The notes under the pieces were generated by a model, which was not told the DNA's origin, did not search any database, and saw only the letters and a program-made list of their open reading frames with translations. A stretch of 39,483 nucleotides of DNA from a virus. The stretch is taken from the IMG/VR virus record IMGVR_UViG_3300047668_000765, positions 1-39,483 of that record; one strand, written 5' to 3'. The translations under genes and the position numbers were made by a program. Positions within the stretch are counted from its first letter, which is position 1; the number at the start of each line of letters is the position of its first letter. Positions 1-39,483 of this stretch are shown piece by piece.

Positions 1-2
1 TT

Positions 3-1808
3 GAACAAGGTGTGCTTGATTTTGTTCCAGCCCTATCGCATAGCATAATCACAGAGACACCTTCTGGAACAGTAAACACATTAGCGTATAGTACTGCCAG
101 TGGAATTTTTACGTTTAAATCTGCACTTTTAAGTGATATTCTTAGTAGTGCAAATTCAGAGCATACTGTGGTAAATGCCACTCCATCTGGTACTACAACT
201 TCATTATCGTATGATACTACAAATGGGGAATTCACATTAACACCAATAGCACCGATAAATGTAGATTCAAATTCAAGGGCTTCACTAGGTATCAGTAATG
301 TTAATGCCAGAGTGGAAGGTGGGCAACTTGCATATAATTCCGCGAGTGGGATATTTACCTATACTAAAAGTTATCAGTTTAACTTTATCAATAATAGTAC
401 ACCCAGTGGCGCAGGTGCTATAGCATCATCAATTAGTGGTGGAGTGCAAACAGTCACATATACACCAGCAGATATTTTCTCACAACTGAGTATTACAGAC
501 GCCGCACCAATATCTGGAAACAACTCATCATTAACTTTAACGGCTGGTGCGCTTACATATAGACCAGCAGAATATTATCCACCCATATCAATCATAGATA
601 CTCAATCTATACCATCTCATGGCGAAGGAAGTTTAGCATATGATTCTGCAACTGGGGTTTTAACACATCTTAGAGCGGCGACAGTAAATCTTTTAAATTT
701 TAGAGGAACTACAGATTCTGATCTTGCTGAGTTTGGAAAAGTAGGTACAATTAGTTTTGATACTGATTCAAATTATGGAATTGGTACTTTTAAATTAACT
801 CCTGGATATTTTGCTACCAAAATAGATTCGTGTCTGGACACTACTTTAACTATACCACATGCTACGGAAACCATGGGCCAAGTTGCGGCAGCAGTTGTTG
901 CTACGAAACCTTCTGTGATGATGTTGGACAGTAGTGCTGCATTCAAGTTTTCAAATAGGAGAATAAGTTTAGGTGATTTAGTTAATGTGGCAGATAGTGC
1001 TAATGCTGCTCTTGGTTTTGTATTAACAAAAACACATCAAGGGTATGCAGATGCTACACCACACGGTTCTAATTTTGAATTTAAATCATTACCTCCTACA
1101 ATACTATTAACAGATTTAAGTGTTGGAGCATTAACGACACCTGATGATATTATAGGTAATATAGTATATGATAATACAAATGGGACTTTTTCATTTAAAC
1201 CACCCCAATCTTTTGCTAAATTTGCTGGTGGGGATGGTGGTTTAGCAACGCCATCTGCGTTAAGTGAAACTTTAACTTTAACTGCCGATACTACTAGTGG
1301 ATTATTAATAAATGCGTCTGGAAGTACAATAACAATTGATGCTTCAAGTGTAGGTGGATTTTCTGTTGATAATAACTCAAATAATAGAATTGTTACTGCA
1401 ACTGGTACTGGTGGTAACGCTGAAGAAAATGCTACCTTTGATGGTTCAACATTAGCGATTACTGGTGCAATCACCGCGACTGGAAATATTAGTGCAGAAG
1501 GGAATGTTATTGCTGCTGCATCATCAGATTTAAGACTTAAAGAAAATTTACAAAAAATTGATAATGCTCTTGAAAAAGTTAGCAGATTAAATGGTTATAC
1601 TTTTACTTGGAATGAAAAGGCAGATAAAATATTTTCGTCTAAGAATGATGTAGGTGTTGTAGCACAGGAAGTTGAAGAGGTTCTACCAGAGATTGTTATA
1701 GATAGAGTAGATGGTTATAAGGCCGTTTATTATGAAAAACTCGTTCCTTTATTGATTGAATCAATCAAAGAGTTAAAGGAGAGAATTGAAGAACTGGAGA
1801 AAAGATAA
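3..1808 (+). CDS. Tail fibre protein with C-terminal S74 intramolecular chaperone (5' end outside window)
   Basis: The reading frame is open to the left edge (codons for E-Q-G precede the GTG at 12), so the true start lies outside the window. The body is built of loosely repeated beta-type units with the pattern G-x-L-x-Y-[DN]-x-x-[ST]-G-x-[FL]-[ST], for example TLAYSTASGIFTF, SLSYDTTNGEFTL, QLAYNSASGIFTY, SLAYDSATGVLTH and NIVYDNTNGTFSF. The last about 95 residues, starting at SSDLRLKENL, match the peptidase S74 / endosialidase-type chaperone (SDxRLKxN, then GVVAQEVEEVLPE, then a terminal coiled coil). In that family the domain drives trimer folding and cuts itself off just before the Ser-Asp. 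Likely a distal or side tail fibre involved in host contact. It overlaps the next start by one base (TAATG). Confidence 0.85.
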   Translation, partial: EQGVLDFVPALSHSIITETPSGTVNTLAYSTASGIFTFKSALLSDILSSANSEHTVVNATPSGTTTSLSYDTTNGEFTLTPIAPINVDSNSRASLGISNVNARVEGGQLAYNSASGIFTYTKSYQFNFINNSTPSGAGAIASSISGGVQTVTYTPADIFSQLSITDAAPISGNNSSLTLTAGALTYRPAEYYPPISIIDTQSIPSHGEGSLAYDSATGVLTHLRAATVNLLNFRGTTDSDLAEFGKVGTISFDTDSNYGIGTFKLTPGYFATKIDSCLDTTLTIPHATETMGQVAAAVVATKPSVMMLDSSAAFKFSNRRISLGDLVNVADSANAALGFVLTKTHQGYADATPHGSNFEFKSLPPTILLTDLSVGALTTPDDIIGNIVYDNTNGTFSFKPPQSFAKFAGGDGGLATPSALSETLTLTADTTSGLLINASGSTITIDASSVGGFSVDNNSNNRIVTATGTGGNAEENATFDGSTLAITGAITATGNISAEGNVIAAASSDLRLKENLQKIDNALEKVSRLNGYTFTWNEKADKIFSSKNDVGVVAQEVEEVLPEIVIDRVDGYKAVYYEKLVPLLIESIKELKERIEELEKR

Positions 1809-3523
1809 TGGCTAGGTTAAGATTTGTGGATCACTTTGATTCAGATGATCCAGGACTAAGTTTAGACTCTATAGATGAAGTTTTTCCTTCTGGTAGTTCA
1901 GTAAATCATACTTTAACAGATTATTATAGAGGTGGAAGTTATGTTCCAGCAAATGAATCTACTCTTATACCCACATCAGGTGTGATAAAAATATTAGATT
2001 TTCAAGGGTCTGGAGAAGGTGGTCCAATAAATGTTCCTAAACCTTGGTATGGTGCAATTCTTACAGGTGGGCAATCCAGCAAGACCCATAGTTTCGCACC
2101 ACCAGCACATCTTGCAGGAAAACATTTTGGATGCGTTATTGTAGGTGCTGGCGGTGGCGCAGGTGGATCACCAGGTGCTGGCGGTGGCGGTGGTAGTGTT
2201 GTTTATATTCCTAAAGGAATACCTTTTCACGCAGGAGATGAGTGGCAATTTAGAATGGGCAGAGGCGGGGGTGGTGGAAGTACAAGTGACGGGGGTGATG
2301 GTGGCACAACCTTTTTCTCAATTAAAAAAAGTGGATGGAGTTCATATTATGACTATATCGCCGCAGGAGGTGGCAGTGGGGGTGAAACTGGTCAAGCCAG
2401 TGTTGGCTTTGGGGCAACTAATGCGGATGGTGGTGATCGTGGTCGCCCTTGGTTCTGGCATGCTGACAAAGATACTAATAATCTTCCTGCGTATTCAGCG
2501 AGACAACAGATTGACCAAGGCTCTTACTCAGATACTGGTAGTTATAGTAACCCAATTTTTAATCCTTTAGGTTATCCTCGTTCTGATGGACCAGCGGATT
2601 CTAATACAACTGGAAATAATATACAAGCATCATATGGGGGAGAAGGTGGTGATGTAAGTATAACTACTGGTCTTGCTTATGGTGGCGGCGGGGGTGGGGT
2701 TGGTGGATTCGATTTTGTTTATGGGGCATGGGACTCTAGTACAACAAACATTATGCCTAGAGGTGGGAATGGAGGCTACGGTTATGGGGTATCTAGTGTT
2801 CTTGCGGCAGGTGGTGGAGGTGGGCGAGGCCCAGTAGTAGCAGCAACTAGTACACAAGGAACTAATTTTCAAAGAAATTCTGGTGGGGGGATTTTTGACT
2901 CTTCTTATGATATAAATTCAAAATATGAGATACAATTTTTTCCAACTCCAAAAACAGGTTTTCATGATGCACAAGGTCTTAGTGTTTTAGATACTGTTGG
3001 TGGTTCTTATCCACCACCAACTACAGGAAATACTGCCCCACAAACAAATATTTTTGTAGGCAATTCATCCTCAAAAAATGAAAGAAGTTTCTATTTCAAA
3101 CCTACAAATACAAATCGGAGTGATACTTCTAAGTCAGGTGGACATGTCAGTTCATCATCAAATGGTGGTTATGGTGTTTATGGTGGAAAAAATGGAAATA
3201 CTATTGCGACTAGACACACCAGCGATGTGAGTAACCCATTTGGTACTTCATATGATGAAACAACTGGAAGAATATATAGACCTAAGAATTGGGGTGGTGG
3301 TGGGGGTGCTGCTAGTAGATTTACATCAACAGTTTCAGGCGGTAGTTATGGTAATTTGAATGGGAACCATGGGTATGGGGTCAGCGGTGGTCCTGGAATT
3401 GTTATTATATTTGGACCGACACCATCACTAGATAGTGATTTTTTAACAACAGAAGGTGGTGAATTTATAATTCCTCATATATTCCCTTCAGCAGATGGAT
3501 TTTATAATGATTCTTGGTCATAA
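1808..3523 (+). CDS. Glycine-rich tail adhesin-like protein
   Basis: A 571-residue protein with many polyglycine tracts (VGAGGGAGGSPGAGGGGG near residue 115, later GGGGG runs around 290, 335 and 495) separated by Ser/Thr/Tyr-rich segments. It ends in a GGPGIVIIFGP-like strand, typical of glycine-rich phage tail-tip proteins. The start overlaps the stop of the tail fibre gene by one base, so the two are probably translationally coupled. Position after the fibre gene recalls the gp37-gp38 arrangement of T-even phages, where gp38 is a glycine-rich adhesin at the fibre tip. Homology to gp38 itself cannot be claimed from sequence reading; adhesin function is inference from composition and context. 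Confidence 0.65.
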   Translation: MARLRFVDHFDSDDPGLSLDSIDEVFPSGSSVNHTLTDYYRGGSYVPANESTLIPTSGVIKILDFQGSGEGGPINVPKPWYGAILTGGQSSKTHSFAPPAHLAGKHFGCVIVGAGGGAGGSPGAGGGGGSVVYIPKGIPFHAGDEWQFRMGRGGGGGSTSDGGDGGTTFFSIKKSGWSSYYDYIAAGGGSGGETGQASVGFGATNADGGDRGRPWFWHADKDTNNLPAYSARQQIDQGSYSDTGSYSNPIFNPLGYPRSDGPADSNTTGNNIQASYGGEGGDVSITTGLAYGGGGGGVGGFDFVYGAWDSSTTNIMPRGGNGGYGYGVSSVLAAGGGGGRGPVVAATSTQGTNFQRNSGGGIFDSSYDINSKYEIQFFPTPKTGFHDAQGLSVLDTVGGSYPPPTTGNTAPQTNIFVGNSSSKNERSFYFKPTNTNRSDTSKSGGHVSSSSNGGYGVYGGKNGNTIATRHTSDVSNPFGTSYDETTGRIYRPKNWGGGGGAASRFTSTVSGGSYGNLNGNHGYGVSGGPGIVIIFGPTPSLDSDFLTTEGGEFIIPHIFPSADGFYNDSWS

Positions 3524-3550
3524 CAATGCTAATTTGAAAAAACTATTTTG

Positions 3551-3558
3551 TATAAATA
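3551..3558 (+). promoter_or_regulatory. T4-type late promoter octamer
   Basis: Exact TATAAATA 32 bases before the start of the gp67-like gene, followed by a good ribosome binding site (AAGGAGAT). TATAAATA is the T4 late promoter -10 element read by gp55 with the gp45 clamp, both encoded here. Confidence 0.7.
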
Positions 3559-3582
3559 ACAGTATAATAAGGAGATATTGAA

Positions 3583-3855
3583 ATGGAAGATGACAATTTT
3601 GAAGTAGAAAATGAAACTATTGATACTATGGAAGATGAAGATATTAATAGGGATTTTGAAGCAGAGGTAGAAGATGAGGATTTTGAAGTAGAAAATGAAA
3701 CTGGTAATATGATTGATGCTATCTATGATGGTAACCTCAGAGTTGCTGGTGAAGTTTTTAGTGACATGCTTGGGGATAAAATCAAATCTGCTTTGGATGT
3801 AGAGAGAATTTCCATGGGACAAAAAATGTTCGCAAATGCATCATCTGAAGAATAA
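3583..3855 (+). CDS. 67: Prohead core protein, gp67 (PIP)-like
   Basis: A 90-residue, very acidic protein directly before the prohead protease, where T4 keeps gene 67. The C-terminal half (IDAIYDGNLRVAGEVF, then DVERISMGQKMF) aligns by eye with the start of T4 gp67 (LIEAIKSNDLVAARKLF, then a basic/hydrophobic helix). T4 gp67 carries its acidic stretch at the C-terminus; here an acidic stretch sits at the N-terminus and contains a duplicated FEVENET unit (residues about 6-12 and 34-40). gp67 is a core component of the T4 prohead that is later cut by gp21. A late promoter and a strong RBS precede it. The assignment rests on position plus the short helix match. Confidence 0.6.
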   Translation: MEDDNFEVENETIDTMEDEDINRDFEAEVEDEDFEVENETGNMIDAIYDGNLRVAGEVFSDMLGDKIKSALDVERISMGQKMFANASSEE

Positions 3856-3860
3856 ATTTA

Positions 3861-3868
3861 TATAAATA
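3861..3868 (+). promoter_or_regulatory. T4-type late promoter octamer
   Basis: TATAAATA 43 bases before the 64-residue gene at 3904, in the short gap after the gp67-like gene. It would drive the small core gene, protease, scaffold and capsid genes. Confidence 0.65.
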
Positions 3869-3903
3869 CACTATAGATTAATAAAAAAAAGAGTTACAAT
3901 TTA

Positions 3904-4098
3904 ATGAAAACTTTTAAAGAATTAAAAGAAAACCTACTAATTGAAAAATCTATGAAAATAGGTGATGCAAAGGTTGATATTAAAAAAGTAGGAAAAGAAT
4001 TTAAAGTTGAGATTGATGGTGAGCATCTGGACAATTATGGTTCAGAAAAAGAAGCGATCACCATGGCAAAAGAATTCATTAAGCAATATAAAGGATAA
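3904..4098 (+). CDS. Small prohead protein with capsid-targeting-like N-terminus
   Basis: A 64-residue, lysine-rich protein between the gp67-like gene and the protease. It starts MKTFKELKENLLIEKS, which resembles the N-terminal targeting peptides of T4 internal proteins (MKTYQEF-type, hydrophobic then Glu, cut by gp21). The rest (DAKVDIKKVGKEFKVEIDGEHL, with an alternating strand pattern, then a helix KEAITMAKEFIKQY) looks like a small alpha/beta domain. T4 has gene 68 at this place, but similarity to gp68 is not evident. Probably a minor core or internal head protein, expressed from the late promoter at 3861; exact role unknown. Confidence 0.6.
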   Translation: MKTFKELKENLLIEKSMKIGDAKVDIKKVGKEFKVEIDGEHLDNYGSEKEAITMAKEFIKQYKG

Positions 4099-4101
4099 GA
4101 C

Positions 4102-4752
4102 ATGAAACTAATTGCTGAGTACTGTGACGGTGCATTAGATTTAATCACTGAAGCAAAGGAAAATGGTGAAAAGTCTTATCAAATAGAAGGCGTTTTTGCA
4201 CAAGCAGAAGCGAAGAATAGAAATGGTCGTATGTATCCAAAGCCTATTATGGAAAATGCGATCAACAAATATGTAAAAGAACAAGTTAAAACTGGACGCG
4301 CTGTAGGTGAGTTAAATCATCCAGACGGTCCAACTGTTAACTTGGATAAGGTATCCCATCGTATTACGGAACTCAAGTTTGAGGGAAATGATGTGATGGG
4401 TAAAGCACTTATATTAGATACTCCAATGGGTAAAGTTGTAAAAGGTTTACTTGATGGTGGGTGTCAACTAGGTGTTTCGACTCGTGGTATGGGAAGTCTT
4501 GAGAAACGTAATGGAATAATGGAGGTTAAGGATGATTTTATTCTTAACACCGTTGACATTGTTCAAGACCCAAGCGCACCTAACGCTTTTGTTAATGGTA
4601 TAATGGAAGGTGTAGACTGGGTATGGGATAATGGAATGATTAAACCTCAAGAAATTGAAAAAATAGAGACTGAAATAAAAAGAACTCCATCAAAAGGTTT
4701 GCAAGAAGCGCAAATTCGTGGGTTTGAAAATTTCCTCTCGTTGCTGAAATAA
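4102..4752 (+). CDS. 21: Prohead core protease gp21
   Basis: A 216-residue serine protease of the T4 gp21 family (herpesvirus-assemblin-like fold). Visible landmarks are AKNRNGRMYPKPI near residue 37, GELNHPDGP with candidate catalytic His73, the GVSTRG motif with Ser126, and DIVQDPSAP with Asp152 or Asp156. It cleaves scaffold, core proteins and the capsid N-terminus after Glu during head maturation. It is followed by the scaffold and capsid genes exactly as in T4. The predicted capsid cut site (QLTE/A) and the internal-protein-like leaders of other genes here fit its specificity. Confidence 0.93.
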   Translation: MKLIAEYCDGALDLITEAKENGEKSYQIEGVFAQAEAKNRNGRMYPKPIMENAINKYVKEQVKTGRAVGELNHPDGPTVNLDKVSHRITELKFEGNDVMGKALILDTPMGKVVKGLLDGGCQLGVSTRGMGSLEKRNGIMEVKDDFILNTVDIVQDPSAPNAFVNGIMEGVDWVWDNGMIKPQEIEKIETEIKRTPSKGLQEAQIRGFENFLSLLK

Positions 4753-4765
4753 AAAGGAGTCAAGT

Positions 4766-5848
4766 ATGACTGATCAAACACAAGAACAGGAACTTGAGGT
4801 CCATGATGACAACGAAATTGTGGAATCTCACGAAGAAGTAACTGAAGCATCACTTTCAGATGATCCAGAAGGTGCAGAAGATAATTCTGTACAATCTGTT
4901 CAGAAAGCGGCTCAAGTTACTAAAAAAGCATCCCCACCTAAAACTAAGGCGGGTATGGTTAATGCTATGACTGATAAAATGAATGGTATGAAAACCAAGA
5001 CTGAAATCAAGGCAGCATATGAAAAAATGATGGGTGAAGAAATTGAAGTAGACATGGAAGAAGAAACAATGGTAGAAGATACTTCTACTGCTGATTTGGA
5101 AGTCCTTATTTCTACTGATGAATCTCTATCAGAAGACTTTAAAGCAAAAGCAAGTACAATTTTTGAGGCAGCACTTACTACAAGAGTTGCAACTAGAGTT
5201 CAAGAATTGGATGAGGCATTTGGTGAAAAAGTCACATCTCTGGAAGAGCAATACGCTACAGAGACTGAGGAAGCAATCAATGAAGCAAAGGGTGACCTTG
5301 TAGACAAGATTGATTCTTATTTAAACTACGTTGTTGAACAATGGATGGAAGAAAACCGTATTGCTGTAGAGCAAGGTATTCGCACGGAAATCGCTGAAGG
5401 CTTCATGGGTAAGTTGAAAGACTTGTTTACTGAATCTTACATTGAAGTTCCAGAAACCAAAGTTGACTTAGTAGACCAACTCGCTGAAGAAGTTCTAGAA
5501 TTAGAAGAACTTTTGAATAAGCAAACCCAAACCAATGTTGATATGAACGAAACAATTTCTAATCTGAAGCGTTCTGCTATTATTGTAGAAGCATCATATG
5601 ATCTTGCTAGTACTGAAGCATCAAAATTGGAAAAACTGGTTGAAGGCGTAGAATTTGAAAATGAAGATAATTTCAAATTTAAAGTTGACACCATCAAAGA
5701 GTCTTACTTCAATGGTAAACCAGCAGTTTCACCTGCCGCTATCGTAGAAGAAACACTTACAGAAGAAACCCAAGAAGATACGGATACAGATGTAAACGTA
5801 TCGGATAGCATGGCTAAGTATGTCGCTGCTATTAAAGCAAGTAATTAA
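4766..5848 (+). CDS. 22: Prohead scaffold protein gp22
   Basis: A 360-residue, strongly acidic, helix-forming protein between the protease and the major capsid protein, the T4 gene 22 position. The N-terminal about 90 residues are acidic and low-complexity; from about 110 to 290 the sequence is mostly long coiled-coil helices (for example LVDQLAEEVLELEELLNK). The C-terminus (DSMAKYVAAIKAS) resembles the conserved tail of marine T4-like scaffold proteins. It is longer than T4 gp22 (269 residues) mainly because of the acidic N-terminal part. It forms the prohead core and is degraded by gp21. RBS AAGGAG lies just upstream. Confidence 0.85.
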   Translation: MTDQTQEQELEVHDDNEIVESHEEVTEASLSDDPEGAEDNSVQSVQKAAQVTKKASPPKTKAGMVNAMTDKMNGMKTKTEIKAAYEKMMGEEIEVDMEEETMVEDTSTADLEVLISTDESLSEDFKAKASTIFEAALTTRVATRVQELDEAFGEKVTSLEEQYATETEEAINEAKGDLVDKIDSYLNYVVEQWMEENRIAVEQGIRTEIAEGFMGKLKDLFTESYIEVPETKVDLVDQLAEEVLELEELLNKQTQTNVDMNETISNLKRSAIIVEASYDLASTEASKLEKLVEGVEFENEDNFKFKVDTIKESYFNGKPAVSPAAIVEETLTEETQEDTDTDVNVSDSMAKYVAAIKASN

Positions 5849-5860
5849 GGAGTATCCATC

Positions 5861-7210
5861 ATGGAAATGAATTACAATCAACTAATTGAAAAGTGGGCCC
5901 CGGTTCTCAATGAAGAATCTGCTGGTTCCATCCAAGATAAGCACCGCAAAGCAGTTACTGCTGTTGTGCTTGAAAACCAAGAAATTGCTTTGCGTGAGCA
6001 AGCAACACAACAAGGTGGTTTCGGTCAACTGACAGAAGCAGCACCAGCAAACAATACTGGTAATGTTGCTAACTGGAACCCTGTACTTATTTCGCTGGTT
6101 CGCCGCGCAATGCCAAACATGATGGCATATGACGTATGTGGTGTTCAGCCAATGACAGGTCCAACTGGTCTGATTTTCGCAATGAAATCAACCTATGAAA
6201 CAACTCGCGGTGGCGCAACTGCTGACAATGAAGCACTCTTTGGCGAAGCGGTTACCGCTTTCTCTGGCGATTCTGCTGCAAGCATGGTAGACGATGGTTC
6301 TGGTCTTTCTGGCGTAACAGATACTAACACTGACTCAACTATTAACGATCAGCGTAATGATCCTGCTGTTGGTACAAGTGGAATGACTCTCGCCAATGGC
6401 GAACTTCTGGGTACATCTGGTGCAAGTGCATTTGCTGAAATGGGTTTCACCATTGAAAAAGCAACCGTATCTGCCAAAACACGCGCATTGAAAGCAGAAT
6501 ATTCGCTTGAACTCGCACAGGATTTGAAAGCAATTCACGGTCTGGACGCTGAAAGCGAACTCGCCAACATTCTTTCAACTGAAATCCTTGCGGAAATCAA
6601 CCGTGAAGTAATTCGTACCATTAACTCACAAGCAAAAACTGGTGCATCCACTGGTAACACCTTGTTGAATGGTATTTTTGATCTTCAAACAGATGCTGAT
6701 GGTCGTTGGAGCGTTGAGAAGTTTAAAGGTCTCATGGTTCAAATTGAGCGTGAAGCCAATAACATTGCCAAAGAAACTCGTAGAGGTCGCGGTAACTTCA
6801 TCATCACATCTAGTGATGTTGCATCGTGCTTGGCAGCAACTGGTATGTTGGATTATGCTCCAGCAATGTCAACCAACTTGAATGTTGATGACACTGGTAA
6901 TACATTTGCTGGTGTTCTTAACGGACGCACAAAAGTATATGTTGACCCATATGCCACTATTGACTACATTACTGTAGGTTATAAGGGTACAAATGCATAT
7001 GATGCTGGTATCTTCTATTGCCCATATGTACCTCTGACCATGGTTCGCGCCGTTGGTGAGAATGATTTCCAGCCAAAAATCGGTTTCAAAACCCGTTACG
7101 GTATGGTATCAAACCCATTTGTCGGTGGCACACCAGCAAACGGTCTTGCTACAAAGCAAACAAACCAGTACTACAGAATCTTCAGAGTGGACAACATTCT
7201 GGGTGCATAA
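5861..7210 (+). CDS. 23: Major capsid protein gp23
   Basis: A 449-residue protein matching T4 gp23 throughout: N-terminal LIEKWAPVLNEE, VRRAMPNMMAYDVCGVQPM near residue 80, EMGFTIEKATVSAKTRALKA, YSLELAQDLKAIHG, ILAEINREV and a C-terminal GFKTRYGMVSNPF. A gp21 cleavage site is predicted at QLTE59/A60, equivalent to the T4 site after Glu65. Preceded by an AAGGAG RBS and followed by two hairpins ending transcription. Base composition is slightly more GC-rich than the neighbours, as expected for a highly expressed gene. Confidence 0.97.
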   Translation: MEMNYNQLIEKWAPVLNEESAGSIQDKHRKAVTAVVLENQEIALREQATQQGGFGQLTEAAPANNTGNVANWNPVLISLVRRAMPNMMAYDVCGVQPMTGPTGLIFAMKSTYETTRGGATADNEALFGEAVTAFSGDSAASMVDDGSGLSGVTDTNTDSTINDQRNDPAVGTSGMTLANGELLGTSGASAFAEMGFTIEKATVSAKTRALKAEYSLELAQDLKAIHGLDAESELANILSTEILAEINREVIRTINSQAKTGASTGNTLLNGIFDLQTDADGRWSVEKFKGLMVQIEREANNIAKETRRGRGNFIITSSDVASCLAATGMLDYAPAMSTNLNVDDTGNTFAGVLNGRTKVYVDPYATIDYITVGYKGTNAYDAGIFYCPYVPLTMVRAVGENDFQPKIGFKTRYGMVSNPFVGGTPANGLATKQTNQYYRIFRVDNILGA

Positions 7211-7218
7211 TATTGCAC

Positions 7219-7252
7219 AAAAGGGGCGAAACAACTAATGATTTCGCCCTTT
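7219..7252 (+). terminator. Hairpin after the capsid gene
   Basis: AAAGGGGCGAAA pairs with TTTCGCCCTTT across a 10-base loop, with one bulged G, starting 9 bases after the gp23 stop. It is not followed by a long T run; it may act with the stronger hairpin just downstream or protect the 3' end of the capsid mRNA. Confidence 0.5.
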
Positions 7253-7263
7253 ATAAAACTTTT

Positions 7264-7291
7264 AAAACAGTGCTTCGGCACTGTTTTTTTT
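7264..7291. terminator. Bidirectional Rho-independent terminator
   Basis: A perfect 10-base stem (AAAACAGTGC / GCACTGTTTT) with a TTCG tetraloop, with T runs on one side and A runs on the other. It lies between the convergent gp23 and minus-strand genes and can serve both strands. Confidence 0.9.
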
Positions 7292-7298
7292 ATGATGA

Positions 7299-7637
7299 TT
7301 AGGAAGAAAATCCTACCTTGACAGTTTTTCCAGTATTAGGAGAAACATTCAAAGCCATTTCCTTTTGAAAATCACGATAGTCTTTATCATCATCTTCCAT
7401 ACTCTCTAACCATTCATCAACATTTGTATTTGAAGAAGGATACTCTTTCCAACCCAAAGTGTTTTCACAAAATGCCGCCATTACAAAAGCAACAGCATCT
7501 TGCTCACGTTCAACGTCAGAAACAATGTAGGTATTTCCACCTTTGAACTTCCAATAGGCATTTCCACTTGAGAATTTTCCATCCTCTTCATGTGAGCCAT
7601 AATTTTCCAGAACTTGTGTGTGAACTACAAAAGTCAT
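7299..7637 (-). CDS. Hypothetical protein, sole minus-strand gene
   Basis: A 112-residue soluble protein that I cannot assign to a named family. It begins MTFVVHTQVLENYGSHEEDG, has a predicted beta-rich first half (YWKFKGGNTYIVSDV) and an acidic second half with WLESMEDDDKDYRDFQKEM. It has a clear RBS (AGAGAGAA before the ATG, read on the minus strand) and its own host-type promoter at 7665-7697. It ends at a shared bidirectional terminator. The opposite orientation and host-type promoter suggest early or constitutive expression inside the late head region. Confidence 0.75.
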   Translation of the reverse strand: MTFVVHTQVLENYGSHEEDGKFSSGNAYWKFKGGNTYIVSDVEREQDAVAFVMAAFCENTLGWKEYPSSNTNVDEWLESMEDDDKDYRDFQKEMALNVSPNTGKTVKVGFSS

Positions 7638-7664
7638 ATGATTCTCTCTTTCTCTTTGATTACA

Positions 7665-7697
7665 AGTATAATTACCATAAGTTTATGGATATGTCAA
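7665..7697 (-). promoter_or_regulatory. Host-type promoter for the minus-strand gene
   Basis: Read on the minus strand: a perfect TTGACA (7692-7697), a 17-base spacer and TAATTA (7669-7674); an overlapping TATACT (7665-7670) would give a 21-base spacer. The spacer contains an inverted repeat CCATAA-AC-TTATGG (7675-7688). Confidence 0.65.
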
Positions 7698-7698
7698 G

Positions 7699-7706
7699 TA
7701 TAAATA
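7699..7706 (+). promoter_or_regulatory. T4-type late promoter octamer
   Basis: TATAAATA 41 bases before the tail-tube-like gene. It is followed by three near-identical 10-base units (consensus ATATAAtcGG) running up to the start codon. Confidence 0.7.
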
Positions 7707-7739
7707 CAGATATAAACGGATATAATTGGATATAATCGG

Positions 7740-8243
7740 ATGGCAACAGTTACCACAAATATGAACTATCTTCAGCCTACTAATTTTAAGGTAGTTATAA
7801 ATCACAAAACTTTTGGGAATCTTGAGTTTTTTGCTCAAAGGATTATCCATCCAGGAGTAAGTGTTCAGGCAGCAAATGTTCCATACAAAAGAATTTCAAG
7901 CATTTCAATTCCCGGTGATACGCTTACTTTTGAAGACTTGGCAATGGATATTTTAGTTGATGAAAATATGCAAACTTATATTGAAGTTTTTAACTTATTG
8001 AGTTCTTTGGTTGAAACCAAATATAAATCACCTATTACTAAAGCAGTAACTGCCAGTATAACACAAGAATTAGACATAACTTTAACCATAACTAGTAGTC
8101 ACAATAATGTTGTGAGAACAATTAGATATATTGATTGTGTTCCCACTAGCATTGGTACAGTTTTGATGGAAGCGACTTCTGAAACATCTCCTGTAATTAC
8201 CTTTCCAGTAAACTTTAAGATCGGATATTACGAGATAAAATAG
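7740..8243 (+). CDS. Tail-tube-like virion protein
   Basis: A 167-residue protein starting MATVTTNMNYLQPTNFKVVINHKTFGNLEFF, followed by HPGVSVQAANVPYKR and LTFEDLAMDILVDENMQTYIEVFNLL. This strand pattern (GDTLTFEDLAMDILVDE, central acidic helix) is the pattern of gp19 tail tube and gp54 tube-initiator proteins of T4-like phages, and small marine paralogues are found near gp23. A late promoter precedes it, consistent with a structural role. It is shorter than a standard gp19 (about 160-200 residues) but within range; whether it is the tube itself or a baseplate/tube-cap paralogue cannot be decided here. No SD-like sequence is evident; the start was chosen by family-like N-terminus. Confidence 0.6.
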   Translation: MATVTTNMNYLQPTNFKVVINHKTFGNLEFFAQRIIHPGVSVQAANVPYKRISSISIPGDTLTFEDLAMDILVDENMQTYIEVFNLLSSLVETKYKSPITKAVTASITQELDITLTITSSHNNVVRTIRYIDCVPTSIGTVLMEATSETSPVITFPVNFKIGYYEIK

Positions 8244-8278
8244 ACCTATATATTGTTAATACATTATGGAGAATATGA

Positions 8279-8725
8279 TTGCTTAACCTTGAAGAAATAC
8301 TTGAACATTGGTCAAACGACTGTAATATTGATGAACATAATCTAGATAAATCTAGTGTGGACATTGCAAAATTACATGCAAAATATTTACAATTACTTTC
8401 TGTATATAAACTTCAAAAGAAAAAGTCTGAGATGAATCAAAAAATTCTTCTCAAGGATAAGTGGCTATATTATAATGGTAAGATGACTGAAAAGCAAATC
8501 ATTGAAAAGAATTGGGAGTTTGACCCATTTGATGGTATGAAAATTATGAAGGGTGATATGAACCATTATTACGATTCTGATCCAGATATTCAGAAAAGTG
8601 AAGAAAAAATAATCTATTATAAAACATTGATTGAGACCCTACAAGAAATTGTAGAGACTTTACGCTGGCGACATCAAACAATTAGTAATATAATCAAATG
8701 GAAGGTGTATCAGAGCGGTGGATAA
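8279..8725 (+). CDS. uvsY: Recombination mediator UvsY
   Basis: A 148-residue helical protein located before UvsW. It matches the UvsY pattern: acidic N-terminus (LNLEEILEHWSNDCNID), then LHAKYLQLLSVYKLQKKKSEMNQK, the KWLYYNGKM motif equivalent to the T4 LDYYSGR segment, and a C-terminal helix ETLRWRHQTISNIIKW. UvsY loads UvsX onto single-stranded DNA. The start must be TTG at 8279, because the nearby ATG at 8275 opens a three-codon frame (ATG-ATT-GCT-TAA). RBS GGAG is 7 bases upstream of the TTG. It overlaps UvsW by 8 bases. Confidence 0.85.
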   Translation: MLNLEEILEHWSNDCNIDEHNLDKSSVDIAKLHAKYLQLLSVYKLQKKKSEMNQKILLKDKWLYYNGKMTEKQIIEKNWEFDPFDGMKIMKGDMNHYYDSDPDIQKSEEKIIYYKTLIETLQEIVETLRWRHQTISNIIKWKVYQSGG

Positions 8726-10223
8726 GATAGTAGTGCAGAAGAAGAATGAATGTTATCTTCTGTTAGGTTGCGACAATGGTATCATTCAAGAACTAAATGA
8801 ATATTTTTCATTTTTTGTTCCAGGATATAAGTACATGCCAAAATATAAATCAAAGATGTGGGACGGTAAGATAAAGATATTTAATGCTTTATCTCATGAA
8901 TTGCCAGCAGGTTTGTTGCATCAACTTAAAATATTCTCTAAGGAAAGAGGATATGAATTAGACTATGAAGATGGTGAGTATGGCCCACCAGAAGTTTTTA
9001 ATAAAATAAATCCTAAAGAAATTATGAACTTTATTGAGGGTTTGAATTTAAGAAGTCGTGGTGAGCCGATATCTATAAGAAGTTATCAATTTGATGCTGT
9101 GTGTTCTGCTATAAGAGAAAGAAGGTCTCTTTTACTATCACCAACTGGATCAGGTAAATCTTTAATTATCTATGTACTTATGCGTTGGTACATGGAAAAT
9201 CATCACGATAATGTTTTGGTTATTGTTCCAACCACTTCACTTGTTCAACAGATGTTTGCAGATTTTAGTGATTATTCGTCATACGATGATAGTGTTAATA
9301 TAGAAAATGATTGTCATTTTATTTATTCTGGTCAAGCGAAAACTGGAATAAAAGAAAGAATAATTATATCAACATGGCAGTCAATTTATAAGTTACCTGC
9401 GACATGGTTTTCTAATTTTGGTGTAATTTTTGGGGATGAGTGTCATGGCTTTAAATCAAAATCTTTAACATCTATTATGAATAAGAGTAGAAATACTGGA
9501 TACAGATTTGGAACTACTGGAACTTTAGATGGAACTGAAACACACAAATTAGTCTTGGAAGGATTGTTTGGGAAGGTAATAAAAGTAACCACTACGAAAA
9601 AATTGCAAGACGATTCAACATTAGCACCTCTTGAAATATATTTATTGAAATTAGAATATGATGAGGCCGATTGTTTTCAAAACGTAGGTAACACTTATGC
9701 CCAAGAAATTAATTGGATTGTTCTGAATGAAAAAAGAAATAAATTTATTCGCAATTTAGCATTAGATATGAATGGTAATACTTTAGTATTATTTCAATTT
9801 GTGGAAAAACATGGTAAGGTACTTTATGATCTGATTTGTGATAAGAAGGAAGATAAAAGAAAAGTATTTTTTGTTTCTGGTGCTACAGAAGCAACAGACA
9901 GAGAGGCAATTAGAAAGATTGTAGAAAGTCAAAAAGACTCAATCATTGTCGCCTCTCTAGGAACCTTTAGTACTGGTATAAATATTAGGAACTTACATAA
10001 TATAGTATTTGCTTCTCCAAGTAAATCCCAAATTAGAGTATTACAAAGTGTTGGAAGAGGACTGAGAAAAAGTGATGATGGGAGAATTACTAAATTATAT
10101 GATATCGTAGATGATTTGAGACACAAAAAGAAATTGAATTATGCTCTACTTCATGGGGAAGAAAGATTGAAAATATATAAAAAAGAACAATTCAACTTTA
10201 AAAAGTACGAGGTCAAGTTATGA
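8718..10223 (+). CDS. uvsW: DNA/RNA helicase UvsW
   Basis: A 501-residue superfamily 2 helicase. Domains in order: an N-terminal DNA-binding domain (GYKYMPKYKSKMWDGKIK, residues 36-53, typical of UvsW), Walker A SPTGSGKS (141-148), Walker B DECH (240-243), motif III-like TTGTLDG (266-272), and motif VI SVGRGLRKS. UvsW unwinds R-loops and branched intermediates, and in T4 it switches replication from origin to recombination mode. GTG start overlapping uvsY by 8 bases; the next gene starts within its stop codon (ATGA). Confidence 0.95.
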   Translation: MDKIVVQKKNECYLLLGCDNGIIQELNEYFSFFVPGYKYMPKYKSKMWDGKIKIFNALSHELPAGLLHQLKIFSKERGYELDYEDGEYGPPEVFNKINPKEIMNFIEGLNLRSRGEPISIRSYQFDAVCSAIRERRSLLLSPTGSGKSLIIYVLMRWYMENHHDNVLVIVPTTSLVQQMFADFSDYSSYDDSVNIENDCHFIYSGQAKTGIKERIIISTWQSIYKLPATWFSNFGVIFGDECHGFKSKSLTSIMNKSRNTGYRFGTTGTLDGTETHKLVLEGLFGKVIKVTTTKKLQDDSTLAPLEIYLLKLEYDEADCFQNVGNTYAQEINWIVLNEKRNKFIRNLALDMNGNTLVLFQFVEKHGKVLYDLICDKKEDKRKVFFVSGATEATDREAIRKIVESQKDSIIVASLGTFSTGINIRNLHNIVFASPSKSQIRVLQSVGRGLRKSDDGRITKLYDIVDDLRHKKKLNYALLHGEERLKIYKKEQFNFKKYEVKL

Positions 10224-10654
10224 GTTACAAAGAACTTAAAGATTTTGATAAAGTAAAACAGATAAAGATTTCTTCTGGTGATGAAATTTTATGTGAAATA
10301 ATGGATATTACGGATGAAGAACTTATAATTCGTCATGCCCTTCAAATCTGTAAAATTGAAATTGATGCTAGTAGAAGTTATGGTATGTTAAAACCTTGGA
10401 TTTCGTTTCAAGAGCAAACACAAGAATTAGTATCATTAAACGACATGCATATTGTTGCTATTGCTACACCTAGTGAAGATTTAATAGTTCAATTTAGTAA
10501 CGCCATTAAGGGTAATACTACTGATGAAGATTTTGATGTTGATACTTGGATGGATAGGCTATATAATAAAAAGGAAAGTTTAGGAGTTGATTTTAGTGAG
10601 ATGCTTGACAGCGATGAAAATATCATTAATTTCCCATCTGGATATAAGCATTGA
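10220..10654 (+). CDS. Sm-like (Hfq/LSm-fold) hypothetical protein
   Basis: A 144-residue protein whose first half has the look of an Sm fold: IKISSGDEILCEIMDITDEELIIRH (Sm1-like run of strands around residues 15-39), then a second segment ending LKPWISF. The C-terminal half is acidic (TTDEDFDVDTWMDRLY). Proteins of this kind occur between uvsW and gene 55 in marine T4-like phages and are annotated as hypothetical. An RNA-binding role is possible but only inferred from the fold pattern. ATGA overlap with uvsW. Confidence 0.6.
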   Translation: MSYKELKDFDKVKQIKISSGDEILCEIMDITDEELIIRHALQICKIEIDASRSYGMLKPWISFQEQTQELVSLNDMHIVAIATPSEDLIVQFSNAIKGNTTDEDFDVDTWMDRLYNKKESLGVDFSEMLDSDENIINFPSGYKH

Positions 10655-10662
10655 TCCCCCCC

Positions 10663-10683
10663 AATAAAGGATACTCCTTATTA
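10663..10683 (+). terminator. Weak hairpin after the uvsW operon
   Basis: AATAAAGGA and TCCTTATT pair with one bulge around a TAC loop. There is no clear T run, so terminator function is uncertain. A run of seven C lies just before it, after the TGA of the Sm-like gene. Confidence 0.3.
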
Positions 10684-10731
10684 TACACCTAACTTATGAT
10701 TCTGTCAACCCCTAAAATAAAATAATTATGC

Positions 10732-10760
10732 TTTACATTACCGTCTATTTGTGGTAGAAT
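10732..10760 (+). promoter_or_regulatory. Host-type promoter before gene 55
   Basis: TTTACA (10732-10737), 17-base spacer, TAGAAT (10755-10760), then the gp55 RBS AAGGAG at 10773. It begins the replication/late-control cluster in the 130-base gap after the Sm-like gene. Confidence 0.7.
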
Positions 10761-10786
10761 GGTAGAAATATTAAGGAGTGAATTTG

Positions 10787-11383
10787 ATGCCAAAAGCAAA
10801 GTCTAAAAGTACGCATTATGTAGATAACAAAGAATTTTCCGCGAAAATAGTAGAATATGTTAAGACTATAAATGAAGCGAGAGATAACGACAAAGAATTA
10901 CCTGTAGTTCCAAATTATTTGGCATTATGCTTTTTAAGAATTGCTGAAAATCTTTCACATAAATCTAATTTTATTAGGTATACTTATCGTGAAGAAATGG
11001 TTATGGATGCTGTTGAGAATTGCTTAAAGGCAGTAGAGAATTATAATATTAATGCCGTGACCAGAAGTGGTAAACCAAATGCTTTTGCATATTTCACTCA
11101 AATTATTTGGTATGCATTTTTAAGAAGAATTGCCAAAGAAAAAAAACAACAAGATATTAAAGAAAAATATATGTCTCAATCTGGCATAGAAGCATTCCTT
11201 GTGACTGAAACTGGCGAAGCATCAACTGGTGTCGCGACACATTTCATTGATGTTCTTAAAGACCGAATTGACAAAGTAAAAGAATATGACACAGAAATAA
11301 AAGAATTTGGTAAGACTGAAAGGCAACAAAGGAAAAAAAGAACAGTTAATGTTGATTCCGATTTGAAAGACTTTTTAGAATGA
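10787..11383 (+). CDS. 55: Late-transcription sigma factor gp55
   Basis: A 198-residue sigma factor. It matches T4 gp55: YVDNKEFSAKIVEY at the start, YREEMVMDAVENCLKAVENYN and KPNAFAYFTQIIWYAFLRRIAKEKKQ (sigma region 2, DNA melting and core binding), and the C-terminal SDLKDFLE, equivalent to the T4 clamp-binding end SLDFLYE. It directs RNA polymerase to TATAAATA promoters, six of which are in this window. I chose the ATG at 10787 because AAGGAG (10773-10778) is 8 bases upstream; an in-frame GTG at 10778 overlaps that RBS. Confidence 0.93.
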   Translation: MPKAKSKSTHYVDNKEFSAKIVEYVKTINEARDNDKELPVVPNYLALCFLRIAENLSHKSNFIRYTYREEMVMDAVENCLKAVENYNINAVTRSGKPNAFAYFTQIIWYAFLRRIAKEKKQQDIKEKYMSQSGIEAFLVTETGEASTGVATHFIDVLKDRIDKVKEYDTEIKEFGKTERQQRKKRTVNVDSDLKDFLE

Positions 11384-12441
11384 AACTATTGATACTAAAC
11401 GATACACACACAGGTATAAGAAATGCCTCTGATATTTTTTTAGATAATGCTGCAAAATTTTATAAAGAAATTTTATTTCCGTATTGCGACAATCATAACA
11501 TCAAGCAGATATTGCACTTGGGAGATTATTATGATCATCGCAAGTTTATAAATTTTAAGGCACTGACACACAATCGCAAGAGTTTTTTAAACCCGATGCG
11601 AGAGCGTGGCATGACTATGGATATTATTCCGGGTAATCACGACACATATTTCAAGAACACCAATGATTTAAATTCACTCAAAGAACTATTGGGTCATTAT
11701 ATGAATGAAATTCATATTGTTATGAAACCCACAGTAATGAACTATGGTGGTCTTGACGTTGCGTTACTACCATGGATCACCAGTGAAAACTGTTCAGAAT
11801 CTATGAATTTTGTTAAAAATTGCAAAGCATCATTCCTTGCTGGTCATTTAGAATTATCTGGTTTTGATATGATGAGAGGAATTCAAAATAAACATGGAAT
11901 GGATAAAGAAGCGTTCTCTAGGTTTGAGTTAGTTTTATCTGGTCATTATCATACCAAATCTCAAAAAGATAACATTATGTATCTGGGTACGCAGATGGAA
12001 TTTTTCTGGTCAGATGCACATGATCCAAAACATTTTCATGTTTTAGATACTGAAACTCGCGAGATTGAAGCAATCGTTAATCCATTCACATTATTTGAAA
12101 AGATAATCTATGATGATACAAAAACAGACTATAGTAATTATAATGTAGACCATTTAGATAATAAATTTGTTAAATTAGTTGTTATTAATAAATCTAACCC
12201 CTTTACATTTGATAAATTATGTGATAAAATATCAGATAGAAAAATACATGAATTAAAAATTGCTGAGAATTTTGACGAATTTATAGGTGAAAGAGTTGGT
12301 GATGAGGGCGTATCTGTAGAGGATACTACCACCCTTCTTGATAGTTATGTTGATAATGTTGACACTGAATTAGATAAGTCTAGAATTAAAATTGAAATGA
12401 GAAATTTATTGACTGAAGCACAGGCACTTGAAATCGCATGA
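11380..12441 (+). CDS. 47: Recombination endonuclease subunit gp47 (Mre11/SbcD-like)
   Basis: A 353-residue metallophosphoesterase. Motifs: LNDTHTG (Asp8, His10), LHLGDYYDHR (47-54), PGNHDTYF (84-91), then GHLE and SGHYHT metal-binding histidines. It works with gp46 as the T4 Mre11-Rad50-type nuclease that resects DNA ends for recombination and helps degrade host DNA. ATGA overlap with gp55 upstream and with gp46 downstream, so the complex is translated from one message. Confidence 0.95.
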   Translation: MKLLILNDTHTGIRNASDIFLDNAAKFYKEILFPYCDNHNIKQILHLGDYYDHRKFINFKALTHNRKSFLNPMRERGMTMDIIPGNHDTYFKNTNDLNSLKELLGHYMNEIHIVMKPTVMNYGGLDVALLPWITSENCSESMNFVKNCKASFLAGHLELSGFDMMRGIQNKHGMDKEAFSRFELVLSGHYHTKSQKDNIMYLGTQMEFFWSDAHDPKHFHVLDTETREIEAIVNPFTLFEKIIYDDTKTDYSNYNVDHLDNKFVKLVVINKSNPFTFDKLCDKISDRKIHELKIAENFDEFIGERVGDEGVSVEDTTTLLDSYVDNVDTELDKSRIKIEMRNLLTEAQALEIA

Positions 12442-14153
12442 TAATATTTAAATCGTTGAAGTATAAAAATTTCCTATCAACTGGAGATAATTGGACTGAA
12501 ATAAAATTAAATAATTCTAAGTCCACTCTCATTGTAGGAATAAACGGCGCAGGTAAATCAACCATGCTGGACGCCATATCATTTGGGCTATTTGGTAAAC
12601 CTCATCGTGGTATAAATAAACCTCAATTAGTTAATACAATTAATAATAAAGATTGTGTAGTTGAAGTTGCATTTTCAATAGGTAGTAAAGACTTTAAAAT
12701 TGTTCGTGGAATAAAACCAAATCTTTTTGAGATTTGGACAAATGGTAATATGATTGATCAATCATCTCATGCTAAAGAATATCAAAAAATATTAGAACAA
12801 AATATTTTAAAATTAAATCACAAATCTTTCCATCAGATTGTAGTATTAGGTAGCAGTTCTTTTATTCCATTTATGCAACTGCCAGCACAACATCGTAGGG
12901 ATGTTATTGAAGACTTATTGGATATTAACGTCTTTTCTAAAATGAATACTATTTTAAAAGAAAAAACTTCTTTATTACGCGAAAATTTAAAGGACGTAAA
13001 ATATACCATAGATTTGACTGAAAACCAGATAAAAACTCAAAAGAAATATATTAATGACATAACCACATTAAATGATGATTTTATAGAAAAAAGAAATACT
13101 GATATATCTAATCTAATTTCTGAGCGTGAAGAACTGGAAAACGACAATGAAATATGTCAAAAGTTTATAGATGAAAACCAGAAAACTATGCAGGAGGAAT
13201 TAGATCATGCGAATGATAAAAAGCAAGCGTTGCTCCAGTATCAAGCCCAATTCCAAACAAAAATCAAAAGATTGGTCAAGGAGAGCAAGTTTTATGAACA
13301 AAACGAAACATGCCCAACTTGTACCCAGAGTATTGACGAAAGTGTTAGATCAGAGAACCTTAAATCCGCAAAGACCAAAGCAAAAGAATTTCAGCAAGCA
13401 ATGGACCATGGACTTAAAGAGTCGGCTGCTGTGGAACAGATTATTGAACGGTATACTGAGTTGGCAGAAAAGATCAGACAACAAATGTCAACTATATCTT
13501 CTAACAATAACACAATCACACGGTTCCAAAGACAAGTACAATCTTACCAAAATGAACTAAAGCAACTTTCTGATCAAACTGGAGATTTGTCAAAGGCGAA
13601 TATTGAATTAAAAGATTTAGAAGAAAAAAAAGAAACATCAAACAATACGAGGTATGAGATAAACGAATCACATACCTATAATAACGTCATGGGTGAAATG
13701 CTTAAAGATACTGGAATTAAAACCAAAGTAATTAAACAATATTTACCTGTAATTAATAATTTGGTCAATAAATATTTGCAGACCTTAGATTTTTTCGTAC
13801 ACTTTGATCTAGATGAATCTTTTCAAGAGACAATTCGCTCAAGGCATAGAGATGCCTTTTCATACGACTCTTTTAGTGAAGGTGAGAAACAGCGCATTGA
13901 TTTGGCACTTTTGTTCACTTGGAGAATGATTGCTAAGATGAAAAATTCTGTCGCCACCAATCTTCTAATTTTAGACGAAACTTTTGATTCATCTTTGGAT
14001 CATGACGGTGTTGACAATCTTATGAAAATACTATATACTCTTGGTGAAGATACTAACGTGTTTGTTATATCGCATAAGGGAGAAATTCTTGATGGGAAAT
14101 TTGAAAACAGATTGGAGTTTTATAAAGAAAAAAACTTTAGTAGAATGAAGTAA
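12438..14153 (+). CDS. 46: Recombination endonuclease subunit gp46 (Rad50/SbcC-like)
   Basis: A 571-residue SMC-type ATPase. Walker A GINGAGKS (34-41), long coiled coil arms (about 170-290 and 310-420), zinc hook CPTC (292-295), ABC signature SFSEGEKQRI (478-487) and Walker B NLLILDE (508-514). Partner of gp47. The ATGA overlap with gp47 indicates coupled translation. The length is normal for the T4 family (T4 gp46 is 560 residues). Confidence 0.96.
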   Translation: MIIFKSLKYKNFLSTGDNWTEIKLNNSKSTLIVGINGAGKSTMLDAISFGLFGKPHRGINKPQLVNTINNKDCVVEVAFSIGSKDFKIVRGIKPNLFEIWTNGNMIDQSSHAKEYQKILEQNILKLNHKSFHQIVVLGSSSFIPFMQLPAQHRRDVIEDLLDINVFSKMNTILKEKTSLLRENLKDVKYTIDLTENQIKTQKKYINDITTLNDDFIEKRNTDISNLISEREELENDNEICQKFIDENQKTMQEELDHANDKKQALLQYQAQFQTKIKRLVKESKFYEQNETCPTCTQSIDESVRSENLKSAKTKAKEFQQAMDHGLKESAAVEQIIERYTELAEKIRQQMSTISSNNNTITRFQRQVQSYQNELKQLSDQTGDLSKANIELKDLEEKKETSNNTRYEINESHTYNNVMGEMLKDTGIKTKVIKQYLPVINNLVNKYLQTLDFFVHFDLDESFQETIRSRHRDAFSYDSFSEGEKQRIDLALLFTWRMIAKMKNSVATNLLILDETFDSSLDHDGVDNLMKILYTLGEDTNVFVISHKGEILDGKFENRLEFYKEKNFSRMK

Positions 14154-14157
14154 GAGG

Positions 14158-14186
14158 TTGACTAATTATTTATAATGTGTTATAAT
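14158..14186 (+). promoter_or_regulatory. Strong host-type promoter before gene 45
   Basis: TTGACT (14158-14163), 17-base spacer, perfect TATAAT (14181-14186). TTATAA occurs twice across the spacer and -10 (TTATAA-TGTG-TTATAA). Confidence 0.82.
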
Positions 14187-14215
14187 CACAGAAATGAAAC
14201 AATGGAGATTAAATT

Positions 14216-14902
14216 ATGAGAGAAGTGATTAGCGAAGCGACAATTCAAGTATTGAAGAACTTCGCATCTATTAATTCAAATATTGTTATTGAAAATGGTA
14301 GCAGTATCAGAACTATTTCAGAAGCAAAAAATATTCTGGCGAAAGCAGAAGTTGAACAAACATTCCCTCAAAGGTTTGGAATTTATGATTTAAGCGAATT
14401 TCTTGGAGTACTTGGTTTGGTTGACACGCCAGTATTAGATTTCGCTGGAGATTATGTGACTATTGGAGATTCTACTGGTAGATCAAATATCAAGTATTTT
14501 TTCTCTGATCCAGACATGCTGACAACATCTACAAAAGATGTAAAGATGCCAGAAGGTGATGTTAAATTTCGCCTAGATATGGATACATTAAATAAACTAA
14601 AACGAGCGGCATCAGCACTAGGCCACTCAGAATTGATCATTGAATCTAGTGAAAATGATGGTCTTGCGAAATTGACGGTAACGACAACTGATAATTCTAC
14701 AGCGAATACCTTTTCTATTGATATTCCTGTTGAAGAAAACTCAAGTAGTTATAAGTTTGTGTATAACATTAACAACTTGAAAATTTTAACTGGTAATTAT
14801 GATGTGGAGATTTCATCAAAATTGATTTCAAAATTGACTAATGCTGAAACTAAATTGCAATACTGGATTGCACTTGAAAAAACATCTACTTATGGAGAGT
14901 AA
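14216..14902 (+). CDS. 45: Sliding clamp gp45
   Basis: A 228-residue protein, the same length as T4 gp45, in the canonical place before the clamp loader. Features: an N-terminal helix (SEATIQVLKNFASINSNIVIENG), then RFGIYDLSEFLGVL near 62-75, the DFAGDYVTIGD strand, and repeated beta-alpha-beta clamp folds. It forms the trimeric processivity ring for gp43 and, in T4, activates late transcription through gp55 and gp33. It has its own strong promoter and a GGAG RBS. Confidence 0.93.
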   Translation: MREVISEATIQVLKNFASINSNIVIENGSSIRTISEAKNILAKAEVEQTFPQRFGIYDLSEFLGVLGLVDTPVLDFAGDYVTIGDSTGRSNIKYFFSDPDMLTTSTKDVKMPEGDVKFRLDMDTLNKLKRAASALGHSELIIESSENDGLAKLTVTTTDNSTANTFSIDIPVEENSSSYKFVYNINNLKILTGNYDVEISSKLISKLTNAETKLQYWIALEKTSTYGE

Positions 14903-14908
14903 TTAAAA

Positions 14909-15127
14909 ATGGCTGACGATAAAAATAAAAAAGTTGAAGATTCACATAAAAAAGCATATGATCTTATGAATCAAATTTCTCGCAGCGCGATTGCAGTAAT
15001 TGATACCGTAACTCAGCGCGGTGGTTTTCGTGGTGAAGAACTATCAACGATTGGGCAGTTGAGAGATCAGTGTACTCAAGGTGTGCAGATTGTTGAAAAC
15101 TATAAGCAAGAGCAAGCAGAAGAATAG
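14909..15127 (+). CDS. Small hypothetical protein between clamp and clamp loader
   Basis: A 72-residue, charged and mostly helical protein (KKAYDLMNQISRSAIAVID; IGQLRDQCTQGVQIVENYK). No family recognised. It lies between gene 45 and gene 44, 6 bases after the clamp stop, and so is probably co-expressed with them. A role as an accessory protein of clamp, loader or RNA polymerase is possible (T4 keeps the RNA-polymerase-binding RpbA next to gene 45), but nothing in the sequence proves it. Confidence 0.7.
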   Translation: MADDKNKKVEDSHKKAYDLMNQISRSAIAVIDTVTQRGGFRGEELSTIGQLRDQCTQGVQIVENYKQEQAEE

Positions 15128-15150
15128 ATATTAAAGGATAGATTTATATA

Positions 15151-16116
15151 ATGAATACTCAGAGTGACTTCTGTAATACAAATGAATTTCTGTGGGTGGA
15201 GAAGTACCGCCCACAGAAAATTGAAAGAACTATCCTACCAAAAGAACTAAAGGAAAATCTACAAAAAATCGTTGAGACCGCCGAAATTCCTAACATGCTA
15301 TTTACTGGAACCGCTGGTCTCGGCAAAACAACAGTTGCCAAAGCATTATGTAATACACTAGGTTTGGATTACATAATAATTAATGGTTCTGAAGATGGTA
15401 ATATTGATACCTTGCGTGGCAAGATCAAACAATTTGCTTCTACTGTGTCATTGCAAGGTGGTTATAAGGTTGTGATCTTAGATGAGGCAGACTACCTCAA
15501 TCCACAATCAACTCAACCTGCTTTGCGTGGATTTATAGAAGAATTTAGCAACAATTGTCGCTTTATAATGACATGCAATTTTAAGAATAGAATTATTGAA
15601 CCTTTACATTCCAGATGTGGTGTATATGAGTTTAATACGACTAAAAAAGAAATGGCTGGTCTTTGTGGGGATTTTCTTAAACACGCTAGAAATATTCTTG
15701 AACAAGAGAATGTAAAATTTGAAGATCAAGACCTTGTTAATATTATTATGAAACATGCTCCTGATTGGAGAAGGGTTTTAAATGAGACACAAAGACGATC
15801 TGTGGGTGGTATTCTTAGTGCTAATAGTTCTAATAATACTGGTATTAATGAAATCGACTCTCTCTTAAAGTTCATCAAAGACAAAGACTTTAAAAAAATG
15901 CGTTCTTGGGTAGTAAACAATATTGACACAGATAGTTCTGCTATTTTTAGGGGAATTTATGATAAAATGTCAAGTCATATCAAACCACACGCTATCCCTC
16001 AAGTTGTGTTAATTCTCGCAGAATATCAATATAAAAATGCTTTTGTTGCTGATTTAGAAATCAATACAGTTGCATGTTTAACTGAAATAATGGCAAATGT
16101 GGAGTTCATAGAATGA
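15151..16116 (+). CDS. 44: Clamp loader large subunit gp44
   Basis: A 321-residue AAA+ ATPase. It begins with the clamp-loader signature LWVEKYRPQ, then Walker A GTAGLGKT (53-60), Walker B DEAD (111-114), sensor region TCNFKNRI and arginine finger SRC (154-156). T4 gp44 is 319 residues. With gp62 it opens gp45 and loads it on primed DNA. The next gene, an exonuclease, starts in its stop codon (ATGA), unlike T4 where gene 62 follows directly. Confidence 0.96.
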   Translation: MNTQSDFCNTNEFLWVEKYRPQKIERTILPKELKENLQKIVETAEIPNMLFTGTAGLGKTTVAKALCNTLGLDYIIINGSEDGNIDTLRGKIKQFASTVSLQGGYKVVILDEADYLNPQSTQPALRGFIEEFSNNCRFIMTCNFKNRIIEPLHSRCGVYEFNTTKKEMAGLCGDFLKHARNILEQENVKFEDQDLVNIIMKHAPDWRRVLNETQRRSVGGILSANSSNNTGINEIDSLLKFIKDKDFKKMRSWVVNNIDTDSSAIFRGIYDKMSSHIKPHAIPQVVLILAEYQYKNAFVADLEINTVACLTEIMANVEFIE

Positions 16117-16724
16117 GTGTTGCTTATGAAGGATTAAATGATTGTGTGATATATGACTTTGAAACACTTTCTGTTGATGTAAACAGAGGTGTTGTATTAT
16201 CTTTAGGTCTGCTTACTTTCTCTAGGGCGAGATTTACAAATAATCCATACAGTTATGAAGAACTTTTAGATAGTAGTGTTGGTATTAAATATGATGTTAA
16301 AAAACAAGTGGAAGTTTATGATCGTAAGATTTCAAAATCTACGCTTGATTGGTGGAATAAACAGCCCAAAGAAACAACAGCATCAGTGATGGTTCCATCA
16401 GAAGATGATAAAGATATTAGTGAAACCTATAATTTTTTTGTGAAGAATGTAAATATCAATAACCTAAAAACTGTGTTTTCTCGCGGAAATACCTTTGATA
16501 TTCCTTTCTTTGAAGGTATCTTAAATGATACTGGTAAAAAAGTTCCTTATCCATTTTGGATGGTTCGCGATACAAGGTCATTTCTTGATGGTTTGCTTTG
16601 GGGTTCTGATGTTAAGAATGATTATATTCCAGAAGGATGTGCAGAAAAGTTTGTTAAACATGATGCGCGGCATGATTGTGTAATGGACGTAATGCGTATG
16701 CAAACAGTGATACAAAACCTATGA
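16113..16724 (+). CDS. dexA: DexA-like 3'-5' exonuclease
   Basis: A 203-residue DnaQ-fold exonuclease. DEDDh residues: Asp15 and Glu17 in YDFET, Asp129 in FDIPFF, His183 and Asp188 in KHDARHDC. The segment GIKYDVKKQ, then ISKSTLDWWNKQPKE matches T4 DexA (GIKIKFDLKSQ, then KSTIEWWKNQS). In T4, DexA degrades single-stranded DNA 3'-5' and lies elsewhere in the genome. Here it sits between the two clamp-loader genes with ATGA overlaps on both sides, so its expression is tied to the replisome. Confidence 0.88.
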   Translation: MSVAYEGLNDCVIYDFETLSVDVNRGVVLSLGLLTFSRARFTNNPYSYEELLDSSVGIKYDVKKQVEVYDRKISKSTLDWWNKQPKETTASVMVPSEDDKDISETYNFFVKNVNINNLKTVFSRGNTFDIPFFEGILNDTGKKVPYPFWMVRDTRSFLDGLLWGSDVKNDYIPEGCAEKFVKHDARHDCVMDVMRMQTVIQNL

Positions 16725-17098
16725 ACCACTTTGATTATTTAAACTCAATCAACCATAATAAAGACGATATTATGGTTGATGATATCACTGAGAAAGCATA
16801 TAAATCATACTACATTAATAGATCATTATCCTATTTTAATGACACTATTCTTGCTGCAAATGAGATGAATAGGCATCATCATATTGACGATAGATTACAA
16901 TATGATTTTATGCGTAATATTGTTAGGAAACGAAAAAGGTTTTCTAAATGGACTAAGGCTGATAAAATGGATGCTTTAGATTCAATTAAGGAGTATTATG
17001 GATACTCAAATCAAAGAGCAAGAGAAGTTCTAAAATTGATACCCAAAGAGCATTTAGATCATATTAGATTTAAGTTGCGTAAGGGCGGTAAAAATTAA
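16721..17098 (+). CDS. 62: Clamp loader small subunit gp62
   Basis: A 125-residue protein. The pattern YYINRSLSYFNDTILAANEMNRHHHIDDRLQ, then MRNIVRKRKRFSKWTKADK, then YYGYSNQRAREVL and the ending RFKLRKGG matches gp62 of marine T4-like phages (shorter than T4 gp62, 187 residues). It completes the gp44/62 loader. The start is the ATG that overlaps the dexA stop (ATGA); an upstream in-frame start is inside dexA and unlikely. Confidence 0.85.
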   Translation: MNHFDYLNSINHNKDDIMVDDITEKAYKSYYINRSLSYFNDTILAANEMNRHHHIDDRLQYDFMRNIVRKRKRFSKWTKADKMDALDSIKEYYGYSNQRAREVLKLIPKEHLDHIRFKLRKGGKN

Positions 17099-17103
17099 AA
17101 TTA

Positions 17104-17111
17104 TATAAATA
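17104..17111 (+). promoter_or_regulatory. Possible late promoter before regA
   Basis: TATAAATA 49 bases before regA, directly after the gp62 stop. regA is an early gene in T4, so this copy could serve mainly the downstream HD hydrolase gene, or be a chance match in AT-rich DNA. Confidence 0.45.
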
Positions 17112-17152
17112 CCATTGTCATTAATGAATATAACAAAAAAAGTGAGTTGACA

Positions 17153-17566
17153 ATGAATGAAGAAACAAATATAGTAAATTGGTCACCAACTGATATGTTG
17201 GAGATAACTTTAAATGAACCTGATGATTTCTTAAAAGTAAGAGAAACATTAACACGAATTGGTGTATCAAGTAGGAAAGAAAATAAACTATTTCAATCTT
17301 GTCATATCCTTCATAAACAAGGTAGATACTTTATAGTCCATTTTAAAGAGTTGTTTTTGCTAGATGGCAAAAAATCAAACTTAGAAGAAAGTGACATAGG
17401 CCGTAGAAATACTATCGCTACACTTATGTCTGATTGGGGTCTAGTCTCCATACAAAATGAATCAGTTGCTAAAAATTTAGCACCTCTGCGACAGATTAAG
17501 ATTATTCCTTTTAAAGAAAAAAGTAATTGGGAATTATGCCCCAAATATAATATAGGAAGAAAATAA
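17153..17566 (+). CDS. regA: Translational repressor RegA
   Basis: A 137-residue protein strongly matching T4 RegA: MLEITLNEPDDFLKVRETL, then GVSSRKENKLFQSCHILHK, YFIVHFKEL and the C-terminal WELCPKYNIGRK. RegA binds start regions of early phage mRNAs and represses their translation. About 13 extra residues precede the conserved MLEITL start compared with T4. The usual T4 order 44-62-regA-43 is kept except for the insertion of about 4.5 kb before gene 43. Confidence 0.95.
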   Translation: MNEETNIVNWSPTDMLEITLNEPDDFLKVRETLTRIGVSSRKENKLFQSCHILHKQGRYFIVHFKELFLLDGKKSNLEESDIGRRNTIATLMSDWGLVSIQNESVAKNLAPLRQIKIIPFKEKSNWELCPKYNIGRK

Positions 17567-17567
17567 A

Positions 17568-18125
17568 ATGCAGAGTTTTAAATCACATCTTATCAATGAA
17601 AGTGCGCTTAGTGCATTAAGAACCGCAACGAAAGCACATAGTGGACAGTTTAGAAAAAGTGGAGGAGAATATATTGCTCATCCAAAAGAAGTCGCTAAAA
17701 TAGTTGCTAAGTTCAAACCAAAATCAAAAAATTTATCTGCATTAGTTCAAGCGGCATATCTGCATGATACTATAGAAGATACTGATTTATCACATGCTGA
17801 CTTAGTAAAGCAATTTGGTGGATTGGTTGCAAATTTAGTAGATCAACTAACCACTAAGAAAGATGATTTAGAAGCAGCAGGTGGTAAGGGTGAGTATATA
17901 AAAGATAAGATGGTCAACATGACAAGTTGGGCATTAGTTATTAAACTCGCTGATAGACTTGCTAATGTATCTGATATTAAGCAGCAGAAACCAGAATGGC
18001 AAAGAAAATATGCTGGTGATACAAAGTTGGCCCTAGACGCTGTAAAAAAAGATAGGAAACATTTGAGTCCTACACATAAGAAAATTATTAAGAATATAGA
18101 AACCATAATCGCTCCTTATGTATAA
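17568..18125 (+). CDS. SpoT/MESH1-like HD-domain hydrolase with capsid-targeting-like leader
   Basis: A 185-residue HD protein of the RelA/SpoT hydrolase type. Motifs: AHSGQFRKSGGEYIAHP with His38, LHDTIEDT with His66, Asp67, Glu70 and Asp71, FGGLVANLVDQLT, and VIKLADRLANV with Asp129. These are the metal and catalytic positions of (p)ppGpp hydrolases; there is no synthetase domain, so it would only degrade alarmone. The N-terminus MQSFKSHLINES is not part of the HD fold and resembles T4 internal-protein leaders cut after Glu by gp21. It starts one base after regA and may be read from the late octamer at 17104. Substrate is inferred from the family; other nucleotides are possible. Confidence 0.85.
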   Translation: MQSFKSHLINESALSALRTATKAHSGQFRKSGGEYIAHPKEVAKIVAKFKPKSKNLSALVQAAYLHDTIEDTDLSHADLVKQFGGLVANLVDQLTTKKDDLEAAGGKGEYIKDKMVNMTSWALVIKLADRLANVSDIKQQKPEWQRKYAGDTKLALDAVKKDRKHLSPTHKKIIKNIETIIAPYV

Positions 18126-18128
18126 ATA
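18121..18128 (+). promoter_or_regulatory. T4-type late promoter octamer
   Basis: TATAAATA overlapping the stop of the HD gene, 36 bases before the next start and followed by a GGAG RBS. It heads a three-gene coupled late unit (18157-19054). Confidence 0.7.
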
Positions 18129-18156
18129 GTAAGAACAAATGATAGGAGACTGAAAC

Positions 18157-18390
18157 ATGGCGTGGGTAAATATTACAAACAATTCTAGTTGGCAATATGA
18201 CAATGCCCCAGTTGATCCCGGTGCTAATAGTCCATTAAGACCTCTATGGTTAAAACAAACTAACGGTATTAGAACTACAAATGGTCATGCTGTGTATACA
18301 AGTGTTCGTAAAACAGTAAATTCAGCATCTGGTACGTCTACAGTTTCTATGGGTGAAATTAGTAAAACCTTTTGGGATAATGCATCATGA
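18157..18390 (+). CDS. Small late protein, probable virion component
   Basis: A 77-residue protein, MAWVNITNNSSWQYDNAPVD followed by PLWLKQTNGIRTTNGHAVY. Aromatic/Asn-rich beta-type sequence without charged helices, of the kind seen in small phage virion proteins. It has its own late promoter and RBS (GGAG). It overlaps the HNH-like gene by 4 bases (ATGA). Family function is not known to me. Confidence 0.65.
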   Translation: MAWVNITNNSSWQYDNAPVDPGANSPLRPLWLKQTNGIRTTNGHAVYTSVRKTVNSASGTSTVSMGEISKTFWDNAS

Positions 18391-18656
18391 TTAAGTTTAT
18401 GACATTTATAACTGATGAGTATCAGAGAGATTACAAAAAAGAACGAAAAACCTATCTTGGTACTCCAGAACAGATGGAAAGAAACGCTGCTAGAAAACGC
18501 GCTAGAAGAAAGATGGAAAAAGAGGGTAAGGCAGAGCCTTTTGATGGAAGAGATATTCATCACAAAGATGGTGATCCACTCAATAATAATCCCAAAAATT
18601 TATCAAGTGTAACTGTTCATTATAATCGTAAAGAGCCAAGGATGAGAGATAAATGA
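18387..18656 (+). CDS. HNH-like protein with capsid-targeting-like leader
   Basis: An 89-residue, very basic protein. The motif DIHHKDGDPLNNNPKNLSSV (residues about 56-75) is the HNH pattern of phage endonucleases (HH, Asp, then NNxxxNL). The N-terminus MIKFMTFITDEY is similar to the leaders of the flanking gene products and could be cut by the prohead protease. A conventional homing-type HNH enzyme is the alternative, but its place in a late coupled unit speaks for a packaged or late-acting nuclease. ATGA overlaps on both sides. Confidence 0.7.
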   Translation: MIKFMTFITDEYQRDYKKERKTYLGTPEQMERNAARKRARRKMEKEGKAEPFDGRDIHHKDGDPLNNNPKNLSSVTVHYNRKEPRMRDK

Positions 18657-19054
18657 AAACATTTAAAAATTTTATAACAGAAGATAAATGCGATTTAGTG
18701 GGTATGAAACAAATCAAAGCATTTGAATCCATTGTAGATAAATTGTTCAAAAAGTATGGGATTGATTTTAAATTCACTCGTCATTTTGGTGATAGGATGG
18801 GAGACGATAGAAACAACCCTTGCATTTCCATGAAAGAGTTGGCAGAATTTATAAAAAAGATTTACGCAAGGCAAGGCAAGTCGCTTAAAGGTGTGGCTGG
18901 CGCAGAAGCGGTAATTAAAGATATGCAAACTAATTTAAATATTCCAGTAGCAGTTAAGTATGATCAAAGAAAAGATGAATTTGATGTTGTACTGAAAACG
19001 ATTATGCGTAAAAAAGATTTTAAAACACCAGATAAGATAATAAGATATGCGTAA
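18653..19054 (+). CDS. Conserved phage protein with MKTF-type capsid-targeting-like leader
   Basis: A 133-residue protein. N-terminal MKTFKNFITED is close to the T4 internal-protein signal (MKTYQEFIAE). The body has FKFTRHFGDRMGDDRNNPCISMKELAEF, AEAVIKDMQTNLNIPVAV and a C-terminal TIMRKKDFKTPDKII, patterns common to a family of uncharacterised T4-like phage proteins. The compact strand-rich C-terminal half recalls small toxin/RNase folds, but no catalytic residues can be named. The third gene of the late unit; starts within the stop of the HNH-like gene. Confidence 0.7.
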   Translation: MKTFKNFITEDKCDLVGMKQIKAFESIVDKLFKKYGIDFKFTRHFGDRMGDDRNNPCISMKELAEFIKKIYARQGKSLKGVAGAEAVIKDMQTNLNIPVAVKYDQRKDEFDVVLKTIMRKKDFKTPDKIIRYA

Positions 19055-19089
19055 GTATGGAATGGCGTAGAACATTTTCGGATTAAATT

Positions 19090-19779
19090 ATGAAATACTT
19101 TATATCAGCACCTTTTGGAAACTATTTAAAACTTCCTAACGCAATTAGCGTAACTGGAAGTTGGACCGTTGAAAAAAGAGAAGGACTTATTCCCCAAATT
19201 TTTAAAACTCTTAGATATAAAAATGGTGGATGGATTAATAAAATTGGATTACGAAATGCAGGAATATATGAGGGTTTAAAAAGAACAAACTCTACAGATG
19301 TGTTGAGCCTTGCCGCAATAGACGAATATGATTGGATAAATTTAGACCGCATAGTAGGTAAAAATTTGTCTGTTGAAATTAATATAAGTTGTCCAAACCT
19401 TGATAAAGATGTAGGAGCGGTTGATCTGCGCGGCTTTGATTTATTTCCTAAAAATAATAGAGAATGGTGTATATGTAAAATACCGCCTACTGCGACAGAA
19501 TGTCTCATAGACAAGATAGTAGATTTGGGGTATAATCAAATACATGCAAGCAACACTTTGTACTCTTTAAATGGGGGTCAAAGTGGAACAATTTTAAAAC
19601 CATATACTACAAGGATTATAGAATATATAAAGAGAAAACATCCCAGTGTCACTATAATCGCTGGTGGTGGGGTTACAAATAAGGATGATGCAGAATTTTA
19701 TTTTGATAAGGGCGCAGACTATGTAAGTCTAGGAACAGTATGTTTTACACCTTGGAAAATAAAAAGCATAATTTCTTAA
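19090..19779 (+). CDS. Compact dihydroorotate dehydrogenase-like protein
   Basis: A 229-residue FMN-type TIM-barrel protein. Motifs of PyrD: NISCPN (98-103, Cys101 at the place of the class 1 catalytic cysteine), a candidate FMN lysine in CICKIPP (Lys130), HASNT (152-156), GGQSGTILKP (162-171), IIAGGGV (189-195) and GADYVSLGT (208-216). The N-terminal part keeps an IGLRNAG segment. It is much shorter than cellular enzymes (about 310-340 residues), with trimmed loops and ends. It would oxidise dihydroorotate to orotate in pyrimidine synthesis; dihydrouridine synthase or another flavin barrel is the alternative. It precedes the Hsp20 promoter. Confidence 0.75.
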   Translation: MKYFISAPFGNYLKLPNAISVTGSWTVEKREGLIPQIFKTLRYKNGGWINKIGLRNAGIYEGLKRTNSTDVLSLAAIDEYDWINLDRIVGKNLSVEINISCPNLDKDVGAVDLRGFDLFPKNNREWCICKIPPTATECLIDKIVDLGYNQIHASNTLYSLNGGQSGTILKPYTTRIIEYIKRKHPSVTIIAGGGVTNKDDAEFYFDKGADYVSLGTVCFTPWKIKSIIS

Positions 19780-19798
19780 CTTTTTTTTACCTAACCTC

Positions 19799-19828
19799 TT
19801 GAAATCACAAAATAAAGACATATATACT
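19799..19828 (+). promoter_or_regulatory. Host-type promoter before hsp20
   Basis: TTGAAA (19799-19804), 18-base spacer and TATACT (19823-19828), about 90 bases before the hsp20 start, after a T8 tract that follows the upstream gene. Confidence 0.55.
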
Positions 19829-19834
19829 AATGAG

Positions 19835-19852
19835 TTAGCATCTTGATGCTAA
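19835..19852 (+). repeat. Inverted repeat in the hsp20 leader
   Basis: A perfect 8-base repeat TTAGCATC-TT-GATGCTAA placed at about the transcription start of the hsp20 promoter. It could be an operator or a 5' mRNA hairpin. Confidence 0.6.
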
Positions 19853-19916
19853 TCAAACCAAGGGGATGCGAACAATCGGTCCCATTACAATCTTGCTTGA
19901 TCAAAAGGAGATAACA

Positions 19917-20399
19917 ATGACAGGCTTACAAACACTTTTTCCACGTTCATCTTTCGTGGGTTTTGACCATCTATTCAATGAACTAGAGTTCACTGCTAAA
20001 CATGCTCAAGATCACTATCCACCACACAATATTATTAAAGCAGGAGAATCAGATTACTTGATTGAACTTGCTATTGCTGGATTTTCACAAGATGAAATCA
20101 ATGTTGAAGTAAAAGATAGAACTTTGACAATAACTGGTGAACACGTTTCTAAAGGTAGAGAATTTATCCATCGTGGCATTTCAACAAAGAAATTTAAACG
20201 AACTTTTAGGCTGTCTGAACACGTACAAGTAAACGGAGCAGATATTCAAGATGGTATTCTGGCAATTGAGTTGCAGTATATTATCCCAGAAGAAATGCGT
20301 CCTCGTAAAATTTCAATTGGAAAAAACGAGGAAAACTCAAATGCAACACATACTAACAACACACAACTTCTTAACGAAAGGTCTAACAGGACTGTTTGA
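19917..20399 (+). CDS. hsp20: Small heat shock protein Hsp20 (IbpA-like)
   Basis: A 160-residue alpha-crystallin-domain chaperone. The N-terminus FPRSSFVGFDHLFNELE is the IbpA-type start; then YLIELAIAGFSQDEINVEVKDRTLTITGEH (core strands), FIHRGISTKKFKRTFRLSEHVQV and GILAIEL, ending in PRKISI before a polar tail. Hsp20 genes are frequent in marine T4-like phages, where they are thought to help folding during infection. I chose the ATG at 19917 for its AAGGAG RBS; an in-frame ATG 51 bases upstream has no RBS and would add residues foreign to the family. Confidence 0.92.
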   Translation: MTGLQTLFPRSSFVGFDHLFNELEFTAKHAQDHYPPHNIIKAGESDYLIELAIAGFSQDEINVEVKDRTLTITGEHVSKGREFIHRGISTKKFKRTFRLSEHVQVNGADIQDGILAIELQYIIPEEMRPRKISIGKNEENSNATHTNNTQLLNERSNRTV

Positions 20400-20553
20400 T
20401 CTTTTATTATCTTTAGGAAAAAGTATTCAATTCTCAAGACAATGTTCTGCAAATGTAGATTTGGTAAGATATTTTAGAATAGAATATCCAAATATGTCGG
20501 ATGCAGAGATATTATCTGAATTAAATAGAAGAACTTTGGGGGAATTTAAATGA
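20341..20553 (+). CDS. Small hypothetical protein overlapping hsp20
   Basis: A 70-residue protein read in another frame from inside the end of hsp20 (59-base overlap). It has a hydrophobic helix (LTGLFDLLLSLGKSIQF) and a C-terminal VDLVRYFRIEYPNMSDAEILSELNRR typical of small conserved proteins. The ATG is preceded by AGGAAA. The downstream gene begins in its stop codon (ATGA), which supports it being real. Function unknown. Confidence 0.6.
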   Translation: MQHILTTHNFLTKGLTGLFDLLLSLGKSIQFSRQCSANVDLVRYFRIEYPNMSDAEILSELNRRTLGEFK

Positions 20554-20714
20554 TTCATTGGATCAAAAATTTCTTTAAGGGTGCGACACCTAAAACTATG
20601 ATAGAAGAAAGAGATGAATATTTTGCAAATGCAAAAGATTTATGTGACCTTGAAAGAAGAATGAAAGCGTGGGAAAAAACATCTATGAATGAAAATCTTC
20701 GTGGGTGGATTTGA
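20550..20714 (+). CDS. 54-residue protein resembling DUF3563
   Basis: MIHWIKNFFKGATPKT followed by ERDEYFANAKDLCDLERRMKAWE and ending LRGWI. The pattern RDxYxAxAxDLxDLERRM is that of DUF3563-type small proteins found in proteobacteria. ATGA overlap with the preceding small gene. Function not known. Confidence 0.55.
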   Translation: MIHWIKNFFKGATPKTMIEERDEYFANAKDLCDLERRMKAWEKTSMNENLRGWI

Positions 20715-20794
20715 TCTTATACCATATTATGATGAAATGGAAACTTTATAGACAGATTGCAGAATATATCTGGATTAGAGTTTTACCTTAAAAT

Positions 20795-20821
20795 TAGGAA
20801 GGGCATCAATGCCCTTCTTTC
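20795..20821 (+). terminator. Hairpin terminator
   Basis: GAAGGGCAT / ATGCCCTTC, a perfect 9-base inverted repeat with a 2-base centre, then TTT. It ends the hsp20 unit; the T run is short. Confidence 0.65.
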
Positions 20822-20846
20822 ACACACACAAATTATGGAGAATATA

Positions 20847-21152
20847 ATGAAAGAATATATTAATGACACTTGGAATAGTGTTATGGATGCAAACGTCAAT
20901 CCTTTAAAGAATATCCCAAATTTACAAGTACGCCATTTAATCATGCAAATTCTTGCATGGATGTGGGTATCTGTATGTTCTATGTACATTGGTAGTATCA
21001 CTTTTTGGGGGATCAACGCAATCGCACATACACTTTTACTCGCTGCAATTGTTATTACAGTTGGCACATTTGAGACTGTGAAGCGAAAGCCTAAAGTTTT
21101 TGATAGAATTGATGGATACAACGGGCGACAAAATAACGGCGAACATAATTAA
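20847..21152 (+). CDS. Small membrane protein with two transmembrane helices
   Basis: A 101-residue protein. The conserved-looking start NVNPLKNIPNLQVRHLIMQ is followed by a hydrophobic segment (about 31-53, MQILAWMWVSVCSMYIGSI) and a second one (about 56-76, INAIAHTLLLAAIVITVGTF), then a basic cytoplasmic-type tail. It probably sits in the host inner membrane. Chosen start: ATG with GGAG 7 bases upstream. Similar two-helix proteins occur in marine T4-like phages without known function; lysis or superinfection roles are possible but not shown. Confidence 0.7.
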   Translation: MKEYINDTWNSVMDANVNPLKNIPNLQVRHLIMQILAWMWVSVCSMYIGSITFWGINAIAHTLLLAAIVITVGTFETVKRKPKVFDRIDGYNGRQNNGEHN

Positions 21153-21171
21153 AATTAGATAGGAACACACA

Positions 21172-21393
21172 ATGACACACAAAAATCCTTTTGAAATCCG
21201 CGCAGAAATGTTACAAATGGCAAAAGATTATATGGATCAGCAATGGACCATGAATATCCAACTTGCGAATGATTTGTATGATCAAGGCCATAAATCAGCA
21301 GAAGAAGTTAAGGAAGCGTACAAAATTTATAGTACAGATGATTTGATGGCGAAGGCTAAAGAAATGTATTCTTTCGTATCAAAGAAAGATTAA
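21172..21393 (+). CDS. Small conserved hypothetical protein
   Basis: A 73-residue, soluble, helical protein: NPFEIRAEMLQMAKDYMDQQW, then an acidic central part and YSTDDLMAKAKEMYSFVSKK. This head and tail pattern is seen in small proteins of marine T4-like phages encoded near the membrane protein. The preceding gene ends 19 bases upstream. Function unknown. Confidence 0.7.
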   Translation: MTHKNPFEIRAEMLQMAKDYMDQQWTMNIQLANDLYDQGHKSAEEVKEAYKIYSTDDLMAKAKEMYSFVSKKD

Positions 21394-21399
21394 TGATCC

Positions 21400-21435
21400 A
21401 CAGATCATATTTTAAGTTTATGATCTGTAAATCAT
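21400..21435 (+). terminator. Hairpin in the 21.4 kb gap
   Basis: ACAGATCATA / TATGATCTGT, a perfect 10-base stem with a 9-base loop, followed by an AT-rich stretch with a T6 run about 20 bases further on. A probable terminator or mRNA end. Confidence 0.5.
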
Positions 21436-21466
21436 ATTATTATTAATTTTTTACAAAGGTATATTT

Positions 21467-22054
21467 ATGAATAGTTTGGCGCGAGACCTCGCGGAAAATG
21501 TTGATTGGAAAAATTTCTTTGAAATGAGACATTCTGTAGGTTCACAATTAAACGACAGAACATTACGTTTTTTAAAATCAATTATACAAGATAAAGCAAT
21601 TGAAAAAATGAGTGGTGGTAAAGTCCAATATGTAGATTTAATTGGACAAGATCATCAATTTAAAAAATATCGTATTGAAACTAAATGTGGTACAAATGTA
21701 TTAACAACAGCAAAAGGTAAAGAAAAAAAGAAATCTGTAACTGGTTCTATCAAGTTGAACAATACACTAGGTTCAAGTCATGGTAGAACATTACCTAACA
21801 CGTTTGATTATCTGATGATTGTTGATAATGATGCAGTGGCAATAGTAAAGCGAGAAAATCTATTGCCACACATTACAAGTGGTGGAGATGGACTTAGTGT
21901 TAAATTACCTTACTCAGAACTTGAGTGGGTTGTAAAACCAAAAGAGTTTGATCATGATAACTTTAAAAATATTCAGAGTGTGAATGTTTTAGAACAACTT
22001 TATGAAATGATAGAGAAAATAATAACAATGTCTACTGATAAAAATAATAGATAA
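21467..22054 (+). CDS. PD-(D/E)XK nuclease-like protein
   Basis: A 195-residue protein. The segment VQYVDLIGQDHQFKKYRIETKCG places Asp57 on one strand and Glu71-Thr-Lys73 on the next, the spacing of a PD-(D/E)XK active site; it is followed by SIKLNN and by FDYLMIVDNDAVAIVKREN, a strand pattern common in restriction-type endonucleases. The N-terminal helix (ENVDWKNFFEMRHSVGSQLNDR) may bind DNA. It lies just before the DNA polymerase promoter. A repair or host-DNA-degrading nuclease is possible; family assignment is tentative. Confidence 0.5.
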   Translation: MNSLARDLAENVDWKNFFEMRHSVGSQLNDRTLRFLKSIIQDKAIEKMSGGKVQYVDLIGQDHQFKKYRIETKCGTNVLTTAKGKEKKKSVTGSIKLNNTLGSSHGRTLPNTFDYLMIVDNDAVAIVKRENLLPHITSGGDGLSVKLPYSELEWVVKPKEFDHDNFKNIQSVNVLEQLYEMIEKIITMSTDKNNR

Positions 22055-22058
22055 TTTG

Positions 22059-22087
22059 TTGACTAAACCTTTATATTATGGTATAAT
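22059..22087 (+). promoter_or_regulatory. Strong host-type promoter before gene 43
   Basis: TTGACT (22059-22064), 17-base spacer, perfect TATAAT (22082-22087), same -35 as the gene 45 promoter. Confidence 0.82.
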
Positions 22088-22108
22088 AACTCCAAACGGA
22101 GAAGAATA

Positions 22109-24610
22109 TTGAAAGCATTTTATACAAACGTAGCAAGATATGGCAACTCACTCTTATACCGTGGTTATAATGACCACGGTGTTCGTATTGATAAGCGAGT
22201 CAAGTTTAAACCAAAACTCTTTGTTCGTAGCAAAGAAAAAAATACAGTATGGAAAACCCTTGAAGGATTTTCTGTTGCACCAGTAGAATTTGAATCTATG
22301 AGAGCAGCAAAAGAATGGTTAGAGACTTACAAAGATATGGATAATGTCAAAATCTATGGCATGACTAATTATATCCAACAGTTTATAACTAGCGCATTTC
22401 CAAATGAAATAGAGTTTAATCGTAAAACAGTCAATGTCGCTAACTTAGATATTGAAGTTGCATCAGATGATGGATTCCCACATCCAGATGCTGCTGATTA
22501 TCCTGTTATATCAATTTGCCATAAATCATCAACATCTAATGTTTATCACGTTTGGGGTTTGGGTGAATATGATGTTGATAAACGTGAAAATCAAAATTTG
22601 ATTGTCCAGTACCGTCATTGTAAAAACGAATTAGAATTACTAGCAAAGTACATGGAATTTTGGACTAAGAATCCACCAGATGTTATAACTGGTTGGTATA
22701 TTAAAATGTTTGATATGCCTTATCTAATTAATCGTGTTACTAAAATCGCTGGTAATGATGTGGCAAAAAAGTTTTCTCCATGGGGTTTGATTAGTGAACG
22801 CAACGTAAATGTCGCTGGTCAAAATCATAAACATTATGAAATAACTGGTATTTCTCAATTAGATTATATGGACCTATTTAAAAAGTTTGGATATTCGTAT
22901 GGAACTCAAGCATCATACAAATTAGATCACATTGCCAATACTGTACTTGGTGAGAAAAAATTATCGTATGAGGAACATGGAACACTTCATACTCTATATA
23001 AAAATGACCATCAATTATTCATTGATTATAATATCAAGGATGTTTACTTAGTGGATAAGATTGATGAAAAAATGGATTTGATTACTCTTGCACTTACTAT
23101 GGCATATCGTGGTGGTGTGAACTATGAGGCAACTCTTGGGACAACTGCTATATGGGACTCAATCATATATCGTGAACTGAATAAACAACATGTTGCTATA
23201 CCACCAAATGAAAATACAATCAAATCACCATATCCAGGAGGTTACGTTAAAGAACCTAAAGTCGGCCTACATGATTGGGTGGTTTCGTTTGATTTGAATT
23301 CACTATATCCCAATTTGATTATTCAATATAATATGTCACCAGAAACTTTGGTTGTAGATATTGAAAACACTTATCAATCAGGTGTTGAACATTATATGAA
23401 TAATGCTCCAAATGTAAAAAACGATCTTTCTGTAGCGGCAAATGGCTCAACTTATACTAGACAAAGGCAAGGTATTGTACCACAAATTATTGCAGATTAT
23501 ATGTTGGAGCGTAAAGCGACTAAGAAGTTAATGCTTGAAGCAATGCAAAAAAATCAAGATAATCCATCTACTGAACTTGAAAAGCAAATCAATCAACTTG
23601 AAAATCGGCAAATGGCGATTAAAATTCTATTGAATTCTCTTTATGGTGCTTTGGGTAATGCTTACTTTCGGTATTTTGATATGCGTGTCGCAGAAGGTAT
23701 TACTCTGTCTGGACAGTTAGCGATTCAATGGGCAGAACGCGCTATGAATGATGAAATGAATAAAATACTCAAAACAGATAATTTTGATTATGTAATCGCT
23801 ATTGATACTGACTCACTGTATATCAACTTTGGGCCTTTTGTAGATAAATTGAAACCTAAAGACCCTGTTAAAGCATTGGACAAAATTTGCGCTGAACATT
23901 TTGAAAAGGTTTTAGAGAAAGCGTATGATAAACTATTTAATCAAATGAACGCATATACAAATCGCATGGTTATGGAAAGGGAAGCGATTGCAGATCGTGG
24001 TATCTGGACAGCCAAAAAACGATATTTACTGAATGTTCATAATAACGAAGGTGTTCAATACGCAGAACCAAAATTAAAGATCATGGGTATTGAGGCTATT
24101 AAATCAAGCACACCTCAAGTGGTGCGAGATAAGTTTATGCAGTCGTTTAAAATCATCATGTCTGGTTCTGAAGAAAAAACAAGAAAGTTTATTGCTGATT
24201 TTAAGAAAGAGTTTAAATCTCTACCACCAGAAGATATATCTTTTCCAAGAGGTGTTAGTGATATTGTGAAATGGAGCGACAGAAAAACTATTTACAAGAA
24301 AGGTACACCAATTCATGTGAGAGGTAGTTTACTCTATAATAATCAGATCAAAGATAAGGCATTAGGAAAAAAGTATGCGGTCATTCAAAATGGTGAAAAA
24401 ATTAAGTTTTGCTATTTAAAGATGCCCAACCCTCTAAAGGAAAATGTTATATCATTTCCAGATTACATTCCAAGTGAGTTTAATCTACATAGATATGTAA
24501 ATTATGACGTTCAATTTGAAAAGACCTTTGTAGAACCAATTACACCAATCTTAGATGCAATTGGGTGGAGTGTGGAAGAAAGATCATCATTAGAAGATTT
24601 TCTCTCCTAA
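22109..24610 (+). CDS. 43: DNA polymerase gp43 (family B)
   Basis: An 833-residue family B polymerase. It has the T4-type N-terminal domain, 3'-5' exonuclease (Asp114 and Glu116 in NLDIEVA; WYIKMFDMPYL; YNIKDVYLVD), motif A SFDLNSLYP (about 391-399), motif B KILLNSLYGALGN (about 503-515), motif C IDTDS (565-569), and a thumb region with KAKKRYL-like AKKRYLLNV. The C-terminus SSLEDFLS matches the T4 clamp-binding tail SLDFLFG. TTG start with a GGAGAAG RBS; no closer ATG. No split or intron is visible, in contrast to some T4-like polymerases. Confidence 0.97.
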   Translation: MKAFYTNVARYGNSLLYRGYNDHGVRIDKRVKFKPKLFVRSKEKNTVWKTLEGFSVAPVEFESMRAAKEWLETYKDMDNVKIYGMTNYIQQFITSAFPNEIEFNRKTVNVANLDIEVASDDGFPHPDAADYPVISICHKSSTSNVYHVWGLGEYDVDKRENQNLIVQYRHCKNELELLAKYMEFWTKNPPDVITGWYIKMFDMPYLINRVTKIAGNDVAKKFSPWGLISERNVNVAGQNHKHYEITGISQLDYMDLFKKFGYSYGTQASYKLDHIANTVLGEKKLSYEEHGTLHTLYKNDHQLFIDYNIKDVYLVDKIDEKMDLITLALTMAYRGGVNYEATLGTTAIWDSIIYRELNKQHVAIPPNENTIKSPYPGGYVKEPKVGLHDWVVSFDLNSLYPNLIIQYNMSPETLVVDIENTYQSGVEHYMNNAPNVKNDLSVAANGSTYTRQRQGIVPQIIADYMLERKATKKLMLEAMQKNQDNPSTELEKQINQLENRQMAIKILLNSLYGALGNAYFRYFDMRVAEGITLSGQLAIQWAERAMNDEMNKILKTDNFDYVIAIDTDSLYINFGPFVDKLKPKDPVKALDKICAEHFEKVLEKAYDKLFNQMNAYTNRMVMEREAIADRGIWTAKKRYLLNVHNNEGVQYAEPKLKIMGIEAIKSSTPQVVRDKFMQSFKIIMSGSEEKTRKFIADFKKEFKSLPPEDISFPRGVSDIVKWSDRKTIYKKGTPIHVRGSLLYNNQIKDKALGKKYAVIQNGEKIKFCYLKMPNPLKENVISFPDYIPSEFNLHRYVNYDVQFEKTFVEPITPILDAIGWSVEERSSLEDFLS

Positions 24611-24652
24611 GAATTATATTTAAGTTTATAAACAACAAGGAATAATTATATT

Positions 24653-25213
24653 ATGAAACTAAAGCCAAGTGAAATGTATGATTTAGCAAAAAACGATGAA
24701 ATACAGAATTATATACAAAACAATCTTTATGACCCATGGATAGGAAGCCCCTTTGAAGGATATAGATATATGGGTAATAAACAAAAGGGTGAACTAGGAG
24801 AGAGATTAGTAACTCTAATAATGGAAAAGGCAGGGTACATTGTTGAATTTGCTCACACATCAACTGCTGGATACGATAGAATTTTAAATGGAATTAAAAC
24901 GGAAATTAAGTTTTCTGTTGCACATACAGACACTAAAAAAAGATCAATCAAAAAAGATTGTTTTACAATGAACCATGTCGCAGTTGGTAAAGATTGGGAC
25001 CGTCTTATTTTTATTGGAGTAAATGAAAATCCTAATGAATTTAAGGCTGTGTATATGACAAAAGAAATGTTTGAAAACTGTCTGAAAACAGATAATCATT
25101 TTAATCATCAACAAGGTGGTAAAAATTCAAAGAATGATGATTATATGGTTACGGAGAAAAAACTTAGAGAACTAATGCAATCAGAATATGTAAAAGAATT
25201 GAGTGCATGGTAA
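24653..25213 (+). CDS. PD-(D/E)XK endonuclease, possible restriction partner
   Basis: A 186-residue protein with a clear restriction-endonuclease-like core: KGELGERLVTLIMEKAGYIVEF (helix with Glu47/Glu50), then AGYDRILNGIKTEIKF giving Asp75 and Glu84-Ile-Lys86, then WDRLIFIGVNE. It overlaps the following DNA adenine methyltransferase by 7 bases. This order and coupling resemble a type II restriction-modification pair. Other possibilities are a repair nuclease or an enzyme degrading host DNA. No specificity can be read from the sequence. Confidence 0.65.
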   Translation: MKLKPSEMYDLAKNDEIQNYIQNNLYDPWIGSPFEGYRYMGNKQKGELGERLVTLIMEKAGYIVEFAHTSTAGYDRILNGIKTEIKFSVAHTDTKKRSIKKDCFTMNHVAVGKDWDRLIFIGVNENPNEFKAVYMTKEMFENCLKTDNHFNHQQGGKNSKNDDYMVTEKKLRELMQSEYVKELSAW

Positions 25214-25935
25214 AAACTATACTTGGTGATTGCTTAGAGGTATTGCCTACAATTGAAGATAATTCAGTAGATATGCTTCTTGTTGATCTTCCTTATGGTA
25301 CTACTGCATGTAAATGGGATTCTGTTATTCCATTAGATAAACTATGGGAACAGTATGATAGGGTTTGTAAGAAAAATGCAGCAATGGTTTTTACCGCAAT
25401 GCAACCATTCACAACAATTCTTGCTGCTTCTAATATAGAAAATTTAAGATATGAATGGATTTGGGAAAAACCTCAAGGCACAAACCCCATGAATGTGAAG
25501 ATAATGCCGTTAAAATCCCATGAAAATATCTTAGTATTTTATAGGGAGAAACCAACTTATAATCCTCAAATGTGGTATAGTACACCTTATTCTGGATTTA
25601 GTAGCGATACTGCAAAAATTGGTGAAGTGTATGGCAATGCTGAATCAAAACATAGGGATAACCCAGAAGGATCAAGATACCCAAAAACAGTGATAAAACA
25701 TAAACAAGAAAAAGGTTATCATCCTACTCAAAAACCAGTAGGTTTGATGGAATATTTGATAAAGACTTACACTAATGAATGGGATGTTGTTCTTGATAAT
25801 ACAATGGGTTCTGGAACTACAGGAGTTGCTTGCGTCCATACAAATAGAGAATTTATAGGAATAGAAAAAGAAGAAAAGTATTTTAAAATAGCAGAAAAAA
25901 GATTAGGTACAAATTTAAATGAATTTTTCTATTGA
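25207..25935 (+). CDS. DNA N6-adenine (or N4-cytosine) methyltransferase, beta class
   Basis: A 242-residue amino-methyltransferase with catalytic motif IV first (DLPYG, 27-31) and SAM-binding motif I near the end (DNTMGSGTTG, 197-206), the beta-class order. HPTQKPVGLMEYLIKTYT (172-189) precedes motif I as in this family. The first motif residue is D-L-P-Y rather than D-P-P-Y. The C-terminus NLNEFFY resembles the clamp-binding tails of gp43 and gp55 here. It overlaps the upstream nuclease gene by 7 bases. It could protect DNA against that nuclease or against host restriction. Confidence 0.88.
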   Translation: MVKTILGDCLEVLPTIEDNSVDMLLVDLPYGTTACKWDSVIPLDKLWEQYDRVCKKNAAMVFTAMQPFTTILAASNIENLRYEWIWEKPQGTNPMNVKIMPLKSHENILVFYREKPTYNPQMWYSTPYSGFSSDTAKIGEVYGNAESKHRDNPEGSRYPKTVIKHKQEKGYHPTQKPVGLMEYLIKTYTNEWDVVLDNTMGSGTTGVACVHTNREFIGIEKEEKYFKIAEKRLGTNLNEFFY

Positions 25936-25960
25936 CTCTCTGATACAAATCATGTATTCA
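25932..25960 (+). promoter_or_regulatory. Possible host-type promoter before small genes
   Basis: TTGACT (25932-25937), overlapping the methyltransferase stop codon, 17-base spacer, TATTCA (25955-25960). The -10 match is weak. Confidence 0.4.
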
Positions 25961-26001
25961 TATAGTTGAAGTTAGTAAATAAAACAAAACGGAGCATACT
26001 G

Positions 26002-26109
26002 ATGTTAGCAACTAATCACTCAACATACCAAGCATATCAATTGGCAATGGTCGCTCAAGGTTATCAAGTTATACCTCAATCGCTTTGGAATGCACTACAG
26101 GCAGAATGA
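26002..26109 (+). CDS. 35-residue hypothetical peptide
   Basis: ATG with GGAG 7 bases upstream, encoding MLATNHSTYQAYQLAMVAQG and 15 more residues ending LWNALQAE. It is preceded by a possible promoter and followed 19 bases on by the next gene with its own RBS. Small amphipathic peptide; function unknown. Confidence 0.5.
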   Translation: MLATNHSTYQAYQLAMVAQGYQVIPQSLWNALQAE

Positions 26110-26128
26110 ACCTTAATAGGAGAATATC

Positions 26129-26332
26129 ATGCACAGTAAAAAAGAATATAAATTTAATTCAGAGGCAGATGCTCAAAAGTTTGCTGATGCCGAAAATCAA
26201 TCGTATGATCCTAGTTGTGATGTTTACATTACTGGACCTTTCTTTGTAGATGAGTCAAACACATTTAAAGATATGCCATGGGTTACTGATACTAAAACAT
26301 ACTGGCATGTTGGTGTAGAAGTTTACAGATAA
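26129..26332 (+). CDS. Small hypothetical protein
   Basis: A 67-residue protein, KKEYKFNSEADAQKFADAENQ then VYITGPFFVDESNTF and ending WHVGVEVYR: an alpha/beta pattern with no family that I recognise. RBS AGGAGA is in place. Its stop codon lies inside a short inverted repeat (ACAGAT-AAA-ATCTGT) next to the mazG promoter. Confidence 0.65.
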   Translation: MHSKKEYKFNSEADAQKFADAENQSYDPSCDVYITGPFFVDESNTFKDMPWVTDTKTYWHVGVEVYR

Positions 26333-26338
26333 AATCTG

Positions 26339-26367
26339 TTGACAAAATGTCCCATATATGTTAATAT
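26339..26367 (+). promoter_or_regulatory. Host-type promoter before mazG
   Basis: Perfect TTGACA (26339-26344), 17-base spacer, TAATAT (26362-26367). The -10 box lies inside a perfect inverted repeat (26348-26373). Confidence 0.78.
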
Positions 26368-26373
26368 GGGACA
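26348..26373. promoter_or_regulatory. Putative operator: 10-6-10 inverted repeat on the mazG promoter
   Basis: TGTCCCATAT, 6-base centre, ATATGGGACA: a perfect 10-base inverted repeat covering the end of the spacer, the -10 box and the presumed start site. A repressor bound here would block RNA polymerase. No T run follows, so a terminator is less likely. Confidence 0.6.
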
Positions 26374-26394
26374 AATTTAAATAAAGGATATATT

Positions 26395-26736
26395 ATGGAA
26401 ACTAAAAAAATCAAAACGCACGAATTTCCTGTGATGGCATTAATCAATAAAATTGGTGATTGGCATGAAAATCGTAATTTGATTGATGGATCAAGTGACA
26501 AAGACCAAGTTTTGAAATTGATGCAAGAATTGGGAGAGTTGTCCGACAGCGTTTGTAAGGGTAATGATATTCGTGATGATTTAGGTGATATGATGGTTGT
26601 AATGATCAATATCATGAAACGTAATAATATTACTATGAATGAATGTTTAACAGTTGCTTACAATGATATTAAAGATCGTAAAGGTAAAATGATTGATGGT
26701 ATCTTTGTAAAGGAATCCGATTTAAAGGATATGTAG
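26395..26736 (+). CDS. mazG: MazG-like nucleotide pyrophosphohydrolase
   Basis: A 113-residue all-helical NTP-PPase. Metal-binding residues: Glu45 and Glu48 in MQELGELSD, and Asp61/Asp62/Asp65 in RDDLGDMMVVM. MazG homologues are widespread in marine phages; they cleave NTPs or dNTPs to monophosphates. A cyanophage MazG was reported not to act on (p)ppGpp, so an alarmone role should not be assumed. Its promoter carries an operator-like repeat. The next gene starts at the last base of its stop. Confidence 0.85.
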   Translation: METKKIKTHEFPVMALINKIGDWHENRNLIDGSSDKDQVLKLMQELGELSDSVCKGNDIRDDLGDMMVVMINIMKRNNITMNECLTVAYNDIKDRKGKMIDGIFVKESDLKDM

Positions 26737-27671
26737 TGTACTCGCTTACGATATTCAAATCTATATATGACAACAAAACCCACCGTAGAATGAATTTTTC
26801 GCGGTGGGAAGCCTTTAATGATTTCCTATATAAATTATCAGAACAAAAAATAGAAAGTAAAAAAGATGCTCAACTTATATCACCTGCTACTTACTTATCT
26901 AATACGACTAGGGCAAACGCGAATGTGGTTAATTGGGCAAATTGGACTGCTGTTGATGTTGATGATCATGTCTTTAAAGGAAACTTAAAGGATGAGTTAT
27001 TTAATCGCTTTGGCGATTATACCTATATTTGTTATAGTACCGCTAGTAGTTCTATTGACCATCCGAAGTTTAGACTTGTATTCCCGCTCAGTAAAGAGGT
27101 TGAAAATTCTAAAATTCGTCACTTCTGGTTCTCGCTTAATAAAGAACTCAGTGAAATCGGAGATGGGCAAACAAAAGACTTATCAAGGATGTATTATATC
27201 CCTGCTAATTATTCTAATGCTAACAACTTTATATTCAATAATGTTGGCAGTGATATTGATCCTGACAAATTAATGAGTAAACATTCATATGAAGTGAAAA
27301 GTGGTAGTAGTTTCAAAGACCGTATGCCAAAACACATAGCAGATAGAGCAATTGAATATGAAAAGAATAAATTAGACAATACTGATGTTAGGTGGACAGG
27401 ATATAGAGATTGTCCATTTGTAAATAAACGTCAGATACATGATTGGTTTGATATTTCTGGTGTTGACAATTCTGGTAGATATGCTATGATATATAAAATT
27501 ATGGTAAGTACTGCAATGAATGCAATAAGTAGAAAGTATCCAATAACATCATTTGAGTTGGAGCAACTGATAAGAGAACTAGACAGTGAAACTTCTAGAA
27601 AATATGAAAAAAGACCTTTGGCTGTTGAAGCCGATAGAGCAATAGAATACGCATATAGAAACGTGTTGTAA
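26736..27671 (+). CDS. Archaeo-eukaryotic primase (PrimPol)-like protein
   Basis: A 311-residue protein. The segment WTAVDVDDHVF (Asp74, Asp76), then YSTASSSIDHPKFRLVFPLSKEV (100-122, His109) and KDLSRMYYIP (147-156) follow the pattern of AEP primases: a DxD metal site, an S-x-H-like motif preceding PRFRLVFPLS, and a later Asp/Arg motif with YIP. The C-terminal part is helical (FELEQLIRELDSET) and may resemble a PriCT-like domain. T4 uses a DnaG-type primase (gp61), which is not in this window. GTG start overlapping the mazG stop by one base. Family level is tentative. Confidence 0.55.
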   Translation: MYSLTIFKSIYDNKTHRRMNFSRWEAFNDFLYKLSEQKIESKKDAQLISPATYLSNTTRANANVVNWANWTAVDVDDHVFKGNLKDELFNRFGDYTYICYSTASSSIDHPKFRLVFPLSKEVENSKIRHFWFSLNKELSEIGDGQTKDLSRMYYIPANYSNANNFIFNNVGSDIDPDKLMSKHSYEVKSGSSFKDRMPKHIADRAIEYEKNKLDNTDVRWTGYRDCPFVNKRQIHDWFDISGVDNSGRYAMIYKIMVSTAMNAISRKYPITSFELEQLIRELDSETSRKYEKRPLAVEADRAIEYAYRNVL

Positions 27672-27680
27672 GGAGTTTAT

Positions 27681-27944
27681 GTGATAATGGGAAATAGTTT
27701 ATTTGATGACGATGATGATCAGTCAACATCTGAATGGACAGATATGCCTGAGTTTGTCCAACCAAAGCAAGAAGAATTTGCTAAAGTTATTGTTAGATTT
27801 CGTAACGAAGAAGATTTGAATGAGTTTCAAAAATTGATTGATCAAATCGTAACAACAAGAACAAAGAGTATTTGGCATCCCAAATTGGTTAGAGGTGCTA
27901 CACTGCAAGAAGTTTGGGTTGATGAGTTTTTTGATGAAGAATAA
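27681..27944 (+). CDS. Small acidic hypothetical protein upstream of the glycosyltransferase
   Basis: An 87-residue protein with a GNSLFDDDDD N-terminus, a conserved-looking KVIVRFRNEEDLNEFQKLI and TRTKSIWHPK, and an acidic end. The AGGAG RBS is best spaced for the GTG at 27681; an ATG six bases later is possible. A non-productive ATG-TGA overlaps the GTG. Similar ParB-neighbour-like small proteins occur in phages, but the function is unknown. It overlaps the glycosyltransferase gene by 11 bases. Confidence 0.65.
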   Translation: MIMGNSLFDDDDDQSTSEWTDMPEFVQPKQEEFAKVIVRFRNEEDLNEFQKLIDQIVTTRTKSIWHPKLVRGATLQEVWVDEFFDEE

Positions 27945-28809
27945 TTACCCAATATATGTGGTATCCAAAAATAGGTGGGAGAGTCGTATGACTATGAAGC
28001 ACCTTGATTGGATGGGGTGTGATTATTATATTGTAATTGAACAATCACAATGGAATGAGTATGCTGCAACTTGTGGTAAAGAAAAACTGTTAGTTCTTCC
28101 ACAGTCATATATTGATGATTATGATACATGGGATAACTTGGGTGATAGTAAATCCAAAGGCCCAGGTGCTGCGCGAAACTTTGCTTGGGATCACTCAATA
28201 AGCAATGGTGACAAAAGACACTGGGTAATGGATGATAACTTTGAGGGGTTTTATCGCCTCAACAGAAACCGAATTTTATTCTCTAAAACTCCTAGAGTTT
28301 TCTTAGCGATGGAAGATTTTGCTGATAGGTATGTTAATGCCCCAATAGTAGGTCCAAACTATGCTTGCTTTGTAAAATCAACTGATGCTGTACCACCTTA
28401 CATATTAAATACCAGAATTTATAGTTGTCTGTTGATTGAAAACGCAGTCAAATATCGTTGGAGGGGGCGGTATAATGAGGATACCGACTTATCATTAAGG
28501 GTATTGAAGGATGGTTTATGTACTATTCAATTCAATGCATTTCTTGCTGGTAAACTTACTACTCAAAAAATTACTGGTGGTAATACTGATGAGTTCTATT
28601 CTACAGAAGGTACTTATCCAAAGTCTAAGATGTTAGAGGATATGCATCCAGATGTTGCAAAGGTTGTTTGGAAATTTAATCGCTGGCATCATCACGTAGA
28701 TTACAAAAGATTTAGAAAAAATACCTTAATTCGTCATTCAGACTATACTCCAATAAAAGGTATAAATGAGTATGGAATGAGGTTGGTTGATAGAAAAGGT
28801 TTAAGATAA
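27934..28809 (+). CDS. TAGT-like (TET/JBP-associated type) DNA glycosyltransferase
   Basis: A 291-residue GT-A-like protein. The pattern YPIYVVSKNRWESRMT at the start, CDYYIVIEQSQWNEYA (29-44), GPGAARNFAWDHS (76-88), HWVMDDNFEGFYRLNRN (96-112, with the acidic metal site) and YNEDTDLSLRVLKDG (180-194) is that of TET-associated glycosyltransferases, which in phages add sugars to modified bases such as hydroxymethyl-pyrimidines. No hydroxymethylase or TET enzyme is in the window, so the acceptor is unknown. Start chosen at ATG 27934, where the family similarity begins; no strong RBS. A protein or surface glycan target is the alternative. Confidence 0.7.
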   Translation: MKNNYPIYVVSKNRWESRMTMKHLDWMGCDYYIVIEQSQWNEYAATCGKEKLLVLPQSYIDDYDTWDNLGDSKSKGPGAARNFAWDHSISNGDKRHWVMDDNFEGFYRLNRNRILFSKTPRVFLAMEDFADRYVNAPIVGPNYACFVKSTDAVPPYILNTRIYSCLLIENAVKYRWRGRYNEDTDLSLRVLKDGLCTIQFNAFLAGKLTTQKITGGNTDEFYSTEGTYPKSKMLEDMHPDVAKVVWKFNRWHHHVDYKRFRKNTLIRHSDYTPIKGINEYGMRLVDRKGLR

Positions 28810-28815
28810 TTTAAA

Positions 28816-28838
28816 ATTGTAAACTCAGAGTTTACAAT
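28816..28838. repeat. Perfect 11-base inverted repeat before the aldolase operon
   Basis: ATTGTAAACTC-A-GAGTTTACAAT, 23 bases in the gap between glycosyltransferase and aldolase. TATAAT-like boxes follow at 28846 and 28859 but lack a good -35 box, so this may be an operator, a transcript-end hairpin or a processing site. Confidence 0.6.
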
Positions 28839-28877
28839 AGATCAATATAATAAAGATTTATAATATAGGAGAAATGC

Positions 28878-29681
28878 ATGACATTTATAGCAGCAATGGA
28901 TCATTCTGGTGGTAGCACTGGCGGCGTATTAGAGCGATATGGTCAAGAATATACTGAAGATAATAAAATGGATTTAGTTCACCGTATGCGACTGCGTATG
29001 GTATTGAACGAAAACTTTACAAGTGATAAGATTAGTCATGCAATCCTTTACAAAGATTCTGTTGAAAAGGATATGGTGGCTGTTCTTGCAAATAAAGGTA
29101 TTCATGCTATTCTGAAGGTTGATAGTGGATGTGAAGCAAATGGTTTCTTGAAGGTATTTGATGTTGATTCAATGATACGTTTTGCTTTAGGGGCTGGTTG
29201 TGTAGGAACCAAAATGAGAAGTATTGTTAAAGATATGTATGATATTCCAAAACTTCTTGATCAACAATTTGAGTTAGCGTGGAGAATTTCAAACGCTGGT
29301 CTTACGCCAATAGTAGAACCAGAAGTTCCTATTGATGCGTTTAATAAATCAGTCATTGAAAAACATCTAAATGAAGAATTGATGAATCGTTGTAGAGATT
29401 TTCCTGGCCAACTTATTCTTAAACTTACCATACCTGATATTTCAGAAACGTACAATAATTTGTATGAATACAATTCAGTTGAAAAAATTGTTGGTCTAAG
29501 TGGGGGGTATTCAACTGAGGAAGCATGTACCAAATTGTCTCGCTCACCACATATGAGTGCAAGTTTCAGTAGAGGTTTAAGTGAAGGTCTATTCCATTCA
29601 CAAACAGATGAAGAGTTTAATGAAAGAATTAAATCAAACATAGATATGATATATAAAGCAAGCAAATGGAGTAAAGTATGA
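28878..29681 (+). CDS. Class I fructose-bisphosphate aldolase
   Basis: A 267-residue Schiff-base aldolase of the bacterial class I type. FIAAMDHSGGSTGGVLERYG (Asp8), HAILKVDSG (Lys80), GTKMRS (Lys112), TPIVEPEV (Glu148), ILKLTIP (Schiff-base Lys182), LSGGYS (208-212) and SFSRGLSEGL (Arg232) cover all the catalytic and phosphate-binding positions of the family. It would interconvert fructose-1,6-bisphosphate with two triose phosphates. It has an AGGAGA RBS; the cupin gene begins within its stop (ATGA). With the PEPCK gene downstream it points to gluconeogenic carbon flow during infection. Confidence 0.88.
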   Translation: MTFIAAMDHSGGSTGGVLERYGQEYTEDNKMDLVHRMRLRMVLNENFTSDKISHAILYKDSVEKDMVAVLANKGIHAILKVDSGCEANGFLKVFDVDSMIRFALGAGCVGTKMRSIVKDMYDIPKLLDQQFELAWRISNAGLTPIVEPEVPIDAFNKSVIEKHLNEELMNRCRDFPGQLILKLTIPDISETYNNLYEYNSVEKIVGLSGGYSTEEACTKLSRSPHMSASFSRGLSEGLFHSQTDEEFNERIKSNIDMIYKASKWSKV

Positions 29682-30028
29682 CAATCGCAGGAAAAGTATG
29701 GGGTCAAACAGAATTGATTGAGGCAAATGGTGCGTTAGAATTTCATCGTATTGAAATGGAAGGCGGCGGCGTCTGTTCAAAACATCTACATGAGTATAAA
29801 TGGAATGGCTTTTATATTGAGTCAGGAATTATGCTTGTTCGCGTCTGGCAGAATGATTATGATTTGATTGATGAGACTATTTTAAACGCTGGTGAATATA
29901 CTAAAGTAAAACCCGGTGTGTATCATCAATTTGAGTGTATTGAGCCGGGAGTGGCATTTGAATTGTACTGGGCAGAATTTAACCATAGTGATATTGTGAG
30001 AGAAACTGTAGGTCATTCTGCTTTATAA
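29678..30028 (+). CDS. Cupin, probable type II mannose-6-phosphate isomerase-like protein
   Basis: A 116-residue single cupin domain. Metal ligand candidates are His36, His38 in SKHLHEYKW and His83 in VYHQFE; WGQTELIEANG at the start and a C-terminal HSDIVRETVG resemble the cupin end of GDP-mannose pyrophosphorylase/type II phosphomannose isomerases. It would convert fructose-6-phosphate to mannose-6-phosphate, the substrate of the phosphomannomutase encoded 2.3 kb downstream. Other cupin functions cannot be excluded. ATGA overlap with the aldolase gene. Confidence 0.6.
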   Translation: MTIAGKVWGQTELIEANGALEFHRIEMEGGGVCSKHLHEYKWNGFYIESGIMLVRVWQNDYDLIDETILNAGEYTKVKPGVYHQFECIEPGVAFELYWAEFNHSDIVRETVGHSAL

Positions 30029-30039
30029 AGGACGTTAAA

Positions 30040-30915
30040 ATGAACGCATATGCTGATGCTGGTGTTAATATTGAAAAGGGAAACGAGATAGCAAAATATC
30101 TTGGCTTCAAAGATTTTGGTGCCTCTTTAATGATTGGCGGTGAGGAAGTTGTTATATCTACTGATGGGGTAGGTACAAAGATTTTAGTTGCCGAAGCACA
30201 AAATAAATTTGATACCATTGGTATTGATCTTGTCGCAATGTGTGTAAATGATATTCTATGTAAGTTTGCTCAACCAATAGGATTTCTTGATTATTACGCG
30301 ACAGGGGAAATATGCCTTGATAAATCAAAAGAAATTTTGAAAGGAATATTAAAAGGCTGCGAACTTGCTGGTTGTACTCTTATGGGCGGTGAGACCGCTG
30401 AGATGCCAGGAGTTTATGAGGGGTCTAAATTTGACCTTGCTGGTTTTGTTGTTGGTACTGTAATTGATCGTCATGTGCCTAGAATTGTGCAAGAAGGCGA
30501 TATTCTTGTAGGCATTCATTCAAGTGGCCCACACTCAAATGGATTTAGTATGCTAAGAGAAGTATTACCAATTGATGAAATACCACTTACACCCACAAGA
30601 ATTTATACAGATGAAATACTGAATAACCATCATTTGATTAATGCAGTATCACATATTACTGGTGGTGGTCTTATAGAAAATATTCCTAGAATGTTGGGTG
30701 GTAGAGAACACTCTTTAGAAGTTTCAATTGTAGGTGATTTGGTGTATGGTAATGATTGGTGGAATGATTTATATTTAAAGTGTCAAAATAAAATGGATAT
30801 GAGAGAATTTTTAACAATATTTAATGGTGGTTACGGTATGGTGTTAGCCGTTTCTCCACACAATGTGGATAAGTTAAATATAGAAAATGTTAAAGTAATC
30901 GGAAAAGTGTTATGA
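30040..30915 (+). CDS. purM: Phosphoribosylformylglycinamidine cyclo-ligase (AIR synthetase)
   Basis: A 291-residue PurM. YADAGVNIEKGNEIAKYLG at the start, STDGVGTK (ATP/Mg), DTIGIDLVAMCVNDIL, LDYYATGEI, GGETAEMPGVY, GIHSSGPHSNGFSMLREVL, HITGGGLIENIPR and FNGGYGMVLAV match the enzyme along its length. It is about 50 residues shorter than E. coli PurM, mainly in the dimer loops and C-terminus. It makes the imidazole ring in purine synthesis. purM is a known auxiliary gene in marine T4-like phages. It shares a tightly spaced operon with sugar genes. Confidence 0.93.
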   Translation: MNAYADAGVNIEKGNEIAKYLGFKDFGASLMIGGEEVVISTDGVGTKILVAEAQNKFDTIGIDLVAMCVNDILCKFAQPIGFLDYYATGEICLDKSKEILKGILKGCELAGCTLMGGETAEMPGVYEGSKFDLAGFVVGTVIDRHVPRIVQEGDILVGIHSSGPHSNGFSMLREVLPIDEIPLTPTRIYTDEILNNHHLINAVSHITGGGLIENIPRMLGGREHSLEVSIVGDLVYGNDWWNDLYLKCQNKMDMREFLTIFNGGYGMVLAVSPHNVDKLNIENVKVIGKVL

Positions 30916-31097
30916 TTGAAAAGCAGATTGCAGATTTACAAAGACGTATAGAAAAGTTAGAAGCAAGACCTGTATTATATCAAAGAAAGGGCGTTCTAGG
31001 TAATCCGAATGGTTTCGTTTATACTCAAGGACAAAACGCATTACATGAGCCTGTTGAATTAGAACATATTAAAAATAAAGGACTAGAAAATGACTAA
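30912..31097 (+). CDS. Small coiled-coil protein
   Basis: A 61-residue protein: MIEKQIADLQRRIEKLEARP forms a short coiled coil, followed by a polar tail with GVLGNPNGFVYTQGQNALHE. The start lies in the purM stop (ATGA) and the end overlaps the PEPCK start by 8 bases. Function unknown. Confidence 0.65.
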   Translation: MIEKQIADLQRRIEKLEARPVLYQRKGVLGNPNGFVYTQGQNALHEPVELEHIKNKGLEND

Positions 31098-32325
31098 TAT
31101 CAACATCACAACAAATCCAACAGGACGTAGCCCAGAAAATAAATACTTTTTTGGAGAAGCAACTTCAGAATTATGCACAGAGAGATCAAAATATTGCAAG
31201 ATTGGTAATATGGATGATTATCTTTCATTTGCACATCAGATGCTTCCTAGCGTGATAACAGAATATATTTACAAAAAACCTTTACAATTTGAATCTGCAA
31301 ATATTAGATTTCAAGTATACACCAATGATGAACGTCATGAACAATTTGTAAGAAATATGTTTGACATATTACCTAATGGATTTGGGCATCATGTTCCCGA
31401 TTGGACAATTTGGCACAACACTGAATTAGATGTGCCGCATCCTAAAATTTATGTAAACCTTGATACTAAAACTATGTTTATTGCTGGAACCACCTTTCTT
31501 GGTGAGATTAAGAAAGGTGTGTTTGGTATCATTGGATTTGAACTTCCTAAACGAGATTATCTTCCTATGCATTGTAGTGCCTTTAGGTTTCGGAAAATCG
31601 GAACATATGATGCAACTACTAATTTAATGTTTGGTCTGAGTGGAACAGGTAAGACTACATTGAGCAGTGATCCAGACTATGCGCTAATTAGTGATGATGA
31701 GGTTTATTGGGATAATAACGGCATCAAAATGATTGAAACTGGATGTTATGCTAAGAGTGAGGGTTTATCTCCAGAAACACATAAGACTATTTTTGATGCT
31801 ATTGAAAAAGCGAAGGCAGAAGATTGCTTAGTTGTAGAAAATCCAGGTGTACCAAACGCAAGATTGAGTTACCCTATCACTTGTGTTGAAAACGCATATC
31901 ATAAACCTCAGAAATTTAATCATCCAGATAATATATTTTTCTTAACTATGGACGCAAAGGGAGTATTTCCACCATACAGCAAGATTAGTGGCGAGACAGT
32001 TCGTAGATTTTTTGAAACTGGATATACAAGTCAGATGCCAGGAACTGAGAAGGGCGCAACTGAGATTAAGCCACTCTTTAGTCCATGTTATGGATCACCC
32101 TTTATGCCAAGGCCAGTGAAAGAATACAGTGACTTATTAATGCGAAAGATTCATGAGAATAATTGTAATGTATATTTGATTAACACTGGAATGGATAAGG
32201 ATGGAAAGCGTTTTTCTCTTGACTTTACGCGAAAATGTGTTAAAATGTGTATAGAAAATAACATGGAAGATAAGAGTAAAGAAGTGTTAAAAACTCTTGA
32301 GGATTTAATAGGCAATAAAATATGA
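31090..32325 (+). CDS. pckA: ATP-type phosphoenolpyruvate carboxykinase (compact)
   Basis: A 411-residue PEPCK. It keeps TGRSPENKY (Arg13, matching substrate Arg65 of E. coli), GEIKKGVF (Lys141/142), LPMHCSA (His161), P-loop FGLSGTGKTTLS (181-192), SDDEVYWD (metal Asp202/203), PNARLSYPI (Arg258), MDAKGVFPP and GTEKGATE. Both ends are trimmed compared with cellular enzymes (about 540 residues), and the usual GGTWYGG motif reads AGTTFLG, replacing the active-site Tyr by Phe. It converts oxaloacetate and ATP to PEP, CO2 and ADP. RBS AAAGGA; overlaps neighbours by 8 and 4 bases. Confidence 0.92.
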   Translation: MTNINITTNPTGRSPENKYFFGEATSELCTERSKYCKIGNMDDYLSFAHQMLPSVITEYIYKKPLQFESANIRFQVYTNDERHEQFVRNMFDILPNGFGHHVPDWTIWHNTELDVPHPKIYVNLDTKTMFIAGTTFLGEIKKGVFGIIGFELPKRDYLPMHCSAFRFRKIGTYDATTNLMFGLSGTGKTTLSSDPDYALISDDEVYWDNNGIKMIETGCYAKSEGLSPETHKTIFDAIEKAKAEDCLVVENPGVPNARLSYPITCVENAYHKPQKFNHPDNIFFLTMDAKGVFPPYSKISGETVRRFFETGYTSQMPGTEKGATEIKPLFSPCYGSPFMPRPVKEYSDLLMRKIHENNCNVYLINTGMDKDGKRFSLDFTRKCVKMCIENNMEDKSKEVLKTLEDLIGNKI

Positions 32326-33026
32326 TTCACTATATATTTGATGTTGATGGAACACTTACGCCAAGTAGGGCCAAGATGGATGAAAAATTTAGTTCATTCT
32401 TCTTTGACTTCTGCACATTAAATAATGTATATCTTGTCACTGGTAGTGATACGCAAAAGACCCAAGAACAAGTCGGAAATGTTATTTGGGGAATGACTAA
32501 GCGTAATTATCAATGTTCTGGTAATGACGTATGGGAACGTGGTGAGAATATCAAAAAGAACAGTCTAAAACTACCTGACACTATATGGGGATACTTGAAC
32601 ACCGAAATTAATAATAGTGAATTTCCAGTAAGAACTGGCGGTCATATTGAGGAAAGGGCGGGACTTGTAAATTTATCTATTGTGGGTAGAAACGCTGGAA
32701 AACGTGCTAGAACTCAATATGTGGCTTGGGATAATCATACAAACGAAAGAAGAACCATTGCGAAACGACTATCAAAAAAATTTACGGAATTTGATTTTAA
32801 TGTCGCGGGTGAAACTGGAATAGATATTACAATAAAAGGTAATGATAAATCTCAGATATTGACAGACTTCACTAAATCTGATATAATACATTTTTATGGA
32901 GATAAATGTGATTTCGGTGGTAATGATCATACTATAGCAATGGGAGTGTATGATCTTGGCGAACCAAACTCAGTATATCAAGTGCAAGATTGGAGAGAAA
33001 CTTGGGAACTACTAAAGTCGGTATAA
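32322..33026 (+). CDS. Eukaryotic-type phosphomannomutase (HAD superfamily)
   Basis: A 234-residue HAD enzyme with a type II cap. IFDVDGTLTPSR (nucleophile Asp7, acid Asp9), VTGSDTQKTQEQVGN (matching human PMM2 GGSDFEKVQEQLGN), IEERAGLVNLSIVGRNAGKRAR (109-130, substrate arginines), ETGIDITIKGNDKSQ (164-178) and FYGDKCDFGGNDHTIAM (191-207) are the PMM landmarks. It would convert mannose-6-phosphate to mannose-1-phosphate. This family is typical of eukaryotes and uncommon in bacteria, where PMMs are mostly of the ManB type. ATGA overlap with PEPCK. Confidence 0.88.
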   Translation: MIHYIFDVDGTLTPSRAKMDEKFSSFFFDFCTLNNVYLVTGSDTQKTQEQVGNVIWGMTKRNYQCSGNDVWERGENIKKNSLKLPDTIWGYLNTEINNSEFPVRTGGHIEERAGLVNLSIVGRNAGKRARTQYVAWDNHTNERRTIAKRLSKKFTEFDFNVAGETGIDITIKGNDKSQILTDFTKSDIIHFYGDKCDFGGNDHTIAMGVYDLGEPNSVYQVQDWRETWELLKSV

Positions 33027-33418
33027 CTGCATCAACTTTTGATTTTCTACATGCTGGTCATATCGCTATGTTGCGTGAAGCAAAATCACAATGCGATTAT
33101 TTAATATGTGCATTGCAAGTTGATCCATCTTTGGATAGGCCAGAGAAGAATACACCAGTACAGACATTGGTTGAGCGACATACCCAACTCGCTGCTGTAA
33201 AGTATGTTGATGAAATTATTCCATATCAAACAGAGCAAGACTTAGAAGATATATTATCCATGTTTCCTATAAACATAAGAATTATAGGTGAGGAATATAA
33301 AAACGGTAAGTTTACTGGTCGCGCTATTTGTTCAAAGCGTGGCATAGAGATATACTATAACAAAAGAGACCACAGATTTTCATCTAGTGATTTAAGAAAG
33401 CGAGTGAAAGATATATGA
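33002..33418 (+). CDS. HxGH nucleotidyltransferase (cytidylyltransferase-like)
   Basis: A 138-residue protein of the TagD/HldE-C type. GITASTFDFLHAGHIAMLREAK carries the HxGH nucleotide-binding motif; RPEKNTPVQTLVERHTQLAAVKYVDEIIPY and the final FSSSDLRKRV match the family. It activates a phosphorylated sugar or alcohol with CTP or ATP; substrate unknown. I chose the TTG at 33002 because GGAG lies 6 bases upstream; a TTG at 32990 would place that GGAG inside the gene. It overlaps the PMM gene by 25 bases and the next methyltransferase by ATGA. Confidence 0.8.
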   Translation: MGTTKVGITASTFDFLHAGHIAMLREAKSQCDYLICALQVDPSLDRPEKNTPVQTLVERHTQLAAVKYVDEIIPYQTEQDLEDILSMFPINIRIIGEEYKNGKFTGRAICSKRGIEIYYNKRDHRFSSSDLRKRVKDI

Positions 33419-34599
33419 TTATTAACGGTGACTGTATTGAAGAAATGCAGAAATTAATTGACCAAGGCGTTCAAGTTGATGCGGTAGTTACAGACCCACC
33501 ATATGAAATTGGATTTATGGGTAGAGAATGGGATTCCACAGGAATTGCTTACCGAAAAGAAACTTGGAGACTTGCTTGGGAATTACTGAAGCCAGGTGGA
33601 CACTTACTTGCTTTTAGTGCATCTCGTACCTACCATAGAATGACAGTCGCTATTGAGGATGCTGGATTTGAAATTCGTGATCAAATGATGTGGTTGTATG
33701 GTTCTGGGTTTCCAAAGAGTCATAATATTAGTAAGTCTCTTGATAAGATGGCTGGTGCAGAGCGTGAGGTTGTGGGGGTAGCAGGGAAATCTGGCTCACA
33801 AAGGTCGGCAATGGCTGGCGACTTCAAGGGTGGGGAATATAATACAACCTCCCCCGCCACTGATGAAGCCCAACAATGGGATGGTTGGGGTACTGCACTC
33901 AAACCAGCGCACGAACCGATTGCGGTAGGTCGTAAACCATTGTCTGAAGGTACTGTTGCTAAGAATGTATTAAAACATGGAACTGGTGGTATTAATATTG
34001 ATGCTAGTCGTATTCCTACTAATCCTGCTGTTGATGATGCCCGACTTGGTGGTAAAGGCTCTTGGAAAACTGATAGGATGGGAAGAAATGTTTATATTGG
34101 TGGATATGTTGGTAAGGAAAATGGTTCAAGTGAACTAGGTAGATTCCCAGCAAATATAATGCACGATGGTTCTGAGGAAGTGGTTAAGTTGTTTCCAGAA
34201 AGCAATAGTGCAAGAGTGGGAAATCCAAATAATCCTAAAAGAGGGACTAATCATACTGCCACTAGTTATGGACAAGGGGATGGTAAAATAACACATGATT
34301 TTAGAGATAAAGGCTCCGCATCAAGATATTTCTATTGCCCAAAAGTATCAAAGAAAGAACGTGGTGAGAACAACAAACATCCAACAGTCAAACCACAAGA
34401 ATTAATGAAATATTTAATTCGCATGGTAACACCTAAAGGTGGTACTGTACTTGATCCGTTCATGGGTTCTGGTTCTACTGGTATGGCAGCAAAGGATTTA
34501 GAATTTAATTTTATTGGTATTGAAATGGATGAAGAATACTTTAAGATATGTCAAGAACGAATTGAAGAAATCAATCCACTAGGAGAATTTTTAGAATGA
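33415..34599 (+). CDS. DNA amino-methyltransferase, beta class (tandem copy 1)
   Basis: A 394-residue methyltransferase with catalytic DPPY (27-30) near the N-terminus and SAM-binding LDPFMGSGSTG (346-356) near the end. The middle (about 120-320) is a long variable region that would hold target recognition. The product N6-methyladenine or N4-methylcytosine cannot be told from the motif. It is a paralogue of the next gene: the first 30 residues are the same apart from the one after DPPY, and the flanking nucleotides are nearly identical. It ends NPLGEFLE, a possible clamp-binding tail. ATGA overlap on both sides. Confidence 0.88.
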   Translation: MIINGDCIEEMQKLIDQGVQVDAVVTDPPYEIGFMGREWDSTGIAYRKETWRLAWELLKPGGHLLAFSASRTYHRMTVAIEDAGFEIRDQMMWLYGSGFPKSHNISKSLDKMAGAEREVVGVAGKSGSQRSAMAGDFKGGEYNTTSPATDEAQQWDGWGTALKPAHEPIAVGRKPLSEGTVAKNVLKHGTGGINIDASRIPTNPAVDDARLGGKGSWKTDRMGRNVYIGGYVGKENGSSELGRFPANIMHDGSEEVVKLFPESNSARVGNPNNPKRGTNHTATSYGQGDGKITHDFRDKGSASRYFYCPKVSKKERGENNKHPTVKPQELMKYLIRMVTPKGGTVLDPFMGSGSTGMAAKDLEFNFIGIEMDEEYFKICQERIEEINPLGEFLE

Positions 34600-35900
34600 T
34601 TATTAATGGCGATTGTATTGAAGAAATGCAAAAATTAATTGACCAAGGCGTTCAAGTTGATGCTGTAGTTACAGACCCGCCATATCACCTACAATCTATC
34701 GTGGACAGATTTGGAAAAACATCTCTGAGCGATGATACTAAGACTTCAGAAAGAGCGAGAGGTCGTAGTGACGGTTATGCAAGAATGAGTGCTGGTGGTT
34801 TCATGGGTCAAGAGTGGGACGGTGGCGATATTGCATTTCGTGCCGAGACTTGGAGACTTGCTTGGGAATTATTGAAACCGGGTGGACACTTACTTGCATT
34901 TTCTGCTTCACGCAATTATCATAGAATGGCGGTTGCGATTGAGGATGCTGGATTTGAAATTCGTGATCAAATGATGTGGTTATATGGCAGTGGATTCCCG
35001 AAAAGCCTGAATATTAGCAAGGCGATTGACAAGGCTGCAGGGGCTAAGCGTGAGGTTGTGGGTAGTAAGGTCACTGGAAGGGCTGGCACTAGGGCAGACA
35101 AGAGGAATGCAGACGATGGATTTGAGTCTGGAAACATGGTTATACCAGTCACAGCCCCCGCAACCCCCGAAGCCAAGCAATGGGACGGATGGGGTACTGC
35201 ATTAAAACCAGCGCACGAACCGATTGCAGTCGGGCGAAAACCAATATCCGAAAGTACTGTTGCTAAGAATGTATTAAAACATGGAACTGGTGGTATCAAT
35301 ATTGATGAAAGTCGTATTCCAGCCTCGCATGAAGATATTGAAGCACAAAGAAAAACAAGCGGCGTTGTGGGTGGCAAAAAACAAAGTATTGTGTATGGAA
35401 AAAATTTCGCAGAAAAAAAACAACTCGCTGGAAATGATTTAGGTAGATTCCCAGCAAATATAATGCACGATGGTTCTGAGGAAGTGGCTAAGTTGTTTCC
35501 TGACACTAGACAGGCTGGGAATAAAAAACCAAGTTCTATTACTTCTGGAAAAATGTTTCTTGGTATTGGAGACATTGGAAAGAGGAATCCTGAAATAGTA
35601 GGAGACAATGGAGGTTCAGCCTCACGTTTCTTCTATTGCCCAAAAGTATCAAAAAAAGAGCGTGGGGAAAATAACAAACATCCAACAGTCAAACCACAAG
35701 AGTTGATGAAATACTTAGTGAGACTTGTCACGCCTAAAGGTGGTACTGTACTTGATCCATTTATGGGTTCTGGCTCTACTGGAATGGCAGCAAAAGATTT
35801 GGGTTTTGACTTTATTGGTATTGAGAAATCAGAAGAATATTTCAAAATCTGTCAAGAACGAATTGATGAAACAAACCCACTAAGCGAATTTTTTGACTAG
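34596..35900 (+). CDS. DNA amino-methyltransferase, beta class (tandem copy 2)
   Basis: A 434-residue paralogue of the preceding gene. DPPY (27-30) and LDPFMGSGSTG (386-396) are conserved. It has an extra segment after DPPY (HLQSIVDRFGKTSLSDDTK and on, up to FMGQEWDGG) and a different middle (around SHEDIEAQRKTSGVVGGKKQ), so it probably recognises another sequence. Ends NPLSEFFD, again with the LxEFF tail. The start lies in the stop of copy 1. Its stop TAG forms part of the -35 box of the uvsX promoter. Confidence 0.88.
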   Translation: MIINGDCIEEMQKLIDQGVQVDAVVTDPPYHLQSIVDRFGKTSLSDDTKTSERARGRSDGYARMSAGGFMGQEWDGGDIAFRAETWRLAWELLKPGGHLLAFSASRNYHRMAVAIEDAGFEIRDQMMWLYGSGFPKSLNISKAIDKAAGAKREVVGSKVTGRAGTRADKRNADDGFESGNMVIPVTAPATPEAKQWDGWGTALKPAHEPIAVGRKPISESTVAKNVLKHGTGGINIDESRIPASHEDIEAQRKTSGVVGGKKQSIVYGKNFAEKKQLAGNDLGRFPANIMHDGSEEVAKLFPDTRQAGNKKPSSITSGKMFLGIGDIGKRNPEIVGDNGGSASRFFYCPKVSKKERGENNKHPTVKPQELMKYLVRLVTPKGGTVLDPFMGSGSTGMAAKDLGFDFIGIEKSEEYFKICQERIDETNPLSEFFD

Positions 35901-35926
35901 ACAATCATTATAGAATATGCTATAAT
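35898..35926 (+). promoter_or_regulatory. Host-type promoter before uvsX
   Basis: TAGACA (35898-35903), 17-base spacer, perfect TATAAT (35921-35926). A TTGACT at 35893 would need a 22-base spacer. The whole spacer and -10 are covered by an inverted repeat. Confidence 0.75.
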
Positions 35927-35929
35927 GAT
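35904..35929. promoter_or_regulatory. Putative operator: 10-6-10 inverted repeat on the uvsX promoter
   Basis: ATCATTATAG, 6-base centre, CTATAATGAT: a perfect 10-base inverted repeat, the same geometry as the one on the mazG promoter but a different sequence. It covers the spacer and the -10 box. Confidence 0.6.
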
Positions 35930-35951
35930 GTAATTAATATAGGAGAATTAT

Positions 35952-37007
35952 ATGTCAATAATGGACAAACTCAAAAAGAATTCAAAACTAAAGACCACAG
36001 AAGTTCTTTCAGAGTCTAAATTTTTTAATAATAAAGAACAGGTTTCAACACCAGTTCCAATGATCAATGTCGCTTTATCTGGATCAGTAGATGGTGGTCT
36101 TACTCCTGGCTTGACTGTATTGGCTGGGCCATCTAAACACTTTAAAACTTCATTTACGTTGTTGATTGCAGCGGCCTACTTGGAAAAATATGACGATGCT
36201 GTAATGTTATTTTATGACTCAGAATTTGGATCACCAGCATCATACTTTGAACAGTTTGATATTGATACCGCGAGGGTTCTACACACACCAATTACAAACG
36301 TAGAAGAATTGAAATTTGATCTTATCGCTCAACTTGAGGGAATGGATAAGGCTGACCGTGTTATCGTGGTTATTGATTCAATTGGTAATCTTGCATCTAA
36401 GAAAGAAATGGAAGATGCAATCAACGAAAAGTCTGTAGCAGATATGTCAAGAGCAAAGGCACTCAAAGGTCTATTCAGAATGTGTACGCCATATTTGGCA
36501 ATGAAGAACATTCCCATGATTGCAGTCAATCATACATACAAAGAGATTGGGTTATTTCCAAAAGATATTGTGTCTGGTGGAACTGGAATCTATTACAGTG
36601 CAAACAACATTTGGATTCTTGGTCGCAGACAGAATAAAAAGGGAACTGAAATTCAAGGATATGATTTTGTTATCAATGTTGAAAAATCTAGGTTCGTTAA
36701 GGAAAAGTCCAAAATTCCCATCACGGTTTCTTGGGAAGGTGGCGTTGCACCTTGGTCTGGATTACTAGAAGTTGCTATTGCTGGTGGGTATGTTGTCAAA
36801 CCAAGTAACGGTTGGTATAGTTCAGTTGATATGAATACTGGTGAGGTGTCTGAAAAGAAAGTTCGTGAGGCTGGTACTCTTGAAGAAAGTTTTTGGAAGC
36901 CTATATTTGATAGTACAGATTTTGCTGAATTTATTAAAAAGCAGTATACTATTGGGTATCAGACAGAAATTGATATGGATGACGTTATAATGAATGGGGG
37001 TGAGTAA
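35952..37007 (+). CDS. uvsX: RecA-like recombinase UvsX
   Basis: A 351-residue recombinase. Walker A GPSKHFKT (59-66; T4 has GPSKSFKS), DSEFGSPASYFEQFDID, Walker B RVIVVIDSIGNL, MIAVNHTYKEIG and SGGTGIYYSANNIWILGRR match T4 UvsX. It forms filaments on single-stranded DNA loaded by UvsY and drives recombination-dependent replication with gp41 and UvsW. It has its own promoter and a GGAG RBS; the next gene overlaps by one base. Confidence 0.96.
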   Translation: MSIMDKLKKNSKLKTTEVLSESKFFNNKEQVSTPVPMINVALSGSVDGGLTPGLTVLAGPSKHFKTSFTLLIAAAYLEKYDDAVMLFYDSEFGSPASYFEQFDIDTARVLHTPITNVEELKFDLIAQLEGMDKADRVIVVIDSIGNLASKKEMEDAINEKSVADMSRAKALKGLFRMCTPYLAMKNIPMIAVNHTYKEIGLFPKDIVSGGTGIYYSANNIWILGRRQNKKGTEIQGYDFVINVEKSRFVKEKSKIPITVSWEGGVAPWSGLLEVAIAGGYVVKPSNGWYSSVDMNTGEVSEKKVREAGTLEESFWKPIFDSTDFAEFIKKQYTIGYQTEIDMDDVIMNGGE

Positions 37008-37309
37008 TGCCAGAATTTAAAGAAAGTGTGGATTATGAACATATTCCACACCCAAAGGACGATAAAGCATGGTCTATTAGAGTTTTAGAGGGTGTATATT
37101 CTGAAACAATAATTTCTTTTGGAACAATCACACTTGATGGTGAGGATAATGAAGATAGTCAAATGACATTTGACTTCACATTAGAGAGTTCACCAATAGA
37201 TGATCTTGATGAAAGCAGTTTAGAGTTCCAAGACTTTGCTGGTAATCTATTGACTTCTATCATAGAAACTGCTATAATCAATAAAACGGGTGAAATGAAG
37301 GAACTGTAA
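37007..37309 (+). CDS. Hypothetical protein between uvsX and gene 41
   Basis: A 100-residue acidic protein (IPHPKDDKAWSIRVLEGVYSE, FGTITLDGEDNE, TFDFTLESSP, FAGNLLTSIIETAI). It shows a strand-rich first part and a C-terminal helix. Proteins of this size and place occur in marine T4-like phages. No function known. It starts in the uvsX stop (TAATG) and abuts gene 41. Confidence 0.7.
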   Translation: MPEFKESVDYEHIPHPKDDKAWSIRVLEGVYSETIISFGTITLDGEDNEDSQMTFDFTLESSPIDDLDESSLEFQDFAGNLLTSIIETAIINKTGEMKEL

Positions 37310-38683
37310 TTGTCTAATATTGAACAAATAATTCTAAAAAACTTAATCTCTGATGAAAAGTATATGCGTAAGGTTTTACCTTTTATCAAACCAGAGTATT
37401 TTGAGGGTGTGTATCGGCAAATGTTTACCAATGTTGGCGTATATGCTGGTAAATACAATAGATTGCCCACTCAAGAAGCGTTTAGAATTGAGATTGATGA
37501 ATCAGATCGTTATACTGATGAGCAATATAGACATGCTATGGAGATTATTCCACAAATCTTTGATGGAACACCCTCAGATGAAGAACATCTTTTAGAGGTT
37601 ACTGAGAAGTGGTGTCAAGACCGCGCATTATTCAATGCAGTGATGGAATCAATTAGTATCATTGATGGAAAGCATGAAACACTTTCTAAAAATGCTTTAC
37701 CTGATATTCTAAGCACTGCATTGGGTGTTTCATTTGATACGAATGTTGGTCACGACTATCTTGGAAATTTTGAAGAACGCTATGAATTTTATCATCGCAC
37801 TGAAGAACGATTACCTTTTGATCTTGAATATTTTAATATGATTACTAAAGGTGGTTTGCCTAAGAAAACCTTAAATATCATCTTGGCTGGTACTGGTGTG
37901 GGTAAATCCCTTTTTATGTGTCACCAAGCAGCGGCAGCACTTTCAGACGGTAAGAATGTTTTGTATATCACAATGGAAATGGCAGAAGAAAGAATTGCTG
38001 AAAGAATTGATGCAAATCTTTTAAATATTCCTATTGATCAAATCACTACTTTGAGTAGAGAAAACTTTTCTGAGAGAGTTGCCAATATTTCAAAGAGAAC
38101 AAATGGTAAATTAATTATTAAAGAATATCCTACTGGTCAAGCAAATGTTTCTCATTTTAGAAGTCTGCTAAGTGAACTTAAATTAAAAAAATCATTTGAA
38201 CCAGATATTATTTTTATAGATTATCTAAATATTTGCGCTAGTAGTAGAATGAAGGCAATGGGTGGTTCAATCAATTCCTATACTTATATTAAGGCGATTG
38301 CAGAAGAAATGCGTGGCCTTGCTGTTGAATTTAATGTACCAATTGTATCTGCAACACAAACAACAAGATCAGGTTTTTCAAATTCTGATATTGGATTAGA
38401 GGATACTTCTGAATCATTCGGCCTTCCAGCGACAGCAGATTTAATGTTCGCACTCATATCTAATGAAGAACTAGAAGCAATGGGGCAAATTGCAGTTAAA
38501 CAGTTAAAGAATAGGTATAATGATCCTACATACAAAAAGCGGTTTGTTATAGGCGTTGACCGTTCTAAAATGAGGTTGTTTGATGTGAGTGATGATCAGC
38601 AAACTTTAATGGATGATGGTCCAGTATTTGATAAAACTCCTCAAGGACAAGATGCTGAAAAATATAAGGATTTTAAACTATGA
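37310..38683 (+). CDS. 41: Replicative helicase gp41
   Basis: A 457-residue DnaB-type helicase. An N-terminal primase-interacting helical domain (IEQIILKNLISDEKYMRKVLPF), then the RecA core with Walker A GTGVGKS (194-200), LYITMEMAEERIAERID, Walker B DIIFIDYLNI, and VPIVSATQTTRSG (sensor region). It unwinds DNA ahead of gp43 and, in T4, acts with gp61 primase. TTG start right after the upstream stop, with AAGGAA upstream; the start MSNIEQII fits the family. Confidence 0.95.
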   Translation: MSNIEQIILKNLISDEKYMRKVLPFIKPEYFEGVYRQMFTNVGVYAGKYNRLPTQEAFRIEIDESDRYTDEQYRHAMEIIPQIFDGTPSDEEHLLEVTEKWCQDRALFNAVMESISIIDGKHETLSKNALPDILSTALGVSFDTNVGHDYLGNFEERYEFYHRTEERLPFDLEYFNMITKGGLPKKTLNIILAGTGVGKSLFMCHQAAAALSDGKNVLYITMEMAEERIAERIDANLLNIPIDQITTLSRENFSERVANISKRTNGKLIIKEYPTGQANVSHFRSLLSELKLKKSFEPDIIFIDYLNICASSRMKAMGGSINSYTYIKAIAEEMRGLAVEFNVPIVSATQTTRSGFSNSDIGLEDTSESFGLPATADLMFALISNEELEAMGQIAVKQLKNRYNDPTYKKRFVIGVDRSKMRLFDVSDDQQTLMDDGPVFDKTPQGQDAEKYKDFKL

Positions 38684-39195
38684 ATAGAGCGCATTGGTTA
38701 GCAGATCAAATTAGATCAAATAATTATAAGATTGGTGTAGAACTAGGAGTGTTGAGAGGACCGACATTTAAGTTTATCGTGGAAAATTGTAGGAACACAA
38801 ACCATATTGGTGTTGATGTATTTTTAAACGATAAGATTTGGAAAGCAAAAGATATATCAACCACAGAGGAATTGTGTGAGCAACCACCTGTTGAATGGTA
38901 TGGTGAACTTATTAAATTTTGTGAAGGTTTTGATGGTAGAGCAAAATTGATTAGAGACTTCACACATCTTGCACATAATCAGTTTGAAGATGGTTCTCTT
39001 GATTACGTTTTTGTTGATGCTTCACATGACGGTGATTCCGTAAAAAGAGATATTGAATTATGGACTCCAAAAATTAGAAAAGGTGGATTAGTGTCTGGAC
39101 ATGATATAAATCTTATTCAAGTAGCAATGGCTGTTGTGCAATCAACACCGAAACATGAATTAGGACCAGATAATGTATGGTGGTATGTAAAATAA
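38680..39195 (+). CDS. Class I SAM-dependent methyltransferase
   Basis: A 171-residue Rossmann-fold methyltransferase of the Methyltransf_24 type: IGVELGVLRGPTF (motif I, about 18-30), HIGVDVF (acidic end of strand 2), SLDYVFVDASHDGDSVKRDIELW (about 106-128) and IRKGGLVSGHDI (131-142). This family usually methylates small molecules, sugars or surface glycans, not DNA bases. ATGA overlap with gene 41. Substrate unknown. Confidence 0.8.
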   Translation: MNRAHWLADQIRSNNYKIGVELGVLRGPTFKFIVENCRNTNHIGVDVFLNDKIWKAKDISTTEELCEQPPVEWYGELIKFCEGFDGRAKLIRDFTHLAHNQFEDGSLDYVFVDASHDGDSVKRDIELWTPKIRKGGLVSGHDINLIQVAMAVVQSTPKHELGPDNVWWYVK

Positions 39196-39217
39196 TGAAA
39201 TTGAAAAGTCAAATGAA

Positions 39218-39225
39218 TATAAATA
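39218..39225 (+). promoter_or_regulatory. T4-type late promoter octamer
   Basis: TATAAATA 41 bases before the last (truncated) gene, in the gap after the SAM methyltransferase. Confidence 0.68.
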
Positions 39226-39258
39226 TAGTTAACTCAGAAAAATGGAGTAATCTTACAA

Positions 39259-39483
39259 ATGGATGATTTTTTAGATCAAGAAGGTGTAGATAAGATTTCT
39301 CAATTATGGGATAAATTTCATAAAGTAGTCGCGGATTTAAATGACGAAGAATTCACTCATCTTGAAATTGCAGGACTAATGCAAGCATATGCTTTAAAAC
39401 TTTATAGAATGAAGTTAACTGACGATGAGTATCGGGGAATGTTAAACTATATATTCTTACAGCATAATCGTATCATGGAAGAT
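39259..39483 (+). CDS. Hypothetical protein, 3' end outside window
   Basis: An open frame of 75 codons running off the right edge: MDDFLDQEGVDKISQLWDKF, then HLEIAGLMQAYALKLYRMKL and EYRGMLNYIFLQ. Helical, soluble. It has a GGAG-type RBS and a late promoter upstream, so it is a real gene, possibly structural or late-acting. Family not recognised. Confidence 0.65.
   Translation, partial: MDDFLDQEGVDKISQLWDKFHKVVADLNDEEFTHLEIAGLMQAYALKLYRMKLTDDEYRGMLNYIFLQHNRIMED

Follow-up and report, generated by a model that had tools for sequence, protein, structure and literature searches.

What use might a T4-like phage have for a class I fructose-bisphosphate aldolase (FBA), encoded in one operon with a PEPCK? 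The gene lies in a window of 39,483 bases, the whole stretch of DNA analysed here, from an IMG/VR virus record.

The locus and its operon

T4-like genes stand on both sides of FBA: gp21- and gp22-like genes, gp23, gp45, gp43 (family B polymerase), uvsW, uvsX, uvsY and genes for a gp44-like AAA protein and a gp41-like helicase. They confirm the phage origin that a sequence-only reading of the window had assumed. The features of interest are listed below.

19090-19779, plus strand: short dihydroorotate-dehydrogenase-like protein (229 aa); weak match, much shorter than known enzymes
25207-25935, 33415-34599 and 34596-35900: three N6/N4 DNA methylase genes, the latter two adjacent and overlapping
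27895-28809, plus strand: TAGT-family DNA glycosyltransferase (PF20691, E = 1.5e-40; PHROG beta-glucosyl-HMC-alpha-glucosyltransferase), just upstream of FBA
28878-29681, plus strand: FBA, fda-like class I fructose-bisphosphate aldolase of the phage clade; ATG start, 267 aa; Schiff-base Lys182, with Asp8, Lys80, Lys112, Glu147 and Arg232
29678-30028, plus strand: cupin (Cupin_2), overlapping the FBA stop by 4 nt; retained next to PEPCK/FBA in related phages
30040-30915, plus strand: PurM (AIR synthetase) of purine synthesis, above the NCBIfam cutoff; 11 nt after the cupin gene
30912-31097, plus strand: 61-aa ORF, coupled to PurM and PEPCK, conserved in close relatives
31090-32325, plus strand: compact ATP-type PEPCK of 411 aa; Phe136 in place of Tyr207, all other catalytic residues retained
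32322-33026, plus strand: HAD-IIB phosphatase, PMM-like (PHROG 29277)
32990-33418, plus strand: nucleotidyltransferase of the HldE-C/glycerol-3-P cytidylyltransferase fold

The operon runs FBA-cupin-PurM-ORF-PEPCK-HAD-nucleotidyltransferase and continues into methyltransferases. From FBA through cupin, PurM and the 61-aa ORF to PEPCK, the genes share one strand and either overlap, stop with start, or lie no more than 11 nt apart, as expected from the earlier claim that FBA and PEPCK belong to the same operon; from the 61-aa ORF through the methyltransferases, each gene overlaps the preceding one. Read from sequence, the gene assignments are strong predictions. The TAGT gene suggests that the phage DNA is modified; some relatives with FBA-PEPCK have other genes in its place. 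Homologues of the dihydroorotate-dehydrogenase-like protein adjoin GAPDH/PEPCK in contigs G464 and G477.

A near-perfect inverted repeat, TTGTAAACT cag AGTTTACAA, lies at positions 28817-28838, where 68 bases separate the TAGT gene from FBA, and precedes the ribosome-binding site of FBA. The PMM-like HAD gene contains, ahead of the nucleotidyltransferase and methyltransferase genes, a promoter-like site (32859-32887, plus strand) with a 12/12 match to the sigma-70 consensus and a TG before the -10 element. Near FBA, a promoter scan gave counts equal to those in shuffles.

The aldolase and its phage clade

The window FBA matches the NCBIfam profile NF003784/PRK05377 over its full length (E = 5.9e-68), with 229.4 bits against an equivalog cutoff of 392; it belongs to a phage clade related to this family and is not an equivalog member. 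Its sequence also matches 2IQT, the solved structure of the P. gingivalis class I FBA (E = 1.8e-42), on which its AlphaFold model (pLDDT 91.9, 21 phage sequences) superposes with a TM-score of 0.93 and an rmsd of 1.8 Å. The TM-score is 0.71-0.81 with eukaryotic and Bartonella class I FBAs, about 0.65 with YihT, and 0.56-0.63 with the archaeal/DhnA-type 2qjg and 1w8s. Profile, 2IQT match and fold bear out the class I FBA assignment. A better match to the DhnA/LsrF type, named beforehand as its refutation, was not found: no NCBIfam or Pfam match of the DhnA, LsrF or archaeal type was returned, and both profile and fold are far closer to class I FBA. Pfam PF00274 (glycolytic class I FBA) scores 21.5 bits, just under its cutoff of 22.2, and NF033379 28.8 bits against a cutoff of 250. 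E. coli FbaB gives only a local match of 45 aa (E = 0.006).

Asp8, Lys80, Lys112, Arg114, Glu147, Glu149, Lys182, Ser208-Gly209-Gly210, Ser231 and Arg232 are invariant across 55 phage and 23 cellular sequences. In the window FBA, the phosphate motif Ser208-Gly209-Gly210 is intact, Glu147 corresponds to muscle Glu187, and Glu149 is the second glutamate. The sequence-only reading had placed Asp8, Lys80, Lys112, Lys182 and Arg232 correctly at family positions; its Glu148 is a proline, the glutamate being residue 147. From residues and fold, we infer that the enzyme works via a Schiff base on Lys182. With a dN/dS of 0.09-0.20 against close relatives, the gene is under purifying selection.

A single branch of the aldolase tree, with 1.44 changes per column and 100/100 support, splits the 55 phage from the 23 cellular enzymes; the tree is unrooted, as the P-TIM68 branch is too long for rooting, and only the viral/cellular split is used. 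Identity is at least 50% between phage enzymes and at most 48% between phage and cellular ones. Phylogeny, an early proposal for checking the gene, thus puts the phage aldolases in one clade far from the cellular ones. Phage aldolases start directly at FIAAMDHSGGST, their first residues reading FIAAMDH, and lack the N-terminal ~17 residues of the cellular enzymes. After the catalytic Asp, most carry a STGGVL loop where cellular enzymes have STPKAL. In muscle aldolase this loop includes residues near the C6 phosphate, and we take the STPKAL lysine to occupy the Lys41 position close to it. This lysine occurs in 0/55 phage aldolases, and a lysine, Lys30, stands at the position of an invariant cellular Glu in 52/55. 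The "full catalytic set" first reported therefore holds as far as all catalytic residues are present, and hides the clade-wide loss of the phosphate-loop lysine. Because that lysine is absent from all phage enzymes, FBP is treated here as the putative substrate.

In L052, which belongs to the same phage lineage as the window, this locus holds an FBA of 55% identity beside a PEPCK of 87% identity, as if the function at this site had been kept while FBA alleles were exchanged.

Scanning IMG/VR yielded at least 190 viral aldolase loci. PHROGs has no family for the window FBA, the viral structure library no match to it at E ≤ 0.001, and no close copy was found among 50,697 phage records, nor one of PEPCK in isolated phages. 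The aldolase is thus a common gene, yet an overlooked one.

PEPCK and the wider gene set

This PEPCK is encoded at 73 viral loci in IMG/VR. With 411 aa against about 540, it scores 308 bits with Pfam PF01293 and 264 bits with the pckA equivalog (cutoff 590); it is predicted to work like an ATP-type PEPCK, and equivalog membership is not claimed. The window enzyme keeps T255 of the P-loop together with R65, K212, K213, H232, P-loop K254, D268, D269, R333, R449 and T455, the latter ten conserved in 40/40 phage PEPCKs. The equivalent of Tyr207, which we take to be the CO2-contacting residue, is Phe in all 40, a change that would fit the decarboxylating direction. The predicted structure has a pLDDT of 40, from only 7 sequences.

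Of the PEPCK contigs with a length of 20 kb or above, 20/36 also encode FBA (10/14 by lineage). Among control T4-like contigs in the same size range, drawn by their gp44 irrespective of FBA and PEPCK, FBA occurs in 1/21, and that one also has PEPCK. Fisher's test on 20/36 PEPCK contigs against 0/20 controls gives p = 9e-6; co-occurrence p values are optimistic, since the contigs are partly related. Where contigs above 50 kb hold both genes, FBA and PEPCK lie within 6.5 kb of each other in 6 of 9 (expected 1.6, p = 0.001), in a gene order that varies among contigs. Co-occurrence and clustering are non-random, and the pair recurs across phage lineages, which answers the search first proposed for it. 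PEPCK is present in only 6 of 36 FBA contigs; FBA is the commoner gene and must therefore also serve without PEPCK.

In phages with FBA and without PEPCK, a plastocyanin/azurin-family copper protein is encoded near FBA in L026 (12328-12756), and a Vut_1-family transporter and a TauD-family dioxygenase in L028 (6357-6971 and 8600-9511). "Staphylococcus phage" FBA records and several PEPCK/GAPDH matches to phage records were set aside, as they look like bacterial contamination (unannotated, and either above 150 kb or tiny fragments). Genome-contig matches bearing on the host were confined to contigs in alphaproteobacterial and Bacteroidetes MAGs, one of them clearly phage.

The pairing of FBA with PEPCK is thus confirmed, as part of a wider set than first described, which includes GAPDH, PRPP synthetase and a small HAD phosphatase. 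In several lineages GAPDH adjoins FBA or PEPCK; in some relatives PRPP synthetase lies directly before FBA or one gene away. Of 11 large contigs with FBA and PEPCK, seven encode GAPDH and five PRPP synthetase; five of the 11 were picked with their GAPDH already known, and GAPDH is found in 2/6 of those picked blind. Gene orders include FBA-GAPDH-PEPCK-HAD1 (L196), PEPCK-HAD1-DHO-GAPDH-FBA (L071) and PRS-HAD1-FBA (G477). By NCBIfam, the phage GAPDH is type I (two of three tested above the cutoff, the third 1 bit below) and the phage PRPP synthetase lies above its subfamily cutoffs. E4P dehydrogenase was considered in place of GAPDH, E. coli Epd scoring as high as GapA on phage GAPDH in tblastn, and rejected: NCBIfam ranks GAPDH-I first and E4PD far under its own cutoff.

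The small HAD phosphatase gene is present in 32/47 FBA loci, usually just upstream; the sole solved relative found is 9iqw (PDB), named a capsule biosynthesis protein. A cap-less family of such phosphatases (L011 7661-7999 and homologues), near FBA in 26/47 phage lineages, has no Pfam or NCBIfam match.

With E. coli queries, the 11 large contigs gave none of the other central-carbon enzymes sought, among them enolase, phosphoglycerate kinase, triose-phosphate isomerase, fructose bisphosphatase, transaldolase and transketolase, so that the phage module is a partial one. The window, a fragment, holds neither GAPDH nor PRPP synthetase.

Proposed role, alternatives and known systems

We think it rather probable that the phage-specific, N-terminally shortened fda-type FBA belongs, with PEPCK and GAPDH, to a partial gluconeogenic module by which T4-like phages infecting heterotrophs supply the synthesis of ribose phosphate and nucleotides. 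PEPCK would provide the entry step, from oxaloacetate to PEP, and host enzymes would carry PEP to 1,3-bisphosphoglycerate, which GAPDH, phage-encoded in many relatives, would convert to GAP. FBA would then join GAP and DHAP into FBP. This would pass to F6P and ribose-5-P through host enzymes or a HAD phosphatase of the phage, and ribose-5-P to nucleotides through PRPP synthetase, which some of the related phages encode, and PurM. The FBA and GAPDH reactions are reversible. Gene identities, intact catalytic residues, purifying selection and non-random co-occurrence and clustering are the observations in support, and an end use in ribose phosphate and nucleotides agrees with PurM and the DHODH-like gene of the window and with the PRPP synthetase of relatives. 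From these we infer the substrate, FBP, as well as the flux direction, the end product and a host that would be an organic-acid-using marine heterotroph. For the broader proposition we see about an even chance: that the recurrent PEPCK-GAPDH-FBA module of uncultured marine T4-like phages, often with PRPP synthetase and HAD phosphatase, makes ribose phosphate for phage DNA out of organic acids, as a counterpart, seen in no isolated phage, of the cyanophage pentose-phosphate genes.

It is possible, if unlikely, that the module instead makes hexose phosphates for the glycosylation of phage DNA or of virion or host surface sugars. The TAGT gene directly upstream points that way, as do two products of the operon, the PMM-like HAD and the HldE-like nucleotidyltransferase, and the L082 locus, where genes read from sequence as DegT aminotransferase-like and GDP-mannose-dehydratase-like come after FBA. 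FBA and PEPCK would supply F6P, the HAD and nucleotidyltransferase would activate it and TAGT would attach it. L001 and L004-L006, however, keep FBA with the cupin/PEPCK block and have no TAGT there, elsewhere TAGT lies kilobases off, and the presence of GAPDH and PRPP synthetase nearby argues for ribose phosphate.

Somewhat less likely still, the aldolase could condense DHAP with a non-phosphorylated or small aldehyde, the small HAD dephosphorylating the product to a ketose or modified sugar. This would suit the missing loop lysine, the Lys30 substitution and the frequency and capsule-related relative of the small HAD; but the substrate residues are otherwise preserved, Lys80, Arg232 and SGG included, the cellular aldolase L131 also lacks the loop lysine, the window phage has no small HAD beside FBA, and FBP chemistry is the better match to its recurrent pairing with PEPCK and GAPDH. 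That FBA runs glycolytically, drawing more energy from host hexoses during infection, is improbable: the reversible reaction and the many phages with FBA and without PEPCK would allow it, yet the paired PEPCK normally runs towards PEP and E. coli queries found no phage phosphofructokinase. A non-functional passenger gene or host contamination, conceivable for a metagenomic contig without an isolate, is refuted by the flanking T4-like genes, the number of viral loci, the invariant catalytic residues and the dN/dS.

Cyanophages, which draw off sugar made by photosynthesis, are the source of most models of phage carbon metabolism. For the many marine bacteria that live on organic acids, ribose has to come from gluconeogenesis. 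If the gluconeogenic reading is true, phages of organic-acid-using hosts reinforce gluconeogenesis with their own PEPCK, GAPDH and FBA, which are testable enzymes with clade-specific active-site changes.

2IQT, of the fda/PRK05377 type, shares fold, Schiff-base Lys and catalytic residues with the window FBA at about 40% identity, whereas the phage clade has its own branch, the shorter N-terminus, STGGVL for STPKAL and a score below the equivalog cutoff. Cyanophage P-TIM68 encodes an annotated class I FBA (YP_009213665), also in a T4-like phage and close to polB, uvsX and gp41; unlike the window FBA, it belongs to the longer FrucBisAld_I subfamily (NF033379, 435 bits; 28% identity), and the 8.8 kb examined around it contain no PEPCK. 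A class I FBA carried by a phage is no novelty as such: besides P-TIM68, K01623 (class I FBA) was among virome-associated genes of marine viromes in 2013 (PMC3877843) and viral-enriched in 2014, in a text that calls it transaldolase (PMC4022391). Both pckA and ALDO figure among viral AMGs of trench sediments in 2025 (PMC12448302), there in a KEGG list, with a passage that gives no co-location, subfamily or module. Phage FBA and pckA are thus already known as metagenomic AMGs, and what appears new is the linked PEPCK-GAPDH-FBA set, of which a search of the open-access literature gave no description. An aceBA operon in a T4-like environmental virus favours carbon flow to gluconeogenesis (PMC5332604), through the glyoxylate shunt and not PEPCK/GAPDH/FBA; aceA and aceB have no match in the 11 large FBA and PEPCK contigs. 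Cyanophage talC, zwf, gnd and cp12 steer host sugar phosphates, as proposed for nucleotide synthesis (PMC4022391). Their targets are the pentose phosphate pathway and Calvin cycle in phototrophs, whereas the carbon in the present case would come from oxaloacetate, by way of gluconeogenesis.
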